A stretch of DNA of 64,000 bases from Manis javanica (Eukaryota > Chordata > Mammalia > Pholidota > Manidae), in assembly GCF_040802235.1 (NCBI RefSeq), contig NC_133156.1, positions 144,877,173 to 144,941,172 on the forward strand, in the 5' to 3' direction. A program made the position numbers and the translations under genes. Of the stretch, positions 1 through 64,000 are shown one piece after another. Numbering within the stretch: position 1 is the first letter of the stretch; the number at the start of each line of letters is the position of its first letter. The notes under the pieces are model-generated. The model saw only the letters and a program-made list of their open reading frames with translations. It searched no databases and was not told the DNA's origin.

Positions 1-434
1 TTGACTTCTTCCTTACCTATCTGGATGCCTTTTATTTCTTTGTTTTGTCTAATTGCCATGGCTAGGACCTCCAGTACTATGTTGAATACAAGTGGGGAGA
101 GTGGGCATCTCTGCCTTGTTCATGACCTTAGGTGAAAAGCTTTCAGCTTCTTATTGTTCTGTATGATGTTGGCTGTGGGTTTGTCATATATGGCCTTTAT
201 TATGTTGATATTCTTGCCCTCTATACGTATTTTGTTGAGAGTTTCTATCATTAATGGATGATGAATTTGTCAAATGTTTTTTCAGCATCTATAGAGATGA
301 TCATGTGTTTTTTTGTCCTTTTTTTTTGTTGATGTGGTAGATGATGTTGATGGATTTCGAATGTTGTGCCATCCTTGCATCCCTGAGATGAATCCCACTT
401 GATCATTGTGTATGATCCTCTTCATGTATTTTTA

Positions 435-569
<135 letters not shown>

Positions 570-1812
570 TCAAAGTATTCCCTCCTCTTCTACTTTTTGG
601 AAAACTTTAAGGAAAATGGGTATTAGGTCTTCTCTAAGTGTCTGATAAAATTCAGTGGTGGATCCATCTGGCCTAGGAGTTTTGTTCTGGGGTAGTTTTT
701 TGATTACCACTTCAATTTCTTTGCTGGTAATTGGTCTGTTTAGATTTTCTGTTTCTTCCTTGGTCAGTGTTAGAAGATTGTATTTTTCTAGGAAGTTATC
801 CATTTCTTCTAGGTTTTCCAGCTTGTCTGCATATAGATTTTCATAGTATTCTCTAATAATTCTTTGTATTTCTGTGGTGTCCATCATGATTTTTCCTTTG
901 TCATTTCTGATTCTGTTTATGTGTATAGATTCTCTTTTTCTCTTAATAAGTCTGGCTAGGGGTTTATCTATTTTGTTTATTTTCTCAAAGAACCAGTTCT
1001 TGGTTTCATTGATTTTTTTCTATTGATTTATTCCTCTCAATTTTACTTATTTCTTCTCTGATCTTTATTATGTGCCTCCTTATGCTGACTTTGGGCCTCA
1101 TTTGTTCTTCTTTTTCAAGTTTCAATAATTGTGACTTTAGACTTTAGACTTTCAAGTTTCAATAATTGTGTTCATTTGGAATTGTTCTTGTTTCAATAGG
1201 CCTTGATTGCTATATATGTTCCTCTTAGAACTGCCTTCGCTGTGTCCCACAGAAGTTGGGGCATTGTGCTGTTGTTTTCATTTGTCTCTATATATTGCTT
1301 GATCTCTGTTTTAATTTGGTCATTGATCCATTGATTATTTAGGAGCATGTTGTTAAGCCTCCATGTGTTTGTGAGCCTTTTTGTCTTCTTTGTACAATTT
1401 ATTTCTAGTTTTATGCTTTTGTGATCTGAGAAGTTGGTTGGTACAATTTAATCTTTTTGAATTTACTAAGGCTCTTTTTGTGACCTAGTATGTGGTCTAT
1501 TCTGGAAAATGTTCTATGTGAACTTGAGAAGAATGTGTATCCTGCTGCTTTTGGGTGTAGAGTTCTGTAGATGTCTGTTAGGTCCATCTGTTCTAGTGTG
1601 TTGTTCAGTGCTTCTGTGTCCTTACTTATTTTATCTCTGGTTGATCTGTCCTTTGGAGTGAGTGGTGCATTGAAGTCTCCTAAAATGAATGCACTGCATT
1701 CTATTTCCTCCTTTAATTCTTTTAGTATTTGTTTAACATATGATGATGCTCTTATGTTGGATGCATAGATATTTATAATGGTTATATCCTCTTGTACTGA
1801 CCCCTTTATCAT
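570..1812 (-). pseudogene. L1 ORF2 fragment: endonuclease plus start of RT, broken
   Basis: Two open pieces are visible. The piece at 1812-1411 (133 codons) carries apurinic/apyrimidinic-type endonuclease motifs: ILGDFN near its middle and SRIDHILG later. The piece at 887-570 (105 codons) matches the region just before the RT core ([10 protein letters not shown], then [12 protein letters not shown] and [13 protein letters not shown] sequence). Between them the frame is broken by stops and an internal duplication at 1113-1170. An intact ORF2 protein has about 1,275 residues, nicks target DNA and reverse-transcribes L1 RNA. This fragment cannot encode either activity in full. The motifs are seen in the sequence; the function is family knowledge. 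Confidence 0.9.
1113..1170. repeat. 37-bp direct duplication inside the L1 fragment
   Basis: A 21-base string beginning TTTCAAGTTTCAATAATTG occurs at 1113-1133 and again at 1150-1170. The spacer between them contains ACTTTAGACTTTAGAC, itself a 7-bp repeat. L1-A and L1-B carry the corresponding sequence once, so this is a private duplication that also disrupts the ORF2 frame. Confidence 0.85.
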
Positions 1813-1903
1813 TATATAATGCCCTGCTTTATCTCTTGTTGCTTTCTTTGTTGAGAAGTCTATTTTGTCTTTTACAAGTACTGCAACACCTGCTTCTCTG
1901 TTT

Positions 1904-2378
1904 TGTAATGCACGTGCTGAACCTCAAGTTTTCAGACGTGTGCAATCTCAAAGAGGTGTCCACTTCAAAGAGGGCCATCTGAATAGACATATTGTCAACC
2001 ACATGACTAGATAAGGAGTCAGGCCTGCCCCCCAAGTACTACTGAGACCCCTTTGAGAGATCTTGGTTAATTGCGATAACTGACTACCTGCTGCTTGGTT
2101 TTTCTCTTTTCGCACTATAATTATTACTCTTCTGTTTTAAATTCACCAATAAGTGAGCCTGGATACCCTAGCCCCCAATCTCCACCCTAATAAAAGCCGA
2201 TTCAGGCCCATTTGCACTCTCTCTCTACCTGCTACCCTGTTGGGTGGCCCTGGTAGCCTTTGCCAGATAATTTCAAGGACCTGTGAGCAATAAACCTTTT
2301 ATTTCAATTCTCTGCTGTTGTTACTGAGGGTGTTCTGAGATTATAATGAGAACCACAAGGGCTGGTCTAACCACAACA
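1904..2378 (+). mobile_element. Solo LTR, ERV1-like, plus orientation (LTR family 'X')
   Basis: This is an LTR-like unit of about 475 bp starting TGTAATGC and ending ACCACAACA, so it has TG...CA ends. In order it contains a U3 block shared with the 58.8-kb LTR (TCCACTTCAAAGAGGGCCAT at 1959-1978; GATAACTGAC at 2075-2084), a TATA-like AATAAAAG at 2189-2196 and a polyadenylation signal AATAAA at 2289-2294 about 95 bp downstream. No gag, pol or env flanks it, so it is a solo LTR left by recombination. The left end directly abuts the L1 fragment. I see no convincing target duplication. The family name is not recalled; the ERV1 class is inferred from layout and length. Confidence 0.75.
2189..2294 (+). 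promoter_or_regulatory. TATA-like box and poly(A) signal of the solo LTR
   Basis: AATAAAAG (2189-2196) is a TATA-like element and AATAAA (2289-2294) a poly(A) signal. Both have counterparts at matching positions in the related minus-strand LTR (TATA-like complement at 58943-58949, poly(A)-signal complement at 58843-58848). Whether this LTR still initiates transcription cannot be told from sequence. Confidence 0.55.
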
Positions 2379-3289
2379 GCAGTTAGTGATAGGCAGAGCC
2401 CAGCACACCCCAGGATTTACTGTAGAGGTCTCACTGAGAGTGTCATTCCCTACTTAGAACTCTGGGGAGAAAGAGTCTCAGGAATAAGTGCCAGAAACAG
2501 ACATGTTTCTGCTTAGTGAATGATATCTCCTTATGGTCTCTTTACATTATAAAGCTGATCTTATTTCCCTTTCTGTTTAAGGTGCTAAGAAGTTCAGAAT
2601 AATAGCCCAATCTACCCTTAATGAATTACATTTGTGCACTGTTAACTTTATACCAGGGCTTAGTACTGCTTTCACTTTTCTCTTGTCTTTATTTTTGTTT
2701 TAAAAAAACCATTTTCTTTACCCTGTATCAAGTGTCCTTAGGAATGAATTACTAATGTACCAACAAAGGAAGTGAAAAAAAAACAGACTCTTGGAGGAAT
2801 ACCATGGAGGCAATGTTGTCAGAGCAGTTACATCTAGAGCAATTTCTTTTACCTTATCTCCATTTTCTTCCACCCACACTCAGATAAGAAGGGTGATCTA
2901 GGTCTCCTCCAGAGAGATTCCACCTCACAGTCAAAATGAACAACAGGTTTGGGAAAATGTCCTAGCATCATGTTGGTAAGAGCATAATGCCACATGGTAG
3001 ATTATTAAAGAATTTCAAAACTATCATCATAGGAGTAGTTCTGTGTGCTCTCTCAGCACACCTATGCAAGTCTGAAAGTTGCCACTCTATGACCAGAGTT
3101 TGCTGCAATCTCTTAGAAGTGGAGAATGGCAGACACTTGCTATGGAAATTCAAACCTTGTTTTCAGAATAAGCCAGCTGATCTTCATTGCTAATAAAATT
3201 ATTAATTGGCACAACCTGTATGGCAGCCAACTTGGGGATACCTATATCAGAATTACAAGTACATATGTCCTTTGCTATAGCTGCCTCAC
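2379..3289. other. Unique sequence, nothing recognised
   Basis: This AT-rich stretch has no repeat family I recognise and no convincing exon. Short open frames on both strands (60-100 codons) lack any family resemblance. Confidence 0.5.
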
Positions 3290-3540
3290 ATGTAAGAATA
3301 TTCTTGCACACATGTACAATCATGTATGTACAAAGTTTCTCACTAAGCATTTGTTTATAATGGAAAAAGTGGGAACCAACCTAAATAGTCTCAACAGGGA
3401 CTGCTTAAGTAGCAGATTTGATCCATAAAATGTAGCTGTACAAAGAGAACTTTTATAGTATACCAATGTATATTTTGTTAATTATGAATCATGTGAATGT
3501 ATCACCCACACAAAAAGAAAATGTAAAGTCAAATCTTATC
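3290..3540 (+). mobile_element. Old LINE 3' end (L1M/HAL1-like)
   Basis: The plus strand follows the pattern of an old LINE C-terminus: 'one copy on a matchless background' phrases such as TTTATAATGGAAAAAGTGGG, then a stretch like AACCTAAATAGTCTCAAC, then a gap-rich 3' tail. Matching is by eye against remembered LINE consensus. The subfamily is uncertain and the edges are approximate. Confidence 0.5.
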
Positions 3541-5440
3541 CTCTGAGAATAAGAAAAGAAGAAAGAATGCCTACTTATATAACAAAAGCTCCACTAACAC
3601 TGGCATCATTTTAAATATAAAATATATTTTACTTCAAAATGTTGGAGCCAGAAGGTAAAATACTTTTTGGAAACATTTCTAGTTGGATTAATCCAAATAT
3701 AAATGATAAATACATAGATATACTGAGGTGTAATTGCAACACTTCTTCACTACTTCATTTTCTTCCTATTGCTATAATAGCCATAATACTTTTCCTCTAC
3801 CTTAATATCAATTAAAAATACAATATCTTTACCAGTGATTGATTTAGAGTAACCTCAAGCCAGAGAAGAATTTTTAAAATATGCATGTTCAATCAGAAGC
3901 TTAGGGTATTTAGTTATGCAAATACTAAAATTCTGGGTGTAAGTATTACATAAAAAATTTAAGTCTCAGGCATAACTCAAATATTTCCAAAGTTTGCAAT
4001 ATATAGGAAAGCTACATACATAGGAAAGACTATAAATAGGAATAAGAATCTTATATATCTATAAGGAAATAGTGTAAATGAACAAAGAAATGATAAGTAT
4101 TAAACATTTTGTCCTATTTGTATCTTTAAGAAATAGCATTCAAATCATATCAAACTGTAATTAACCAGGTCTGAGGAAATGTGAGTGAATTTTAAAAAGG
4201 ATACATAAACGTCTGTCACTAATCATCACAAATGTGTTTTCAGAATATTAAAGTCTAAAAAAATTATTTGAATATCCATGTTCTAAAAATAAATTAGGTA
4301 CAAAGAAACCTAAGCCTGGTATATTTCAATCTGTAGCCAAAGGGTAGCAGTTTGCAAGAGGGATTGGTGCTATCATTTCATTAATTATGAAGAGAGAATA
4401 CAGAAAGGAAGCCAGGATAAAGCCCCATAAAATCCCAATTTTAGAAGAGGAGTAGAAGCTTGCAAAGAAGATTTTTAAAGAACAATTTAGACAGAAAAAC
4501 AAAACAAAACAAGATTAGGAGCAGACAGAGTCCTTGCCATCTGGATGCTCAAGGACAAAAGCATTCTAGAGGGAAGATTAGGTCATTTGAGTTCAGTTTT
4601 GCAGTGGCATCAGGATAAATAAGTGATGACATTCAGTGGCATTTGACAATGTAGTGGTTCTTGGCAATGTCAGCTCCACGGAGTAATGGGGCATAATCTC
4701 TACTGTCAAGATTGAGTGAATCATTAGAAGGGAAGCCAAGATATCCATGTAGGTCCCAGCATCTGAATGCTAAAGAAAGGCTTTGGGACACAGACAAAGG
4801 GGAAAGTAGTGTTGCAGGAAAGCTTTCTAAGACAGGAAATGTACACAAATGCACAGACACGCTGAAATAGAGCAGATTGATGCCAAGTTGGGATCATTAA
4901 CAGGGTGAGGTCCCCAAGGAGTCTGGCACATGCATCACAAGCATAACATGGATGACAATCTATGGTCAAACAGAACTTTCTCCACTGAGCAGGAGGAAGG
5001 AGTGATGAGAGCAAGGGCCAGTTAGTGTAGAATTAATTTGGGAAACTATGGAAGAAGATTGGGACATTCTTGGTAATTCCTACATCTCCTTGGTGAAGTT
5101 CGTGAAGCAATTTTCTGCATGGGGTTGGAGAGGTGTAATGGTATAGAAAGTGTAAACTAGGGATCGATACTTAGAGCAGTTTTAAATAGGGATTAGTAGA
5201 GGGAGGCTACGAGGGAGACATGGAGGATTCCCAGGAAGCACTGTGGGAACTGAGCTGGTGGAGAGGGTGAACCTTTAGAGGCTTCAATCCCCAAGTATGA
5301 GTGATAATCTCCAAGACTGCTCACCAGTCTAAATGGGCAGGGGGCAGATCTACAAGGTCTGAAATGATTGTAGTGGGGAGAGGGAGAAGCAGAGCTGGAA
5401 ATAGGGAAGGCTGTGTACAATAGTGAGATATTACACTTTA
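3541..5440. other. AT-rich unique sequence, nothing recognised
   Basis: I see no gene and no repeat I can name. The 4.5-5.4 kb part is richer in purines and may be a very old repeat, but I could not match it to a family. Confidence 0.4.
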
Positions 5441-5712
5441 AAACTATACAAATTAAATGTTATGTGGTTTCCTGGATTGAATCCCAGAACAGAAAAAGGA
5501 CATCAGTGGAAACCTAAATAAAGTTTAGATTTTAATCAATGCACCAAAGTTAATTTTTTATTTTTGGCAAATAGACCATGGCTATATAAGATGTTAACAT
5601 TAGGGAAAATTAGGTGAAATGTACTCTGGAACCCTCTGTGTCACCTTTATAACTTATCTATAAGTTTGAAATTATTCCAAAACAAGATATTATTTAATTT
5701 CAGATTTCACAT
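5441..5712 (+). mobile_element. L1M 3' UTR end
   Basis: This follows the typical old-L1 3' terminus in order: a phrase like AGAAAAAGGACATCAGTGG, then GGGAAAATTAGGTGAAATGT, ACTCTGGAACC, then AAATTATTCCAAAACAAG before an A-rich end. The closely related 3' end at about 14.0-14.28 kb in this window runs in the same order. Plus orientation. Subfamily not assigned. Confidence 0.7.
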
Positions 5713-5859
5713 TTAAATGAGTAACCTAAAAGCAGACACACAGACACACACATCCCAGTCTGGTACCATGATTTGGGAACATTCCTTGTTTCCAAGTTTG
5801 AAACACCTACAAACTTCAGAGTCAGACCATATTCCCCTGCGTAACGATGCCCACCATGT

Positions 5860-6419
5860 GAATGGTTTTGTTCTCACCACTTGCTTCTTTGTGGGTCACG
5901 TAGCACTTGTCCAAACTTCTAGAACACAAATGGTAGCTCAGAGGGGGCCTGTCATAACCTCCAGGCTTCTCTACTTCTTCCATGCAGCCCATGTCCACAC
6001 TGAATCAGAGTTGGCCCTGTGTGACAGTTCTATGGATGTCATGCCTGTTCGTAAAAGGCATTAGAGCCATTTACCTCACTTGCTTTGGGGTACACTAGAC
6101 AACATTCTGTAAGGACACTCGAGCAGACACGTGAGTGCCTGTGTGGAGACAGTGAAGGTCCCTGGCCAACAGCCAGCAGCTATTTCACAGCAATGTCAGG
6201 GAAACAACTTGAAGAGGATTCACCAGTCCCAGTCAAACCTCCAGATCACTTCTGCCCCAGCCATCATCTGGCCAGAGCCTAATGAAAGATTTTAAGGCAG
6301 AATTTCCCTACCAAGCTGCTTCTGCATTATTGACCAATAGAAACCATGAGATAGTGATATTACTATTTTGAGATATGAATTTTGGGTACTTTCTTACACA
6401 AAAAACTGAGTAATACAGA
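5860..6419 (+). mobile_element. ERVL-MaLR-type LTR remnant
   Basis: It resembles a MaLR-type LTR in plus orientation: a TGTAAGGACACTCGAGCAGA-like block, then GTGTGGAGACAG, CTGGCCAACAGCCAGCAGC, a block of GATTCACCAGTCC type, and finally an end reading ACTGAGTAATACAG. No internal retroviral genes flank it. The left edge is approximate. A 115-codon open frame (5717-6064) partly overlaps it and has no other support. Confidence 0.6.
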
Positions 6420-6829
6420 TTTTGGTGCAAATAAATGAAGTGCTGTAAGATTGGCAGTGGGACTCAGCATTGGGAGAAGCTGGAAGTACCTTGGCAAGAA
6501 GGCTAATGAGATCCTAAAAGGCTTTGAAGTGACCTTCAGAGCTCAAGGCTATGAACAAATCTGTCTTTTCCTCTAGAGGGCAAAACTGTATCTTCCATGG
6601 CTGTTCATCAAACAAACATCCTTAAAGAGAGTCTAAAACAAAGAGCAATCAGTGCCTCCACTCACAAGTTGGGCAGAGGTATCAGAGACCTCTGGAGAAT
6701 TATTTCCCAGCAAAGCATGTGTACTTTGCATGTGAAACAGGCATGAAAACTGAGGAAGGAGGTGGACAATAGTAGCTAAACAGGTATCTTTCATTGAATC
6801 TTGCCTCCTAATAGTTATGTCACTGTGTA

Positions 6830-7140
6830 GTTCCCTCCCACTTGTTCAAGTGGCAGTATGTGATCTTCGAGGCTGTTGTAGATGGCATTGTCACTTTTCC
6901 CTTGGACTTGAACTGCTCACCTTGGTGTTGAACACCATGCTATGAGAACATTCAAGTATTCCTGTGAGAAGCCCACATAGAGAGGAACCGGGTCTCCTGG
7001 CCAACAGGCATCATAAAATTGATGTGTGTGCAAGAAAGTCATCTTGAAATTGAACCCTCCACCTTATTTAAGCCTTCAGGTGCCACCTGACTATACCCTC
7101 TTTAGACACTCTGGACCTGAACTATCTCATGGATAATTAA
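6830..7140 (+). mobile_element. ERVL-MaLR-type LTR remnant
   Basis: A second copy of the same kind of LTR lies about 400 bp after the first, in the same orientation. Shared landmarks are CTGCTCACCTTGG, ATGAGAACATTCAAGTA, GAAGCCCACATAGAGAGGAA, CTGGCCAACAGGCATC and AAGCCTTCAGGTGCCACCTG. The 3' end has decayed. The two could be independent solo LTRs or the two ends of one small element. Confidence 0.6.
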
Positions 7141-8789
7141 TATAGCAACAGTCAAGGATGAAATTGGGCTGTGATTATTAGCTAGGTGCAGAACTTATTA
7201 TTATGGTTCACATTTGGAACCTGGAAGGCAGAGGGGTTACAGACATTCTTTATGAAACTTTCTGCCACTTATGAGATTTTTATCTTACAGTGACCATCAG
7301 GCATATCCTTCCCATGACCAAGAATTCACTATGCCATTATAGCCAGCCTACTTCATTCTTGAATCATTCCAGTAATTAGAAAGCCTTTCTTTTTATTGAA
7401 TAAACATGTGGTTCTCTATAATTTTTGTGACTGGGTCTGAATTTTGTCAAAATCCACAAAAATAAATCTGATTTTTCTATACATTAACATAAGTTGGTTG
7501 CATGGTGCATGAGAGTTCATCTCCAGAATATATAATTTTTTACCATAAATTTGGCTATACACCCATAATATCATTGGCCTTTTATAATTTCTTATATTGT
7601 GGCAATAATTTCCTGGCACTGTATTTTCTGCTAACAAACTTGGATAAATGAGACAATATAAGTAAAATCAGGTAGTCTGGCTTATCCAGTTTGAATCTGC
7701 TTAGCATAGAGTTTTCCAAGTAATGATATTCTCTTAAGTCTAGGAGAATTGTGTGCCTATAGAAAATTGAGAAAGCAGAAGGTCTGTATTTAGCCAAGCA
7801 TTTGTTTTTCCTTTGTGTATTTGGAAGAAATCACTTTAATGGTTTAAATGTTTTACTGTATACATCACATCCTAGGAGGAATCAAGTGAGTCATTTGAGC
7901 GTGTGGTTTACTTCCTGCTAGAATCCAGCCCATCATTCTCTGGCTGGCTTTTAGCTATGAAGCAACGCACTCAGAGAACAACACTGGGCAGGACATTCAC
8001 ACTGTCTAGCAGGGAACAGCCCTGGTTATGAAGACAACTTTACTACAATGGTGATGACAGCCAAGTTTAATTGAAGTAGAATTATGCACACCATTTTCAT
8101 CAATAATTAATATGTTGTTGGATCAATAAGATAGCTGGATTAAGATCAATATTACATCATAAGAAAGTCAGTGCTCAGCATTTCAATACCATTTTTTAAA
8201 AATCTGAAATGGATTACAATATTTTTATTTCCCAAAGGAGCCACATCAGCATTTGCCTAAGGGATGGAGTTATTATACCTGGAAATGCTTAGCACTTTGC
8301 TCAGGACCAAAGAGACAAATAACAGCAAAACTGGGAATGCAGTTAGGTGTTCAGTCAATTGAGTTACATTTTTTCCAGTTTAGTTACATTCCTGACTTCC
8401 AGCTTAAGTCAGGCTCTGGAGGGGCTGAACAAAATGCCTTGTAGGAATTGATGAAACCACTAGGGAGGGAGGGGCCTCACCATGGTTTGACTAGCCAGTG
8501 CTTCCATCATCACTTGAAAAAGTAAAAGTTTTCTTTCCCAGATAATATTCTTGAGAATATAATAGGGCTTTTCAAGTATTTGGTCCACAAGGCTGGTGTG
8601 GTCTCTCCCCTTACTCCCTCTTGTGCCTCAATAGAATTTAACGGTCTAAAACTGAAACATATGAAACACATAGTCACACATATAACTAAAATCATAATGC
8701 ATTTAAGATAAAATAGAAAAATTTATCAGAATCAATGAAGGCCTGGGGGAATTCAAATGTGGGAAGATGAAGAAAGTGACACTTAAAGA
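7141..8789. other. Unique sequence, nothing recognised
   Basis: AT-rich, with no repeat family or exon that I can support. Confidence 0.45.
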
Positions 8790-9095
8790 ATGAAGGATGA
8801 GAAGGAGTTAGCAAGGTAAAGCATGGCAGAGGAACAGTCTAGGTAGAGGACAGGTGTGAAGGTCCTGGGAGATGGAGTGTGATGTTGGATTTTCAGGACA
8901 TAGAAGACACAGGTATACCTGGGAGAGAGTGAACAAGTAATTGAATGGGGGGAGATGAAGCTGAAGCAGTAGATAGATACAATTAATAGGACTGATTAGA
9001 TCATGTAAACAATTTTGGGTTTTATTTTCTGATGCAGGTACTTCCAGAAATAAGACAAGGACAGATCAGATTATTTGTTTATTGTCGTCAACATC
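8790..9095 (-). mobile_element. L2 fragment
   Basis: The plus strand shows the reverse complement of the L2 3' region in the usual order: GAGAAGGAGTTAGCAAGGTA, CAGGTGTGAAGGTCCTGGGA, GGGGGGAGATGAAGCTGAAG, TTGGGTTTTATTTTCTGATG, then GACAGATCAGATTATTTG. The element is therefore in minus orientation. It is highly diverged, as expected of a mammal-wide ancient family. Confidence 0.6.
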
Positions 9096-10479
9096 AAGAA
9101 TGCTTAATTATGATATGAGAGACAGAGAGTCATGGACAGAGAGAAGAGGGGGATTTATCAATATGGTCACATTTGTTTTAATTTCCCAGTTACATTTTAT
9201 GGTTAATAAATTTGAAATTATTGACAACTTTAATTAGTTCTTTCCCATAGGTCATAATACTTTCAATAGAGAAAATATTACATCCCTAAGTGCAGTAGTA
9301 ACTGTTAACCTAACAGCAAAATCAGGTAAATGGAGGATATTCTCAACACTAAAATACTTTAGAGTTAAATGTGTAAATATTTCCTATGTACTAATAGCAT
9401 CTTCAGTTCTACAGAGTACCACTCCTTGTGTTAATGATTTCTTTGATAGTTTTGTCAAATCTTGATAAGGAAAATTCAGTTATTTTAATATTGTGCTGCT
9501 GTGGTAGTTAAGTGTAAATATATCAAATTAAAAATGGGAACTCCACACAAAGATTCTTCCCAGAAGGTGAGGTATTCCAAAGTGCAATTATAAATTTAAA
9601 CAGTAAGGTATGTACACTTTTCCAATTGTGTGTCTTAGTTTCTTCCTCATTTTTGCAGGGATAAATATTTTCTGCCTACAAGCTTTGTTTTCACTAATTG
9701 AAACTCATTCAAAACTTTAAAAGCTGATATTTTTTGATCTGTTGTTTACTTACTATTTGATTAGTTAATTCCAATTGGGTTTTAAAAAAAGCAAGCAAAA
9801 CCTATAGGACTTGTTTATAAAAAATGTTTACTGTCACCGTAGCACATACAGGCACGGTTGCATGACAGCCAAAGGACAAGCTGGATGTGCCGTGCGGAAG
9901 TCAGGCTCAAACGTCCTAGCTTATTTTCATACAACTGTTAATAACTACTAATTCCTTAAAAATGAAAGATCCAGGACAAATGCTGAACTGAGCAAGTTGA
10001 TTGGACAATAGACAAAAGGAGACCCTACTGGGTAAATCAGGATGAAAAGCCACCAGTGTTTGGGCTTGAGAATAAGATCCCACATATGTGTTCACTGTTG
10101 CCCCTCAGGTATGAAGCAGTCTAACTGATTAGCTAAGCAGAAATCCTTGCTTCCTTCTTACTGTGTCTACAGGAATATGCATTAGACTAATCTCCGTAAG
10201 TTTTCCCTTATTCCTAAAGTCTATAAAACAATGCAAAGTTGCTTTGCTTTTAATAATCTCAAATCCTTTCAGAAAATCATGAGAACTAAGAGTGGCCCTT
10301 GGTTACATTATGAAAAGAATCTGCTATCACTGAGAAGAAAATATTCTACTAAATTACCTCAGATGAGTGCTTCTGCCTTTGGAATAGGCAAAATAATACC
10401 AATTTTGCACACTTTCTCCCCAAAATTGGAAGCAGACAGAATTCTTCCTAATTCACTAAGTACTGCACTACTCTAACAA
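9096..10479. other. Unique sequence, nothing recognised
   Basis: No supported gene or nameable repeat. A segment at about 9.84-10.24 kb has slightly different composition and includes a CTATAAAAC string (10219-10227). I could not match it to an LTR family. Confidence 0.4.
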
Positions 10480-13400
10480 CAAAACTGAATAAAGACATTA
10501 TGAGAATATAAAGCTACAAAATAATATTTCTCCTGAATGTAGACAAAATGATTCTCAAAAATATTGGCAAATTTTATCCAACAATATGCAAAAAGCATTA
10601 TACATCATGATATACACCAGATTTTTTTCCTGGTATATAAGACTCATTGAACATTTGAAAAATCAGCCAATGTAATTTAATCTACCATATGTAAAAAAAT
10701 AAAAATCATATAACCTTATCAACTGATGGAGTAAAAGCATATAACAAAATCTAATACCCACATGTAAGAAGAACTCTCAGCAAACTTGAAATAAGAGGGT
10801 TTCCTCAACTAGATAAAGTACAACTACAAAAAATAGATAAAATTATATTTAATGATAAGAAACTGGATATTTTCACCTAAGACTGGGAACAAGTCAATGT
10901 TCTCTATTACTATTCCTATTCAATATCATACTGGAAGTCTCACTAGAGCAATAAAACAAGAAATAGAAATAAAAGGAATAGAGACTGGAAAGGAAGATAT
11001 GACTATCTTTAGTCATAGAAAACATCATTATCTATACAGAAAATTACAAAGAATCTATAAAAAACTCTGGAACTTGTGAGTGTAGCAAGGTTACAGGGTA
11101 CAAATCCAGTATACAAAAGCCAATTGATTTCCAGCAATTAATAATTAGAATTTGAAATTTTCAAAAGCAATACCACTTACAAGTTTTCAAAAAAGAAATC
11201 TTAGATATAAATCTAATAAAATATGGACAGAATCTATACACTGGAAACTAGAAAAACACTGATGAAAGAAATCAAAGTTCTAAATAAATGGAGATTTATT
11301 TTATGTTCATATTTGAGAATATTTGATATTGTGAAGATGTCAATTCTTTCAACTTGAACTATAATTTCAATGTAATCCCAAATAAACTCTCAGCAAGCTA
11401 TTTTGTAATATTTTAAATGGAAGCCTAAGAGACCTAGAAGCTAGGATATTGAAGAGAAACAATGTTGGAGTACACATATCAAATTTCAAGACTCACTGTA
11501 AACCTACAGTAGTTAAGATAACATGGTATGTACAGAACACGCATAGGTCAAAGGGATAAATTAGAGTCCCCAGAAGTAGACCCAGACAAATATAATCAAC
11601 TGATTTTTGACAAAGGTGCAAAAGTAGTCAATGGAGAAAAGATAATCTTTTCAATAAATGAATGCCAAAAAAAGACAGATTACACAAAATTAACTCATAA
11701 TGGATCAAAGATTAAAAAAGTAAAACACATAGCTATAAAACTTCTAGAAGAAAATATCAGATAAGATCTAAGTCACCCTGGTTTTGGTGATAAGTTTTAG
11801 AGACAACACATGGCACTAATCATAAAAGGTAAATTTGGTAAGTTGGAAGTCACTAAAGTTAAAAACTTCTGCTAAGTGAAAATGCCTTAGGAGAATAACA
11901 CAGCAAGCTACAGATTGTGAGTAAATATTTGTAAAAAATTCATATTTGAGAAAAAGACCCACACCCAAACACACAAAGCACTCTTAAAATTCAACAAGAA
12001 AACAACCCAATTCAACATAGCAAAAATATGAACTGAAACTTTACCAAAGAAGATATACTGATATTAATGAGTCCAATAAAAATATGCTCACCATCATTTG
12101 TCATTAGGGAAATGCAAGTTAAAACAACAAGATAGTACTACACAATAATTACAATGGCTAAAGCTAAAAGGAAAAAAAGTAACACAACCAATTATTGGCA
12201 AGAATGAAGAGAAACGGGGAATCTGATCAACTGCTGGTTAAAATGTAACATAGTACTTGCTATCACTTTGGAAGACAGTTTGCTAATTTCTTATAAAACT
12301 AAGAATAGTGATGTCATATGATCTGACAATATTGCTGGTAGGAATTTACCCCAAGTATTTGAAAGTATGTATTCACACAAAACAACTACATCAATATTTA
12401 TAGAAGCTTTATTCATATTTTACCCCAATTGGAAGGAACTAAGATGTCCATCTGATAAACGGATGAAGTGTGGTACAACCAAATAATGGAATACGATCCA
12501 GCAATAAAAAGAATGATGTGCAGTCTTTCCATACAATGATGTACATGCATCTTAATCCACATTACAAATGAATAAACAGCTAATCTGAAATAACTGTGTA
12601 CTATATCGTTCCATGTATGTGGCATTCTGGAAAAGGCAAAACTATAGAGATGGTAAACAGATTAGTGGTTGCCAGGAGTTTGGGGCTGAGGAAGGGTTGA
12701 TTAAGATTTTTAATACTGTGAAACATCTTATGTTATATTTATATTTATATTATTTTATATTCACTGGTGGACACACAACACTATGCATTTGTCAAAACCC
12801 ACAGAGCACAGAGTAAACTTCAATGTATGTAAAATTTTAAAAGCTTCCTTAGGAGGTCATAGGATCCCAGCCTGGGATGAAGACTGTGACTAAAGAATCT
12901 ACTGTGTGCAAATATATGGGACAACGTCATGGATAGAGTAAAAGGTGTAAAGGGAACAGTAAAAGGTGCTGACCTTAGTAATACTGGGAATTAGTGGAAT
13001 CTGTAAGACTAAAGGCAAAGGGATCTATACAGAAGCACTGTACTCTAGTTGATAATGCTGCTCCCTGTAGGTTAAATATTGTGAAGCCATTACCCATATG
13101 CCCTGGAATTGAATAATTAATATTAAATAAATAAAAAGCAGATAGTGGGAGTCAGATTTTTAATTGTTGGGGTGGAAGTTTATCTACAATCAAATGGAGA
13201 AGGCAGAATGATATCATAGAGTTGGAGACATCAGTATGAATTCATTTCTATATATATATATGTGCATGTGTGTGTACATATGGATATGCACAAGGTGCTT
13301 CTAGATAACTGCATATGCACAGATTAGTATACACACACAGGTTTCCTTGTTCTATTAACTGAGAGGTCCTAGAAGTGATGACACCTCAGTAGCAATAAGC

Positions 13401-14290
13401 ACACTTGTCACCCAGATCTCGCTTTCTTTTCCCATTCTCCAATAAAAAGAACCAGGGATACTTGAAAAAATAGCTGATTCTACAACTGAAACAGGAAATA
13501 CACTTGATAATCCTGGAGCATTTTTAGTGTCAGGACATAAGGAAGTACTTGGAAAAGTCTGCAAAGATGAGAGACAAAGCCTATCAAAGAGACACAGGGG
13601 CCAGCAGACAGAGCTCCCAAATGCTAAAGCTGGAACAATTTAAGCAACACAATTAAAAAAGAAGTATTTCACAATAACCCAAAGTATAAACGAAGTATCC
13701 ATGAGTCCATACTAATAAATTAATGGTGTAAAAGAAAGCAAAATTGGAGAATAGATACATTTCCTTTAGAAGGATTTCAAATAATGTATGTAGACATGTC
13801 AGCCTCCAGGAGAAAGAGCATAACTCCCATTCCCTGAATGTGGATTGCATGTAGCAACCTCCTTCCAAACAGTACAATATGGAAATGGGAGGGGAATAAC
13901 TTTACAGGAGAGAAACCCTGCAAACACTACCTCAGGCAGGTGAGCAAGATTAACATCGACAGTAAGTGGCCCTAGATGTGACATGATGAAAATGACTAGG
14001 GCATTATCACAGCCAAGACAAGCCTGAAAAGAAATGACAACTAAATGTTATATGGTATCTTGGATCAGAAAAAGGATATTAGGTAAAAAACAAGGAACTC
14101 CAAATAAAGTATGAACTTTAGTTAATAAAAAAATGACAAATACTGATGAAGTAATCGTGACAACTATACATTACTGATAAAGATGCTAATAGGAGAAACT
14201 AGGTGTGGAGCATATGGGAACTCTGTACTATCTTCACAAATTTTCTCTAGATCCAAATCTATTTTAAAACAAAAAGCTTATTTTAAAAGA
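10480..14290 (+). mobile_element. Old L1M element, plus strand, about 3.8 kb
   Basis: This is a long decayed L1. From 10.48 to about 12.6 kb it follows the second half of L1 ORF2 in order (RT thumb-like, then the C-terminal 'ACAGTTTGCTAATTTCTTA...ATTTACCCCAAGTATTTGA...CTTTATTCATATTTTACCCC' region, quoted here in pieces). From about 12.6 to 14.29 kb it follows a long L1M-type 3' UTR ending in ACTCTGTACTATCTTCACAA and an A-rich end. It is 5'-truncated. Divergence is far greater than in the minus-strand L1s at 28-43 kb, so it is much older. Internal breaks are possible, and I treat it as one insertion because order and orientation are consistent. Confidence 0.75.
10852..12600 (+). pseudogene. 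Degenerate L1M ORF2 (C-terminal half)
   Basis: Short surviving frames show ORF2-like text. At 10852-11079 there is KQEIEIKGIETGKED, matching the stretch just before the RT catalytic box, but the FADD box itself is lost: after ED the text reads MTIFSHRKHHYLY. At 11528-11764 there is [19 protein letters not shown], matching the region downstream of the RT core. Stops and frameshifts lie throughout. The original protein would be the L1 endonuclease/reverse transcriptase; nothing here could be active. Confidence 0.75.
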
Positions 14291-15869
14291 TAGGGTTAGA
14301 TTCTTTCTACCAGCCAATGCAAATTGATGACTTTAATTGGAACAAACAAACAAACATACAATAAACACTGGGCAAAAATATTGGACAGTTTCCAGGTTGT
14401 GTAAAATTTTACCTTTCACTCTTTGGATTATTTATTCTTACTTTAACATCTTTATTTTACTTTACCAACTTCCAAATTACATTGTTTAATGAGAGAAAAA
14501 CTGAAGTACATTTTCTTTTCACTAGCATTAAGATGGAGCTCATTTCACCAGGGATTCTTTGAATCCTTGCTGGCTACGGGCTGTAAGGCTGCAAAGAAGG
14601 CAAGAAAAGCAACATGAAAGCTGATTTATAAGTTTTACATGAATAGAAAAAGTTGTATACTGAAGCAAATATAGAGGCTCCTACTTAACATTTTCTGTAA
14701 TCTTAAAATTATAAAAAATATTTCATACCTTGGACAATATCTGGTGAAATCAATACAACTTAAAATTTCCACTAATTATGCCAGCTACTTAACCACCCAG
14801 AGCAATTTGATTCACTTAGTTGGGGGCTAATTCTGGTTTGGCAGCTTTGGAGAACACAGACAAAATGTCCTCCTTTTGAACTGGATGAATTCTGATTTCT
14901 AAGTGTCTCAGAAGAACTGAACAGAAACATACACAAGCAAAAGGCATGACATAGAACAATCATTTTTACAAGTGTCAGTTTATAACCCATTGTTTTCACA
15001 AAGTGAATGCATTGTTCATCTTAAAGTTGCAAAAGCTCAGCAATGGAAAGGCTCTTATTACATTCCCATTTCTATTTTATAAGTCACTGGCAATGAGTTC
15101 AATGCCTAGACACATTTCTCAAAAGAACGAATATAATTTTGCATTACAAGTTTTTTTTTAAGAAGTAGAATCATCCATTGTAGTAATCTGCAATTTAAAC
15201 ATTTCGCATACTATTTCCTTTCTCCAACTGCTCTCCAACCCCAGGTGACCAGGAGAGCAGCACACATTTACAGTAGTTTAGATAAACAAACTCATCTGTT
15301 GAACAGGGGCAGTGGCCCCATCCATGTCTGTGAACCGTCGTATTTCTGTAACAGTGTGTAGAGGAAAGGAATGGAGCAAATACGTTCTTGCAAGAATAGC
15401 CAGGACATGCTCTCCATTCGCTTCTGATCCCAGGCTTTCCTCTTGGGTGTGTCTGACTTGCATAATTAGGCTCTTCACTTCCCATCAGAGACTATGTTAC
15501 ATTTGTGAAGTCATACTGTTCAGGAGTTTTTAATGTTTTGGTTGATGGTCTTGTCTTCCTTATTTGCCTACTCCAGCATGTAGTCTCCTGGGTAGAAATT
15601 CCCTTTGGTTATTTAGCAGTGCTCCAGTTGTGGAGGGATGTGATAAACCTTAAATTTTCCATCACTTACATTCAATGTCTTACCTGGTTATGTTACGTGG
15701 ATAATTTACTCTCTTACATTACACTTGTTAATGTAAAATATATGGAAAGCAAGTTGAGGCAGTAATTTATTCCAACTATGGAACACTGAGCTGGAAACAG
15801 TAATTTATTCTAGGAGCAGCAGTCGAGAAAATAACTAAGGTTTTGAGTGATAATTTGCAACAAAGCCCA
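14291..15869. other. Unique sequence, nothing recognised
   Basis: No gene or repeat that I can name. Short frames on both strands at 15.2-15.8 kb (60-100 codons) have no recognisable domain. Confidence 0.45.
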
Positions 15870-15976
15870 CTAAACCTCAAGCTTCAGAAGACAGGGATTA
15901 TACTTTCTTCATTTCTACGTTGTCCAGCCCTTTATATAGTAGACGTTTCAATAAGTATGTGTTGAATTGAATAGCT
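15870..15976 (+). mobile_element. L2 3' end fragment
   Basis: This matches the well-known L2 terminus: AGGGATTATACTTTCTTCAT-like, then a TTGTCCAGCCCTTTATATAG stretch, then TAGTAGACGTTTCAATAAGT and TGTTGAATTGAATAG. Plus orientation. Confidence 0.7.
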
Positions 15977-18900
15977 CACTGGGGTCATGCATATTTCCCA
16001 CTTTGATGCTACAAAACTACAAAGCTTCTTTGAGGCTGGTCTTACTTAAAATAGGAATTACATGTAAAGACAACAGGTGACCTAAAGCAGGTGTATTTAG
16101 ACAAGGGGATCAGATCTGCTGGTTTGCATTACACAGTGAGAGGCTAGAATTTTTTAATAACTTAACTGTTGTTCTAAACCAAGAGTCTACAATATTCTTC
16201 TAGGCATTATTTTGACCACCACTCATGATACTGTTCTGCTTAACTTCAAAGCATAATACTAATGTGCATCTGTGATGAGATTCTGGACTGGTGCTAGCTG
16301 GTGGTTAAATCCCTAGGAGATCAGAAAAATCCAAAGTAGTCCATGGGAATAGAACTCTACATATTTTTCAATCCCACAAATTATAATACTTCCTTTCTTT
16401 CTCTATGGATTTACTTGACTCAGTTCTTAGGGTTTTTGATTCCCTATGGACAGAAACAGCAAGCCAAAAGAGTTCTCCATTCATGCGGTATGGGCACACT
16501 AGCAGTTGAGAATGACATAACACTGCCATTCTGACCTTATTAAGAAGCTCTTGTTTCCTTGGCGGGACGTGGATGGCAACCGAAAGGGGGAACTTCTTAT
16601 TTTCGTTGGAATTTGTCCAAAATATTCCATCATCTGTTAAAGGTTTTTCAAAGCAATAAAATACTGCATCAGTTAAGCAACTCTGCAGGACTTAAGAATT
16701 GCTTACAAAAGCTGTCATTGAAAAGTGATTTGTAAAGGATTTTGCAAAAAATGTGATCTTGTAAATTTTCACCATCATAACATCAAGCTGGACTGATGTT
16801 CAGTTTTTCCCAAAAACTGAAAGCCCAGTTACTCTCTGAATTTAACTCTATTCAGGTGGGACCCAGTACCCAGTTAAATGAGAAGATTTGATTGAGGACT
16901 TCCTCAGTCTGGGTCAGCACCAAAGCTTTCTATCCTAGAACCATTAACCAAGATCCGAAGTTTCAGTCAGGGACCTATCGGTGTTATTCTCAAGGTAGAA
17001 GTAAAAAAAGATGGCAGAATGCTTAGATTTTGGTCAATTTTTTTTCCCCTGAAGATGATAATTATTTCATCTGAAAAGATCTCTGTGGGAATCAGCATAT
17101 AAAACCAGGCTGAACTACAAAATGTGGAAGTGTCATAAAACATAAGGAAGAAAGCATAATCACAGAGATAAAAATTGGTCACTCTTATCTAGCTCAGTGG
17201 AAAATTAATTTGGCTAGTGGATATGAAATAACTTATTTCCAATACTAAGACCAAATGGTTAGATAAAGGGTCTCTAGTTGTCAAGTCCCAAGAATAAAAC
17301 TATTTCATCTTAGCCTGAAAAAAATGAATCGTTCAATTCAATATCCCTTAATTCTGATTCCAAATTCCCAAGTACTCTTTTTATTGTTGGATAATTACAC
17401 CCTAACCTAATTGCCTCACCAATTATCTGTTGGCAATATCATCATGTCAATTAATATAAGAGTGATGCTTTCTTGTTTATACATTATGTATGTGAAAATT
17501 TGGGTAGGTTTACCCTGAGTCATGCTTTCCTCAATTTTAAGAGAGCTAGTATTACCCAACTTGAAGTTTTCCCAAAGAAAATTTCAAATAATGTGCAAGA
17601 AGCTCCTAGAAGACTTCCTAGTACATGGAAACAAGGTAATGAGCAGCAGTGGCCATTATTGCACCATTTTGAAAAAAAAGTTTTCAATCATTCTTATGTA
17701 TATCTTATCACTATATCTTCTGTTCTCTTTGGAGCCATTAACACAAGTAGAAATGTAATAGATATTTAATTATGGAAGCATGGTACATATTCATTACCAG
17801 ATTAATTGTCAAGAACAGAGTCCAAAGAACAAAACCCACCAGAAGCTTCGGGAAAAAGCTGCCCTCCCTATTTCATCTAATAAATTCTTACATCTGTCTT
17901 GGTTTGACACTTCTGCCCCCTTGAATGTGCCATCTGGTTTGGTTGATTATGAACTCTTCTTCCAGATGACGGCAATCATAGTCTTCTGCACCAGAGAAAG
18001 TTTAACTACCAAACTCAAAATTTAAAACAAGACCTGAATTCAGCTGATTACATACACATATATAACATTTCAATTGTCATGCCAGTGTGGGATTAAACTA
18101 AAACTCTTCCCAAATACAACCTATGTTGGGGATGTGTGACTCAGGATTAGTGCCCCAAAAGAGAGGAGCAGGAGCATTTGTGCAGAGTAAGAGTGCAGGA
18201 TGGCATTTCCCCAGATGTCTCGCACTTGTGTCAACCATTTCTGCAGAGGGCCCAGAAGGGAGCGTCCTAAAGGAGGCAGTCATTGAAGTCAGCCCCTCCA
18301 TTTGTTTCATGTACTTTCCATTGACCTATAACTTACTGCACATTTGGCATTTTCCAAGTTCTTTATGAGGGTTGGGCTAAGACATTCTATAATGCCATTT
18401 AATAAAATAAGAGAATCATATTTCCCGCTGTCATGCTGTGCTTACTTTTCCCTTTGACCTTTAAACAGTTATCTTGATTGAAATCAATATTGCATTATTA
18501 GAGTTAGGTACTTTGTCTTATTGAGATTTTAGTTTTACCTCAGAACTCTTAGAAAATCCATGCATTACAGAAATTCTTTACGGGTGTTTTGGTTTTGACT
18601 GTTTACCCCATCTAGCTTTAGACAATAAAATGTATTTTTTTTTTCATTGTAAATGTACACAAATGTTGAGAATCACATCTACTCAAAAAGGGGTTACTTG
18701 TCAATATAGTATATTGGAGAATGTTTGATCTTTTACTATTATGTCTTAGCAACACAGATGATGTACAGAAGTCAGAGAACACATTCTTGTTATTCATAAA
18801 GTCTTAAACAAAAAAATCTTCAAAAATACTATTTAATGTCTGTTCTTACTGGAATGGTACCTTCAGAAGTATTTCTGTTGATGGAGGACAGAAGAAATCC

Positions 18901-20339
18901 TAAATAGGGACTGGAGGAGGAGAGATTCATCCTCAACAGAAGGGAAATTTAATTAGCATGGTCTAAGAGGAGAAGATGGGAGAAAAGAAAGGTGACAAAG
19001 GGAATCTATCAGGACACTGAAGCACATGGTTTGCAGAAGAAAGTGTCCTATGTGACATAGCAGGCAGGCCTGGTTTCTAGAGCTTTCTCCACCCTGAGGA
19101 CAGGACATGGAACTGGTAGGGATGTGATGTAGTTTACCTCTAATGATGCCACTTGGGGTGGACCTTCAGAGACTAAACTGAAATGGAGATGGCAAATTTG
19201 CATTAAAATCATCTGCATTTCTGGCTCACATTCCTAAGGCCAGAGCAAGCCATGGGTAGGTGGGGAGTGCTGTGTCAGAAACCAGGATTTCTGGGTCAAA
19301 TAGAGCTGGAGTCAGGGTCTTGTTAGTCAACCAGTGCTCTGTGGAGGATGTAGAGACTGAGCCCTATTCCTCCAAACCTGAAATGCATGTGAATTCCAGA
19401 GAAGGACCTACTATGTGTAGCAGCAACATGGAATGAGTGGGAAAGCTTTTGGAGCCTTTCCAGTGCTGGTAAGTCAGGCCTGCCATGGTTTGATAGGTGA
19501 CAGCTCTGGGGACATGGGAGGGTGTTATCACTCTGTTCTTAGAGCTGCAGCAGAAAAAGAACAGAGAAAAACACTATGCTTGCATCTGAACAATATGTAG
19601 TTCTAAAACCAGACCCAGTCACGTCTGTCTCCTTCAGACATCAGACATCTGCCTTTATGCTAATAGCCCTCATTTATCATAGCCTAGAAACAATTCTATG
19701 TTGGGAGACACTTCCATTGCTAAAGGGCCCCATTCAGAGAAAATCACCCCAACAGAAGAATATGTGTTCAAGATCCACGTAGACAGAAAACCATGAAGAG
19801 CTTGTTAATGCACAAGAGAGGTACTGCAGATAGTGACGCTGAAGAAGAAACTCCAGCAACCTCTTCAGGGAGAGCCACTCAATGAACATACTTTATGTGG
19901 GTTTCTAAGGAAAAAAATTAGCTCACTCATGTTGACCAAGCATGGGTATCTCAACGAAATTTCAAGATGGAAAGAGACCAGAGTGACAATTTAGTTATTT
20001 ATAACAGGGTTAGAGCTGGTGGTCTTATCAGTTTTCTGAGAACACTCTCTTGTGATGGGTACATTAATTCAGGAGAACAAAATGTAAATTACAATGTTGT
20101 TGATGAGTGGAAAGAGTTAGAATGGGAGGAAATGACTTTCTTATGGGATATGTCCATTAATCCAGGAGCCCTTAAGTGGTATTTTTCTGTCCAGATAACC
20201 AAAAAAATTTCCTAGAGTCAAATCACCATTTCTCTGGGATGGACAAGTGAATCTGAAAAGATCATGAATCCTCTTTTTCTAAAATTATTCAATTTGCCAT
20301 ATAACAAATTATAGCAAATGTGGTAAACGATTAAGAATT
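15977..20339. other. Unique sequence, nothing recognised
   Basis: This is the longest stretch (about 4.4 kb) without a repeat I can identify. Base composition is ordinary AT-rich. There are no exon-like frames above about 100 codons. It is a candidate for hidden conserved non-coding sequence, but nothing in the sequence alone shows that. Confidence 0.4.
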
Positions 20340-20935
20340 GTGTCAGACAAGGTGACCCTCAAGGATTCATGCCATTAGATAATTTCCTCCCCTTGAGTGT
20401 GGTGGAAACTGTGACTTGGTTCTGACCAATAGCAGTTGACAAATGTGATGGATGTCACTCTTTTGAAAGGGCTACATTATTTGGCAAAATGAGTACTTTT
20501 AACTTCCCTCACTCAGTTCCATTTTAAGGCAAAAGTGATGGGATTTTGCAGATAAGATCACAAACTAGCTAATTTTTCGAGTTAAGAAAAAGGGAGATCA
20601 CCTTGAGTGCGCCTGACTCAATCAGATGAAAACCCTTATTAGGGCACTGGATATCCTAGGAGGAAATAGCAGCTTTCTTCCTGCCATGCCATGATTTCCT
20701 ATGGAGAAAACTGTGGAAAAGAACTATGGATAGCTTCTAGGACATTAGGGCAGCCTCCATTTAACAACCAGCAGGAGGCCAGAGTACTCAATCACACAGT
20801 CCAAGGAGATGAATTCCGCCAACTTGAATGACACCAACAGGGATTCTTCCTCACTCAAGCCTCTAGACGAGAATGCAGCCCAACTGACATTGTAATTGTA
20901 GCCTCAGAAACTCTGAACAGAGGACCCAGGTAAGC
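20340..20935 (+). mobile_element. Old LTR remnant, MaLR-like
   Basis: The plus strand follows an old LTR pattern: TCCTCCCCTTGAGTGTGGTG, ACTTGGTTCTGACCAATAGC, GATGGATGTCACTC, then CTTTCTTCCTGCCATGCCAT and a 3' part ending GAACAGAGGACCCAGGTAAG. There is no internal coding region. Family assignment is tentative and edges approximate. Confidence 0.5.
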
Positions 20936-21922
20936 CATGATAACTTTGTGTTTATTGGTTACTTATCATTAGAAACTAATACAAGAATGCAATAAATTTT
21001 AAAAATGATCTAATGTTCCTGGTTCAGTTATAAGACACTCTAATTTCATTGGCAAAGTGGAAACCATCTCTCATGAAAGTTTCTACTACTGACTGATCTT
21101 CTTCAACAAATACAGGAATCTACTTGTTTCAGTTTTTCCACACCCATAAGTCCCCCAAATCTAGAAGTACCTTTTGAACGTTCTATATGTGCTAAATTTA
21201 GGAAAAATTTATGTATCAACTACATTATCAGAGTAAAACCAGTGTAACAGTGCAACAACAAGGATTCGCTAATCATGACGTTACTGACAAGACTGCTCTG
21301 CAATTCATCTGAAGCTTATCTCATGACTCATACTTTCTTAGGGTCATTGTTGTTTTTTACTCTCTTAGCTTTCTGCTCATTTGCAGCACTGTAACTATTT
21401 TGTATTTAGATGAGGCATGGATTAATCTAAAATATGGAGATGAACAAGATGCAATAATGATAAACTTAAAGCAGCATAGCACCTCCCTGTAGGGATGAAC
21501 ACTGGAATCCAGCGATTACCAGGACTACCAGTCCACGGAGAGCAGATCCTTCATTGTTGATTAATGCCAGAAAGCTTAAAAGTGGGAAAGACCCACAGTT
21601 TCCACTGCTGAGATGCACACATTCTTCGTAACTGAATTGTCCAGAAAGAATCACAGAGAACACAGAAAATGTGAGCAGATTGCCAAATCATGTCTGGGAA
21701 AAGACCAGCCACGTTGAGCAAGCATTGTATGGTCCACGTATGGTTAACTGCATCTCTGCTGGACTGTCAAAGAGACACCAGGTCACCAGGCCATGAGCAA
21801 ATGTCCTCCTCTGAACCTGCCTGCAGAACCTCTCACATCACAAACAGCAGGGGCCTACCATCCCCTGGGGAGTAGCACTACTGCCCCCATCCCTCCTGCC
21901 AGACCTTTTCCCCAGCAAAGGC
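20936..21922. other. Unique sequence, nothing recognised
   Basis: No gene or named repeat seen. Confidence 0.4.
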
Positions 21923-21991
21923 TCTAGAATTTGTGAATAGGAGGCTTTAGAATTGGTGTATAGAAGGTTCTAGAATTTGTGGGTAGGATTT
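21923..21991. repeat. 23-bp tandem repeat, three copies
   Basis: Units start at 21923 (TCTAGAATTTGTGAATAGGA), 21946 (TTTAGAATTGGTGTATAGAA) and 21969 (TCTAGAATTTGTGGGTAGGA). Period is 23 bp, with a few mismatches per unit. Confidence 0.85.
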
Positions 21992-23556
21992 TAGGGCAGT
22001 AGACTGCATGGAAGGAGGGGCTGGGGGTGCTTATCTGAAAACATTCTGCTTTTGTTCTTATACTGTATGTTTATTTGGCCTGACTTGGATTGGAAGTGAG
22101 TACAAGATTATACAGAGACTCAAGTCTCCCAAGCCACTCTAAGTACTCCCTCTCCTTTCTCCAATAATACAGTTTAGATTCAGAGACTGCCTACCCATGT
22201 AAGGAAGTTCTATACCACATAGCAAAGTATCTCTCTTCATAAAATAACAATAATAGTAATTAACCAGAATTTGCATTAACTCATGCCCTGGAAGGTTGGT
22301 TGCAGAACCCTCTCTGTTAATCTTCTCCATGGCAACCAATACTTCTGGCCACAGTGGGGCAGATTTTCTCAAAATCTGATGGCACAATGGTGCCACATTC
22401 CAAGAACCATGGAGACTGGGCGTGACGCTGGTAGGCACGTAAGTAGTGGCATCTGCTGCAGGCCAGAGGATGTTAAGATCAAAGTGTTCCAGGGAGTCCT
22501 CAGTTTCCTGGACTTCCGAGGAAAAGAAGAACCGGCCCCGGGGATGCCACTCGAAGAATCAGGGCTACCTCTTTGCAAGATCATATTTAAACTGGGAAGT
22601 GAGTGATACCCAGCTCAGGCTGATGGGCTTAATGCTTCTCTTCACTGGTAGGGACGGATATTCACAAACATGAACAAATGAGTTAAATGGTGACAGTTCC
22701 CATCAGGAACAATAAAACAGAGAGGCTGGGGGAAGTTTGCAAATCATTAGGCTTCTTTACCTTATAAGCCTAGGCAATTATTCAGAGTAATTAATCTGAA
22801 CACAACTATTAGCCAGAATATATTAGTAATACAGAGGAAGCTGAGCAGCTTAAAAACACTTACAAAAGGAAAAGAAAATATATTTGAGATGAACAAATAC
22901 ATCTGCTCTATGGATTTCACACTTACAGGCAGAACCAGCTGGATAATTTGCGGAGCTGGTGTAAAAATGAAAAGGTGGGGGATCCCTGTTCAAAGAGCAA
23001 GAAAAAGAATGCAGTTGAAAGTCCTATGATACAGGCCCTTTTTATTTAGAAGTATCTTACTAGCAGTAAAATTTAATAGGAGTAATGTTATACATAAATA
23101 ACAACACAAACTTATAAATCGCAAAATTTATTCTAGTGTAATAACTGTATATAATATGTAAATAATGATACTTCATTAATGTGATATCTTGATTGAGCAT
23201 AAGATTTCCATGGCTCACTTTTCTGAAAACTCATGAATTAAGTCATCACAGTGAAGTACGCACAGAAATCTCACTTTATATTACTGTAACTGGAGGCAGC
23301 ATTACTTGCTTTTGGCAAATTTAAGATCAGAAATAATTTTTGATAATTTTTAATGGTGAGTAGAATCTATTTGCTGATGTAACCCTTAATGAAAAATACT
23401 ATATATTCTGTGACAGCACTGGGATACATTTCTGATAAACTACTTTGAAGTATAAATTTTACTGCGTCTAAAGACAATGAGTCTTGTGGGACAACTTTTC
23501 TAAAAGTATTTAACTCCTCATACAAATAAACTTTATCTCTGAATTTAACTTTTTGC
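21992..23556. other. Unique sequence, nothing recognised
   Basis: No named repeat. Overlapping open frames of 70-107 codons on both strands at 22.14-22.67 kb have no recognisable domain, and I do not call them genes. Confidence 0.4.
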
Positions 23557-24215
23557 TATTAAAAAAATAGACTTTATGCATTACAACACTGAGCCGAAAA
23601 TACAGAAAGTTTCCATATCCTCCCTCCCCCCACAACATGTGCACAGCAGCCCCAATTATCAACATTCCCCCCTGAGCAGTGCATTCATTACCATCAATGA
23701 GCTTACACTGACACATCATAAACACCCAAAGTCCATACTTAACATTAGGGTTCACGCTTGGCTTTCTATATTGTATGGTTTTGGACACATGTACAATGCC
23801 ATGTGTCCACCATCACAGGATCACATAGAACCATTTCACTGTTCTGAGAATCCTCTGTGCTCCACCCATGCATCCCCTCGTTCCCCCAAACCCGGTAAAC
23901 CACTGACCCTTTTGCTGTCTCCATAGTTTTGCCATTTCCCAAATGCCACAGAGTTGGAATCACACAGTATGTTACAGTCAGACAGCACTGGCTTCTTTCA
24001 CTTTTACTAAGTGAAGCATTTAAGATTCCTCCATGTCTTTTAATGGTTTGATAGTCATTTCTTTTCAGCACTGAATAATACCCCATTGTCTGGATGCACC
24101 ACAGTTCATTTGTCTGCTCACCTCCTAAAGGACATCTTCGTTGCTTCGAAGGCTTGGCAATTATGAATAGAGCCCTTGTTAACATCCAGGTGCAGGTTCT
24201 TATCTGGACAGATTT
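23557..24215 (-). mobile_element. L1M 3' part (ORF2 C-terminus plus 3' UTR)
   Basis: The plus strand is the reverse complement of a classic L1M 3' region: CATTACCATCAATGAGCTTA, ACACTGACACATCATAAACA, CACCCAAAGTCCATACTTAA, TTTTGCCATTTCCCAAATGC, GAATAATACCCCATTGTCTG and CAATTATGAATAGAGCCCTT in order. Element orientation is minus, and it is 5'-truncated. The reverse strand retains a 139-codon frame (24185-23766) whose text YSVLKRNDYQTIKRHGG is an eroded form of the ORF2 C-terminus. Confidence 0.8.
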
Positions 24216-25210
24216 AATTTTAAGTGTAAATTTTCATGATTTCCTTTTGATGTTTCCTCTGGCATTTTCTGTAACTTGTGGATATTGTACAAGAACTAAA
24301 ACGTGGATTCATGATATGCACATAACTCAAAACAACTGTTTTGCAGTTAATCACTGTATCTTGAATAACATGGCAATTAATTTTGAAATTATCTTCCTCA
24401 TTAATAATAGATTCCTCCAAAGCTACATATGCATATAGTGTTCTTTACCATCCAATGTAATGATCCTTAAATTTTTATTTTTATTTTTAAGCCTGTGGGT
24501 GTTCAACTGGCAGTTTTGCAGCAATTTTCAAAACCAGAGTCTCACTCTTTGAAGATTTGCAATAACTCCCTGATAGGCTTTGTCACAATGTCCGTATGAA
24601 TATTTTTATTTTGTAATAATTTACTACAAAATTCCCTGCCTGAGCTCCAGCAGTTTCTGTGTCAGGCTGGAGAGTTGATATCTGTGCAGTTGCTGTAGGT
24701 GGGGTGTCACTGCAGGTCAGCCCCACCCCTCATGGGCTCTGCTCTCTCTCGGCCGTCCCCTCTGCTGTCTATCTACTGCTTGGGCTACCATGTTACAGAC
24801 GCATGCACCTGCCTCTTCCACTCTTGCCTCTTTGCTCAGCTAATTGTCACTCTCTCCCCTCTGGGAGACCTGTCTCTGTACCCCTTCTGTTCAAGTGCCC
24901 CCAAAGTGAAAGTTGGGTTCTCATTCCTTTAGAGAAGACAACAGGGGTCTGGGGACTCTGACCACAAAGGTCACCTCAGCAGTGCTGTCTTTGTTCCCCT
25001 GGGATGCTCAGGCCACTTACCCATTTCCCTCCATTCCCCTCTGAAGCTCTCGTGTGCCATGGGGTGGACCCCAGCACCAATGTTTCACCTTGTTTTCAGC
25101 TTCTCTTTCCCAGGGGGAGCAGCAGTTCTGCCTGCTCAAGGTCGTCAGGGGCATAGGTCCCCATCCCCTTTCCCCTCTCTCCAGGACACACCCCGTGTTC
25201 CTGGCACACA
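24216..25210. other. Unique sequence, nothing recognised
   Basis: The left half is AT-rich. At 24.66-25.2 kb it is more GC-rich, with pyrimidine runs on the plus strand. Frames of 75-100 codons there look like composition effects. Confidence 0.4.
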
Positions 25211-25500
25211 ATTCCCATCACTTTAAAACCTTGCAAAGTTACAGGCACGTCCACGCCTTGCACATGCTGGTTCAAGTGCCCAGCAGGCTGCTGTTCCTCT
25301 TCATAAAGACCCAGATGGAATTCCACCTCTTCTGTGAAATCTGACCCAACCTATCTGGTTTCTTCATCTTCTGCCTCTCATAGTATCTTAAAAGATTTCT
25401 GTTAGATTATGGCCAAGATTTACTGTGATTATTTGCTCTCACATCTGCAACTTTCAGACCACTGAACTCTACAGTGATTTGGGCAGGGAATATAAAGATT
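25211..25500 (+). mobile_element. L2 fragment
   Basis: L2-like order on the plus strand: CACGCCTTGCACATGCTGGT, then CTGCTGTTCCTC, CCACCTCTTCTGTGAAATCT followed by GACCC, and further on TTTGGGCAGGGAATATAAAG. Strongly diverged; the right edge is uncertain. Confidence 0.6.
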
Positions 25501-26899
25501 CCACATTTCACCCCAATTTGCTCTACCTATGACCCATCTCAGCATAGATTATTTTCTCTCACCTGCCCCATGTTGCCATAATACCCTCAAATCTGACAAC
25601 TCTATTCTGTTTCAACAATCTAGTCACCCCTGTCATTTACTGTCCTCTGTTCTCATACGAGCATAACATCTGTAGATTTTCCTGAAGCCTTCAAACTTAT
25701 TCTCTGTGCAAAACATATATTTGAGGTGAAATCTTAGAACTTAACAATCCACAGTTGAAGCTCGAATTGGGTAATAAAAGGTATTTAAGCTTTGAAAGGG
25801 GAGAACAAAGGCAAAAAGATGTGTGCATATGCACTGTGTATATTTGTGTGTATGTATTAGTGTGTATGTATAAATTAACCAGATTGGCTCACAAGAGTCA
25901 TTTCAGTGAGATGGAATCCAAGAGATAAAAATCAGTTATCCAATGTTCCATCATAGTTTAAAAATTTTTCTTCTAGATTTTCATCCTTCCTCTTATTCTG
26001 TTTTTTTTTTTAACTTTAAGAGGGAATGGGTTAAAACACCAGATAACCAGTTTTGTGATTGGGCAAAGACTGGTTACAAAGAAGTAAAAACTAGAGAGTA
26101 GGGGAAAAAATGCTGTTCTGTATTTTGCATGTTTACCATTTTCAACCCTGCAAACTCCTGAAAGTGGTCTTTCCTAAAATAACCAGAAATCACCTTGTAT
26201 TTTTCTATTTTTACATTATTTTATGTGAATGACAAGCCCAAGGTGATTTGTGGGGGATATTTGAGGGGGTTTGGCTGTTGATAGACACTAATTCTTCTTA
26301 ACAAGAGAAATGAGGAGAAATTGATGATGACGGTAATTATCTTAGGAGTATGGTTGAGCTCCTTGGAAGTTTAGAAGTCTGGAGATATTTGGGGCCAATT
26401 ACAAGGCTATAGTAACCAACTAATAGTATCTCTTAACTTCACTAATTAATGGTGCTTTGGAACCCTTAGCCTTTCAGGAACATCCCCTTCTCCCACTGCC
26501 TTCTTTTTTGACTTGTGAGTCAATGAGTGGTTATACAGTATAAAGATGTAATCCTTCTTGATTAGAAAAATAGCTAAGGCAAGAATCAGGCAAAGGGTGA
26601 CACTGTTAGCCTTAGGCATAAGCTATTGGAAAGGAACTTGCTGGAAAGATGAGGGAAGAGGGAACCCCCACAGCTGAGGACCTAAGTTACTATGGTAAGG
26701 TAAAGCAAAGATGCCTAGATGTCTACTTTTAAAAGTTAACACACAATGTTTCTGAGTCCAGCAAGAAGTGTACCTGAGGAGCCCAGAATTAGGAAATGGG
26801 AGGTGGGAAGAAGGCTGACATACAGCAGGAGAATTATGACTGGAGAGTAAGTTTCTGTACCCTGGCTTACCTGGCTCTTCTGCATCTTTCTCTCACTTG
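25501..26899. other. Unique sequence, nothing recognised
   Basis: AT-rich, with no supported gene or named repeat. A short GT-type imperfect microsatellite (TGTGTATATTTGTGTGTATG) is at about 25836-25870. Confidence 0.4.
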
Positions 26900-27500
26900 A
26901 GTCAGGACACCCATGAGGAACAGGGCATGATGAGTGTATTCAGGCTTGACTTCCCAGATGTGGCAGTTTGTGACAACAAAATGGTCACAACAGCATCTGT
27001 CACCACACATGTTCTTTCACAATGGTTTTTGTCTCTTCCAAACCCTATCAAAAAGTATAATCTATTTCCCTTCTCTGGGAATCTAGACCAGCCCTTAAGT
27101 GTTCTGAACAACAGAATGTGACAGAAGTATTCTGGGACTTCCAAGCTCAGGCATTACAAATATCTGACAACTTTCATTCTTATGCTCTGGGGTAAGCCAG
27201 CTACCAAGTAAGAATTCCATTTTCCTCAAGATTGCCATTCTTTATCCACTGGGGAGTGGCACAAGAGGAAAACTGAGGCACCCACTAATAGCAGAAACCA
27301 AAAGTCAGAACCAGCATGCTAGCCATGTGAATAAGACCATCTTGGAAATAAATACTATGGAACAGTGGAGCCACCCAGGGGATACCACATGGGACAACTT
27401 CTTCCCCTTCTAAGCCCTATCTCTGTTGCACAATCACCTGCAAATAAATGACATTTAAACCACTAAGTTTTACAGAGGTTTTCTAACAGCAATAATTAAA
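26900..27500 (+). mobile_element. Old MaLR-like LTR remnant
   Basis: The 3' half follows the MaLR-type pattern: CATGCTAGCCATGTGAATAA followed by GACCATCTTGGAA, then CAAATAAATGACATTTAAAC followed by CACTAAGTTTTAC and an end like TTTTCTAACAGCAATAATTA. The 5' half (26.9-27.1 kb) is only weakly similar, so the start is uncertain. Confidence 0.5.
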
Positions 27501-28338
27501 AACAACTTCATTGACCCTGAGGTTCCTACACTCATCATACTGCCTGTATCAAGAAAGGCATGTGAGAGCACCTGCTGAAGGCCACTCATGCCCCTTGAGT
27601 ATGTGAATGAGCACTCAATAGACCACCCCCCTACCAGGCAGGACCAGGCAAGTGAACAAAGACCACTCTAGTCAGCTGAAATAGAGGATTTAATACAAGG
27701 ATTTGATATGTACGTGATGAAAGGGTGAGAAGATGAACAGGTTTCTGTGGCAATTTCACTGCACAGAGGAGCTACCACCCCAATAAAGGAAGGGGTAGTG
27801 TTTGGAGTAATCAAAAGCAAGGGTCATCTTGTGGGTTAAAAACATATTGAGGACCACCCAGTAGAATCTTGGAACCATGGAGCTAAAGGCTTTCAGCAGG
27901 AGTTAGAGGATTAAAGAGGATGTGCTCTGCTGGGAACACTGCCTAAGGCAGAGACAGGAAAAAATACTCTGGCTTTTTCATTTCTCTTCTTCCATCTCCT
28001 GGCAGGGACTCCCACTGGTCAAATCAAAAGGGTAGCCAGATGACAAGGTAGCTGGTAAACAGAAACTTCTGGAGTTAGCCCCCTGGGCATAGACTACAGC
28101 AAGAGAAGCAATCAGCCAATGTGATCCAGCTCAGCCCTGCAAGCATTTGTGTGCACATCTAGGGAAGCATAGCACACTTGTGCTCACAAGCAAGCCTGTG
28201 TCCCTGTCGATAAAAAAGAAAAGGATGAAGAGGTCAGTCACAAAGTGCAAATGCGTCTCTCCTTTTCCTGTATGTTACACTTTATTAAAGTGATGCAGTC
28301 TTGTCTCAGAAGTTACAGGATAGTTTGAAGACAGGACT
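27501..28338. other. Unique sequence, nothing recognised
   Basis: No gene or named repeat seen. Confidence 0.4.
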
Positions 28339-28727
28339 TATATGGGCTGAATTGTGTCCTCTCCACAAATTCACTTAAAGTCCTAACTCCCAGGACTTCA
28401 GAATGTGACTACATTTGTAGATAGGGTCGTTAGAGGAATGATTAAGTTAAAATGAAGACATTAGAGTGGGCCTGAATCCAAAAGGACTGATGATCTGATA
28501 AGAAGAGAACATTAGGACACAGGCATGCACAAAGGGAAGAATAAGGACACAGGGAGAAGATGGCTGTCTATGAACCAAAGAGTCAGGTCTGAGAAAAATC
28601 CAGCCCAGCTGACAATTTCACTTGGACTACCAGACTCCAGAAACTGTCACAAAAATTAATTTCTGCTGATTAAACTACCTAGTGCATAATAGTGCGTTAT
28701 AGCAGCCCTGGCAAACTAATACAAACT
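28339..28727 (+). mobile_element. MLT1-like (ERVL-MaLR) LTR
   Basis: Good end-to-end match in order: ATATGGGCTGAATTGTGTCC, AAGTCCTAACTCCCAGGACT, AGAATGTGACTACATTTGTA, GATAGGGTCGTTAGAGG, TTAAGTTAAAATGAAG, GATAAGAAGAGAACATTAGG, ACACAGGGAGAAGATGGCTG, then the end CAGCCCTGGCAAACTAATAC. About 390 bp, plus orientation, solo. L1-A is inserted a few bases after its 3' end, so this LTR is older than L1-A. Confidence 0.85.
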
Positions 28728-28733
28728 CTTTGC
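28722..28733. repeat. Left target-site duplication of L1-A
   Basis: CAAACTCTTTGC lies immediately before the 18-T run that starts L1-A on the plus strand. It is repeated at 36560-36571 immediately after the L1 5' end. Including the following T's, the duplication may be 16-17 bp with one lost A. Confidence 0.9.
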
Positions 28734-28769
28734 TTTTTTTTTTTTTTTTTTGAGAAGGCATCTCTCATA

Positions 28770-28775
28770 TTTATT
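28770..28775 (-). terminator. Polyadenylation signal AATAAA of L1-A tail
   Basis: TTTATT on the plus strand is AATAAA in sense, about 18 nt upstream of the 18-A tail. It explains where the transcript of the source element was cleaved. It belongs to the LTR-like tail rather than to the L1 3' UTR. Confidence 0.8.
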
Positions 28776-28896
28776 GATCAAATGGTTGTTCACAACAATA
28801 AAATTCTGTATAAGGGGGTCAATGCTCAATGCACAATCATTAATCCATCTCAAGCCTAATTCTCATCAGTCTCCAATCTTCTGAAGCATAACGAAC

Positions 28897-28953
28897 AAGT
28901 TTTTACATGGTGAACGAATTCTTACATAGTGAATAAGTTCTTACATGGTGAAC
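28897..28953. repeat. Three 19-bp tandem units in the LTR-like tail
   Basis: On the plus strand the units are AAGTTTTTACATGGTGAAC (28897-28915), GAATTCTTACATAGTGAAT (28916-28934) and AAGTTCTTACATGGTGAAC (28935-28953). A fourth, decayed unit may precede at 28881-28896. Short repeats of this kind are common in U3 enhancers. Confidence 0.85.
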
Positions 28954-29076
28954 AGTGCAAGGGCAGTCATATCACAGAAACTTTCGGTTTTGATCACGCA
29001 TTATGAACTATAAACAATCAGGTCAAATATGAATATTCATTTGATTTTTATACTTGATCTATATGTGGATCCCGCA

Positions 29077-29087
29077 TTTCTCCCTTT
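29077..29087 (-). other. Polypurine-tract-like AAAGGGAGAAA
   Basis: On the minus strand AAAGGGAGAAA is followed directly by TGCGGGATCC. A polypurine tract next to a TG start is how retroviruses prime plus-strand DNA at the U3 boundary. Upstream in sense orientation is an (AAT)n-rich stretch (29088-29111). Role inferred from position between the Env-like frame and the LTR-like stretch. Confidence 0.55.
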
Positions 29088-29714
29088 ATTATTATTATTA
29101 TTTTTATTTTTAATAAAATGCTGAAGTGGTAGGTAGATGCAAGATAAAGTTAGAAAACATAGTTTAGTGTTTTAAGAGAGCAATTGTAGATGATCAGGTG
29201 TGTGCCTGTAGACTATGTGCTAATCCGAGCTAGACAAGGGCAATAAAACATCCACGGATGCAGAAGCTTTATCTCAAAAAAGAGTGGGGGGGATGAGGTT
29301 CTAAGCTTCACCACTGTTGTTCCCCGATTTCTCACCTGATTGCCCCCCTGCGACTGTGCCTGCCTTATGTTGTTCCTCCCTTGAGGAATCTTAGCCGTCT
29401 CTGGCTAACCAGTCATCTTCCGGGGCCATACAGGGAAATGTAAAGTTGGTAAGTGAGAGAGAAGCCATATTGTTTGAAAAGGTTAGCTTTGTACTTCTTT
29501 GCAGATTTATACCCTGTGGCTTCTATGCCCAGCACTTGTCTCAAGGTATCTTTAACACCTGGAGGAATTATGATACTCGGTAAATTCGATATGAGGCACG
29601 AATTCTATTTAAGGGTTGTAATTAGGAAGGAAGAAGAAAAGCTATAGAGGTAGCATATGGAAGAAAACATGGGAGGATTGATTATTTCTTTGACATATCT
29701 TCTTGTAGAGAACC

Positions 29715-30167
29715 TTAAGCATGTATAGGTTTTAAACTACTAACTAACTTGCACACACATACTAACATAATAGGAATACGGTGACATAAACAAAGCAAAT
29801 CTATAATTACCAGCCATCTCCAGTGAAGCCAAGAAAACCATTTAGGCACCCTAGGCATTTGTGAAAATTTGTCTATGATATGATGGATATTGTCCAACTG
29901 TACTTGAACAGTCTGAGAGAAATCAGACAAATTAAAGCAAACCATTTCTGGGATCTGTTCACATCCCATATGTTCTTTTAACCGTAGATAGTCTATAGTC
30001 ATGAGATTTTGGAGTGCTACAACTTGCACCCCTCCCAACTCCTGGTTGAGTTCCAACAGTACAGATCCGGTCAAATTCGTTGTCTCTCTGTATGCACATG
30101 CCAGCCTAGACATCTCCCTCCACATTCCTATGGCTAGTCCAGGAAATGGTGGGGTGGACGCAGCCAC
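29715..30167 (-). pseudogene. Retroviral Env transmembrane-subunit-like frame in the L1-A tail
   Basis: This frame has 150 codons from a GTG at 30167; the open frame itself reaches back to a TGA at about 30212 with no ATG in that extension. Features in order: an Ala/Val-rich hydrophobic start like a fusion peptide; a heptad-type helix (LLELNQELGG); the LQN box (VVALQNLMTIDYLRL) of the conserved retroviral TM core; GCEQIPEMVC, which corresponds to the CX6CC loop but has Val where the middle Cys should be; FNLSD; a Trp-rich stretch before the membrane (WFSWLHWRW); and a hydrophobic anchor (LVIIDLLCLC). No surface subunit or cleavage site precedes it. In an exogenous virus this subunit mediates membrane fusion; this fragment lacks the partner subunit, an ATG start and a disulfide cysteine. 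The family match is by motif order and resembles the alpha/gamma-type TM class. Confidence 0.7.
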
Positions 30168-30405
30168 AACGGCAGCATAGCCTGGATCCCTGTGGAGGCT
30201 TTTTGATGATCATCCCTGGGCACGAGTCCTCCAGAGAGAGCTGATGCCGGAATCTCCTCCTCATATCGTATCTTAGTTCATTTTCTGGGTAGCCAAGCTA
30301 GGCCTTCATCTTCTGCATAGAAACAAACAGACCCTTTGCCCACCCTTTGACATGCTCTCTATACCACTGTGCAGAACTCATTGAAGGTCAGCACACAGTA
30401 ACTGC

Positions 30406-30417
30406 TTTTTTTTTTTT
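30406..30417 (-). repeat. Internal A12 run marking the ancestral L1 3' end
   Basis: Twelve T on the plus strand (A12 in sense) follow the L1 3' UTR terminus ...CTTAAT, exactly where L1-B carries its own terminal poly(A). It is a fossil poly(A) of the source L1 and marks the junction with the foreign tail. Confidence 0.8.
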
Positions 30418-30928
30418 ATTAAGAGAAAGGCATATTATTAGAAAAGAGTACCTCCATAGCTGATCATCTAACACCCTTTAAGGGATCAAAATTAAGGATA
30501 TTGAAAGCATCTGTTAATCTTTGATTTACCAATAGTTTTATCCTATCAAGGAGTAATCCCCCTTTAATTTCTTTCTTTCTATTTTTTTTTTAATCTTTAA
30601 TCTACACTTACATGAAGAATACTATGTTTACTATGCTCTCCCCTATATCAGGTTCCCCCTAAAAACCACATTACGGTAACTGTCCATCATCATAGCAAAA
30701 TGTTGGAGAATCACTACTTGTCTTCTTGGTGTTGAACAGCCCTCCCCTTTCTCCCTCCCCCCCTATACATGCTAATCTTATTACCGCCCTTCTTCTCCCC
30801 CCCCTTATCACTCCCTGCCCACGCATCCTCCCCAGTTCCTTTCCCTTTGGTACCTGTTAGTCCATTTTTGGGTTCTGTAATTCCGCTGCTGTTTTGTTCC
30901 TTCAGTTTTTCCTTTGTTCTTATACTCC
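30418..30928 (-). other. Ordinary L1 3' UTR of L1-A, with G-rich tract
   Basis: This is homologous to the L1-B 3' UTR (37.83-38.15 kb): shared blocks include CACTACTTGTCTTCT, GCTGCTGTTTTGTTCCTTCA and TTTCCCTTTGG. It is longer than in L1-B by about 190 bp near its end. On the sense strand it is very G-rich at 30806-30791 and 30765-30741 (runs of three to eight G), a known L1 3' UTR property that can form quadruplexes. Confidence 0.8.
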
Positions 30929-33900
30929 TCAGATGAGTGAAATCATTTGGTATTTCTCTTTCAACACTTGGCTTATTTCACTGAGCATAATACTCTCCAG
31001 CTCCATCCATGTTGCTGCAAATGGTAGGATTTTTCCGCTTCTTATGGCTGAGTAGTATTCCATTGTGTATATGTACCACCTCTTCTTTATCCATTCATCT
31101 ACCGATGGACATTTAGGTTGCCTCCAATTCTTGGCTATTGTAAATAGTCCTGCGATAAACATACGGGTGCATCTGTCTTTCTCAAATTTGATTGCTGCGT
31201 TCTTAGGGTAAATTCCTAGGAGTGGAATTCCTGGGTCAAATGGTAGGTCTGTTTTGAGCATTTTGATGAACCTCCATACTGCTTTCCACAATGGTTGAAC
31301 TAATTTCATTCCTACCAGCAGTGTAGGAGGGTTCCCCTTTCTCCACAACCTCGCCAACATTTGTTGTTGTTTGTCTTTTGGATGGCAGCTATCCTTACTG
31401 GTGTGAGGTGATACCTCATTGTAGTTTTAATTTTCATTTCTCTGATAATTAGCGACGTGGAGCATTTTTCATGTGTCTGTTGGCTATCTGTATTTCTTTC
31501 TTAGAGAACTGTCTGTTCAGTTCTTCTGCCCATTTTTTAATTGGGTTATTTGTTTTTTGTTTGTTGAGATATGTGAGCTCTTTATATATTCTGGACGTCA
31601 AGCCTTTATCGGATCTGTCCTTTTCAAATATATTCTCCCATACTGTAGGGTTCCTTTTTGTTCTATTGATGGTGTCCTTCGCTGTACAGAAGCTTTTCGG
31701 CTTAATGTAGTCCCACTTCTGTGGACATTCATTTTTGCTGTTGTTTTCCTTGCCCGGGGAGATATGTTCAAGAAGAGGTCACTCATGTTTATGTCTAAGA
31801 GGTTTTTGCCTATGTTTTTTTCCAAGAGTTTAATGGTTTCATGACTTACATTCAGGTCTTTGATCCATTTTGAGTTTACCTTTGTATATGGGGTTAGACA
31901 ATGGTCCAGTTTCATTCTCCTACATGTAGCTGTCCAGTTTTGCCAGCACCATCTGTTGAAGAGACTGTCATTTTGCCATTGTATGTCCATGGCTCCTTTA
32001 TCAAATATTAATTGACCATATATGTTTGGGTTAATATCTGGAGTCTCTAATCTGTTCCACTGGTCTGTGGCTCTGTTCTTGTGCCAGTACCAAATTGTCT
32101 TGATTACTATGGCTTTGTAGAGCTTGAAGTTGGGGAGTGAGATCCCCCCTACTTTATTCTTCTTTTTCAGGATAGCTTTGGCTATTCGGGGTCTTTGGTG
32201 TTTCCATATGAATTTTTGAATTATTTGTTCCAATTCATTGAAGAATGTTGCTGGTAATTTGATAGGGATTGCATCAAATCTGTATGTTGCTTTGGGCAGG
32301 ATGGCCATTTTGACGATATTAATTCTTCCTAGCCATGAGCATGGGATGAGTTTCCATTTATTAGTGTCCCCTCTAATTTCTCTTAAGAGTGACCTGTAGT
32401 GTTCAGACTATAAGTCTTTCACTTCTTTGGTTAGGTTTATTCCTCGGAATTTTATTCTTTTTGATGCAATTGTGAATGGAATTGTTTTCCTGATTTCTCT
32501 TTCTATTGGTTCATTGTTAGTGTATAGGAAAGCTATAGATTTCTGGGTGTTAATTTTGTATCCTGCAACTTTGCTGTATTCCGATATCAGTTCTAGTAGT
32601 TTTGGAGTGGAGTCTTTGGGGATTTTTATGTACAGTATCATATCATCTGCAAAAAGTGACAGTTTAACTTCTTCTTTACCAGTCTGGATTCCCTGTATTT
32701 CTTTGTTTTGTCTGATTGCCATGGCTAGGACCTCTAGTACTATGTTAAATAACAGTGGGGAGAGTGGGCATCCCTGTCTGGTTCCCAATCTCAGAGGAAA
32801 TGCTTTCAGCTTCTTGCTGTTCAGTATAATGCTGGCTGTGGGTTTATCATATACGGCCTTTATTATGTTGAGGTACTTGCCCTCTATTCTCATTTTGCTT
32901 AGACTTTTTATCATGAATGGATGTTGAATTTTGTCAAATGCTTTTTCAGCATCCATGGAGATGATCATGTGGTTTTTGTCTTTCTTTTTGTTGATGTGGT
33001 GGATGATGTTGATGGATTTTCGAATGTTGTACCATCCTTGCATCCCTGGGATGAACCCCACTTGGTCATGGTGTATGATCCTTTTGATATACTGTTGAAT
33101 TCTGTTTGCTAATATTTTATTGAGTATTTTTGCATCTACATTCATCAGGGATATTGGTCTGTAATTTTCTTTTTTGGAGGGGTCTTTGCCTGGTTTTGGT
33201 ATTAGGGTGATGTTGGCCTCATAGAATGAGTTTGGGAGTATTCCCTCTTCTTCTATTTTTTGGAACACTTTAAGGAGAATGGGTATTATGTCTTCTCTGT
33301 GTGTCTGATAAAATTCCGAGGTAAATCCATCTGGCTCTGGGGTTTTGTTCTTGGGTAGTTTTTTGATTACTGTTTCAATTTCTTTGCTCATAATTTGTTT
33401 GTTTAACTTTTGTGTTTCTTCCTTGGTCAGTCTTGGGAGGTTGTATTTTTCTAGGAAGTTGTCCATTTCTTCTAGGTTTTCCAGCTTGTTGGCATATAGG
33501 TTTTCATAGTAGTCTTTAATAATTCTTTGTATTTCTGTGGAGTCTGTTGTGATTTTTCCATTCTCATTTCTGATTATGTTGATTTGTATTGATTCTCTTT
33601 TTCTCTGAATAAGTTTGGCTAGAGGCTTATCTATTTTGTTTATTTTCTCAAAGAACCAGCTCTTGGTTTCATTGATTTTTGCTATTGTTTTATTCTTCTC
33701 AATTTTGTTTATTTCTTCTCTGATCTTTATTATGTCCCTCCTTCTGCTGACTTTAGGCCTCATTTGTTCTTTTTTTTCCAGTTTTGATAATTGTGATGTT
33801 AGACTATTCATTTGGGATTGTTCTTCCTTTTTTAGGTGTGCCTGGATTGCTATATACTTTCCTCTTAAGACTGCTTTTGCTGCGTCCCACAGAAGTTGGG

Positions 33901-34746
33901 GCTTTGTGTTGTTGTTGTCATTTGTTTTTATATATTCCTTGATCTCTATTTTGATTTATTCATTGATACATTGATTATTTAGAAGCATGTTGTTAAGCCT
34001 CCATGTGTTTGTGAGCTTTTTTGTTTTCTTTGTAGAATTTATTTCTACTTTTATACCTTTGTAGTCTGAAAAATTGGTTGGTAGAATTTCCATATTCTGG
34101 AATTTACTGAGGCTCTTTTTGTGAGCTAGTATGTGGTCTATTCTGGAGAATGTTCCATGTGCACTTGAGAAGAATGTATATCCTGTTGCTTTTGGATGTA
34201 GAGTTCTATAGATGTCTGTTAGGTCCATCTGTTCTAGTGTGTTGTTCAATGCCTGTGTGTCCTTACTTATTTTCTGCCCGGTGGATCTATGCTTTGGGGT
34301 GAGTGGTGTGTTGAAGTCTCCCCTAAAATGAATGCATTGCAGTCTATTTCCCTCTTTAGTTCTGTTAGTATTTGTTTCACAAATGCTGGTGCTCCTGTGT
34401 TGGGTGCATATATATTTAGAATGGTTATATCCTCTTGTTGGACTGAGCCCTTTATCATTATGTAGTGTCCTTCTTTATGTCTTTTTACTTTCTTTGTTTT
34501 GAAGTCTATTTTGTCTGATATTAGTACTGCAACCCCTTTCTTCTCACTGTTGTTTGCCTGAAATATGTTTTTCCATCCCTTGACTTTTAGTCTGTGCTTG
34601 TCTTTGGGTTTGAGGTCAGTTTATTGTAAGCAGCATATAGATGGGTATTGCTTTTTTATCCATTCTATTACTCTGTGTCATTTGATTGGTGCATTAAGTC
34701 CATTTACATTTAGGGTGACTATTGAGAGATATGTACTTATTGCCAT
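30929..34746 (-). pseudogene. L1-A ORF2 (endonuclease/reverse transcriptase), inactivated
   Basis: The start ATG is at 34746 (MAISTYLSIVTLNVNGLNAP) and the stop at 30931-30929 after ...MISLI. Intact, this would be about 1,270 codons. Domain remains in order: endonuclease pieces (34458-34267; 34249-33956, with SRIDHIL); a 467-codon uninterrupted RT block (33811-32408) with [36 protein letters not shown] and the catalytic LFADDMILY; then post-RT blocks 32308-31598 and 31360-30929. Lesions: a stop after LNAPIK near the start; a one-base insertion (CTCCCCTAAAATG) that shifts the frame inside the endonuclease GDFN motif; a stop after NNQCINE; a stop after TKEVKDL; and frameshifts at about 31.6-31.36 kb. 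The protein normally nicks DNA and copies L1 RNA at the nick. This copy cannot make it. Confidence 0.93.
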
Positions 34747-34959
34747 TGCAGGCGTTAGATTCGTGGTTACCAAAGGTTCAAGATTAGCTTCTTTGGTATC
34801 TTACTGCCTAACTTAACTCGCTTATTGAACTGTTATATACACTGTCTGGAGATTCTTTTCTTCTCTCCCTTCTTATTCCTCCTCCTCCATTCTTCATATG
34901 TTGTGTGTTTTGTTCTGTGCTCTTTTTAGGAGTGCTCCCATCTAGAGCAGTCCCTGTAG

Positions 34960-35831
34960 GATGCCCTGTAGAGGTGGTTTGTGGGAAGCAAATTCCCTCA
35001 GCTTTTGCTTGTCTGGAAATTATTTAATCCCGCCATCATATTTAAATGATAGTCTTGCTGGATACAGTATCCTTGGTTCAAGGCCCTTCTGTTTCATTGC
35101 ATTAAATATATCATGCCATTCTCTTCTGGCCTGTAGGGTTTCTGTCGAGAAGTCTGATGTTAGCCTGATGGGTTTTTCTTTATAGTTAACCTTTTTCTCT
35201 GTAGCTGCGTTTAAAACTCTTTGCTTGTCCTTGATCCTTGCCATTTTAATTATTATGTGTCTTGGTGTTGTCCTTCTTGGATCCTTTCTGTTGGGGGTTC
35301 TGTGTATTTCCATGTCTGTTCGATTATTTCCTCCTCCAGTTTGGGATAGTTTTCAGCAATTATTCCTTCAAAGAGACTTTCTATCCCTTTTCCTCTTTCT
35401 TCTTCTTCTGGTACCCCTATAATACGAATATTATTCCTTTTGGATTGGTCACATAGTTCTCTTAGTGTTGTCTCGTTCCTGGAGATCCTTTTATCTCTCT
35501 CTATGTCAGCTTCTATGTGTTTGTATTCTCTGGTTTCTATTCCTTCAATGGCCTCTTGCATCTTATCCATTCTGCTTATAAATCCTTCCAGGGTTTGTTT
35601 CACTTCTGTGATCTCCTTCCTGACAACTGTGATCTCCCTCCGGACTTCATCTGATTGCTCTTGCCTTTTTCTCTGCATCTCATTCCATTGCTCTTGCATT
35701 TTTCTCTGCATCTCCGTCAGCATGTTTGTGATTTTTATTTTGAATTCTTTTTCAGGAAGACTGGTTAGGTCTGTCTTCTTCTCAGGTGTTGTCTCTGTGA
35801 TCTTGGTCTGCCTGTAGTTTTGCCTTTTCAT
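34960..35831 (-). pseudogene. L1-A ORF1 (RNA-binding chaperone), frameshifted
   Basis: The start ATG at 35831 (MKRQNYRQTKITETTPEKK) opens a 192-codon frame to 35253. It contains a coiled-coil (EMQRKMQEQWNEMQRKRQEQ, then heptads to about residue 100) and the RRM start (LRELCDQSKRNNIRIIGVPE). A frameshift at about 35.31 kb moves the reading to 35313-35020, which holds the C-terminal domain (RHIIIKMARIKDKQRVLNAA, RREWHDIFNAMKQK) and ends in a premature stop after DGGIK. The expected last stretch continues in the same frame to about 34.96 kb. Family knowledge: ORF1p trimers coat L1 RNA. The frameshift separates the RRM from the C-terminal domain, so the product is dead. Confidence 0.9.
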
Positions 35832-36559
35832 GGTGATAGAGATAGTTTGCAGAGCTGGTACGAGTGACAGCTGGAAGAGCTTTCCTTCTTGTTGGTATGT
35901 GGCTTTCCTCTCCTGGGAGAATAGCGACCTCTAGTGGCCTATGCTTGGCAGCTGTGCACAGACAGGGCTTCTGCTACCTGCCCTTTTGGTATGGAGTTTA
36001 TATCCGGTGTTGCTGTGGGCGTCGCCTGGCTGGGGCTGCCCCTCCAAAATGGTGGAGCCCCATTGGAGGGGGAGTGGCCGGGAGTCTATTTATCTAGGTA
36101 AGGGGCCTCTGTGCTCCCTGTTGCCCAGGGGGTTAGAGTGTCCAGAGATCCCCAGATTCCCTTCCTCTGGTCTAAGTGTCCTGTCCTGCCCCTTTAAGAC
36201 TTCCAAAAAGCACTCTCCAAACCGAAACAACAACAGCAACAACGAAAGAGGAAAAAAAAAAAAGAAAAGGAAAAAATCGAGCGATTTTCTTTGTCCTCAC
36301 GCGCCAGTCCCAGGCACCTGCTCACCGGTCTTGCTGCCCTGCCTTCCTAGCACCGGGGTCCCTGTCCATTCAAGGCTTTCAAAAAGCACCCCCTTCGTGA
36401 GGCGCTGGGTTCTTGCAGGTGTGGATGTGGTCTGGATGTTGTCCTGTGTCCTCTGGTCTCTATTTTAGGAAGTTTTCTTTGTTATATTTTCATAGATCTA
36501 TGTGGTTTTGGGAGGAGATTTCCACTGCTCTACTCACGCTGCCATCCTGGCTCCGCCCC
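35832..36559 (-). promoter_or_regulatory. L1-A 5' UTR / internal promoter
   Basis: 728 bp, more GC-rich than the body. The first 60 bases in sense (GGCGGAGCCAGGATGGCAGC, then a block ending GGAAATCTCCTCCCAAAACC) match L1-B. The GGATGGCAGC near the start is a YY1-type site, which in other mammalian L1s positions transcription initiation. The rest does not resemble the L1-B 5' UTR and has no tandem monomers. An A-rich tract lies on the plus strand at 36250-36262. Confidence 0.8.
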
Positions 36560-36571
36560 CAAACTCTTTGC
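36560..36571. repeat. Right target-site duplication of L1-A
   Basis: CAAACTCTTTGC again (its first C could belong to the L1 end). It is followed by ATTTTAAG, the pre-insertion TTTT/AA endonuclease site. Confidence 0.88.
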
Positions 36572-37649
36572 ATTTTAAGTTGATTTGTTTTCCCTACCAG
36601 CCCCACTCCTATCCACTGAACTGAGACCAGACCACAGCAACTGTCATGTTGACAGACACACCTGAGGATCAAATGTCATTTTGTGTTCAGAAACACCGTG
36701 CCTTGAGACAGCCACAACTCTGCTTCTCAAGGCCCATGCAAATGCACCTCTGAACCAAGTCCCAGAAATTCGTATTACAGCTGCTGATCCCTCCATGTTG
36801 AGTGTCTGTGTGGGGACAGGTAAGAGGATCCCAGAGACTGAAGCCCAGTGACTCCATGTACAGATTCTCATGAGGAAATGTGAGCGATGGCAATTCCCCA
36901 GTCAACCTTTTTATCTTTCACTTCCCTATGCCTTTTTTCCCCAGTGGACTCCTGGACTGTCCTCTTTAAAACTTCCTGCCTCAACTCAACTTCAAATAGT
37001 ATCCCTTAAAAACTTCCTTTTCTTTCCAGGTGTCAAACTTTTCATTTTGATTCCAAGGACGTGGATATTATGTCCTGGCTGAGAAGATAATAGATGGAGA
37101 AAATAGCACAACTTTATAACATAAGTGATTTCATAGCACTCTGGTGAGGAAGTAGCTTCTTTGCTATATTCAGGATTTGAAAACCTTAGCTGACACCCTA
37201 GAGTGAATAAGGAACAGGCTGGGAGCAGACTCTGTGAAGCTGTGCTCCTTTAACAGCTGGTATTAAAATGCCCTCCTGGGTGTGGATTATTGCTGTTTTA
37301 CGCCCCACCCCCACATGTACATTGCACATCGATATAGGATAGTCAATAAGAAGAGCCTTCCAAACAATTAAGTTTGCTAGTCAGAAGTCTGTTGGGATAT
37401 CAGAATATTTTAGGGCTCATACCTTCATTGTCAGCTTATAACGGTAAGGAAAAAAGAGGAAAAGTTATGAATCTAAAATATAAAAATACAAAATGACAAG
37501 GAATGGGCTTAGTGACCTTATTAAAATGGAGTGAGTTGATTTAAAGCAATTTCTGCATCTGCCTATTCTTTTGTTTTACTGAAAAAATTATGTCAGTATA
37601 AAGAATTGTAATTTTTTCAAGATTTTATAGTGACATTTTTCAAAAACAC
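36572..37649. other. Unique sequence, nothing recognised
   Basis: No gene or named repeat seen. Short frames at 36.5-37.1 kb have no domain resemblance. Confidence 0.4.
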
Positions 37650-37807
37650 AGATAACTGAAAGGTGTTCAATGAATACCCGAATATCATCACCTAGATTTT
37701 ACTATGATCAACATATTGTACTAGTTCCTCACACATTTGCACACATATTCATCTACATATTCATCACTTAATGCATTTCTGAAGTATTTAAAAGTAAATT
37801 GCAGGCA
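37650..37807 (-). mobile_element. Old L1 3' UTR fragment (tentative), host of L1-B
   Basis: A stretch like TATCATCACCTAGATTTTAC ... TTCTGAAGTATTTAAAAGTA followed by AATTGCAGGCATCC resembles an old L1 3' UTR in minus orientation. It may continue after L1-B at 43.28 kb, where further old L1 follows on the same strand. Weak similarity. Confidence 0.35.
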
Positions 37808-37823
37808 TCCCTACACAATCTTT
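37808..37823. repeat. Left target-site duplication of L1-B
   Basis: TCCCTACACAATCTTT, matching TCCCTACACAACCTTT at 43263-43278 with one mismatch, borders the short poly-T that begins L1-B. Confidence 0.85.
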
Positions 37824-38157
37824 CTTTTTTATTAAGGTATCATTGATATACAATCACATGAGCAACATTGTGGTTACTAGATTCCCCCCATTATCAAGCC
37901 CCCACCACATACCCCATTACAGTCACTGTCCATCAGCATAGTAAGATATTATAGAGTCACTACTTGTCTTCTCTGTGTTATACTTCCTTCCCCATGCCCG
38001 CCCCCATAAGTTATGTGTGCTAATCATAAAGCCCCTTAATCCCCTTATCCCTCCCTTCCCACCCACCCTCCCAAGTCCCTTTCCCTTTGGCAACTGTCAG
38101 TCCATTCTTGGGTTCTGTGAGTCTGCTGCTGTTTTGTTCCTTCAGTTTTTGCTTTGT

Positions 38158-40905
38158 TCCTTGGCTATTGTCAATAATGCTGCAATAAACATAGGGGCGC
38201 ATATGTCTTTTTCAGACTGGGATCCTGCATTCTTAGGGTAAATTCCTAGGAGTGGAATTCTTGAGTCAAATGGTATTTCTATTTTGAGTTTTTTGAGGAA
38301 CCTCCATACTGCTTTCCACAATGGTTGAACTAGTTTACATTCCCACCAGCAGTGTAGGAGGGTTCCCCTTTCTCTGCATCCTTACCAACATTTGTGGTCC
38401 CTAGTCTTTTCTATGTTGGCCATCCTAAATGGTGTGAGGTGATATCTCATTGTGGTTTTAATTTGCATTTCCCTGATAATTAGCAATGTGGAGCATCTTT
38501 TCAGGTGCCTGTTGGTCATCTGAATTTCTTCTTTGGAGAAGTGTCCATTCATATCCTATGCCATTTTAAAAAGGTTATTTGCTTTTTTGGGTGCTCAGGT
38601 GTGTGAGTTCTTTATGTATTTTGGATGTTAAGTGCTTGTCGGACATCTCATTTACTTTCTGCTAGCTCATCATTAGTGTATAGGAATGCAACAGATTTCT
38701 GTGTATTAATTTTGTATCCTTCAACTTTGCTGAATTCAGATATTAGATTTAGTAGTTTTGGAGTGGATTCTTTAGGGTTTTTTTATGTACAATATCATGT
38801 CATCTGCAAACAGTGACAGTTTAACTTCTTCCTTGCCAATCTGGATGCCTTTTATTTCTTTGTGTTGTCTGATTGCCATGGCTAGGACCTCCAGAACTAT
38901 GTTGAATAAAAGTGAGGAGAGTAGGTATCCTTGACTTTTTCCAATGTTAAAGGAAAAGCTTTCAGCTTCTTGCTGTTAAGTATGATGTTGGCTGTGGGTT
39001 CATCATATATGGCCTTCATTATGTTGAGGTTCTTGCCCTCTATGCCCATTTTGTTGAGAGTTTTTATGTGAATGGCTGTTGAATTTTGTTGAATGCTTTT
39101 TCAGATTCTATGGAGATGATCATGTGTTTTTTGTCCTTTTTGTTGATATAGCGGTTAACGTTGATGGATTTTTTAATGTTGCATCCCTGGAATAAATCCT
39201 ACTTGATCATAATGGATGATCTTCTTGATGTATTTTTGAATTCAGTTTGCTAATATTTTGTTCAGTATTTTTGCATCTGTGTTCATCAGGGATAAATTAC
39301 AGGTCTGTAATTTTCTTTTTTTGTGGTGTCTTTGTCTGGTTTTGGTATTAGAGTGATGCTGGCCTCGAAGAATGAGTTTGGGAGTATTCCCTCCTCTTCT
39401 ACTTTTTGGAAAACTTAAAGAAGGATGTGCATTAGGTCTTCACTAAATGTTTAATAAAATTTAGCAGTGAAAAAATATAGTCCAGGTATTTTGTTCTTAG
39501 GTAGTTTTTGATTACCAGTTCAATTTCCTTGCTGGTAATTGGTCTATTCAGATTTTCTGTTTCTTCCTGGATCAGCCTTGGAAGGTTGTATTTTTCTAGG
39601 AAGTTGTCCATTTCTTCTAGGTTATCCAGTTTGTTAGCATATAATTTTTTATAGTCTTCTCTCATAATTCTTTGTATTTCTGTGATATCCATAGTGATTT
39701 TTCCTTTCTATTTCTGATTCTGTTTATGTGTTTAGACTCCTTTTTTTTCTTGATAAGTTTGGCTAGGGGTTTATCTATTTTGTTTATTTTCCCAAAGAAC
39801 CAGCTCTTGCTTTCTTTGATTCTTTCTGTTGTTTTATTCTTCTCAATTTTATTTATTTATGCTCTACTCTTTATTATGTCCCTCCTTCTACTGACTTTGG
39901 GCCTCATTTGTTCTTCTTTTTCTAGTTTCATTAGTTGTGAATTTAGACTGTTCATTTGGGATTGTTCTTCTTTCCTGAGGTAGGCATGTATTGCAATTCC
40001 CTCTTAGCATGGCCTTTGCTGTGCCCCACAGATTGTGTGGGGTTAAATTATTGTTGTCATTTGTCTCCATATATTGTTTGATCTCTGTTTTTATTCAGTC
40101 ATTGATCCATTGATTATTTAGGAGCTTGTTATTAAGCTTCCATGGGTTTGTGGGCTTTTTCGTTTTCTTGTGTAATTTATTTCTAGTTTCATACTTTGTG
40201 ATCTGAGAAGTTGGTTGGTACAATTACAATCTTTTTGAATTTGCTGAGGATCTTTTTGTGGCCTAATATGTGGTCTATTCTGGAAAATGTTCCATGTGCA
40301 CTTGAAAAGAATGTGTATCCTCCTGCTTTTGTGGGGAGTGTTCTATAGATGTCTGTTAGGTCTATTTTTTCTAATGTGTGGTTCAGTGCCTCTGTGTCCT
40401 TACTTATTTTCTGTATGGTTGATCTGCTCTTTGAAGTGAGTGGAGTGTTGATGTCTCCTAAAATGAATGCATTGCATTCTATTTACTCCTTAAATTCTGT
40501 TAATATTTGTTTCACATATGTAGGTGCTCCTGTGTTTGGTGCATAGATATTTATAATGGTTATATCTTGTTGTTGGACTGACCCTTTCATCAATATGTAA
40601 TGTCTGTCTTTGTCTCCTGTTATTTTCTTTGTTTTGAAATCTATTTTGTCTGGTAAAAGTACTGCAACACCTGCTTTTTTCTCCCTATTATTTTCATGAA
40701 GTATCTTTTCTCATCCCTTCACTTTTAGTCTGTGTATGTCTCTGGGTTTGAAGTCTCTTGTAGGCAGCATATCTATGGGTCTTGCTTTTTTATCCATTCT
40801 GTGACTCTGTTTTTCAATTGGTGCATTCAGTCTATTTACATTTAGGGTGAATATTGATAGATATGTAGTTATTGCCTTTGCAGGGTTTGGATTCATGGTT
40901 ATCAA
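38158..40905 (-). pseudogene. L1-B ORF2, inactivated and internally deleted
   Basis: The first frame, at 40905-40711, reads MITMNPNPAKAITTYLSIFT then LNVNRLNAPIEKQ, the ORF2 start. Later frames are short: 39692-39432 holds [15 protein letters not shown] and [10 protein letters not shown]. On the plus strand the sequence of the RT core is still alignable at 38.7-39.4 kb, including the region of the catalytic box, but it is riddled with stops and indels. The post-RT part is shortened by the roughly 880-bp deletion and the C-terminus by the roughly 215-bp deletion. No functional product is possible. Confidence 0.88.
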
Positions 40906-41223
40906 AGGTTCAAGGGCAGCCTCTTACTTTTTAGCAGTCTATCATAGCTCACTTATTACGCTATTATAAACAGAGTCTGATGATTCTTTTTCTCTCCCTT
41001 CATTTTCTACCTCCTCCACTCTTTATATTTTAGGTGTCATATTCTCTACTCTTTGTGTATCCCTTGACTGACTTTGTGTTTAGCTGATTTAATTATGCAT
41101 TTGGTTAGTATTTAATTGGCCTACTTCCTTTTCTGTGGTTGTAGTTTCTCTAGTGATAGCTATTTAGCCTTAGGCATACTTCCATCTATAGCAGTCCCTT
41201 TAAATACACTGTAGAGATGGTTT

Positions 41224-42029
41224 ATGGGAGGTAAATCTGTCAACTTTTGCTTATGTGGGCATTGTTTAATCCCTCCTTCAAATTTAAATGATAATCTTGC
41301 TGGATACAGTATTCTTGGTTTGAGGCTCTTCTGTTTCATTGCATTGAATATATCATGCCATTCCCTTCTGGCCTGTAATGTTTCTTCTGAGAATTCTGAT
41401 GATAGCCTGATGGGTTTTCCTTTGCAGGTGATCTTTTCTCTTTCTGGCTGCTTTTAATACTCTGTCCTTGTCTTTGATCTTCACCATTTTAATTATTATA
41501 TGTCTTGGTCTTGTCCTCCTTGAGTCCCTTGTGTTGGGAGATCTGTGGACTTCCATGTCCTGATAGACTATTTCCTTCCCCAGATTGGGGAATTTTCAGC
41601 AATTATTTCTTCAAAAACACTTTCTATCCCTTTTTATCTCTCTTCTTCTTCTGGCACTCCTATAATGTGAATATAGTTCTGTTTGGATTGGTCACACAGT
41701 TCTCTTAATATTCTTTCTTTCCTAGAGATCCTTTTTTCTCTCTCTGCCTCAGCTTCTCTGTATTCCTGTTCTCTGATTTCTATTCCATGAACAGTCTCTT
41801 CCACATCATTTGGTCTGCTCTTAAATCCTTTCATTGCTTGTTTCATTTCTGTTATCTTCCTCCTGAATTCACCCCTTAGCTACTGAATATTTTTCTTTAG
41901 CTCTATCAGCACACTTATGACTTTTATTTTGAATTCTTTTTCAGGAATATTGGTGATTTCAGTCTCACCAAGCCCTCCTTCTTGTGTTTGAGAGATTTTG
42001 AATTGAACAAGTTTCTTCTGCCTTTTCAT
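41224..42029 (-). pseudogene. L1-B ORF1, inactivated
   Basis: The ATG at 42029 begins an MKRQK-type start. A stop interrupts the N-terminal part near 41.88 kb. A 70-codon piece (41846-41634) carries the coiled-coil end and RRM start (RILRELCDQSKQNYIHIIGV). A frameshifted piece (41556-41353) carries RPRHIIIKMVKIKDKDRVLK. Order and spacing match L1-A ORF1. The RNA-binding trimer cannot be made. Confidence 0.88.
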
Positions 42030-43262
42030 GGCAATGGGAGTGTTCGGCGGTGAGTGGCGTGTGTGTCAGCTGGTAAAACAAAGTCCTGCTTGCCAGTCAC
42101 CTTGCCTGTCTCTGCTGTCTGTGCCGGGTAACTGCACTTAGGGAGCAGCCTCTGGATTAATCCCCTAGGCTGCCATGGGCAGGGAGGCCCTTGGGATAGC
42201 TAGGGCACTTGTGGGCATCGCAGGCCAGCGGTGTGTGTGTCTGCCACAAGGACAAGGCCCCATCATGCCTCCCAGTCTTTGTGCCTGTCTCCTCTGTCTG
42301 TGCTGTTCAACCGCATGCAGGGAGCAGCCTCTGGGTTAATCCCCTAAGCTGCCATGGCGGGGCAGCCTTCGAGATGGGTTAGGGCAATGGTGGGAGTCGC
42401 AGGCCAGCTATACATGTTCTGCCATGAGAACAAAGCCCCTTTGTGCCTCCCAGTCTCCACGCCCGTCTCTGCTGTCTGTTCCATTATATTGCACACAGGG
42501 AGGAGCCTCTGGATCTGGGCTGGTTAGCCACACACAGGGAGAAGCCTCTGCATTATGTTGTGCAGTTGCTGTAGGCAGGGGTGGCCTCTGGCTGGTCTGC
42601 AGCAATGGCAGGGACAGCCAGTTTGCATGTAGGTGCTGGTGGGGAGGAAGGAGTGGCAGGCCACTTATCATGGTGAGGAGCCTCAGGGCTGCATTGCTGA
42701 CCAGGGGGATAGGATTCCTGAAGCTTCTAAAAGTTCCCAGTCTGCTTGGCTGAGTGTGCCAGGACGATTTTGTCCACCTGTTCCTTCTCCCAAACCCTTG
42801 CTTCCCAGCAGCCCTCTGATCATTGAAAGGTCCCTTAAAGCACCTGCTTTTCTTTTGTCCCAGGGCAGCTGGTTTTGGGAACCTGCTCACAGTCTTAGTC
42901 TCAGGACCCACCTTTTAGGCCCTCCAATCTCCAGAACACCATCAATGTGGGTCTGTGCTCCTGGGGTAGATTTCCAGGGCTGGGTATTAAGCAGTCCTGT
43001 GCTTCCACTCCCTCACTGCTCTGATTCTTTTTCTCCCACCAGTGAGCTGGGGTGAGGAGAGCGCCTGGATCCTGTTGGGTCATGGCTTTTTACTTTACCC
43101 TTTTCCATGAGATGTTTGCTTCTCCCAGATGTAGACTGTCTGGTATACTCTTACTTCTGGTCACTCTTTTAGAAATAGTTGTATTTGCTGTATTTTCAAA
43201 ATATATGTGGTTTTGGGAGGAGATTTCCACCACACTACTCATGCCACCATCTTTTTCTCTCT
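42030..43262 (-). promoter_or_regulatory. L1-B 5' UTR / promoter with YY1-like start
   Basis: About 1.23 kb, GC-richer than the surroundings. The sense 5' end contains AAGATGGTGGC (YY1-type) and the block GGAAATCTCCTCCCAAAACC shared with L1-A. Downstream of a single-copy part (about 42.6-43.2 kb) lie three tandem monomers reaching to ORF1. The 5' UTR is 500 bp longer than that of L1-A. Confidence 0.8.
42066..42600 (-). repeat. About 178-bp tandem monomers in the L1-B 5' UTR
   Basis: The plus-strand marker GTCTGTGC/GTCTGTTC starts at 42117, 42296 and 42474, giving spacings of 179 and 178 bp. Around each marker the same order recurs: a GACAAGGCCCC-like block, TGCCTCCCAGTCT, CTGTCT, GGGAGCAGCCTCTGG, TTAATCCCCTA and GCTGCCATGG, with the third copy partly degraded. 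Monomeric L1 promoters are known from mouse; the unit here is not one I recognise. Confidence 0.8.
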
Positions 43263-43279
43263 TCCCTACACAACCTTTT
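43263..43279. repeat. Right target-site duplication of L1-B
   Basis: TCCCTACACAACCTTTT followed by AAAT. The TTTT/AA junction at 43276-43281 is a standard L1 endonuclease site. Confidence 0.85.
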
Positions 43280-44790
43280 AAATGATTTAATATGTATACT
43301 AGTAAGTAGTTTCAGTATTTTACTGATATTATTATGTAAAATGTACACACATTGAAATGATGCAAATATTAAGTGTACATTTGAGGAGTTTTGCAAATGT
43401 ATACACTGTAACCCAAACCCCTATCAAAATACAGAACATTAATCTCACTAGTTTCCAGTCAATATTCACTTCTATTTCACCCACATTGGCAACCTTGTTT
43501 AGATTTGTTTTCCAAGACCAGTTTTGCTTATGTAGAATCTCATGTAAATGGAATGGAACCTTATATTCTGTTTTGTGTTAAGGCTTTTTGCCCAGCATGT
43601 TTTTATGATTCATTATTGTTCTTGCATGTATCACACATTCATTTCTATTTATATAATGTTCCACTGTGGGAATGTACCAAAGTTTATTATTCATCTACTG
43701 ATGGATACCAGGGATGTTTTCCAGTTTTTACCTATTTTAAATAAAGCTGCTATGGGCATTCTTGGGCAAGTCTTTTTTGTGGACATGTTTATATGTCTTT
43801 GAATAAATAAATAGGAGTAGAATTCTGGGTCATAGAAGAGGCTATAACTTTCCCTTCCAGCACAACTTTATTTGCTTTCCACATATTTCTGTATGTTCTA
43901 TTTTCATTCTTACTCAGTTCAATATGCTTTTAAATTTTCCTTTGAGATGTCCTTGTTATCCCATGGGTTTGTTTTTTAATTTTCAAGTATTTGATGGTTT
44001 TCCTCTTATTTTTCTGTTTCTGACTACTAATTAAGTTACACTATATTTAAAGAACATACTTTCATGATTTCTAATATTTGTAATCTGTTTAGGGTTATTT
44101 TATGACCCAGGGTAAAGTATATCTTTGTGAATAACTAGTGGGCACTTAGAGAACAGTGTATTCTGCTGTTGTGGACTGGGAAGTTCTGTAAATGTTGGTT
44201 AGGACCCATTTGTCAGTGGTCATACTTGATACTACTATAAATTTTCTGTTATCAGTGTAGTGCTTATATCAGTTACATAGAGGGGTTTGTTAATGTGCCC
44301 AAATAGAATTGTGAATTCATTGACTTCTCTTTTTACTTCAGTTAGTTTTTTCTTTGTGTTTTTGGATCTCTGTTGTTTGGTACACACACTTTCAGGACTA
44401 TTATATCTTCTTGGTGGTAGTCATTTCATTGTTATTCAGTGTCTTTCCTTGTACCTGGAAGATCTTTTTTCTCTGAAGTCTATTTGGTCTGAACCTAAGC
44501 TTTTGTATTTGATTGATTTTTTTATTGCATATCTTATTACAACCCTTTTCTCTTTTTCTCACATATATCTTTATATTTGAAGTAAGTTATTTATAGACAG
44601 CCTATAGTTGGGTCATTAATTTGTTCAATTCAATTTCTGTGTCTAGACAATTTACTTTTAATGTAATTATTAGCATGTTATACTATTTAAGCCTATTATT
44701 TGTATGGATCATTGACTTTTAATTAGGTTTTGCTGATATATCCAGAACATACATTAATAAAATTAACAGTGTTTGGAAATAATATTGAAT
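43280..44790 (-). mobile_element. Old L1M, minus strand, internally deleted
   Basis: The plus strand first shows an old L1 3' UTR and ORF2 C-terminus (TTGAGGAGTTTTGCAAATGT, AATAAAGCTGCTATGGGCAT, TAGGAGTAGAATTCTGGGTC). Then, from about 43.87 kb, it jumps to the endonuclease region (GAGAACAGTGTATTCTGCTG, TTCTGTAAATGTTGGTTAGG, AATAGAATTGTGAATTCATT). The whole RT region between them is missing. No useful frame survives. Confidence 0.8.
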
Positions 44791-44879
44791 GACTAATATC
44801 TTTCTTTATCTTATGTTTTTCTATCTTAACAGACATATTTTAGAAAGGGGCAGATGTTTACAGTAATGAGTACATTTTT

Positions 44880-45110
44880 AATAAAATATTAAGAGAACCG
44901 GTAGACTGCTGATGGGAACAGGTTTCTTTTGGGGTGATAAAAATACTCTAAAGTTAGATTTCAGTGATGGCTTCACAGTACTGTGAATGTATCAAAACCA
45001 TTTAATTGTATGTTTTAAATGAATGGATTATATAGCATATAAATGGAACCTCAATTATGCCATTAAAATTCAAAGGTAAAAACGAACAAAACAGTTTGTA
45101 AATCAATTTG
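44880..45110 (+). mobile_element. L1M 3' UTR end
   Basis: Typical order: TTTCTTTTGGGGTGATAAAA, ACTCTAAAGTTAGATTTCAG, TGATGGCTTCACAGTACTGT, GAATGTATCAAAACCATTTA, ATTGTATGTTTTAAATGAAT. Plus orientation, opposite to the preceding L1M. Confidence 0.7.
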
Positions 45111-45679
45111 ACGGTCATATTTTGCTAGTTTTATTATTGAAATTTGACACTCCCAAAAAAGCCACACCCTGCATTTGGACACAAATGTGGTAAGATTCCC
45201 TTTCAACTTTCACAAGTTAATTTCATAATAATAGCTTAGGGCAGTTTTTAGGTTAAATAATGTCATTATTTTGGGGTGTTGTAATAACATTCCCACTTGA
45301 ATTTCTTCTCTGTACAGGTAAAAATAAATGAGCAAAGAAAATTTGACAGTACAGAGAAATAAAGATCTAAGAAATCTATAAACTACTGCTGAGCTGAAAG
45401 ATATTGGCTCTCCACTGAAATGTTTCACGGGCAACTTGGACTGAGTTGTCCAACACCTCCTGCTCCAACGTGCAGCAACTGCTACAACTCCTCTTCCCTT
45501 GTCTCTGTCAGTGGCAGCCTCTTGCTCAAGCCAGAACCTTGCATTATGCCTGCGTCTTCCCTCTCTGTCAGCCCAGCTATGGAATGGCTTCTGAATTATC
45601 TCTTGGAATGATCCTTCCCTGCCATAACCCAAGTTCATGGCAACTTCATTTACCGCCTAACTACTGACTGCTCTCCAGA
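45111..45679. other. Mostly unique; possible L2-like stretch
   Basis: At 45.42-45.66 kb a pyrimidine-rich part (CACCTCCTGCTCCAACGTGC, CTCTTCCCTTGTCTCTGTCA) could be the upstream part of the following L2, but similarity is weak. A 142-codon minus-strand frame (45638-45210) has no recognisable domain. Confidence 0.35.
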
Positions 45680-46245
45680 AGGCAAAGCTTTATCACCTGC
45701 ACATTGAGATCCCTTCACACTGGCCACTCCTGCACTTCAAGCTATGTCAGGAAATCCTTTAATCACATATATTTTCCACAAATAGCATTTTCCTCTTTGA
45801 ATATGTTTTCCTTTAACATTTTATTCATATTCAGAAGCCCAGATAAGATTTCACATTCTCCCTGAAGCCCTAGTTGTCCAGTTTGTTCATCCAGCTTTGG
45901 GGTACATTTTTGCTCTACACATGAATATTATATTGCAATAACCTCAGCTTTTTTTTTCATCTCATCCACTAAATTGTCCAGTCTTTAAGGACATGGTTCA
46001 TGCCTTGTCCATCTTAGAATCCCTACTGTTTTGTCCAGTTTCCAGTAGTTGCTGGCCCCAGTCAGTGTGTGTCAAATTTGATTTAACTTGTTTCAGGATC
46101 CAGATGTCCTTCTCAGCCATGAAATCCTTTGGGGAGGGACTTTTCCTAAATATTGCAAGTTTCCAAGACTGGTATAGAGTGCCTGATAGCAACAGTTTCT
46201 TAAAATATGTTTAATGGATATTAATGTATGAATTAATTAATGAAA
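45680..46245 (+). mobile_element. L2 3' end, possibly interrupted
   Basis: It shows CACACTGGCCACTCCTGCAC, later ATTGTCCAGTCTTTAAGGAC then ATGGTTCATGCCTTGTCCAT and CTTAGAATCCCTAC. After about 130 bp that does not fit comes AGTGCCTGATAGCAAC and AATGTATGAATTAATTAATG, which resembles the L2 terminus. The non-matching middle may be an insertion or divergence. Confidence 0.55.
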
Positions 46246-46364
46246 ATCAACAAAGTAGCTAACATTAAAAGAGTACTAAATTGGAATAGGGACACCTGGA
46301 CATCTGTGATTACATGTTTTTAACAAGCTGCTTCTCCTGGGGCTGCCTACTGCATGTTAGGTCC

Positions 46365-46460
46365 ATAGATTATAGAATCTAACTGTGTGGGTTAAATTCT
46401 GGCTCTGCCACTTTTAACAGCTATGTAACCTTAGAAAGTAGCTCAATATAGTAGGCATTA
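46365..46460 (+). mobile_element. MIR fragment
   Basis: It contains the MIR core: GTGTGGGTTAAATTCTGGCT followed by CTGCCACTTTTAACAGC, TATGTAACCTTAGAAAGTAG and CTCAATAT. Plus orientation. Confidence 0.7.
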
Positions 46461-46689
46461 TTTCAGTTGGCTGACCTTTTAATTCTATTTGGGGTACACC
46501 CAAGACCACAGTGCATATACCCTCACATAGTTAGACAGGTGCTTCACTACTTCTGGCCAATGGACTGTGTATAGAAGTTTGTCTCTTTTGGTCCAAAACA
46601 TTTAAAAATTGGTGCATGATGATCAGCTATCAGTCTCTTTTCCTGACACAGTGACAAGAAAGGCATGAATCAAAAAACAACTGGAGAAT

Positions 46690-47060
46690 TTTACACAAAT
46701 CAAAATGTTCAGGTTTCTGAATTATCACCAAATAAACACAACTGTGTAACCACCAAGCAGATCAAGAAATAGAATATTACCAGCATCTGAAACAATTCCT
46801 TTGTGAATTCCCAATTCTTATGTCCTTTCTTCTCTCCAAATTATCCCAGCTTCAAGCATCACAGATTCTTCTTGCCTCCTTATGCAAGCAGTCCGTGTGT
46901 GCCCCTTTGTATGAGGTAGCATTCATTCAGCTTGATACTGGTGAGATACACAGCAAGTACTCATTTCCACTGATGAGAGTATGTCATTATATAAAGACAT
47001 CAACATTTATATAGCCATTCAACCATTCATGGGCATTTTAGTTATTTCTAATTGGAGAGA
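46690..47060 (-). mobile_element. Diverged L1M 3' part (tentative)
   Basis: The plus strand resembles the reverse complement of an L1M 3' region: AACTGTGTAACCACCAAGCA, CAAGAAATAGAATATTACCA, GTGTGCCCCTTTGTATGAGG and CATTCATGGGCATTTTAGTT. Strong divergence. Confidence 0.45.
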
Positions 47061-48119
47061 TGTAGCTACCCTCCCAAGTTATTGTTCCTTTCAGTTTCTT
47101 GATGTCGTTAGGCAAGAGGTCACCCTCAGTTCCTTGCAAGGACTTCTCTGTCACCTCGAGCATGCAGGAGAACCAGAGAGAGATTGCCAGCACGGCAGAG
47201 GTCACAGCCTCATAAAACCTAATTTTGGAAGTGACATCCTGTGGCTTTTGCAGCGCTCTATGCACTAGGTCCAGCCCACACTCAAGGACAGTGAATTCCA
47301 TGGTGTATGGATACTGGACAGTGGGCACCACTGGGAGGCATGTCAAAGGTGCTTATCATGTCATAACCTATGGAGTCCAAGAATGTAAGAAGTTAATATG
47401 AGATGTGCTGTTATTATGTGTATCATGAAGAAAACAAAATTACCACCAACCACTCTTTAAGACATAATTGATTATAGCATCAACTTAATCTGAAATGTGA
47501 AGATATGAAGAAAGTAGGCATTTAATTTGAGTAAAATGAGGTCCTTGGGTTTTTCAGTGATAATCTTGGCAACTTTCTATGAAGCAAAAGTTTAATTTCC
47601 TTATACCACTAATGGTGGCACTTTAATCATGTAAGCCAGGGGTGTCAATATGAAATCCCTGTCATGTGGTGGTAAATTCAAAGAATTATATTAAGACAAT
47701 ATCCTATGCACTGGACATCAGGATTAATATTAATGTTTAAAAAAATCAGTGTGGAGGGTATCTAAACTAGATTAGCATTTTCTTGATTGATCTCAGAATT
47801 TGCCAAACAAAGCATCCAGAATTTTCTGTATCATCAAACTTCATCCCATCTACTGGAATATTAACCCATCCACCAAAGGACATGGAAAGTGTACGTGTGT
47901 GTGTGTGTGTGTGTGTGTGTGCACATGTGGGTCATCCTTGAAAAATGAAGCATAACATTATAATAATTTGAGAATGGGATATAAAAATGATATTCAGAGA
48001 ATATCATAATAAAAAGTAGGAATGAAAACATATTCTAGATACTTACCAAGGACTTTTATAGTATTGTGTTATTTTTTCAGGAAGGCATGAAGATAATGAT
48101 TTTTGCCCTTATTTCACAC
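47061..48119. other. Mostly unique sequence
   Basis: No gene or named repeat apart from a GT microsatellite at 47895-47921. A 102-codon minus-strand frame (47346-47038) has no recognisable domain. Confidence 0.4.
47895..47921. repeat. (GT)n microsatellite, about 13 units
   Basis: An uninterrupted GT run after TAC, followed by GCACATG. Confidence 0.95.
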
Positions 48120-48480
48120 CACACTTAGGAAAGTGGTGATCCAAATATGAGCAGTGGTTGTGGAAAAGTGAGGAACTGCTTAAATAAACTGTCCTGTATC
48201 CACACAATGGAAGCTGTGCAGCCATTTAAAGTACTGTTGGTAAATAATGTTTGATAGTGCAGAAAAAAATGTTCATCACATTATATCAAGTGGAAAAATG
48301 TGGCAAAAGAGTCTATACATAATATTCACATTTAAAATACAAGATATTCATATACATGAAGAGAGGAATGAATAGATCTACAGAATATTAAAACTGATTT
48401 TTCTAGTTTAGAAGATTGTGATTAATTTTTCTTCCCTATTTTGAATATAGAAAAATTTTAATATATATTTTATTTTTAAA
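48120..48480 (+). mobile_element. Old LINE 3' end (L1M/HAL1-like)
   Basis: Pattern: AACTGCTTAAATAAACTGTC, CACACAATGGAAGCTGTGCA followed by GCCATTTAAAG, AAAAAATGTTCATCACATTA, then an A/T-rich end. It is a LINE-like C-terminal and 3' region on the plus strand. Confidence 0.5.
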
Positions 48481-48859
48481 ACTTTACTAAAAAACGGCTT
48501 ACTAACAAGACTCATTAGCAATATTCCATAAGCAATGAAGTCATAGCAAATAAGATTAATATTCAAAAAGTAAATCAATGTTTATGACTCACTTGCCATG
48601 TTAATTTATAAAAGAATTCTTTATATGAAGTGATATAGAAATTATATGAATAAATTTTGCTTAAATCTATCCCTCAAATCTAGATATTTTCTTATTAATT
48701 GCAGAATACTATTATGTACAAATCATATTTACTATGTGGTTCAGATTTTTTTTTTATATTTTGAGGTACACATTTTATCATATCCAGAAACTCAGTTTGG
48801 TTTAGAACTCATGGGTAAAATGAAAAATCCATTGAAGAGGAAACTTTCATGACTAATTA
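48481..48859. other. AT-rich sequence, nothing recognised
   Basis: No gene or named repeat. Confidence 0.4.
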
Positions 48860-49400
48860 ATGTTTATGAAGACCTCCAACGTTAATAGTCATCAAAGACA
48901 TATGAATTCAACTGAGAAAAAGTTTTTTATCCATCTTTCTGGAACAGTCTTAAAGGACTGACAATATCAAGCATTGATGACGATGCAGGGAAATGCAGGT
49001 GGGGGTGTAAATTGGCACTGCTACTGAGGAAAACAAGAAGTGATGTCTAATAAAGTTTAAATGTACATGTTCTATGCCCCAGCCATTCTCTACACTACAG
49101 AAACACTGCCCATGTGCACATAAACATGTTCATAAAGATATTCATTGTAGCATTGTTTTCAAAAACCCAAAAGAGAAACAATCTAAATGTGTTTCAATGT
49201 ATTATCAAATTAAGGTATATTTATACAGTGCAATCTTATATTATAGTTAAAATAAATTAACCAGTGCTATAGATATCCCCAGATTAGTTCTCAAAAAATA
49301 TTATTAGGAATGAAATAGAATTATAGATTTTCAGTTAAAGAAGTCTGGATAAACAGAAAAAAAAACAGAAGAGAATGATCAGTAAAATATTTTTTAGTAA
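48860..49400 (+). mobile_element. Old LINE, ORF2 C-terminal part (L1M/HAL1-like)
   Basis: Pattern: GGGGGTGTAAATTGGCACTG, TTTAAATGTACATGTTCTAT, CATGTTCATAAAGATATTCA followed by TTGTAGCATTGTTTTC, CAAAAACCCAAAAGAGAAAC. Plus strand, strongly decayed. Confidence 0.55.
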
Positions 49401-51639
49401 TTTCACAGACCTGAAATATCGGCATATCCCAACTGAAATGCACATTGATTGCCCAGCACAACAGATAAAATTAAAGCCACACCAGGGATAACATTGTGAG
49501 TTTACAGAACACTAAGCATAAAATAGAGAAGATTCAACAAGCTTCCAAGAAGGAAAACAGCTTTTCTTTTTTTAAATAAAGGATTAAGCAAAAAACTAAA
49601 AAATACAGAGTTTTCCAGATCCTGAGGAAAAATTATTTCCATCTTAGAATTCTACAGTAAGTCAAACAATAAATCACATGCCAGAGTAGAATAAAGACAT
49701 CTCAGACATGCAATTTCCTAACAACTTCACATCCTTGCACTTTCTTCCAGGAAACTATTAGAAAATAATGTTCAACAAAATCCAGTAAATAACCCAAGAA
49801 GAGAGATATTATAGACAAGGAAATCCAGGAAACAGAGTGTCCATCATTAAAGAGAGGTGACAGTGAAGGGGGTCCCAGCAACAGGGGTGGGCAGCACCTG
49901 GAGAGAAAGTGGACCAGACCAGTCAGGGTCAGTGAGAAGGCTGGGAGGATGGAGTTGATGGTACACACTAAACATACTGTACATTTGTTGACTGATCTGA
50001 TCATACTGAGAACAGATTTATACAATGGGAGAGGAGCTTAGGGTTGGACTAGTGACAAATGCATAAGGGACAAAGGAAAACCGATCATATGAAAGAAAGA
50101 AAAATGAATCATAAGGTATTATTCAAACACCTATGGAAGTACATACGTAGTAAGAATGATGGAAATATTAAATATTGATCTAAACAAAATTATGACAAAA
50201 ATCATACCTGAGAGCTTACAGGAAAGTGAATGTATATGTGTGGGAATGGTGAGGTCATTGTGGGAGGATGGATGAGGGCAGCTGGGCTCAGTTTTCACAT
50301 GCGAAGTCAGTAGTTTAGGCCCAAACTGAGGAATAAAGAAGGCACAACACAGGCATGATTCTCAGTGATACAGAAATTAATACCGAAATAACCAGCCAAA
50401 GGATCTGAGTGCCTTTGCCTCTGGGGACAAGGGAAGGGGGATGTGCATGCTGGTGGGCAGCTCCCAGTGTTCATAACAAACATTTTAACAGTTATCGGCC
50501 TCTTTAAATGTTGTCCAGTATAACTACTCTAAATATTATGAACGAATTTATTAAAACACATTCTAATAAATATAAATACAGTAAAGTAATTTTAAAACAT
50601 TTTAAATATTTAAAAAACATAAAAAATAAATACGAGCAAAATTTAAAGTAAGTGTAGAGGTTTTAGGAATGATTTTTTAATTATTAATCATAAATGGCAA
50701 AAACAAGCCAGTCCTGCAAGTACACTCCCTCAGGCGCACACATGGCCCTGAGCAGTGGTGTGCCACCCGGAAAGGTGGGAGCGTGGGAGGAAATTCGGTG
50801 CACAGCAGCCCCGTGGGAGAGGCGGGCTCTGGGCAGGGAGGAGGTGTGGGCATAGGAGAGAGAGTGTGTTGTATGTCTCTACCAACTGAGCTGGTTTTTA
50901 AAGCAATTTTCTCACCCATGTTCTTGAACAGAGTGGGTAAATCCCAGTGAGATTAGAGCCATCACTGGACATCGTGAGTAACCTGTGCAGACCCACTTGG
51001 ACACAATGGTGGAGGAGGTTCCCCTGCTGTCTCTGGAACAGAGACCTCTTTACTACCCGACCTGGCATCATTCTCACACACAACTTTCCACGGAAGATGC
51101 CTCATCTCTCTGGTGTGCCCTGAGGTCTGTCCAGGGGACCCTCAGCAGTCCTTGGGCAAAGTGCCGGCTTCCCTCTTTAACCACGATGGCCTGAGTCTCC
51201 GTCCCGAGGGATTGCCAAGGTACAGCCACGACCCCACGTGGGGGTTTATTTCTATCTACTGTGGCCATTTCCCAAACACCACTTAGGGGCTTCACCCAAA
51301 CGCTAATATTAACTGCAGATGAAAAATGGCCATAAAGTATCAGCAAATGCTTGGGAACAAGTGCCCCATTAACTCTTACAAATAGAAATAAAAAGAGATA
51401 CAGTATGTGCAGCCAAAAATATCAAGAAAATTCTCAGTATTATCTCCTTCTATGCTCAGTTGATTGTTACAGTCTTTCATAAGGACCATCCTCTCCCAGG
51501 ACCTTTTCCAGAACATCACCCAGCCCTCTGCACTTGCACTTCAGGGATAAGAATATTGGCTTTCACAGGTTGAAATGTTTGGGATTTTTCATATTGGTAT
51601 GTCTTTAAGAATTTTTATGTCTATGAACAAAGTCTGAAT
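49401..51639. other. Unique sequence, nothing recognised
   Basis: AT-rich, with purine-rich parts at 49.8-50.0 kb and a GC-richer stretch at 50.69-51.25 kb. Frames of 60-107 codons there show no domain. Confidence 0.4.
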
Positions 51640-52160
51640 CCTTTATCATACCCCCAGACTACTTATTGAAGAAGTTGGCATGGGTGAATATGGCCAAATC
51701 ATTCACCTATAAAATGATGATGATAAAGTCTATCCTTTAGAAGGGAAAAAAACAGGACAGGTTTAAACTAGATGCCTTTGAACATCCATCAACAAATGGG
51801 TTTGGTGAGAACAATTCACTCTAAATCTCTGTAATAAGGAATCAGACTCAATTTTGGATGTTTGCTGACAGCTTTCATGCCTACCCCTCCCTTCCCCTCT
51901 TGCCCTGAATCTGGATAAACCAATGAGAAACCAAGCCACCCACTCTGGGCTTGCCAGGGAGTTCACACCCCACCCCAGAACCACAGTGCATCTCAGCCAC
52001 TCAAGCTATTTCAGACCTGCATGAGACCTTGTCCTGCTCTTCCTACAAGGCATCACTGTACTGAGTAATAAATCTTAGTGTGCATGCAGCATCATAGTCT
52101 TGGCATTGTAACCAAATTTGACTGAGGAGGGGGGTGGAGGCTGATACACAGGGGACCACA
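51640..52160 (+). mobile_element. Possible ERV1-like solo LTR (tentative)
   Basis: A C-rich stretch with CCAATGAG (about 51919-51926), a CTTGTCCTGCTCTTCC block, then GAGTAATAAATCTTAGTG (AATAAA at 52067-52072) and TTGGCATTGTAACC gives an LTR-like layout in plus orientation. I cannot fix its ends and do not recognise the family. It does not resemble the 1.9-kb/58.8-kb LTR pair. Confidence 0.35.
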
Positions 52161-54289
52161 GAGAAGTCTCCTTCACTGGATGAGATTGGCACTAAGGGGA
52201 AAGACCTGTCAGGAGAAAATTTCCCTAGAAGAAGAGAACACAGGAAAATACTCGTGTGCACTTGGATTGATAGAGCTTATGAATGAAAGCAGAGAACTCT
52301 TTCCCAGTCCCCCACTCACCTGCCCTCAAGCAGGGCAGGTGGCTGTACAGGTGAATGTGCTCTCCACCTCTCAGAGCCAGGGCATGGGCTGTGCAGGGCT
52401 GAGGCACGTCTCCACCTGGTCAGGTGAGGAGGCACGAGGCATATCCTTCATGAGAAGCCATCCCTGGAGAGAAAGGGTTCTCAGGGATCCAGAGTCCATG
52501 AGAGCCTGACGTTTGGGAATAAAGGGTCCCACAAGCACTTGGGGAATTATATAAGATAGAACACCTGGATTTCCTTACTTACTGACCACAGAAGAGTGAT
52601 CAGACAGCAAGTCAGACAGAGACACAGACAACCTGGACTTGCACAGGTGGAGTTCACTTGCCCTCACTAACCTCCTGGGCCCAGTAGGATTGCTTACACT
52701 GTTGCTTTCCTTTTTCTTAAAGCACAGATTCCACTAAGAGTGGGCATATTGCTGTTTTACTGAAATCTAAGCAAGGGAAACTCACTTTGGGGACAGTAGT
52801 CACCTTAGTGTTTTCATGTTTTTTGTATTTCCAGTTCAGGTTAAAGAAAATTAGCACAGCTTTTATAACAAGCAACTTACCTCAACATGTGCATTTGTAA
52901 ATATAAAGAAAGGCAAAGCTATATATACCTATAAAAGAAAGGTTATTACCTAAACCTCAAAATTTTCACTCTTCACACATGCATGCATACACAGAAACCA
53001 AAAAAAGGAAATGGAAATATTCTGAAGAAACTGGGAATTAGAACTACCTAGAATAATTGTTTATCCAGAGACTATAAGGGCAAACATAAATCCAAAGAAA
53101 AACTTATCCTGCCTCTGTTCTTGAGGGTGCTTATGAGTAGGAATCAGGTTTCTTGAATTGTAAGAATGGCTGTATCTCCTCTATCTCACCCACTGGAAGT
53201 CAGGATCAACCTGAGACTGCTGTAATCACAGTCCCTCTGCAGCTTCTAATCAGTGGGGGTCAAGCTAGATGTCTATAATGGCTCTACATTTTGTATTCAA
53301 GTGGCACTCTTATTTTGCCTGTGCAAAATTTCCCCTCCAATATCAACAAATTAAACTTTTTGCTGATCATAAAACAGCATGAGCATACTTAAAATACAGG
53401 ATGAAAAGCGACACAATAGTTGTTTGACAATTAACAAAAAGTACATTAAAAAAACAGTAGAATTCAGTAAATATCTAAGTAAAAAATACCCATATCAGGA
53501 TCAATATGAATGGGATTATACGACTTACCAAGCCAGAAAGGTTTAATTAAATAAAAGATTAAAGTGATGGGAGGCTGCATTTCTTCAAAATTCTATTTTT
53601 ATTGCAGCTTATTAAGGAAACATATGGACCATCCAAATGTAGGATATGAATTTTAAAAATTTTTTAATAAGGTGACAAATCAAAATGATGGATTTAATAA
53701 AATTTCCTATTAAATTTTCAGTTTTCCAAAGGACTCCTTTCTTTCGTAAAACAGCTATGTTCACTTTAATTAATTAAACCTTTGCAGAAAATCACAATAA
53801 CTTTTTCAGGATTAATATTAAGATGCCATGATGCCTTAGCAGGTTGTAGAGAGACTCAGCCTGCCCAATTTAGCATCCAAAACAGGTATGCCCCTGGCTG
53901 GCTGGACCCTGAGTGTGACATATTGAAGTTTTTCTGATGCTTATACTGAATTTCTCCAGGGCACTCAATCTTTTACGTAGGTATTCAATGGACTATCTGA
54001 GATTAATTTGTTAGTGGTTGTTCCCTGCCAAAAGATTTTGTTCTTTACTAAAATTTAGTGGATTTTAAAACTTAAGAAGGAAATTAGATTGAAAGTCCCT
54101 AACATAATACATTGAAAATATCACAAAACATCACAAAATACTACAGAATAAATTATCTTACCCTGTTTGTAGAACACACCCTAATAACCCTGAGACCCAC
54201 CCTTTGGACAAGCTACTTAGTAGCAACACAAACATCGTAAATCACTTGGGAGGCCAAAGAGACTATCAATTAAGGTTACTTTTTAATGA
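52161..54289. other. Unique sequence, nothing recognised
   Basis: No gene or named repeat. A 109-codon plus-strand frame (52180-52509) has no recognisable domain. Confidence 0.4.
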
Positions 54290-54475
54290 CTTACAATTTT
54301 AAAAAAATAAAAGTTATATGGATTTTTAATAAAATTATTTTTATAACTTTTCATTAAAATTTCAAAAAAATGACACTTATTGAAGGTATACAATCTGATT
54401 ATTTGATATACATATGTACAGTGAAATAATGACTATGGTCAAGCTAATTAGCATATCCTCTCCTCCCACAGTTAT

Positions 54476-54540
<65 letters not shown>

Positions 54541-54560
54541 AGGGCACTTGAAATCTGCTT
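54290..54560 (-). mobile_element. L1 3' UTR fragment (L1MA-like) containing a microsatellite
   Basis: The plus strand shows TTATTGAAGGTATACAATCT, GATATACATATGTACAGTGA, AAATAATGACTATGGTCAAG then CTAATTAGCATATCCTC, the reverse complement of an L1 3' UTR. After the GT run, GGGCACTTGAAATCTGC continues the same pattern. Confidence 0.7.
54477..54539. repeat. (GT)n microsatellite, about 31 uninterrupted units
   Basis: 63 bp of pure GT between GTTATG and GAGGGCACTT. It lies inside the old L1 3' UTR and is the longest pure microsatellite in the window. Confidence 0.97.
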
Positions 54561-57339
54561 TATCAGTGGATTAAGACCAGGGCTTTTTGACAATGCATGG
54601 CAATTCCCACATAACTAAACATCACAATATATGGTGGCATTGTTTTATCTGGTATTTCAGCCTATCCTTGCAAATTTTTTTTTCCCTAACATCATTTGGC
54701 AAGTTTTATTCTATTAATACCAATGATTCCTGCAGACATTGTACAGATAGAAGTCATTCTGCATGAGGCACTGAGGCATGTGCCTATACTCAGATTGGTC
54801 ACGTATGACTATCCAAATGGCTGCTTCACGATTATGTTCATCTGCTTTACAGGACTGGGTGCCATGAGGTCCTCATGTATTCAGACTAAATAAAACACTA
54901 TATTCAGCAGCAGAATGAGACTTAAAAAAATAATGCTAGAAAAGACAGATTAAAAACCTCTCACTGTTTGCTAGCACCTTCCAGAATCCTACTCAGAGGA
55001 TGCTGAAGCATAAGACTGAGCCTAACTGTGACCCTTGGACTTCAGAGTGATGATGAGATACCAGAATTTTATGAGAGACTCTGACAGCTACAAAAGCTGT
55101 CAGCTGATAGTTTATATATATAGATAGATTATATATGTAACTATAAGATTATAGTTTCTGTTTCCTTTTATCATCAGCTTGATTATAGGTTATAATAGAA
55201 CTAAGTGCCATGGATTTCTCTTACACTACAAAATCCATCATCTCCATTAAGAAAAAAATGCATAATAATGATGCTGCTGCACTTTTATATTTAAATCTAA
55301 TATTGCCTGGGCTTAAATCCTTAAATTTTCCAATTAGAACTTTTTTCATCTGAAATTTGACTTGCCAGTGATCTTAAGACACCAATTTTCCCAATTGTAG
55401 TTCAATTATATTTTCCTTTCTTGCCAGTTCAAAAAAAAGTATTTGAAAATTTAAAACTATGGGGAAATATTTTTCTTGAGTCAATCTTTTTTCCTTAATT
55501 TAGAAGGAATACTGTTTCTTTGGAGTGAGAGAGAAAAATGTGACTCTCTTACTGATGTCTTTTCTCACAGAGTGGCAGTAATTACTAACTCAACCATTCA
55601 GAATAGAGAAGTCAAGCCACAGGAAAAAAACAGGGGGGGACATCTAAAGGAACTTTAGGATCTGTTTGCATTCCCTAGAAGTAATGCTAGTTTCCCACCA
55701 GCCCATGGATGCCCCATACAGAAAGCCCACCTCATTACTCCCCACCAACCATGGTGTATGGGCAGAGAATATGGTAGAAGCTTCACAGCATTTAATGGAT
55801 GTGTGAATAAATAAATAAGTGGACAAATCAATAAATGAATCTTAATGATAGTTCTCAGATATCAAATGAATAATACCCAGTTAGTCCTTAGGAAAAAAAG
55901 AACACCCATCTAAAACAAAAATCACAGAGGAAAATCCATTTTCAAATAGAATTTTACCTGATGATGCCTTAAAATATGAATTTGGGAGTAATGCATGGCA
56001 TCTGGCTCTTTTATTAGGCTCCCTGTAAATGTATTAAAGTTTTTAAATTTCACTAAACCTGTCCTATATGCTATTTTTCATTGTTTCATCATTGGAAAAC
56101 CAGTAAACAGGTATTTTCCTTAATCCTGCCATCACCCAGATACTGACAGTCGTTACTGTTGCAGTCCAGACCCATGTGAGACTCTCTTCTGGTCTGAGGT
56201 CAGAGGACTCAGGTCCCGGGGGCACCTTGGGGTCTTTGGGTTGTGCAGATTTACAGACTCCAGTTTCTTGCTCTCTGCACAGGAGAAGCAGGGGCCATCC
56301 GTGGTTCTCATGTAGCTCTAACCCAGAAGCAGTCAGGCACCTGCCTGGTTTGGGGTAAGGGTCTGGGTGTGGAGCGTCTGGGCTCTCCCTCAGAAACCCT
56401 GGCCCTCTGACGCCTGGAGTCACCTTGCAGCTTGGTGTGTTGATCAAATAACTTGAGGTAATTGCTCTTTCTTAAGCCTCAGAGGCCAAATGCCAAGGCC
56501 CGCCATGGTTTAGATGTCTCTTAGTTCATCTGTATTGATATCAAACCGCACTTGCTCTGTTTTATCAAAACGAATCGCCCCTCTGCTCCAATTTCCCAGT
56601 TGGGTGTGTTGGACAGTGTCTGGCTGAATGGCCTCCATGGGAACTGGGCAAGTGCTCAGAAGGTCTGTCTAGGCTTCAGGATTCCTCCACATAGTTTGTC
56701 TCAGTAGGATTTAGAGACGAGGTCTCAAAGCCATTATTCAGGATCAAAGCTGATCAAAGCTAATTTGCTCAGAGGAGACTTGCACTGCTTCCCAGAGGAT
56801 ATAGGTGTGCAGGGAGCAGGAAGCAGAGAGAGGCAATGGGTCTCCTTTCCTCAGGGAAGTGCCCTTCCCAAGGCGCCCCTGTTTCTCGTGGCTTCTTATT
56901 TGATACAAGCTAGGTAAAAACCAACATCCGGAAGAAGGAGAGAAATCTGGGGTCTCTGAATTTTTACTCTTGTTTCTGTGGAGTTTAGAACATGAGCATT
57001 TCTATAAATCTTTGAGGACCTATACCCCAAAGCAGCATGGAAATCATGCCACACAGCTTATGTAATCATACTGGGATTTCTACTCAGATTCCAAAGAATT
57101 AAGAGGCAAAATGTAACTCAAGTAATACGGCATTATTATCTATCTATATTAATTATCTAGTTACGCTTCTGTGCTTTTCAGATTTACTCACTGTTTCCAG
57201 CGAGTCCGTAACCCAGGAGCTGTCACAATGGACTGACTCCTCTCAGCTTCCTGAAGCTTCCTCAGGAGGACGCTGAAGAAAAGCAGCATGTTTCACAGGA
57301 ATGAGAGGGAGGGAAACCACTCCATTCCCAGTTTCAGAA
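54561..57339. other. Unique sequence with a GC-richer patch
   Basis: No gene or named repeat. The part at about 56.17-56.44 kb is clearly GC-richer than its surroundings and carries overlapping frames on both strands (127 codons on minus, 60 on plus) without recognisable domains. A short A/T microsatellite is at about 55111-55138. Confidence 0.4.
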
Positions 57340-57450
57340 TTAGTGGTGAGGGTGGTAGAATTTTGTGAATATAATATCATCCACTGAACTATATACTTTA
57401 GGAGGGAAATTTCATGATACATAAAACATATTTCAGTTTAAAAAGGATAT
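57340..57450 (+). mobile_element. L1M 3' UTR end
   Basis: Pattern: GGTGGTAGAATTTTGTGAAT, CACTGAACTATATACTTTAG, AAATTTCATGATACATAAAA. Plus orientation. Confidence 0.6.
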
Positions 57451-58149
57451 TACATTGAATTGCCCTCACAAAGTGCAAAAACACAAGTTTTACAAATGTT
57501 TAAATAAACTGAAATGTATTATAACATGATGGGAGGGAGAAGGAAAACTCCTAGAAATATCCAGAAAATAGCCAGGAAATTAAGGGAAATTATTATTAAA
57601 AGTCTTAAGTAAGAAAGAGACATAAGAGACTAGTGAATATATATATATCTATTTGAATACTGTTATTATATATATATAATGTCACCATGACAAACATTAG
57701 TCCATGAGTTACTTTTCAGTACTAACCCTGTCAACCAGAGGGCTAAATCTCCTTTGAATTCATGCCGCTTTAGTCTGTGTTGGATTAAAATGATTTTTCT
57801 CATGTCTTGTATCTCAATAGAAAGGATGATTTTCAGAGAGAAGTCCTGGAAAATCCTCTTAATCTGGACAATGAGATAATTTTCAAAAATAGAACTCCCT
57901 CTTAGTTTTCACACCCACTTTTTCTAGGCCTTTAGATGTTTCTTTAGACACATCACTGTGCAAATGCCAATATTCCTATACTGAGGAAGGTGCTATTGGG
58001 GCTCTCTGCTTTATAGCTGCAGAAAAATTAGAAAACCAGAAAGCCTTTGGCAGTGTAAATTAGAAATGAATCAAGTTCAGTCATATGATATATTCATCTT
58101 ACACAATTTTCAGAAAGGCTTAAAAATGGAATATGGATATAATTTACAG
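57451..58149. other. Unique sequence, nothing recognised
   Basis: No gene or named repeat. A short (AT)n tract lies at about 57636-57645. Confidence 0.4.
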
Positions 58150-58330
58150 CAGTGGTTCTCAAACTTTAGTAGGTTTCAGAAATATCCAAAGGGCTTGTTA
58201 ACATGGATTGCTAAGAGCCTCTCCCTGAGTTTCTGCTTCAGTAGGCCTGGGGTACAGGTATAGAGTTTGCATTTCAAACAAGTTCCCAGATAATGTTTGT
58301 TGGTCTAGGGACCACATATTGGAGCCACTG
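58150..58330 (+). mobile_element. MER5A-like hAT-Charlie DNA transposon
   Basis: Begins CAGTGGTTCTCAAACTTTAG and ends TGGAGCCACTG, an imperfect terminal inverted repeat. Inside are GGGCTTGTTAACATGGATTG, AGTTTCTGCTTCAGTAGGCC, TGCATTTCAAACAAGTTCCC. About 181 bp, non-autonomous and close to the full length of the family. Flanking 8-mers ATTTACAG and ATTCAAGG are partly alike, a possible eroded target duplication. Confidence 0.9.
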
Positions 58331-58757
58331 ATTCAAGGAATGAAGAATCTGAAATTATATGCTATTCCTTTTGCAGGAAGAGGAGGAAGATAATATGCCA
58401 TTCATTAAATAAAGGACAGTATCATGCTTCTCTCTTCAGATTGTTTCCATTACTTTGAGGGCTTACAGAGATTAAGAAACCAGCCCTAATTATAAGAGTG
58501 TCATTTGCTTGCCAATCTAGATCCCAGTTTGAAAGAAGATAGCATTTAGGGATCCCCTCCTCACTTCTAGTTTGAAATTGTTTTATCTTAATCTTTCAAT
58601 GAAATTACTAAATCATCATTTGGAGGCTGCATTATTCTTACTCTACAACTATTACAGAAGAGGGAAAAATAGTCACCTTATAATCATATCTTTCCCTTCT
58701 TTTAATTTTTTTCTGCAACCATCTCTTTTGTGCCAGTCTCAGCTTGTAAATAACAAC
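58331..58757. other. Unique sequence, nothing recognised
   Basis: No gene or named repeat. Confidence 0.4.
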
Positions 58758-59208
58758 TGTTGTGGCTGAGCCAACCCCTGCAGTTCTTATGATTGTAAGG
58801 TGCTTTTAGCAACAACCATCAGAAAACTATGAAAAACAAAGGTTTATTACTTACAAGACTTGGAAATTGCACTGCACACCTGGGGCTACACAGTGAGGTC
58901 ATGAGTGGAGCAGAGAAAGCACTCATGGGCCGAAGGTTCTGTTTTTATTGGGGTTGAGGGTGGGAGTCTAGGGTTTCTTGGGCGTTTTCCATATTGGCGA
59001 ATTCAAAATGTAAGATCTGGAATTTAAAGTCTGAGGAAGAGACAAGATAAGTAGCCCAAATGGTCAGTTATCGAAATCATCCAAGGTCTCTAAAGCAAAG
59101 GAATCCCAATATGGGGAGGACACCTTGCCCTTTATCTGTTCGTGTGGCTGGCAAGGCATTTATCTGAGATGGCCCCCCTTTGAAGTGGAAGCCTAAGCCT
59201 TGCATTAC
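58758..59208 (-). mobile_element. Solo LTR, ERV1-like, minus orientation (same family as 1904-2378)
   Basis: In sense it starts TGTAATGC and ends GCCACAACA, the same terminal bases as the LTR at 1904-2378. Shared internal blocks: TCCACTTCAAAG followed by a G run and GCCATCT (plus-strand complement at 59167-59189), CGATAACTGAC (complement at 59064-59074), a TATA-like AATAAAA (complement at 58943-58949) and AATAAACC (complement at 58841-58848). About 451 bp with no viral genes beside it. Two solo LTRs in opposite orientation 57 kb apart are independent insertions. Confidence 0.78.
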
Positions 59209-59999
59209 AAACAACCATCAGGGCTTATATTATATCATCTCATATATGTTACTGCTATTAAAAGAATGGTTCTGCTTACCTGAACATCTTGCCCCATTAA
59301 GTCCATCAGTATAGAAATTTGTTTTATTTTTAAGTGGCTGATTTATTTTCTCTACAAATTGTTTTTTTTCAGTTTTATTTTCTCTGAGCTGCTCTATCCA
59401 GCTCCCCAAGCCTTCTCCACAGGCAGAAAGGAACCTTTATTTAGTCCAGAGTATAGCTTGGAGCATGTTCAAAGTCAGCTACATAGATGAATGCTTGTGG
59501 ACTTATCTAGACTTTCTAAGGAGGCTGTTCTTGGTGCTCAAGGAGACAATAGCACCTAATAAATGTGTACAGTCTCCACTTCTGCATAAGCCAGATTGCT
59601 CTCTACAAATATACAGCCATATCCATTTGTATCAGGACATAATACTTGGATTCTCAAAAAAAAACCTTGAGAAACTTACACAGATGATTGTGATCAGTTA
59701 AGGTATGAGAAGGCATCGTGAACATGAAGACAGGGAGGTGGAAGCGAGCGGGAAGTCTGCCCCCTGCTGGGAAGGCAGTGAACATCAGCTCTGTGGTGGT
59801 GCAGATGAGCTGGGTTAAAGCCACGGCTCTTCCTCCTAACAGGACTTTTAACTCACACTTGCCTCTCCTTTCTCCTGCTGTTGTTTTTGTTCCCTCTTTC
59901 AGCTTCATTTTCTTCCTCCTCACTGCTGTTAGCTCAAGTTCTGGAATTCAGAGATTTTCTTTGTATGTTCATTCTATTTTTTTTAAAGATCTAATAAAT
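59209..59999. other. Unique sequence, nothing recognised
   Basis: No gene or named repeat. Frames of 78-127 codons at 59.46-60.1 kb, on both strands, show no domain. Confidence 0.4.
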
Positions 60000-60430
60000 T
60001 TGGAGCAGTTTTTCATTCAAAACAATATTGAAAGGAAGGTACAGAGATTTCCCATGTACACATGGATAGCCTCCCCCATCAGAAAACTATATCTGTTATA
60101 ATTCATGAACCTGCCCCGACACCCCATAATCCTCCATAGTCCACACTTTACATTAGGAGTTACTCCTGATGCTGCCCATTCTGTGGATTTGAACAAATGT
60201 ATGACATGTATCGACTATTATATCAGACAGATTATTTCACTGTCCTCTGCTTACTTTCTATTTCTACAAACTTGATGACTGTAGGAAATTCATGTAAGTG
60301 GAGTCATACAGTATTTGTCTTTCTGTGACTTATTATTTCATCTAAAATACTGTCCTCAAGGTTCATCCAAGTTGTGAAGCATGTATCAGAATTTCCTTCC
60401 TGTTTAAGGCTGAATAATATTTCACTGTAG
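60000..60430 (-). mobile_element. L1M 3' part, minus strand
   Basis: The plus strand shows TTGGAGCAGTTTTTCATTCA, GGAAGGTACAGAGATTTCCC, ACCCCATAATCCTCCATAGT, TTACATTAGGAGTTACTCCT, ATTTGAACAAATGTATGACA, TTAAGGCTGAATAATATTTC. This is the reverse complement of an L1M 3' UTR plus ORF2 end, truncated at 60430. Confidence 0.8.
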
Positions 60431-60670
60431 GGACAGACCACACTGTGCTGAGTGAAAAAAATGCCAGTTTCAAACTGTTACATACTGCATAGTTCCATGG
60501 GTATAACATTTTTTGAAATGGAAAAATTCTACAATTAGAAATGGATCAGCTATTGTCCACCACTGGGAGAAACTGGACAAAGATTTTGTGGGGTATCTAT
60601 AAATTATTTATTTTGACTACATGCAAATCTATAATCATCTAAATTTTAAAAATTCAGTTTAAAGAATAAC
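60431..60670 (+). mobile_element. L1M 3' UTR piece, plus strand
   Basis: GTGCTGAGTGAAAAAAATGC, TGTTACATACTGCATAGTTC followed by CATGGGTATAACATTTTTTG, AATTCTACAATTAGAAATGG. It is an L1M 3' region in plus orientation, directly abutting an L1M piece in the opposite orientation. Confidence 0.7.
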
Positions 60671-61845
60671 AGTTCTCAATACCTCTGGGTGCATTTTCTA
60701 AATCACATAAACTTTTCCACTGTTTCTCAGGGCTACCAGTACACACTATATTATACTCTCCAATAGTTTGTTTTTATAGGACAATAAAGCTTTACTCATA
60801 TGTAATTCAGAAAGTACTATTATTGAAGTTTGAACCATTTTTGGCTAATCTATCTGGTAAATAGGAGCACACAGGTTTCTGTTAAAAATGAAAATGAAAA
60901 GAAGGATCAAAAATTAGACACAACAGAACTCTAATCTTTTAAAATTCTCTACAACTTATTCACTGTTCAGATTGACTTTGCTCATTTAGAATTCTAAAGA
61001 TTATCTCTGGGGCATAAGCATCAACACACATTGAGTGGACCCCATTCAGCCCGTTGTAGTTCAAGGCCCTCCTTTGCAAGGACACCCACTGCAGTGGTCT
61101 GAACCACTTACTTCCTCCCTGAAAGGCAAATTCTATATTCATTAGTATTGATTTCTCTGTCTGGAAATGGCAGCCACTAATTTTAATTCCTGCTTGACAT
61201 GGAGCTTTCGGCAACTCAGAGCACCTGCCTTTGGGTCCGCTGCTCTGGGAATTTCATTACCATTATGCACCAGCACACCTTGGTAACACTGCTCTACCTT
61301 CTGTAGGAAAAGAGGGCCCCTTAACTTGACTTCAGCATTAGTTTATTTGCCTAGCTTGCTATGATTTTAGGTTCTGCTGGCTAGAGGGTATCAGTCCAAA
61401 GGGAGAAATGGCTTCATCAGGCAACAGAAAAAGAAATGCCTCCAGTGAAGTAGAAGTTGAGACTGTCTGGTGGGTACTTTGAGCCCCCCATGCCTCTGAA
61501 TCCACAGGAAGAGAAGGGGGCTTCTGTGTGGCTGGGGTGCATGGCCCTGACTCAGAAGGGAAATATGGGTGGCTGCCACACCAGGTAGGGCTGGAGGAAA
61601 GTGCCTGGACTGCAGATCACCCAGGATGTCTTTCAAGACTCTCCTGCCCTGTGGTCCAAGTAGATGGAAAACTGGAATTAACAACCCAATTCAGGCAGGG
61701 CTGCTAATGGCTCAGACCCTCCAGGGATGAAGTGTGGGTCACACCACCAGACAAGGAATTAGGCCAAGCAGAAGTGCTTAGTGGGGCAACATAGAATGTC
61801 TCCAAATTGCTCTTGAATGGTTCCAAAAATAAGTATAAATACATA
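60671..61845. other. Unique sequence, nothing recognised
   Basis: No gene or named repeat. It is slightly GC-richer at 61.4-61.75 kb, where a 97-codon minus-strand frame (61684-61391) has no recognisable domain. Confidence 0.4.
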
Positions 61846-61918
61846 TGTGTGTGTGTGTGTGTATATACCATAAATATATATATATATATGAGAGAGAGTG
61901 AGAGAGCACACACACACA
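61846..61918. repeat. Compound microsatellite (TG)n-(TA)n-(GA)n-(CA)n
   Basis: TGTGTGTGTGTGTGTG, a short spacer, ATATATATATATATAT, GAGAGAGAGTGAGAGAG, then CACACACACACA. Low complexity. Confidence 0.9.
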
Positions 61919-61929
61919 AATGAGGTAAA

Positions 61930-62020
61930 ACAACTCCTGAATTTGAGTGATAGATACAGGGAATCTTGGAATTTTTCTGTAAATTTAAAATTATAGCAAA
62001 ATAAAAAGTTACAAAAATAA
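61930..62020 (+). mobile_element. Old L1 3' terminus (tentative)
   Basis: TTTTTCTGTAAATTTAAAAT followed by TATAGCAAAATAAAAAG is the typical end of an old L1 3' UTR. Short. Confidence 0.45.
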
Positions 62021-62579
62021 ATTACAAGATCATTGGTTTTAAATGGAGTTTGGAGAGCATTTTAGACTCACAGAAACAAAGTTGCTTTCTGTGGGAAACA
62101 ACTTGATAATGTCTTCAGTAGCTATAAATGTCTAACCATAAAAGCTAACTATTCCTGCACACATGCAGGTTTTTATTACATCTAGCCTTCATGGAATGCA
62201 ATAGCTGTTGTGGCCTTTCTGCCTTAATCACCACAGAACTATTCTTTCTGGTCACATCTTTCACTTTCCACTTTTGTGATCTACCCAGATGCCACTCACA
62301 AAAAGCAGTGGGAATGCATGTAACAAGCTTATTTTACCCTCGTTAGCTAAATGCGTGTTCTTCTTCACAGTGATGCTATACCCAGGGCATATAATAAGCC
62401 TGCAGTCACGCTCCTCAATCAATGGTTCTCATATTTTAAAATCGTTTTTTCATTCAAGTTGTGAAATGCTTGTACTTAATACTGGTTCAGGCTCATTAAA
62501 AATACATCTCACTGTTAAGTCTAGATGTGGGCAGTGCCAGATGGAAAATGAATAATAGTAGAAACTGGAAAAAAGGAGA
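62021..62579. other. Unique sequence, nothing recognised
   Basis: No gene or named repeat. Confidence 0.4.
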
Positions 62580-62950
62580 CTTGAGCAAGAGGAGTCAGGA
62601 CTTTAGCAAGAGGCATCTCCAGGAGGATATCTATGAAATGGGGACTGACTATGGGGCCAGAGAACAGTGACAGGGAGAAAAGTCTTTGAGGCAGAAGGAA
62701 CGGCAAAGCAAGATCCCTGATGGGATTGATAAGTAAAGAGAAAGCCCACATGCCTTTGTGGAGAGAAGAGGAAGTCTGTGCATGGAGGTGAGACCTGAGA
62801 GACAGAGAGACCATAGGTCATGTGCACTTCACATGCACTGAGGGGTATGGGGAGTCCCTGGAAGATTTTAGGGACAATGAGGGTAAAGGGATCAGACCAC
62901 ATTCCTTACTGCTCTGCCACCTGTCTGCACAATGGCCCAATGTTCCAGAG
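62580..62950 (-). mobile_element. L2 fragment
   Basis: The plus strand follows the reverse-complement L2 pattern: GACCATAGGTCATG, TATGGGGAGTCCCTGGAAGA, TTTTAGGGACAATGAG, GGGATCAGACCACATTCCTT. Diverged; the left edge is uncertain. Confidence 0.5.
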
Positions 62951-64000
62951 AAACTGTTTAGGGAAGTTTGTGTAGGTTTCCAAGAGGTCAAAGCATGAGG
63001 TCAAGGTTTCTTGATTCCTCAAATGCTTAGAATAACCACCACTACCCCTAACCCCCACCGAATCTCCTAAACCCTTCCTTTGTTTTAAGTGACTCAAGAG
63101 AGACCTAGTCCCTTACAACCATGAGAACCTTTTGTCATTTTCTTCTTCTATCCTTTATTCTAATTTAAATGTATAAAGACATATTTTTAAATTACAATCT
63201 TTTGATGAATAAACTACTATGTTCATTTCAATTAAAGAAGTTGAGCATTTGCATTCCTCATAATTCATACTAACTGGTTGAGACTATACCTGTCTCTGCC
63301 ACTCTTTAATGTCTTCACTTGCAGCATGGCCAGGTTGATGTGAAAGTGACTGCCCAGGTAAGAAGTGGAAATGTTTGTCACCCAGAAACTATAAACTTGG
63401 ATGAGTTGTTCTGATTCAACAACAGGCAACTCCTTCCAAGTCCTACCAAGTACTCTTTTGGAGAGACATGGATTCAGGGGTGTGTCCAGCACTCGTTTAG
63501 GAAAACACCCTCATCCTATTTACAGTTTGTGAAGTTCTGGTGGTGATGATCCAAACGTCTGTCCAATTAGTGCCTCTCAGTTGCATCATTATCAGGAGAC
63601 AATCTCTTTGTCCCACTTTTAGTGAAAGTACAATTAATTCGTATTTTGGGGCTGTCTTCCTGGTACATTACACAGGTAACTATCAACTTTTCAGCAAAAT
63701 ACCCTGTTAGCAGCCACAGATGGTGGCCAGTTGCCTGCTGTTCAACTGGGGAAGTCAAACTGATGACCTACTACTACCACATACCCCCTGTGCTTATTTA
63801 ACTCCAACTTTTGGATATTAGCCAATAAACTCTTTTGATAAGCTCAGCTTATTCTAAAAGATACTGATAGCTTTTAAGGGTTCAATTTGTGACTATGACA
63901 TCAGTCAACTGCCCTCTAAAAAGTCCATATTCTATTTGTTGGAAACCACTTGAAAAGTAACACGTCAGAAGAGTGACATTCACTAAATTTCCTTTTTCTC
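62951..64000. other. Unique sequence to the right edge, nothing recognised
   Basis: No gene or named repeat. Short frames at 63.27-63.76 kb on the minus strand have no recognisable domain. Confidence 0.4.

Follow-up and report, generated by a model that had tools for sequence, protein, structure and literature searches.

An L1 lineage with an endogenous retroviral 3' end in the pangolin Manis javanica

Introduction

Is an L1 element that leads into the 3' part of an endogenous retrovirus (ERV) the product of two insertions, or a single mobile unit with a foreign 3' end? The question is raised by a locus on contig NC_133156.1 of Manis javanica. Within the window (the whole 64,000-nt stretch of DNA that was analysed), an L1 element on the minus strand, L1-A, is followed by 1.65 kb of retroviral sequence. 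The original prediction for this locus described an L1 carrying the retroviral sequence as its own 3' tail, acquired by 3' transduction, and proposed that many copies with the same junction and different target duplications would define a chimeric L1 subfamily.

Structure of the element

Apart from the target-site duplication, all features of the element lie on the minus strand and are described here in sense order. A single exact 12-bp duplication, at 36560-36571 (5' copy) and 28722-28733 (3' copy, CAAACTCTTTGC), flanks L1-A, an A10 run, a 164-bp segment, an A12 run, the tail and a poly(A), in agreement with the outer duplication originally predicted around L1 and tail. The body of L1-A (30592-36559) is full length, with its 5' end adjoining the target duplication, and both ORF1 and ORF2 are broken. 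The L1-A ORF2 reverse transcriptase matched RVT_1 within 32408-33811 (E value 1.9e-44), and Transposase_22, the L1 ORF1 domain, was scored at 35253-35831 (E value 3e-4, 21.4 bits, slightly below the 22.4 cut-off). The L1 5' UTR appears to contain tandem monomers in variable number, at 36255-36389, in several of the copies L040-L058 and at 42103-42514 in L1-B. The latter (37819-43251) is a tail-less relative that ends in CTTAATAAAAAA and shows approximately 80% identity along much of its sequence.

The L1 homology of L1-A is closed by the A10 run (30582-30591). The claim that L1-A ends at the L1-B terminus, at 30417, was not upheld: in the alignment, homology with L1-B stops at approximately 30591, before the extra 164-bp segment (30418-30581), which has no L1-B homology and ends CTTAATAAA. 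This segment probably represents a second step in the assembly of the element, overlooked by the original prediction. It is missing in copy L123, which joins the L1 end GATAAAAAAAAA straight to the tail; L123 may be either the ancestral form or a deletion between the A-runs.

The A12 run (30406-30417) forms the junction between the L1 side and the tail. The whole tail, 1,654 bp at 30405-28752, is followed by the outer poly(A), which reads as T18 on the plus strand at 28734-28751, confirming the description of an L1 with a 1.65-kb retroviral 3' end. In sense order, the tail consists of the end of env with a transmembrane (TM) frame, a non-coding spacer, the polypurine tract AAAGGGAGAAA, an LTR beginning with TG, an AATAAA signal and the poly(A) site. 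Its 5' end (30210-30405) has weak collinearity with env upstream of TM in related ERVs, with alignment z values reaching 3.5 for L076 and 2.6 for L061, and no more than 1.2 in the window copy. The open frame of 164 aa that follows (30209-29715) is a retroviral Env TM fragment of the ASLV type: as the prediction of an Env-TM-like frame suggested, it matched the solved ASLV TM chains PDB 4jpr and 5h9c with E values of about 1e-8 (1.3e-8). There were 23 related proteins for this frame and no Pfam match, and for the tail no Rfam match came close to the cut-offs.

The polypurine tract lies at about 29077-29087 and occurs as AATAAAGGGAGAAATG in 44 of 61 aligned rows. It is followed by approximately 325 bp of LTR-derived U3 and R (28752-29076), which starts with TG and ends at the R/poly(A) site. 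The AATAAA of the LTR part (28775-28770) lies at most 25 nt from the end in 25 of the 26 tail ends checked. Tract, TG-start LTR (boundary at about 29087-29076) and AATAAA were thus present as claimed, and with Env TM and a poly(A) at the end of R, all of these retroviral 3'-end features are found in the tail.

Retroviral relatives of the tail

A search with a diverged TM relative as query gave 28,378 first-look candidates, and the best 150, which were scored, were a mixture of tails and proviruses. In this list, 24 of the 150 scored rows share a 176-aa frame, probably the TM fragment of tail copies, and several rows close to P0021 have frames of approximately 500 aa that probably belong to proviral env. 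From the proviral env matches, eight stretches, each about 2 kb long, were retrieved, seven of them ERVs and one a tail copy (L133). L133, which has a 405-aa frame, was considered as the parent provirus and rejected, being a 5'-truncated tail copy inside an older L1. A parent provirus close to the tail was not found among the retrieved stretches, as the seven ERV relatives share only 63-72% identity with the tail in the TM part. No source locus with transduced DNA flanking a parent L1 was found either; the two candidate sites, tail edges without A at positions -1 and -3 and the only such sites genome-wide, are both L1-linked copies of the tail family. Viral contigs contained no match to the R-region pattern and no relative of the TM frame.

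The end of the tail coincides with the end of R in related LTRs. Four ERV LTRs of the same genome (those of L129, L130 and L132 among the seven relatives, and L148) pass from R into U5 at the point where the tail has its poly(A), and we therefore conclude that the L1 uses the retroviral poly(A) site, in support of the predicted role of an LTR signal. Nine exact R-region sites lack an A at the first and third places after R, comprising one LTR (L148), seven tails in which a few additional bases precede an A-rich run, and one ambiguous site (L141).

Copies across the genome

A 32-base junction pattern, made up of AAA and the tail edge with degeneracy at two places, is matched exactly 3,146 times genome-wide, and not once when reversed. 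Searches with a tail query and a 201-bp junction query gave 4,152 and 929 first-look candidates, respectively, figures which are not copy counts. The best 40 of each were scored: those for the tail each covered 1,000 or 1,001 of 1,001 query bases, and all 40 for the junction reach both sides. An alignment of the retrieved copies that span the junction (non-spanning copies being excluded) places the same junction in 50 non-self rows, where L002 and L062 represent one place and L084 contributes two rows.

When L1 3' ends were collected with 30418-30760, a query blind to L1s that have neither the 164-bp segment nor the tail, the tail was present in 20/20 retrieved, drawn from 39 non-self copies among the matches listed. 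Tail edges of a second subfamily (see below) were preceded by L1-side sequence in 20/20 retrieved, likewise of 39 non-self copies among the matches listed. The A-run was found at the junction in these two sets and in the 50 rows above.

A further sample was selected solely by a match to the final 299 bp of the tail. Sixteen of its 29 non-self copies continue into the L1 side up to the edge of the retrieved stretch and 13 are truncated, 12 of them at 12 different points in the tail and one at 30537; none of the 13 is truncated at the tail edge, 30405. Duplications of 10-18 bp flank 10 of the 13 truncated copies; none was found for L060, L065 and L072 of this sample, nor for the truncated copy L003. 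Poly(A), target duplications and 5' truncation, the hallmarks of L1, are all present in tail-bearing copies. Because 20/20 L1 ends carry the tail, 20/20 tail edges follow L1 and 0/13 truncations fall at the edge, we conclude that the tail belongs to an L1 lineage as its 3' end and is not a separate element.

Duplications enclosing both parts were also recovered outside the window. In the full-length copy L020, one 16-bp duplication encloses L1, A-run and tail, and one duplication surrounds L1-side sequence, A-run and tail in L006, L022, L018 (the same event as L037) and L070, all truncated on the L1 side. Single duplications are thus on record for two full-length copies (window and L020) and four independent truncated insertions. 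No duplication was found around the junction in L007, L025, L011 and L017. Ten long copies were probed for their 5' ends, which were reached in L011, L017 and L020; in the other seven, the end was not within the retrieved stretch, although L021 came near. The test that had been proposed, for many copies with the same junction and differing target duplications, was therefore positive, and the element described here is very probably one copy of an L1 subfamily whose poly(A) site comes from an LTR. The literature searched contained no description of an L1 with a tail of ERV origin, and an unnamed Repbase or Dfam entry may exist.

Age and subfamilies

On average, two of the 51 tails compared differ by 5.0%, and the two smallest differences are 0.06% and 0.19%. 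The 0.06% pair, L018 and L037, represents one event in a segmental duplication, with the same flank and the same target duplication. L023, L024, L026 and L027 otherwise differ by 0.8-1.0%, and amplification therefore continued until fairly recently. Tail-copy pairs with common flanks (L018/L037 in C12 and L011/L016 in C17) point to segmental duplications.

A second tail subfamily comprises L061, L076 and L109-L128. Its env part, from 30405 to approximately 29980, differs by 10-19%, and the rest of the tail by 2-9%, in the two copies compared. Across 391 bp of the env part, the 39 non-self copies listed are 97-98% identical. L061 and L076 had been considered as old copies; this was rejected, as they are members of this second, equally homogeneous subfamily, and they therefore provide no date for the tail. 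Within the tail, a 180-bp block (29330-29150) occurs as two haplotypes with a net difference of approximately 5-12%, compared to 0-2% over most of the tail, the groups being defined by a motif inside the block. These haplotypes suggest a mosaic or gene-conversion-like history.

A conserved non-coding element with a predicted hairpin fold

The spacer between the TM frame and the polypurine tract contains a conserved non-coding hairpin (29350-29417), a candidate for an RNA export element resembling the retroviral constitutive transport element (CTE). This assignment is based on sequence conservation and on a fold predicted for part of its forms. The motif CCTAAGACAGG is present in 58 of 60 non-self rows and missing from L010, L017 and the window copy; the latter has AAGGCA at 29366-29361 in place of AAGACA.

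At the sequence level, the hairpin is conserved. In 49 copies including that of the window, five of which came from a query covering the hairpin, the block 29412-29349 has 0.015 divergence per non-CpG site, compared to 0.040 elsewhere. It is the least diverged block, and 1.8% of equal contiguous tail blocks are as low. Conservation extends to the seven ERVs, which share 83-93% identity with the tail at 29405-29346, compared to 48-59% in the upstream flank (29485-29426) and 69-77% in the downstream flank (29325-29266), then 40-66% further on. Windows in the TM part, from 30125 to 29786, are 62-85% identical.

The hairpin fold is plausible, though unproven. For the most frequent form (16 entries), a hairpin with an internal loop, AGAGAC/AAGACA, is predicted, and an AAGACA internal loop is also predicted in L011. 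This internal-loop fold is predicted for five of the 14 forms shown (of 33), or 24 of 36 entries with the window copy counted twice, while the other nine forms fold otherwise. In the RNAalifold prediction from 27 copies, the outer and inner stems are retained and the middle differs, with AAGAC in a small hairpin loop. Predicted folding energy is only mildly unusual, the z values being -2.36 (window copy), -0.88 (L002) and -1.66 (a 700-nt part of L011). In 97.4% of cells the named pairs can form, compared to 34-48% in slid controls, for a structure that was derived from one of those sequences. The alignment shows no covariation: none of the pairs has changed in both partners, and shuffled controls perform equally well. 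Only one canonical loop was found, where a symmetric CTE has two, and Rfam gave no credible match.

Origin and spread of the composite

We consider it probable overall that the locus represents an L1 subfamily with an ERV 3' end, cleaved at the R poly(A) site; derivation by 3' transduction and a CTE-like role of the hairpin are proposed as further parts of this explanation. In this mechanism, the 3' end of an L1 was replaced by that of an ERV, comprising the end of env, the spacer, the polypurine tract and U3-R. L1 transcripts would run past the old L1 end, with the retroviral R poly(A) signal setting their cleavage point, and L1 proteins would begin reverse transcription at the poly(A) of that site, so that insertions would carry the viral end first and be truncated from the L1 side. 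Capture may have occurred by 3' transduction from a sense-oriented L1 inside, or just upstream of, the 3' half of a provirus, and the 164-bp segment was probably added before the viral tail.

That the two parts met by chance through nested insertion of an L1 and an ERV fragment at this one locus would account for the composite structure and nothing more; it is contradicted by the genome-wide recurrence of the junction and by the single duplication around L1 and tail, leaving it a negligible probability. Scarcely more probable is a non-autonomous element, like SVA or SINE-R, that merely often lies behind L1. The SINE-R of SVA likewise comes from ERV env and LTR, and many tail copies are without L1, but the 13 truncation points are scattered with none at the tail edge, and AAA precedes the edge pattern at 3,146 sites, against the two L1-linked exceptions described above. 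As no sampled insertion starts at the tail edge, the tail was rejected as an independent mobile element.

How L1 and tail were joined is less sharply decided. The original proposal of L1 3' transduction is plausible, and we favor it by a modest degree, but it is not separated from template switching between L1 RNA and ERV mRNA. By the latter route, L1 reverse transcriptase would start on the poly(A) of an ERV mRNA and then switch to an L1 RNA at its poly(A) end, and the resulting L1-A(n)-ERV copy would become the source of the lineage. The A-run sits exactly between the L1 part and the tail, the tail ends at the normal 3' end of an ERV mRNA, and no L1-interrupted provirus was seen among the retrieved stretches, all as expected of such a switch. 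The 164-bp segment, with its own AATAAA and A-run, is instead suggestive of stepwise read-through, and a template-switched copy must retain the promoter, so its L1 part had to be full length; we regard this route as a credible but minority explanation. For the success of the lineage, by whichever route it arose, the chances appear about even that the tail is neutral baggage: the L1s would have spread for other reasons, with the hairpin a viral left-over and only the poly(A) site working. This would fit the altered hairpin of the window copy, the absence of compensatory changes, the lack of a uniform fold and the dispensability of the human L1 3' UTR in a cell assay described in PMC3045867. It fits less well with a hairpin block that is the least diverged of the tail and highly similar in ERV relatives.

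Returning to the mechanism proposed here, the hairpin may act as a CTE-like NXF1 export element that aids unspliced L1 RNA, and would then explain part of the lineage's success. A role in the export of L1 RNA from the nucleus, argued by analogy, is possible but doubtful, and the broader idea that the lineage prospered through a retroviral RNA module, in which the poly(A) site of an LTR is combined with an NXF1 export hairpin resembling a CTE, is likewise offered tentatively.

Comparison with known systems

Lineages formed by 3' transduction are known in human L1. They share with the present element the L1 poly(A), foreign 3' sequence, second poly(A) and one target duplication; here, however, a retroviral env-LTR piece supplies the poly(A) site, and it ends at least two subfamilies and thousands of copies. 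SVA contains a SINE-R derived from the env-LTR end of an ERV, and resembles the tail in having an env end and U3-R with AATAAA that are moved by L1 machinery. SVA is non-autonomous and without L1, whereas the piece described here belongs to an L1 and gives no sign of moving alone.

For the candidate hairpin, the closest parallel is the type-D CTE. As described for retroviral CTEs, a conserved AAGACA in the internal loop of each half takes one Tap-p15 (PMC4330393), and the type-D CTE is two-fold symmetric (PMC4330390). The pangolin hairpin has the same position, between env and polypurine tract/LTR, and AAGACA in the predicted internal loop of its commonest form (compare PMC4330393). It differs in having one AAGACA in place of two symmetric loops and in its non-uniform fold, and is a candidate NXF1-binding element.

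An NXF1-binding element is reported for human L1 (Lindtner et al., 2002, cited in PMC3045867), spanning the final 20 nt of ORF2 and the initial 70 nt of the 3' UTR, and a gain of an export element by L1 is therefore plausible, although in the cell assay of PMC3045867 a synthetic human L1 works without its 3' UTR or a CTE. Both the human element and the pangolin candidate lie at the 3' end of L1 RNA; the former is L1's own sequence, whereas the latter would be acquired from a retrovirus (compare PMC3045867). SERV-K/MER11 proviruses are described as having gained a CTE by capturing an env/LTR-derived piece of another retrovirus (PMC11379458). The mode of gain would be alike, but the taker there is a retrovirus and here a non-LTR retrotransposon.

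Conclusions

An L1 lineage of M. javanica has exchanged its 3' end for a retroviral one, which has persisted across at least two subfamilies and thousands of insertions. An env fragment, a poly(A) site of viral origin and a conserved non-coding element from the virus are thereby dispersed across the genome; the predicted spread of an env fragment holds at the level of sequence. If the hairpin does serve as proposed, a non-LTR retrotransposon would have borrowed the nuclear export of simple retroviruses, adding to or replacing the element of its own 3' UTR. The lineage opens to experiment the question of whether RNA signals of foreign origin can determine which L1 lineage prevails.
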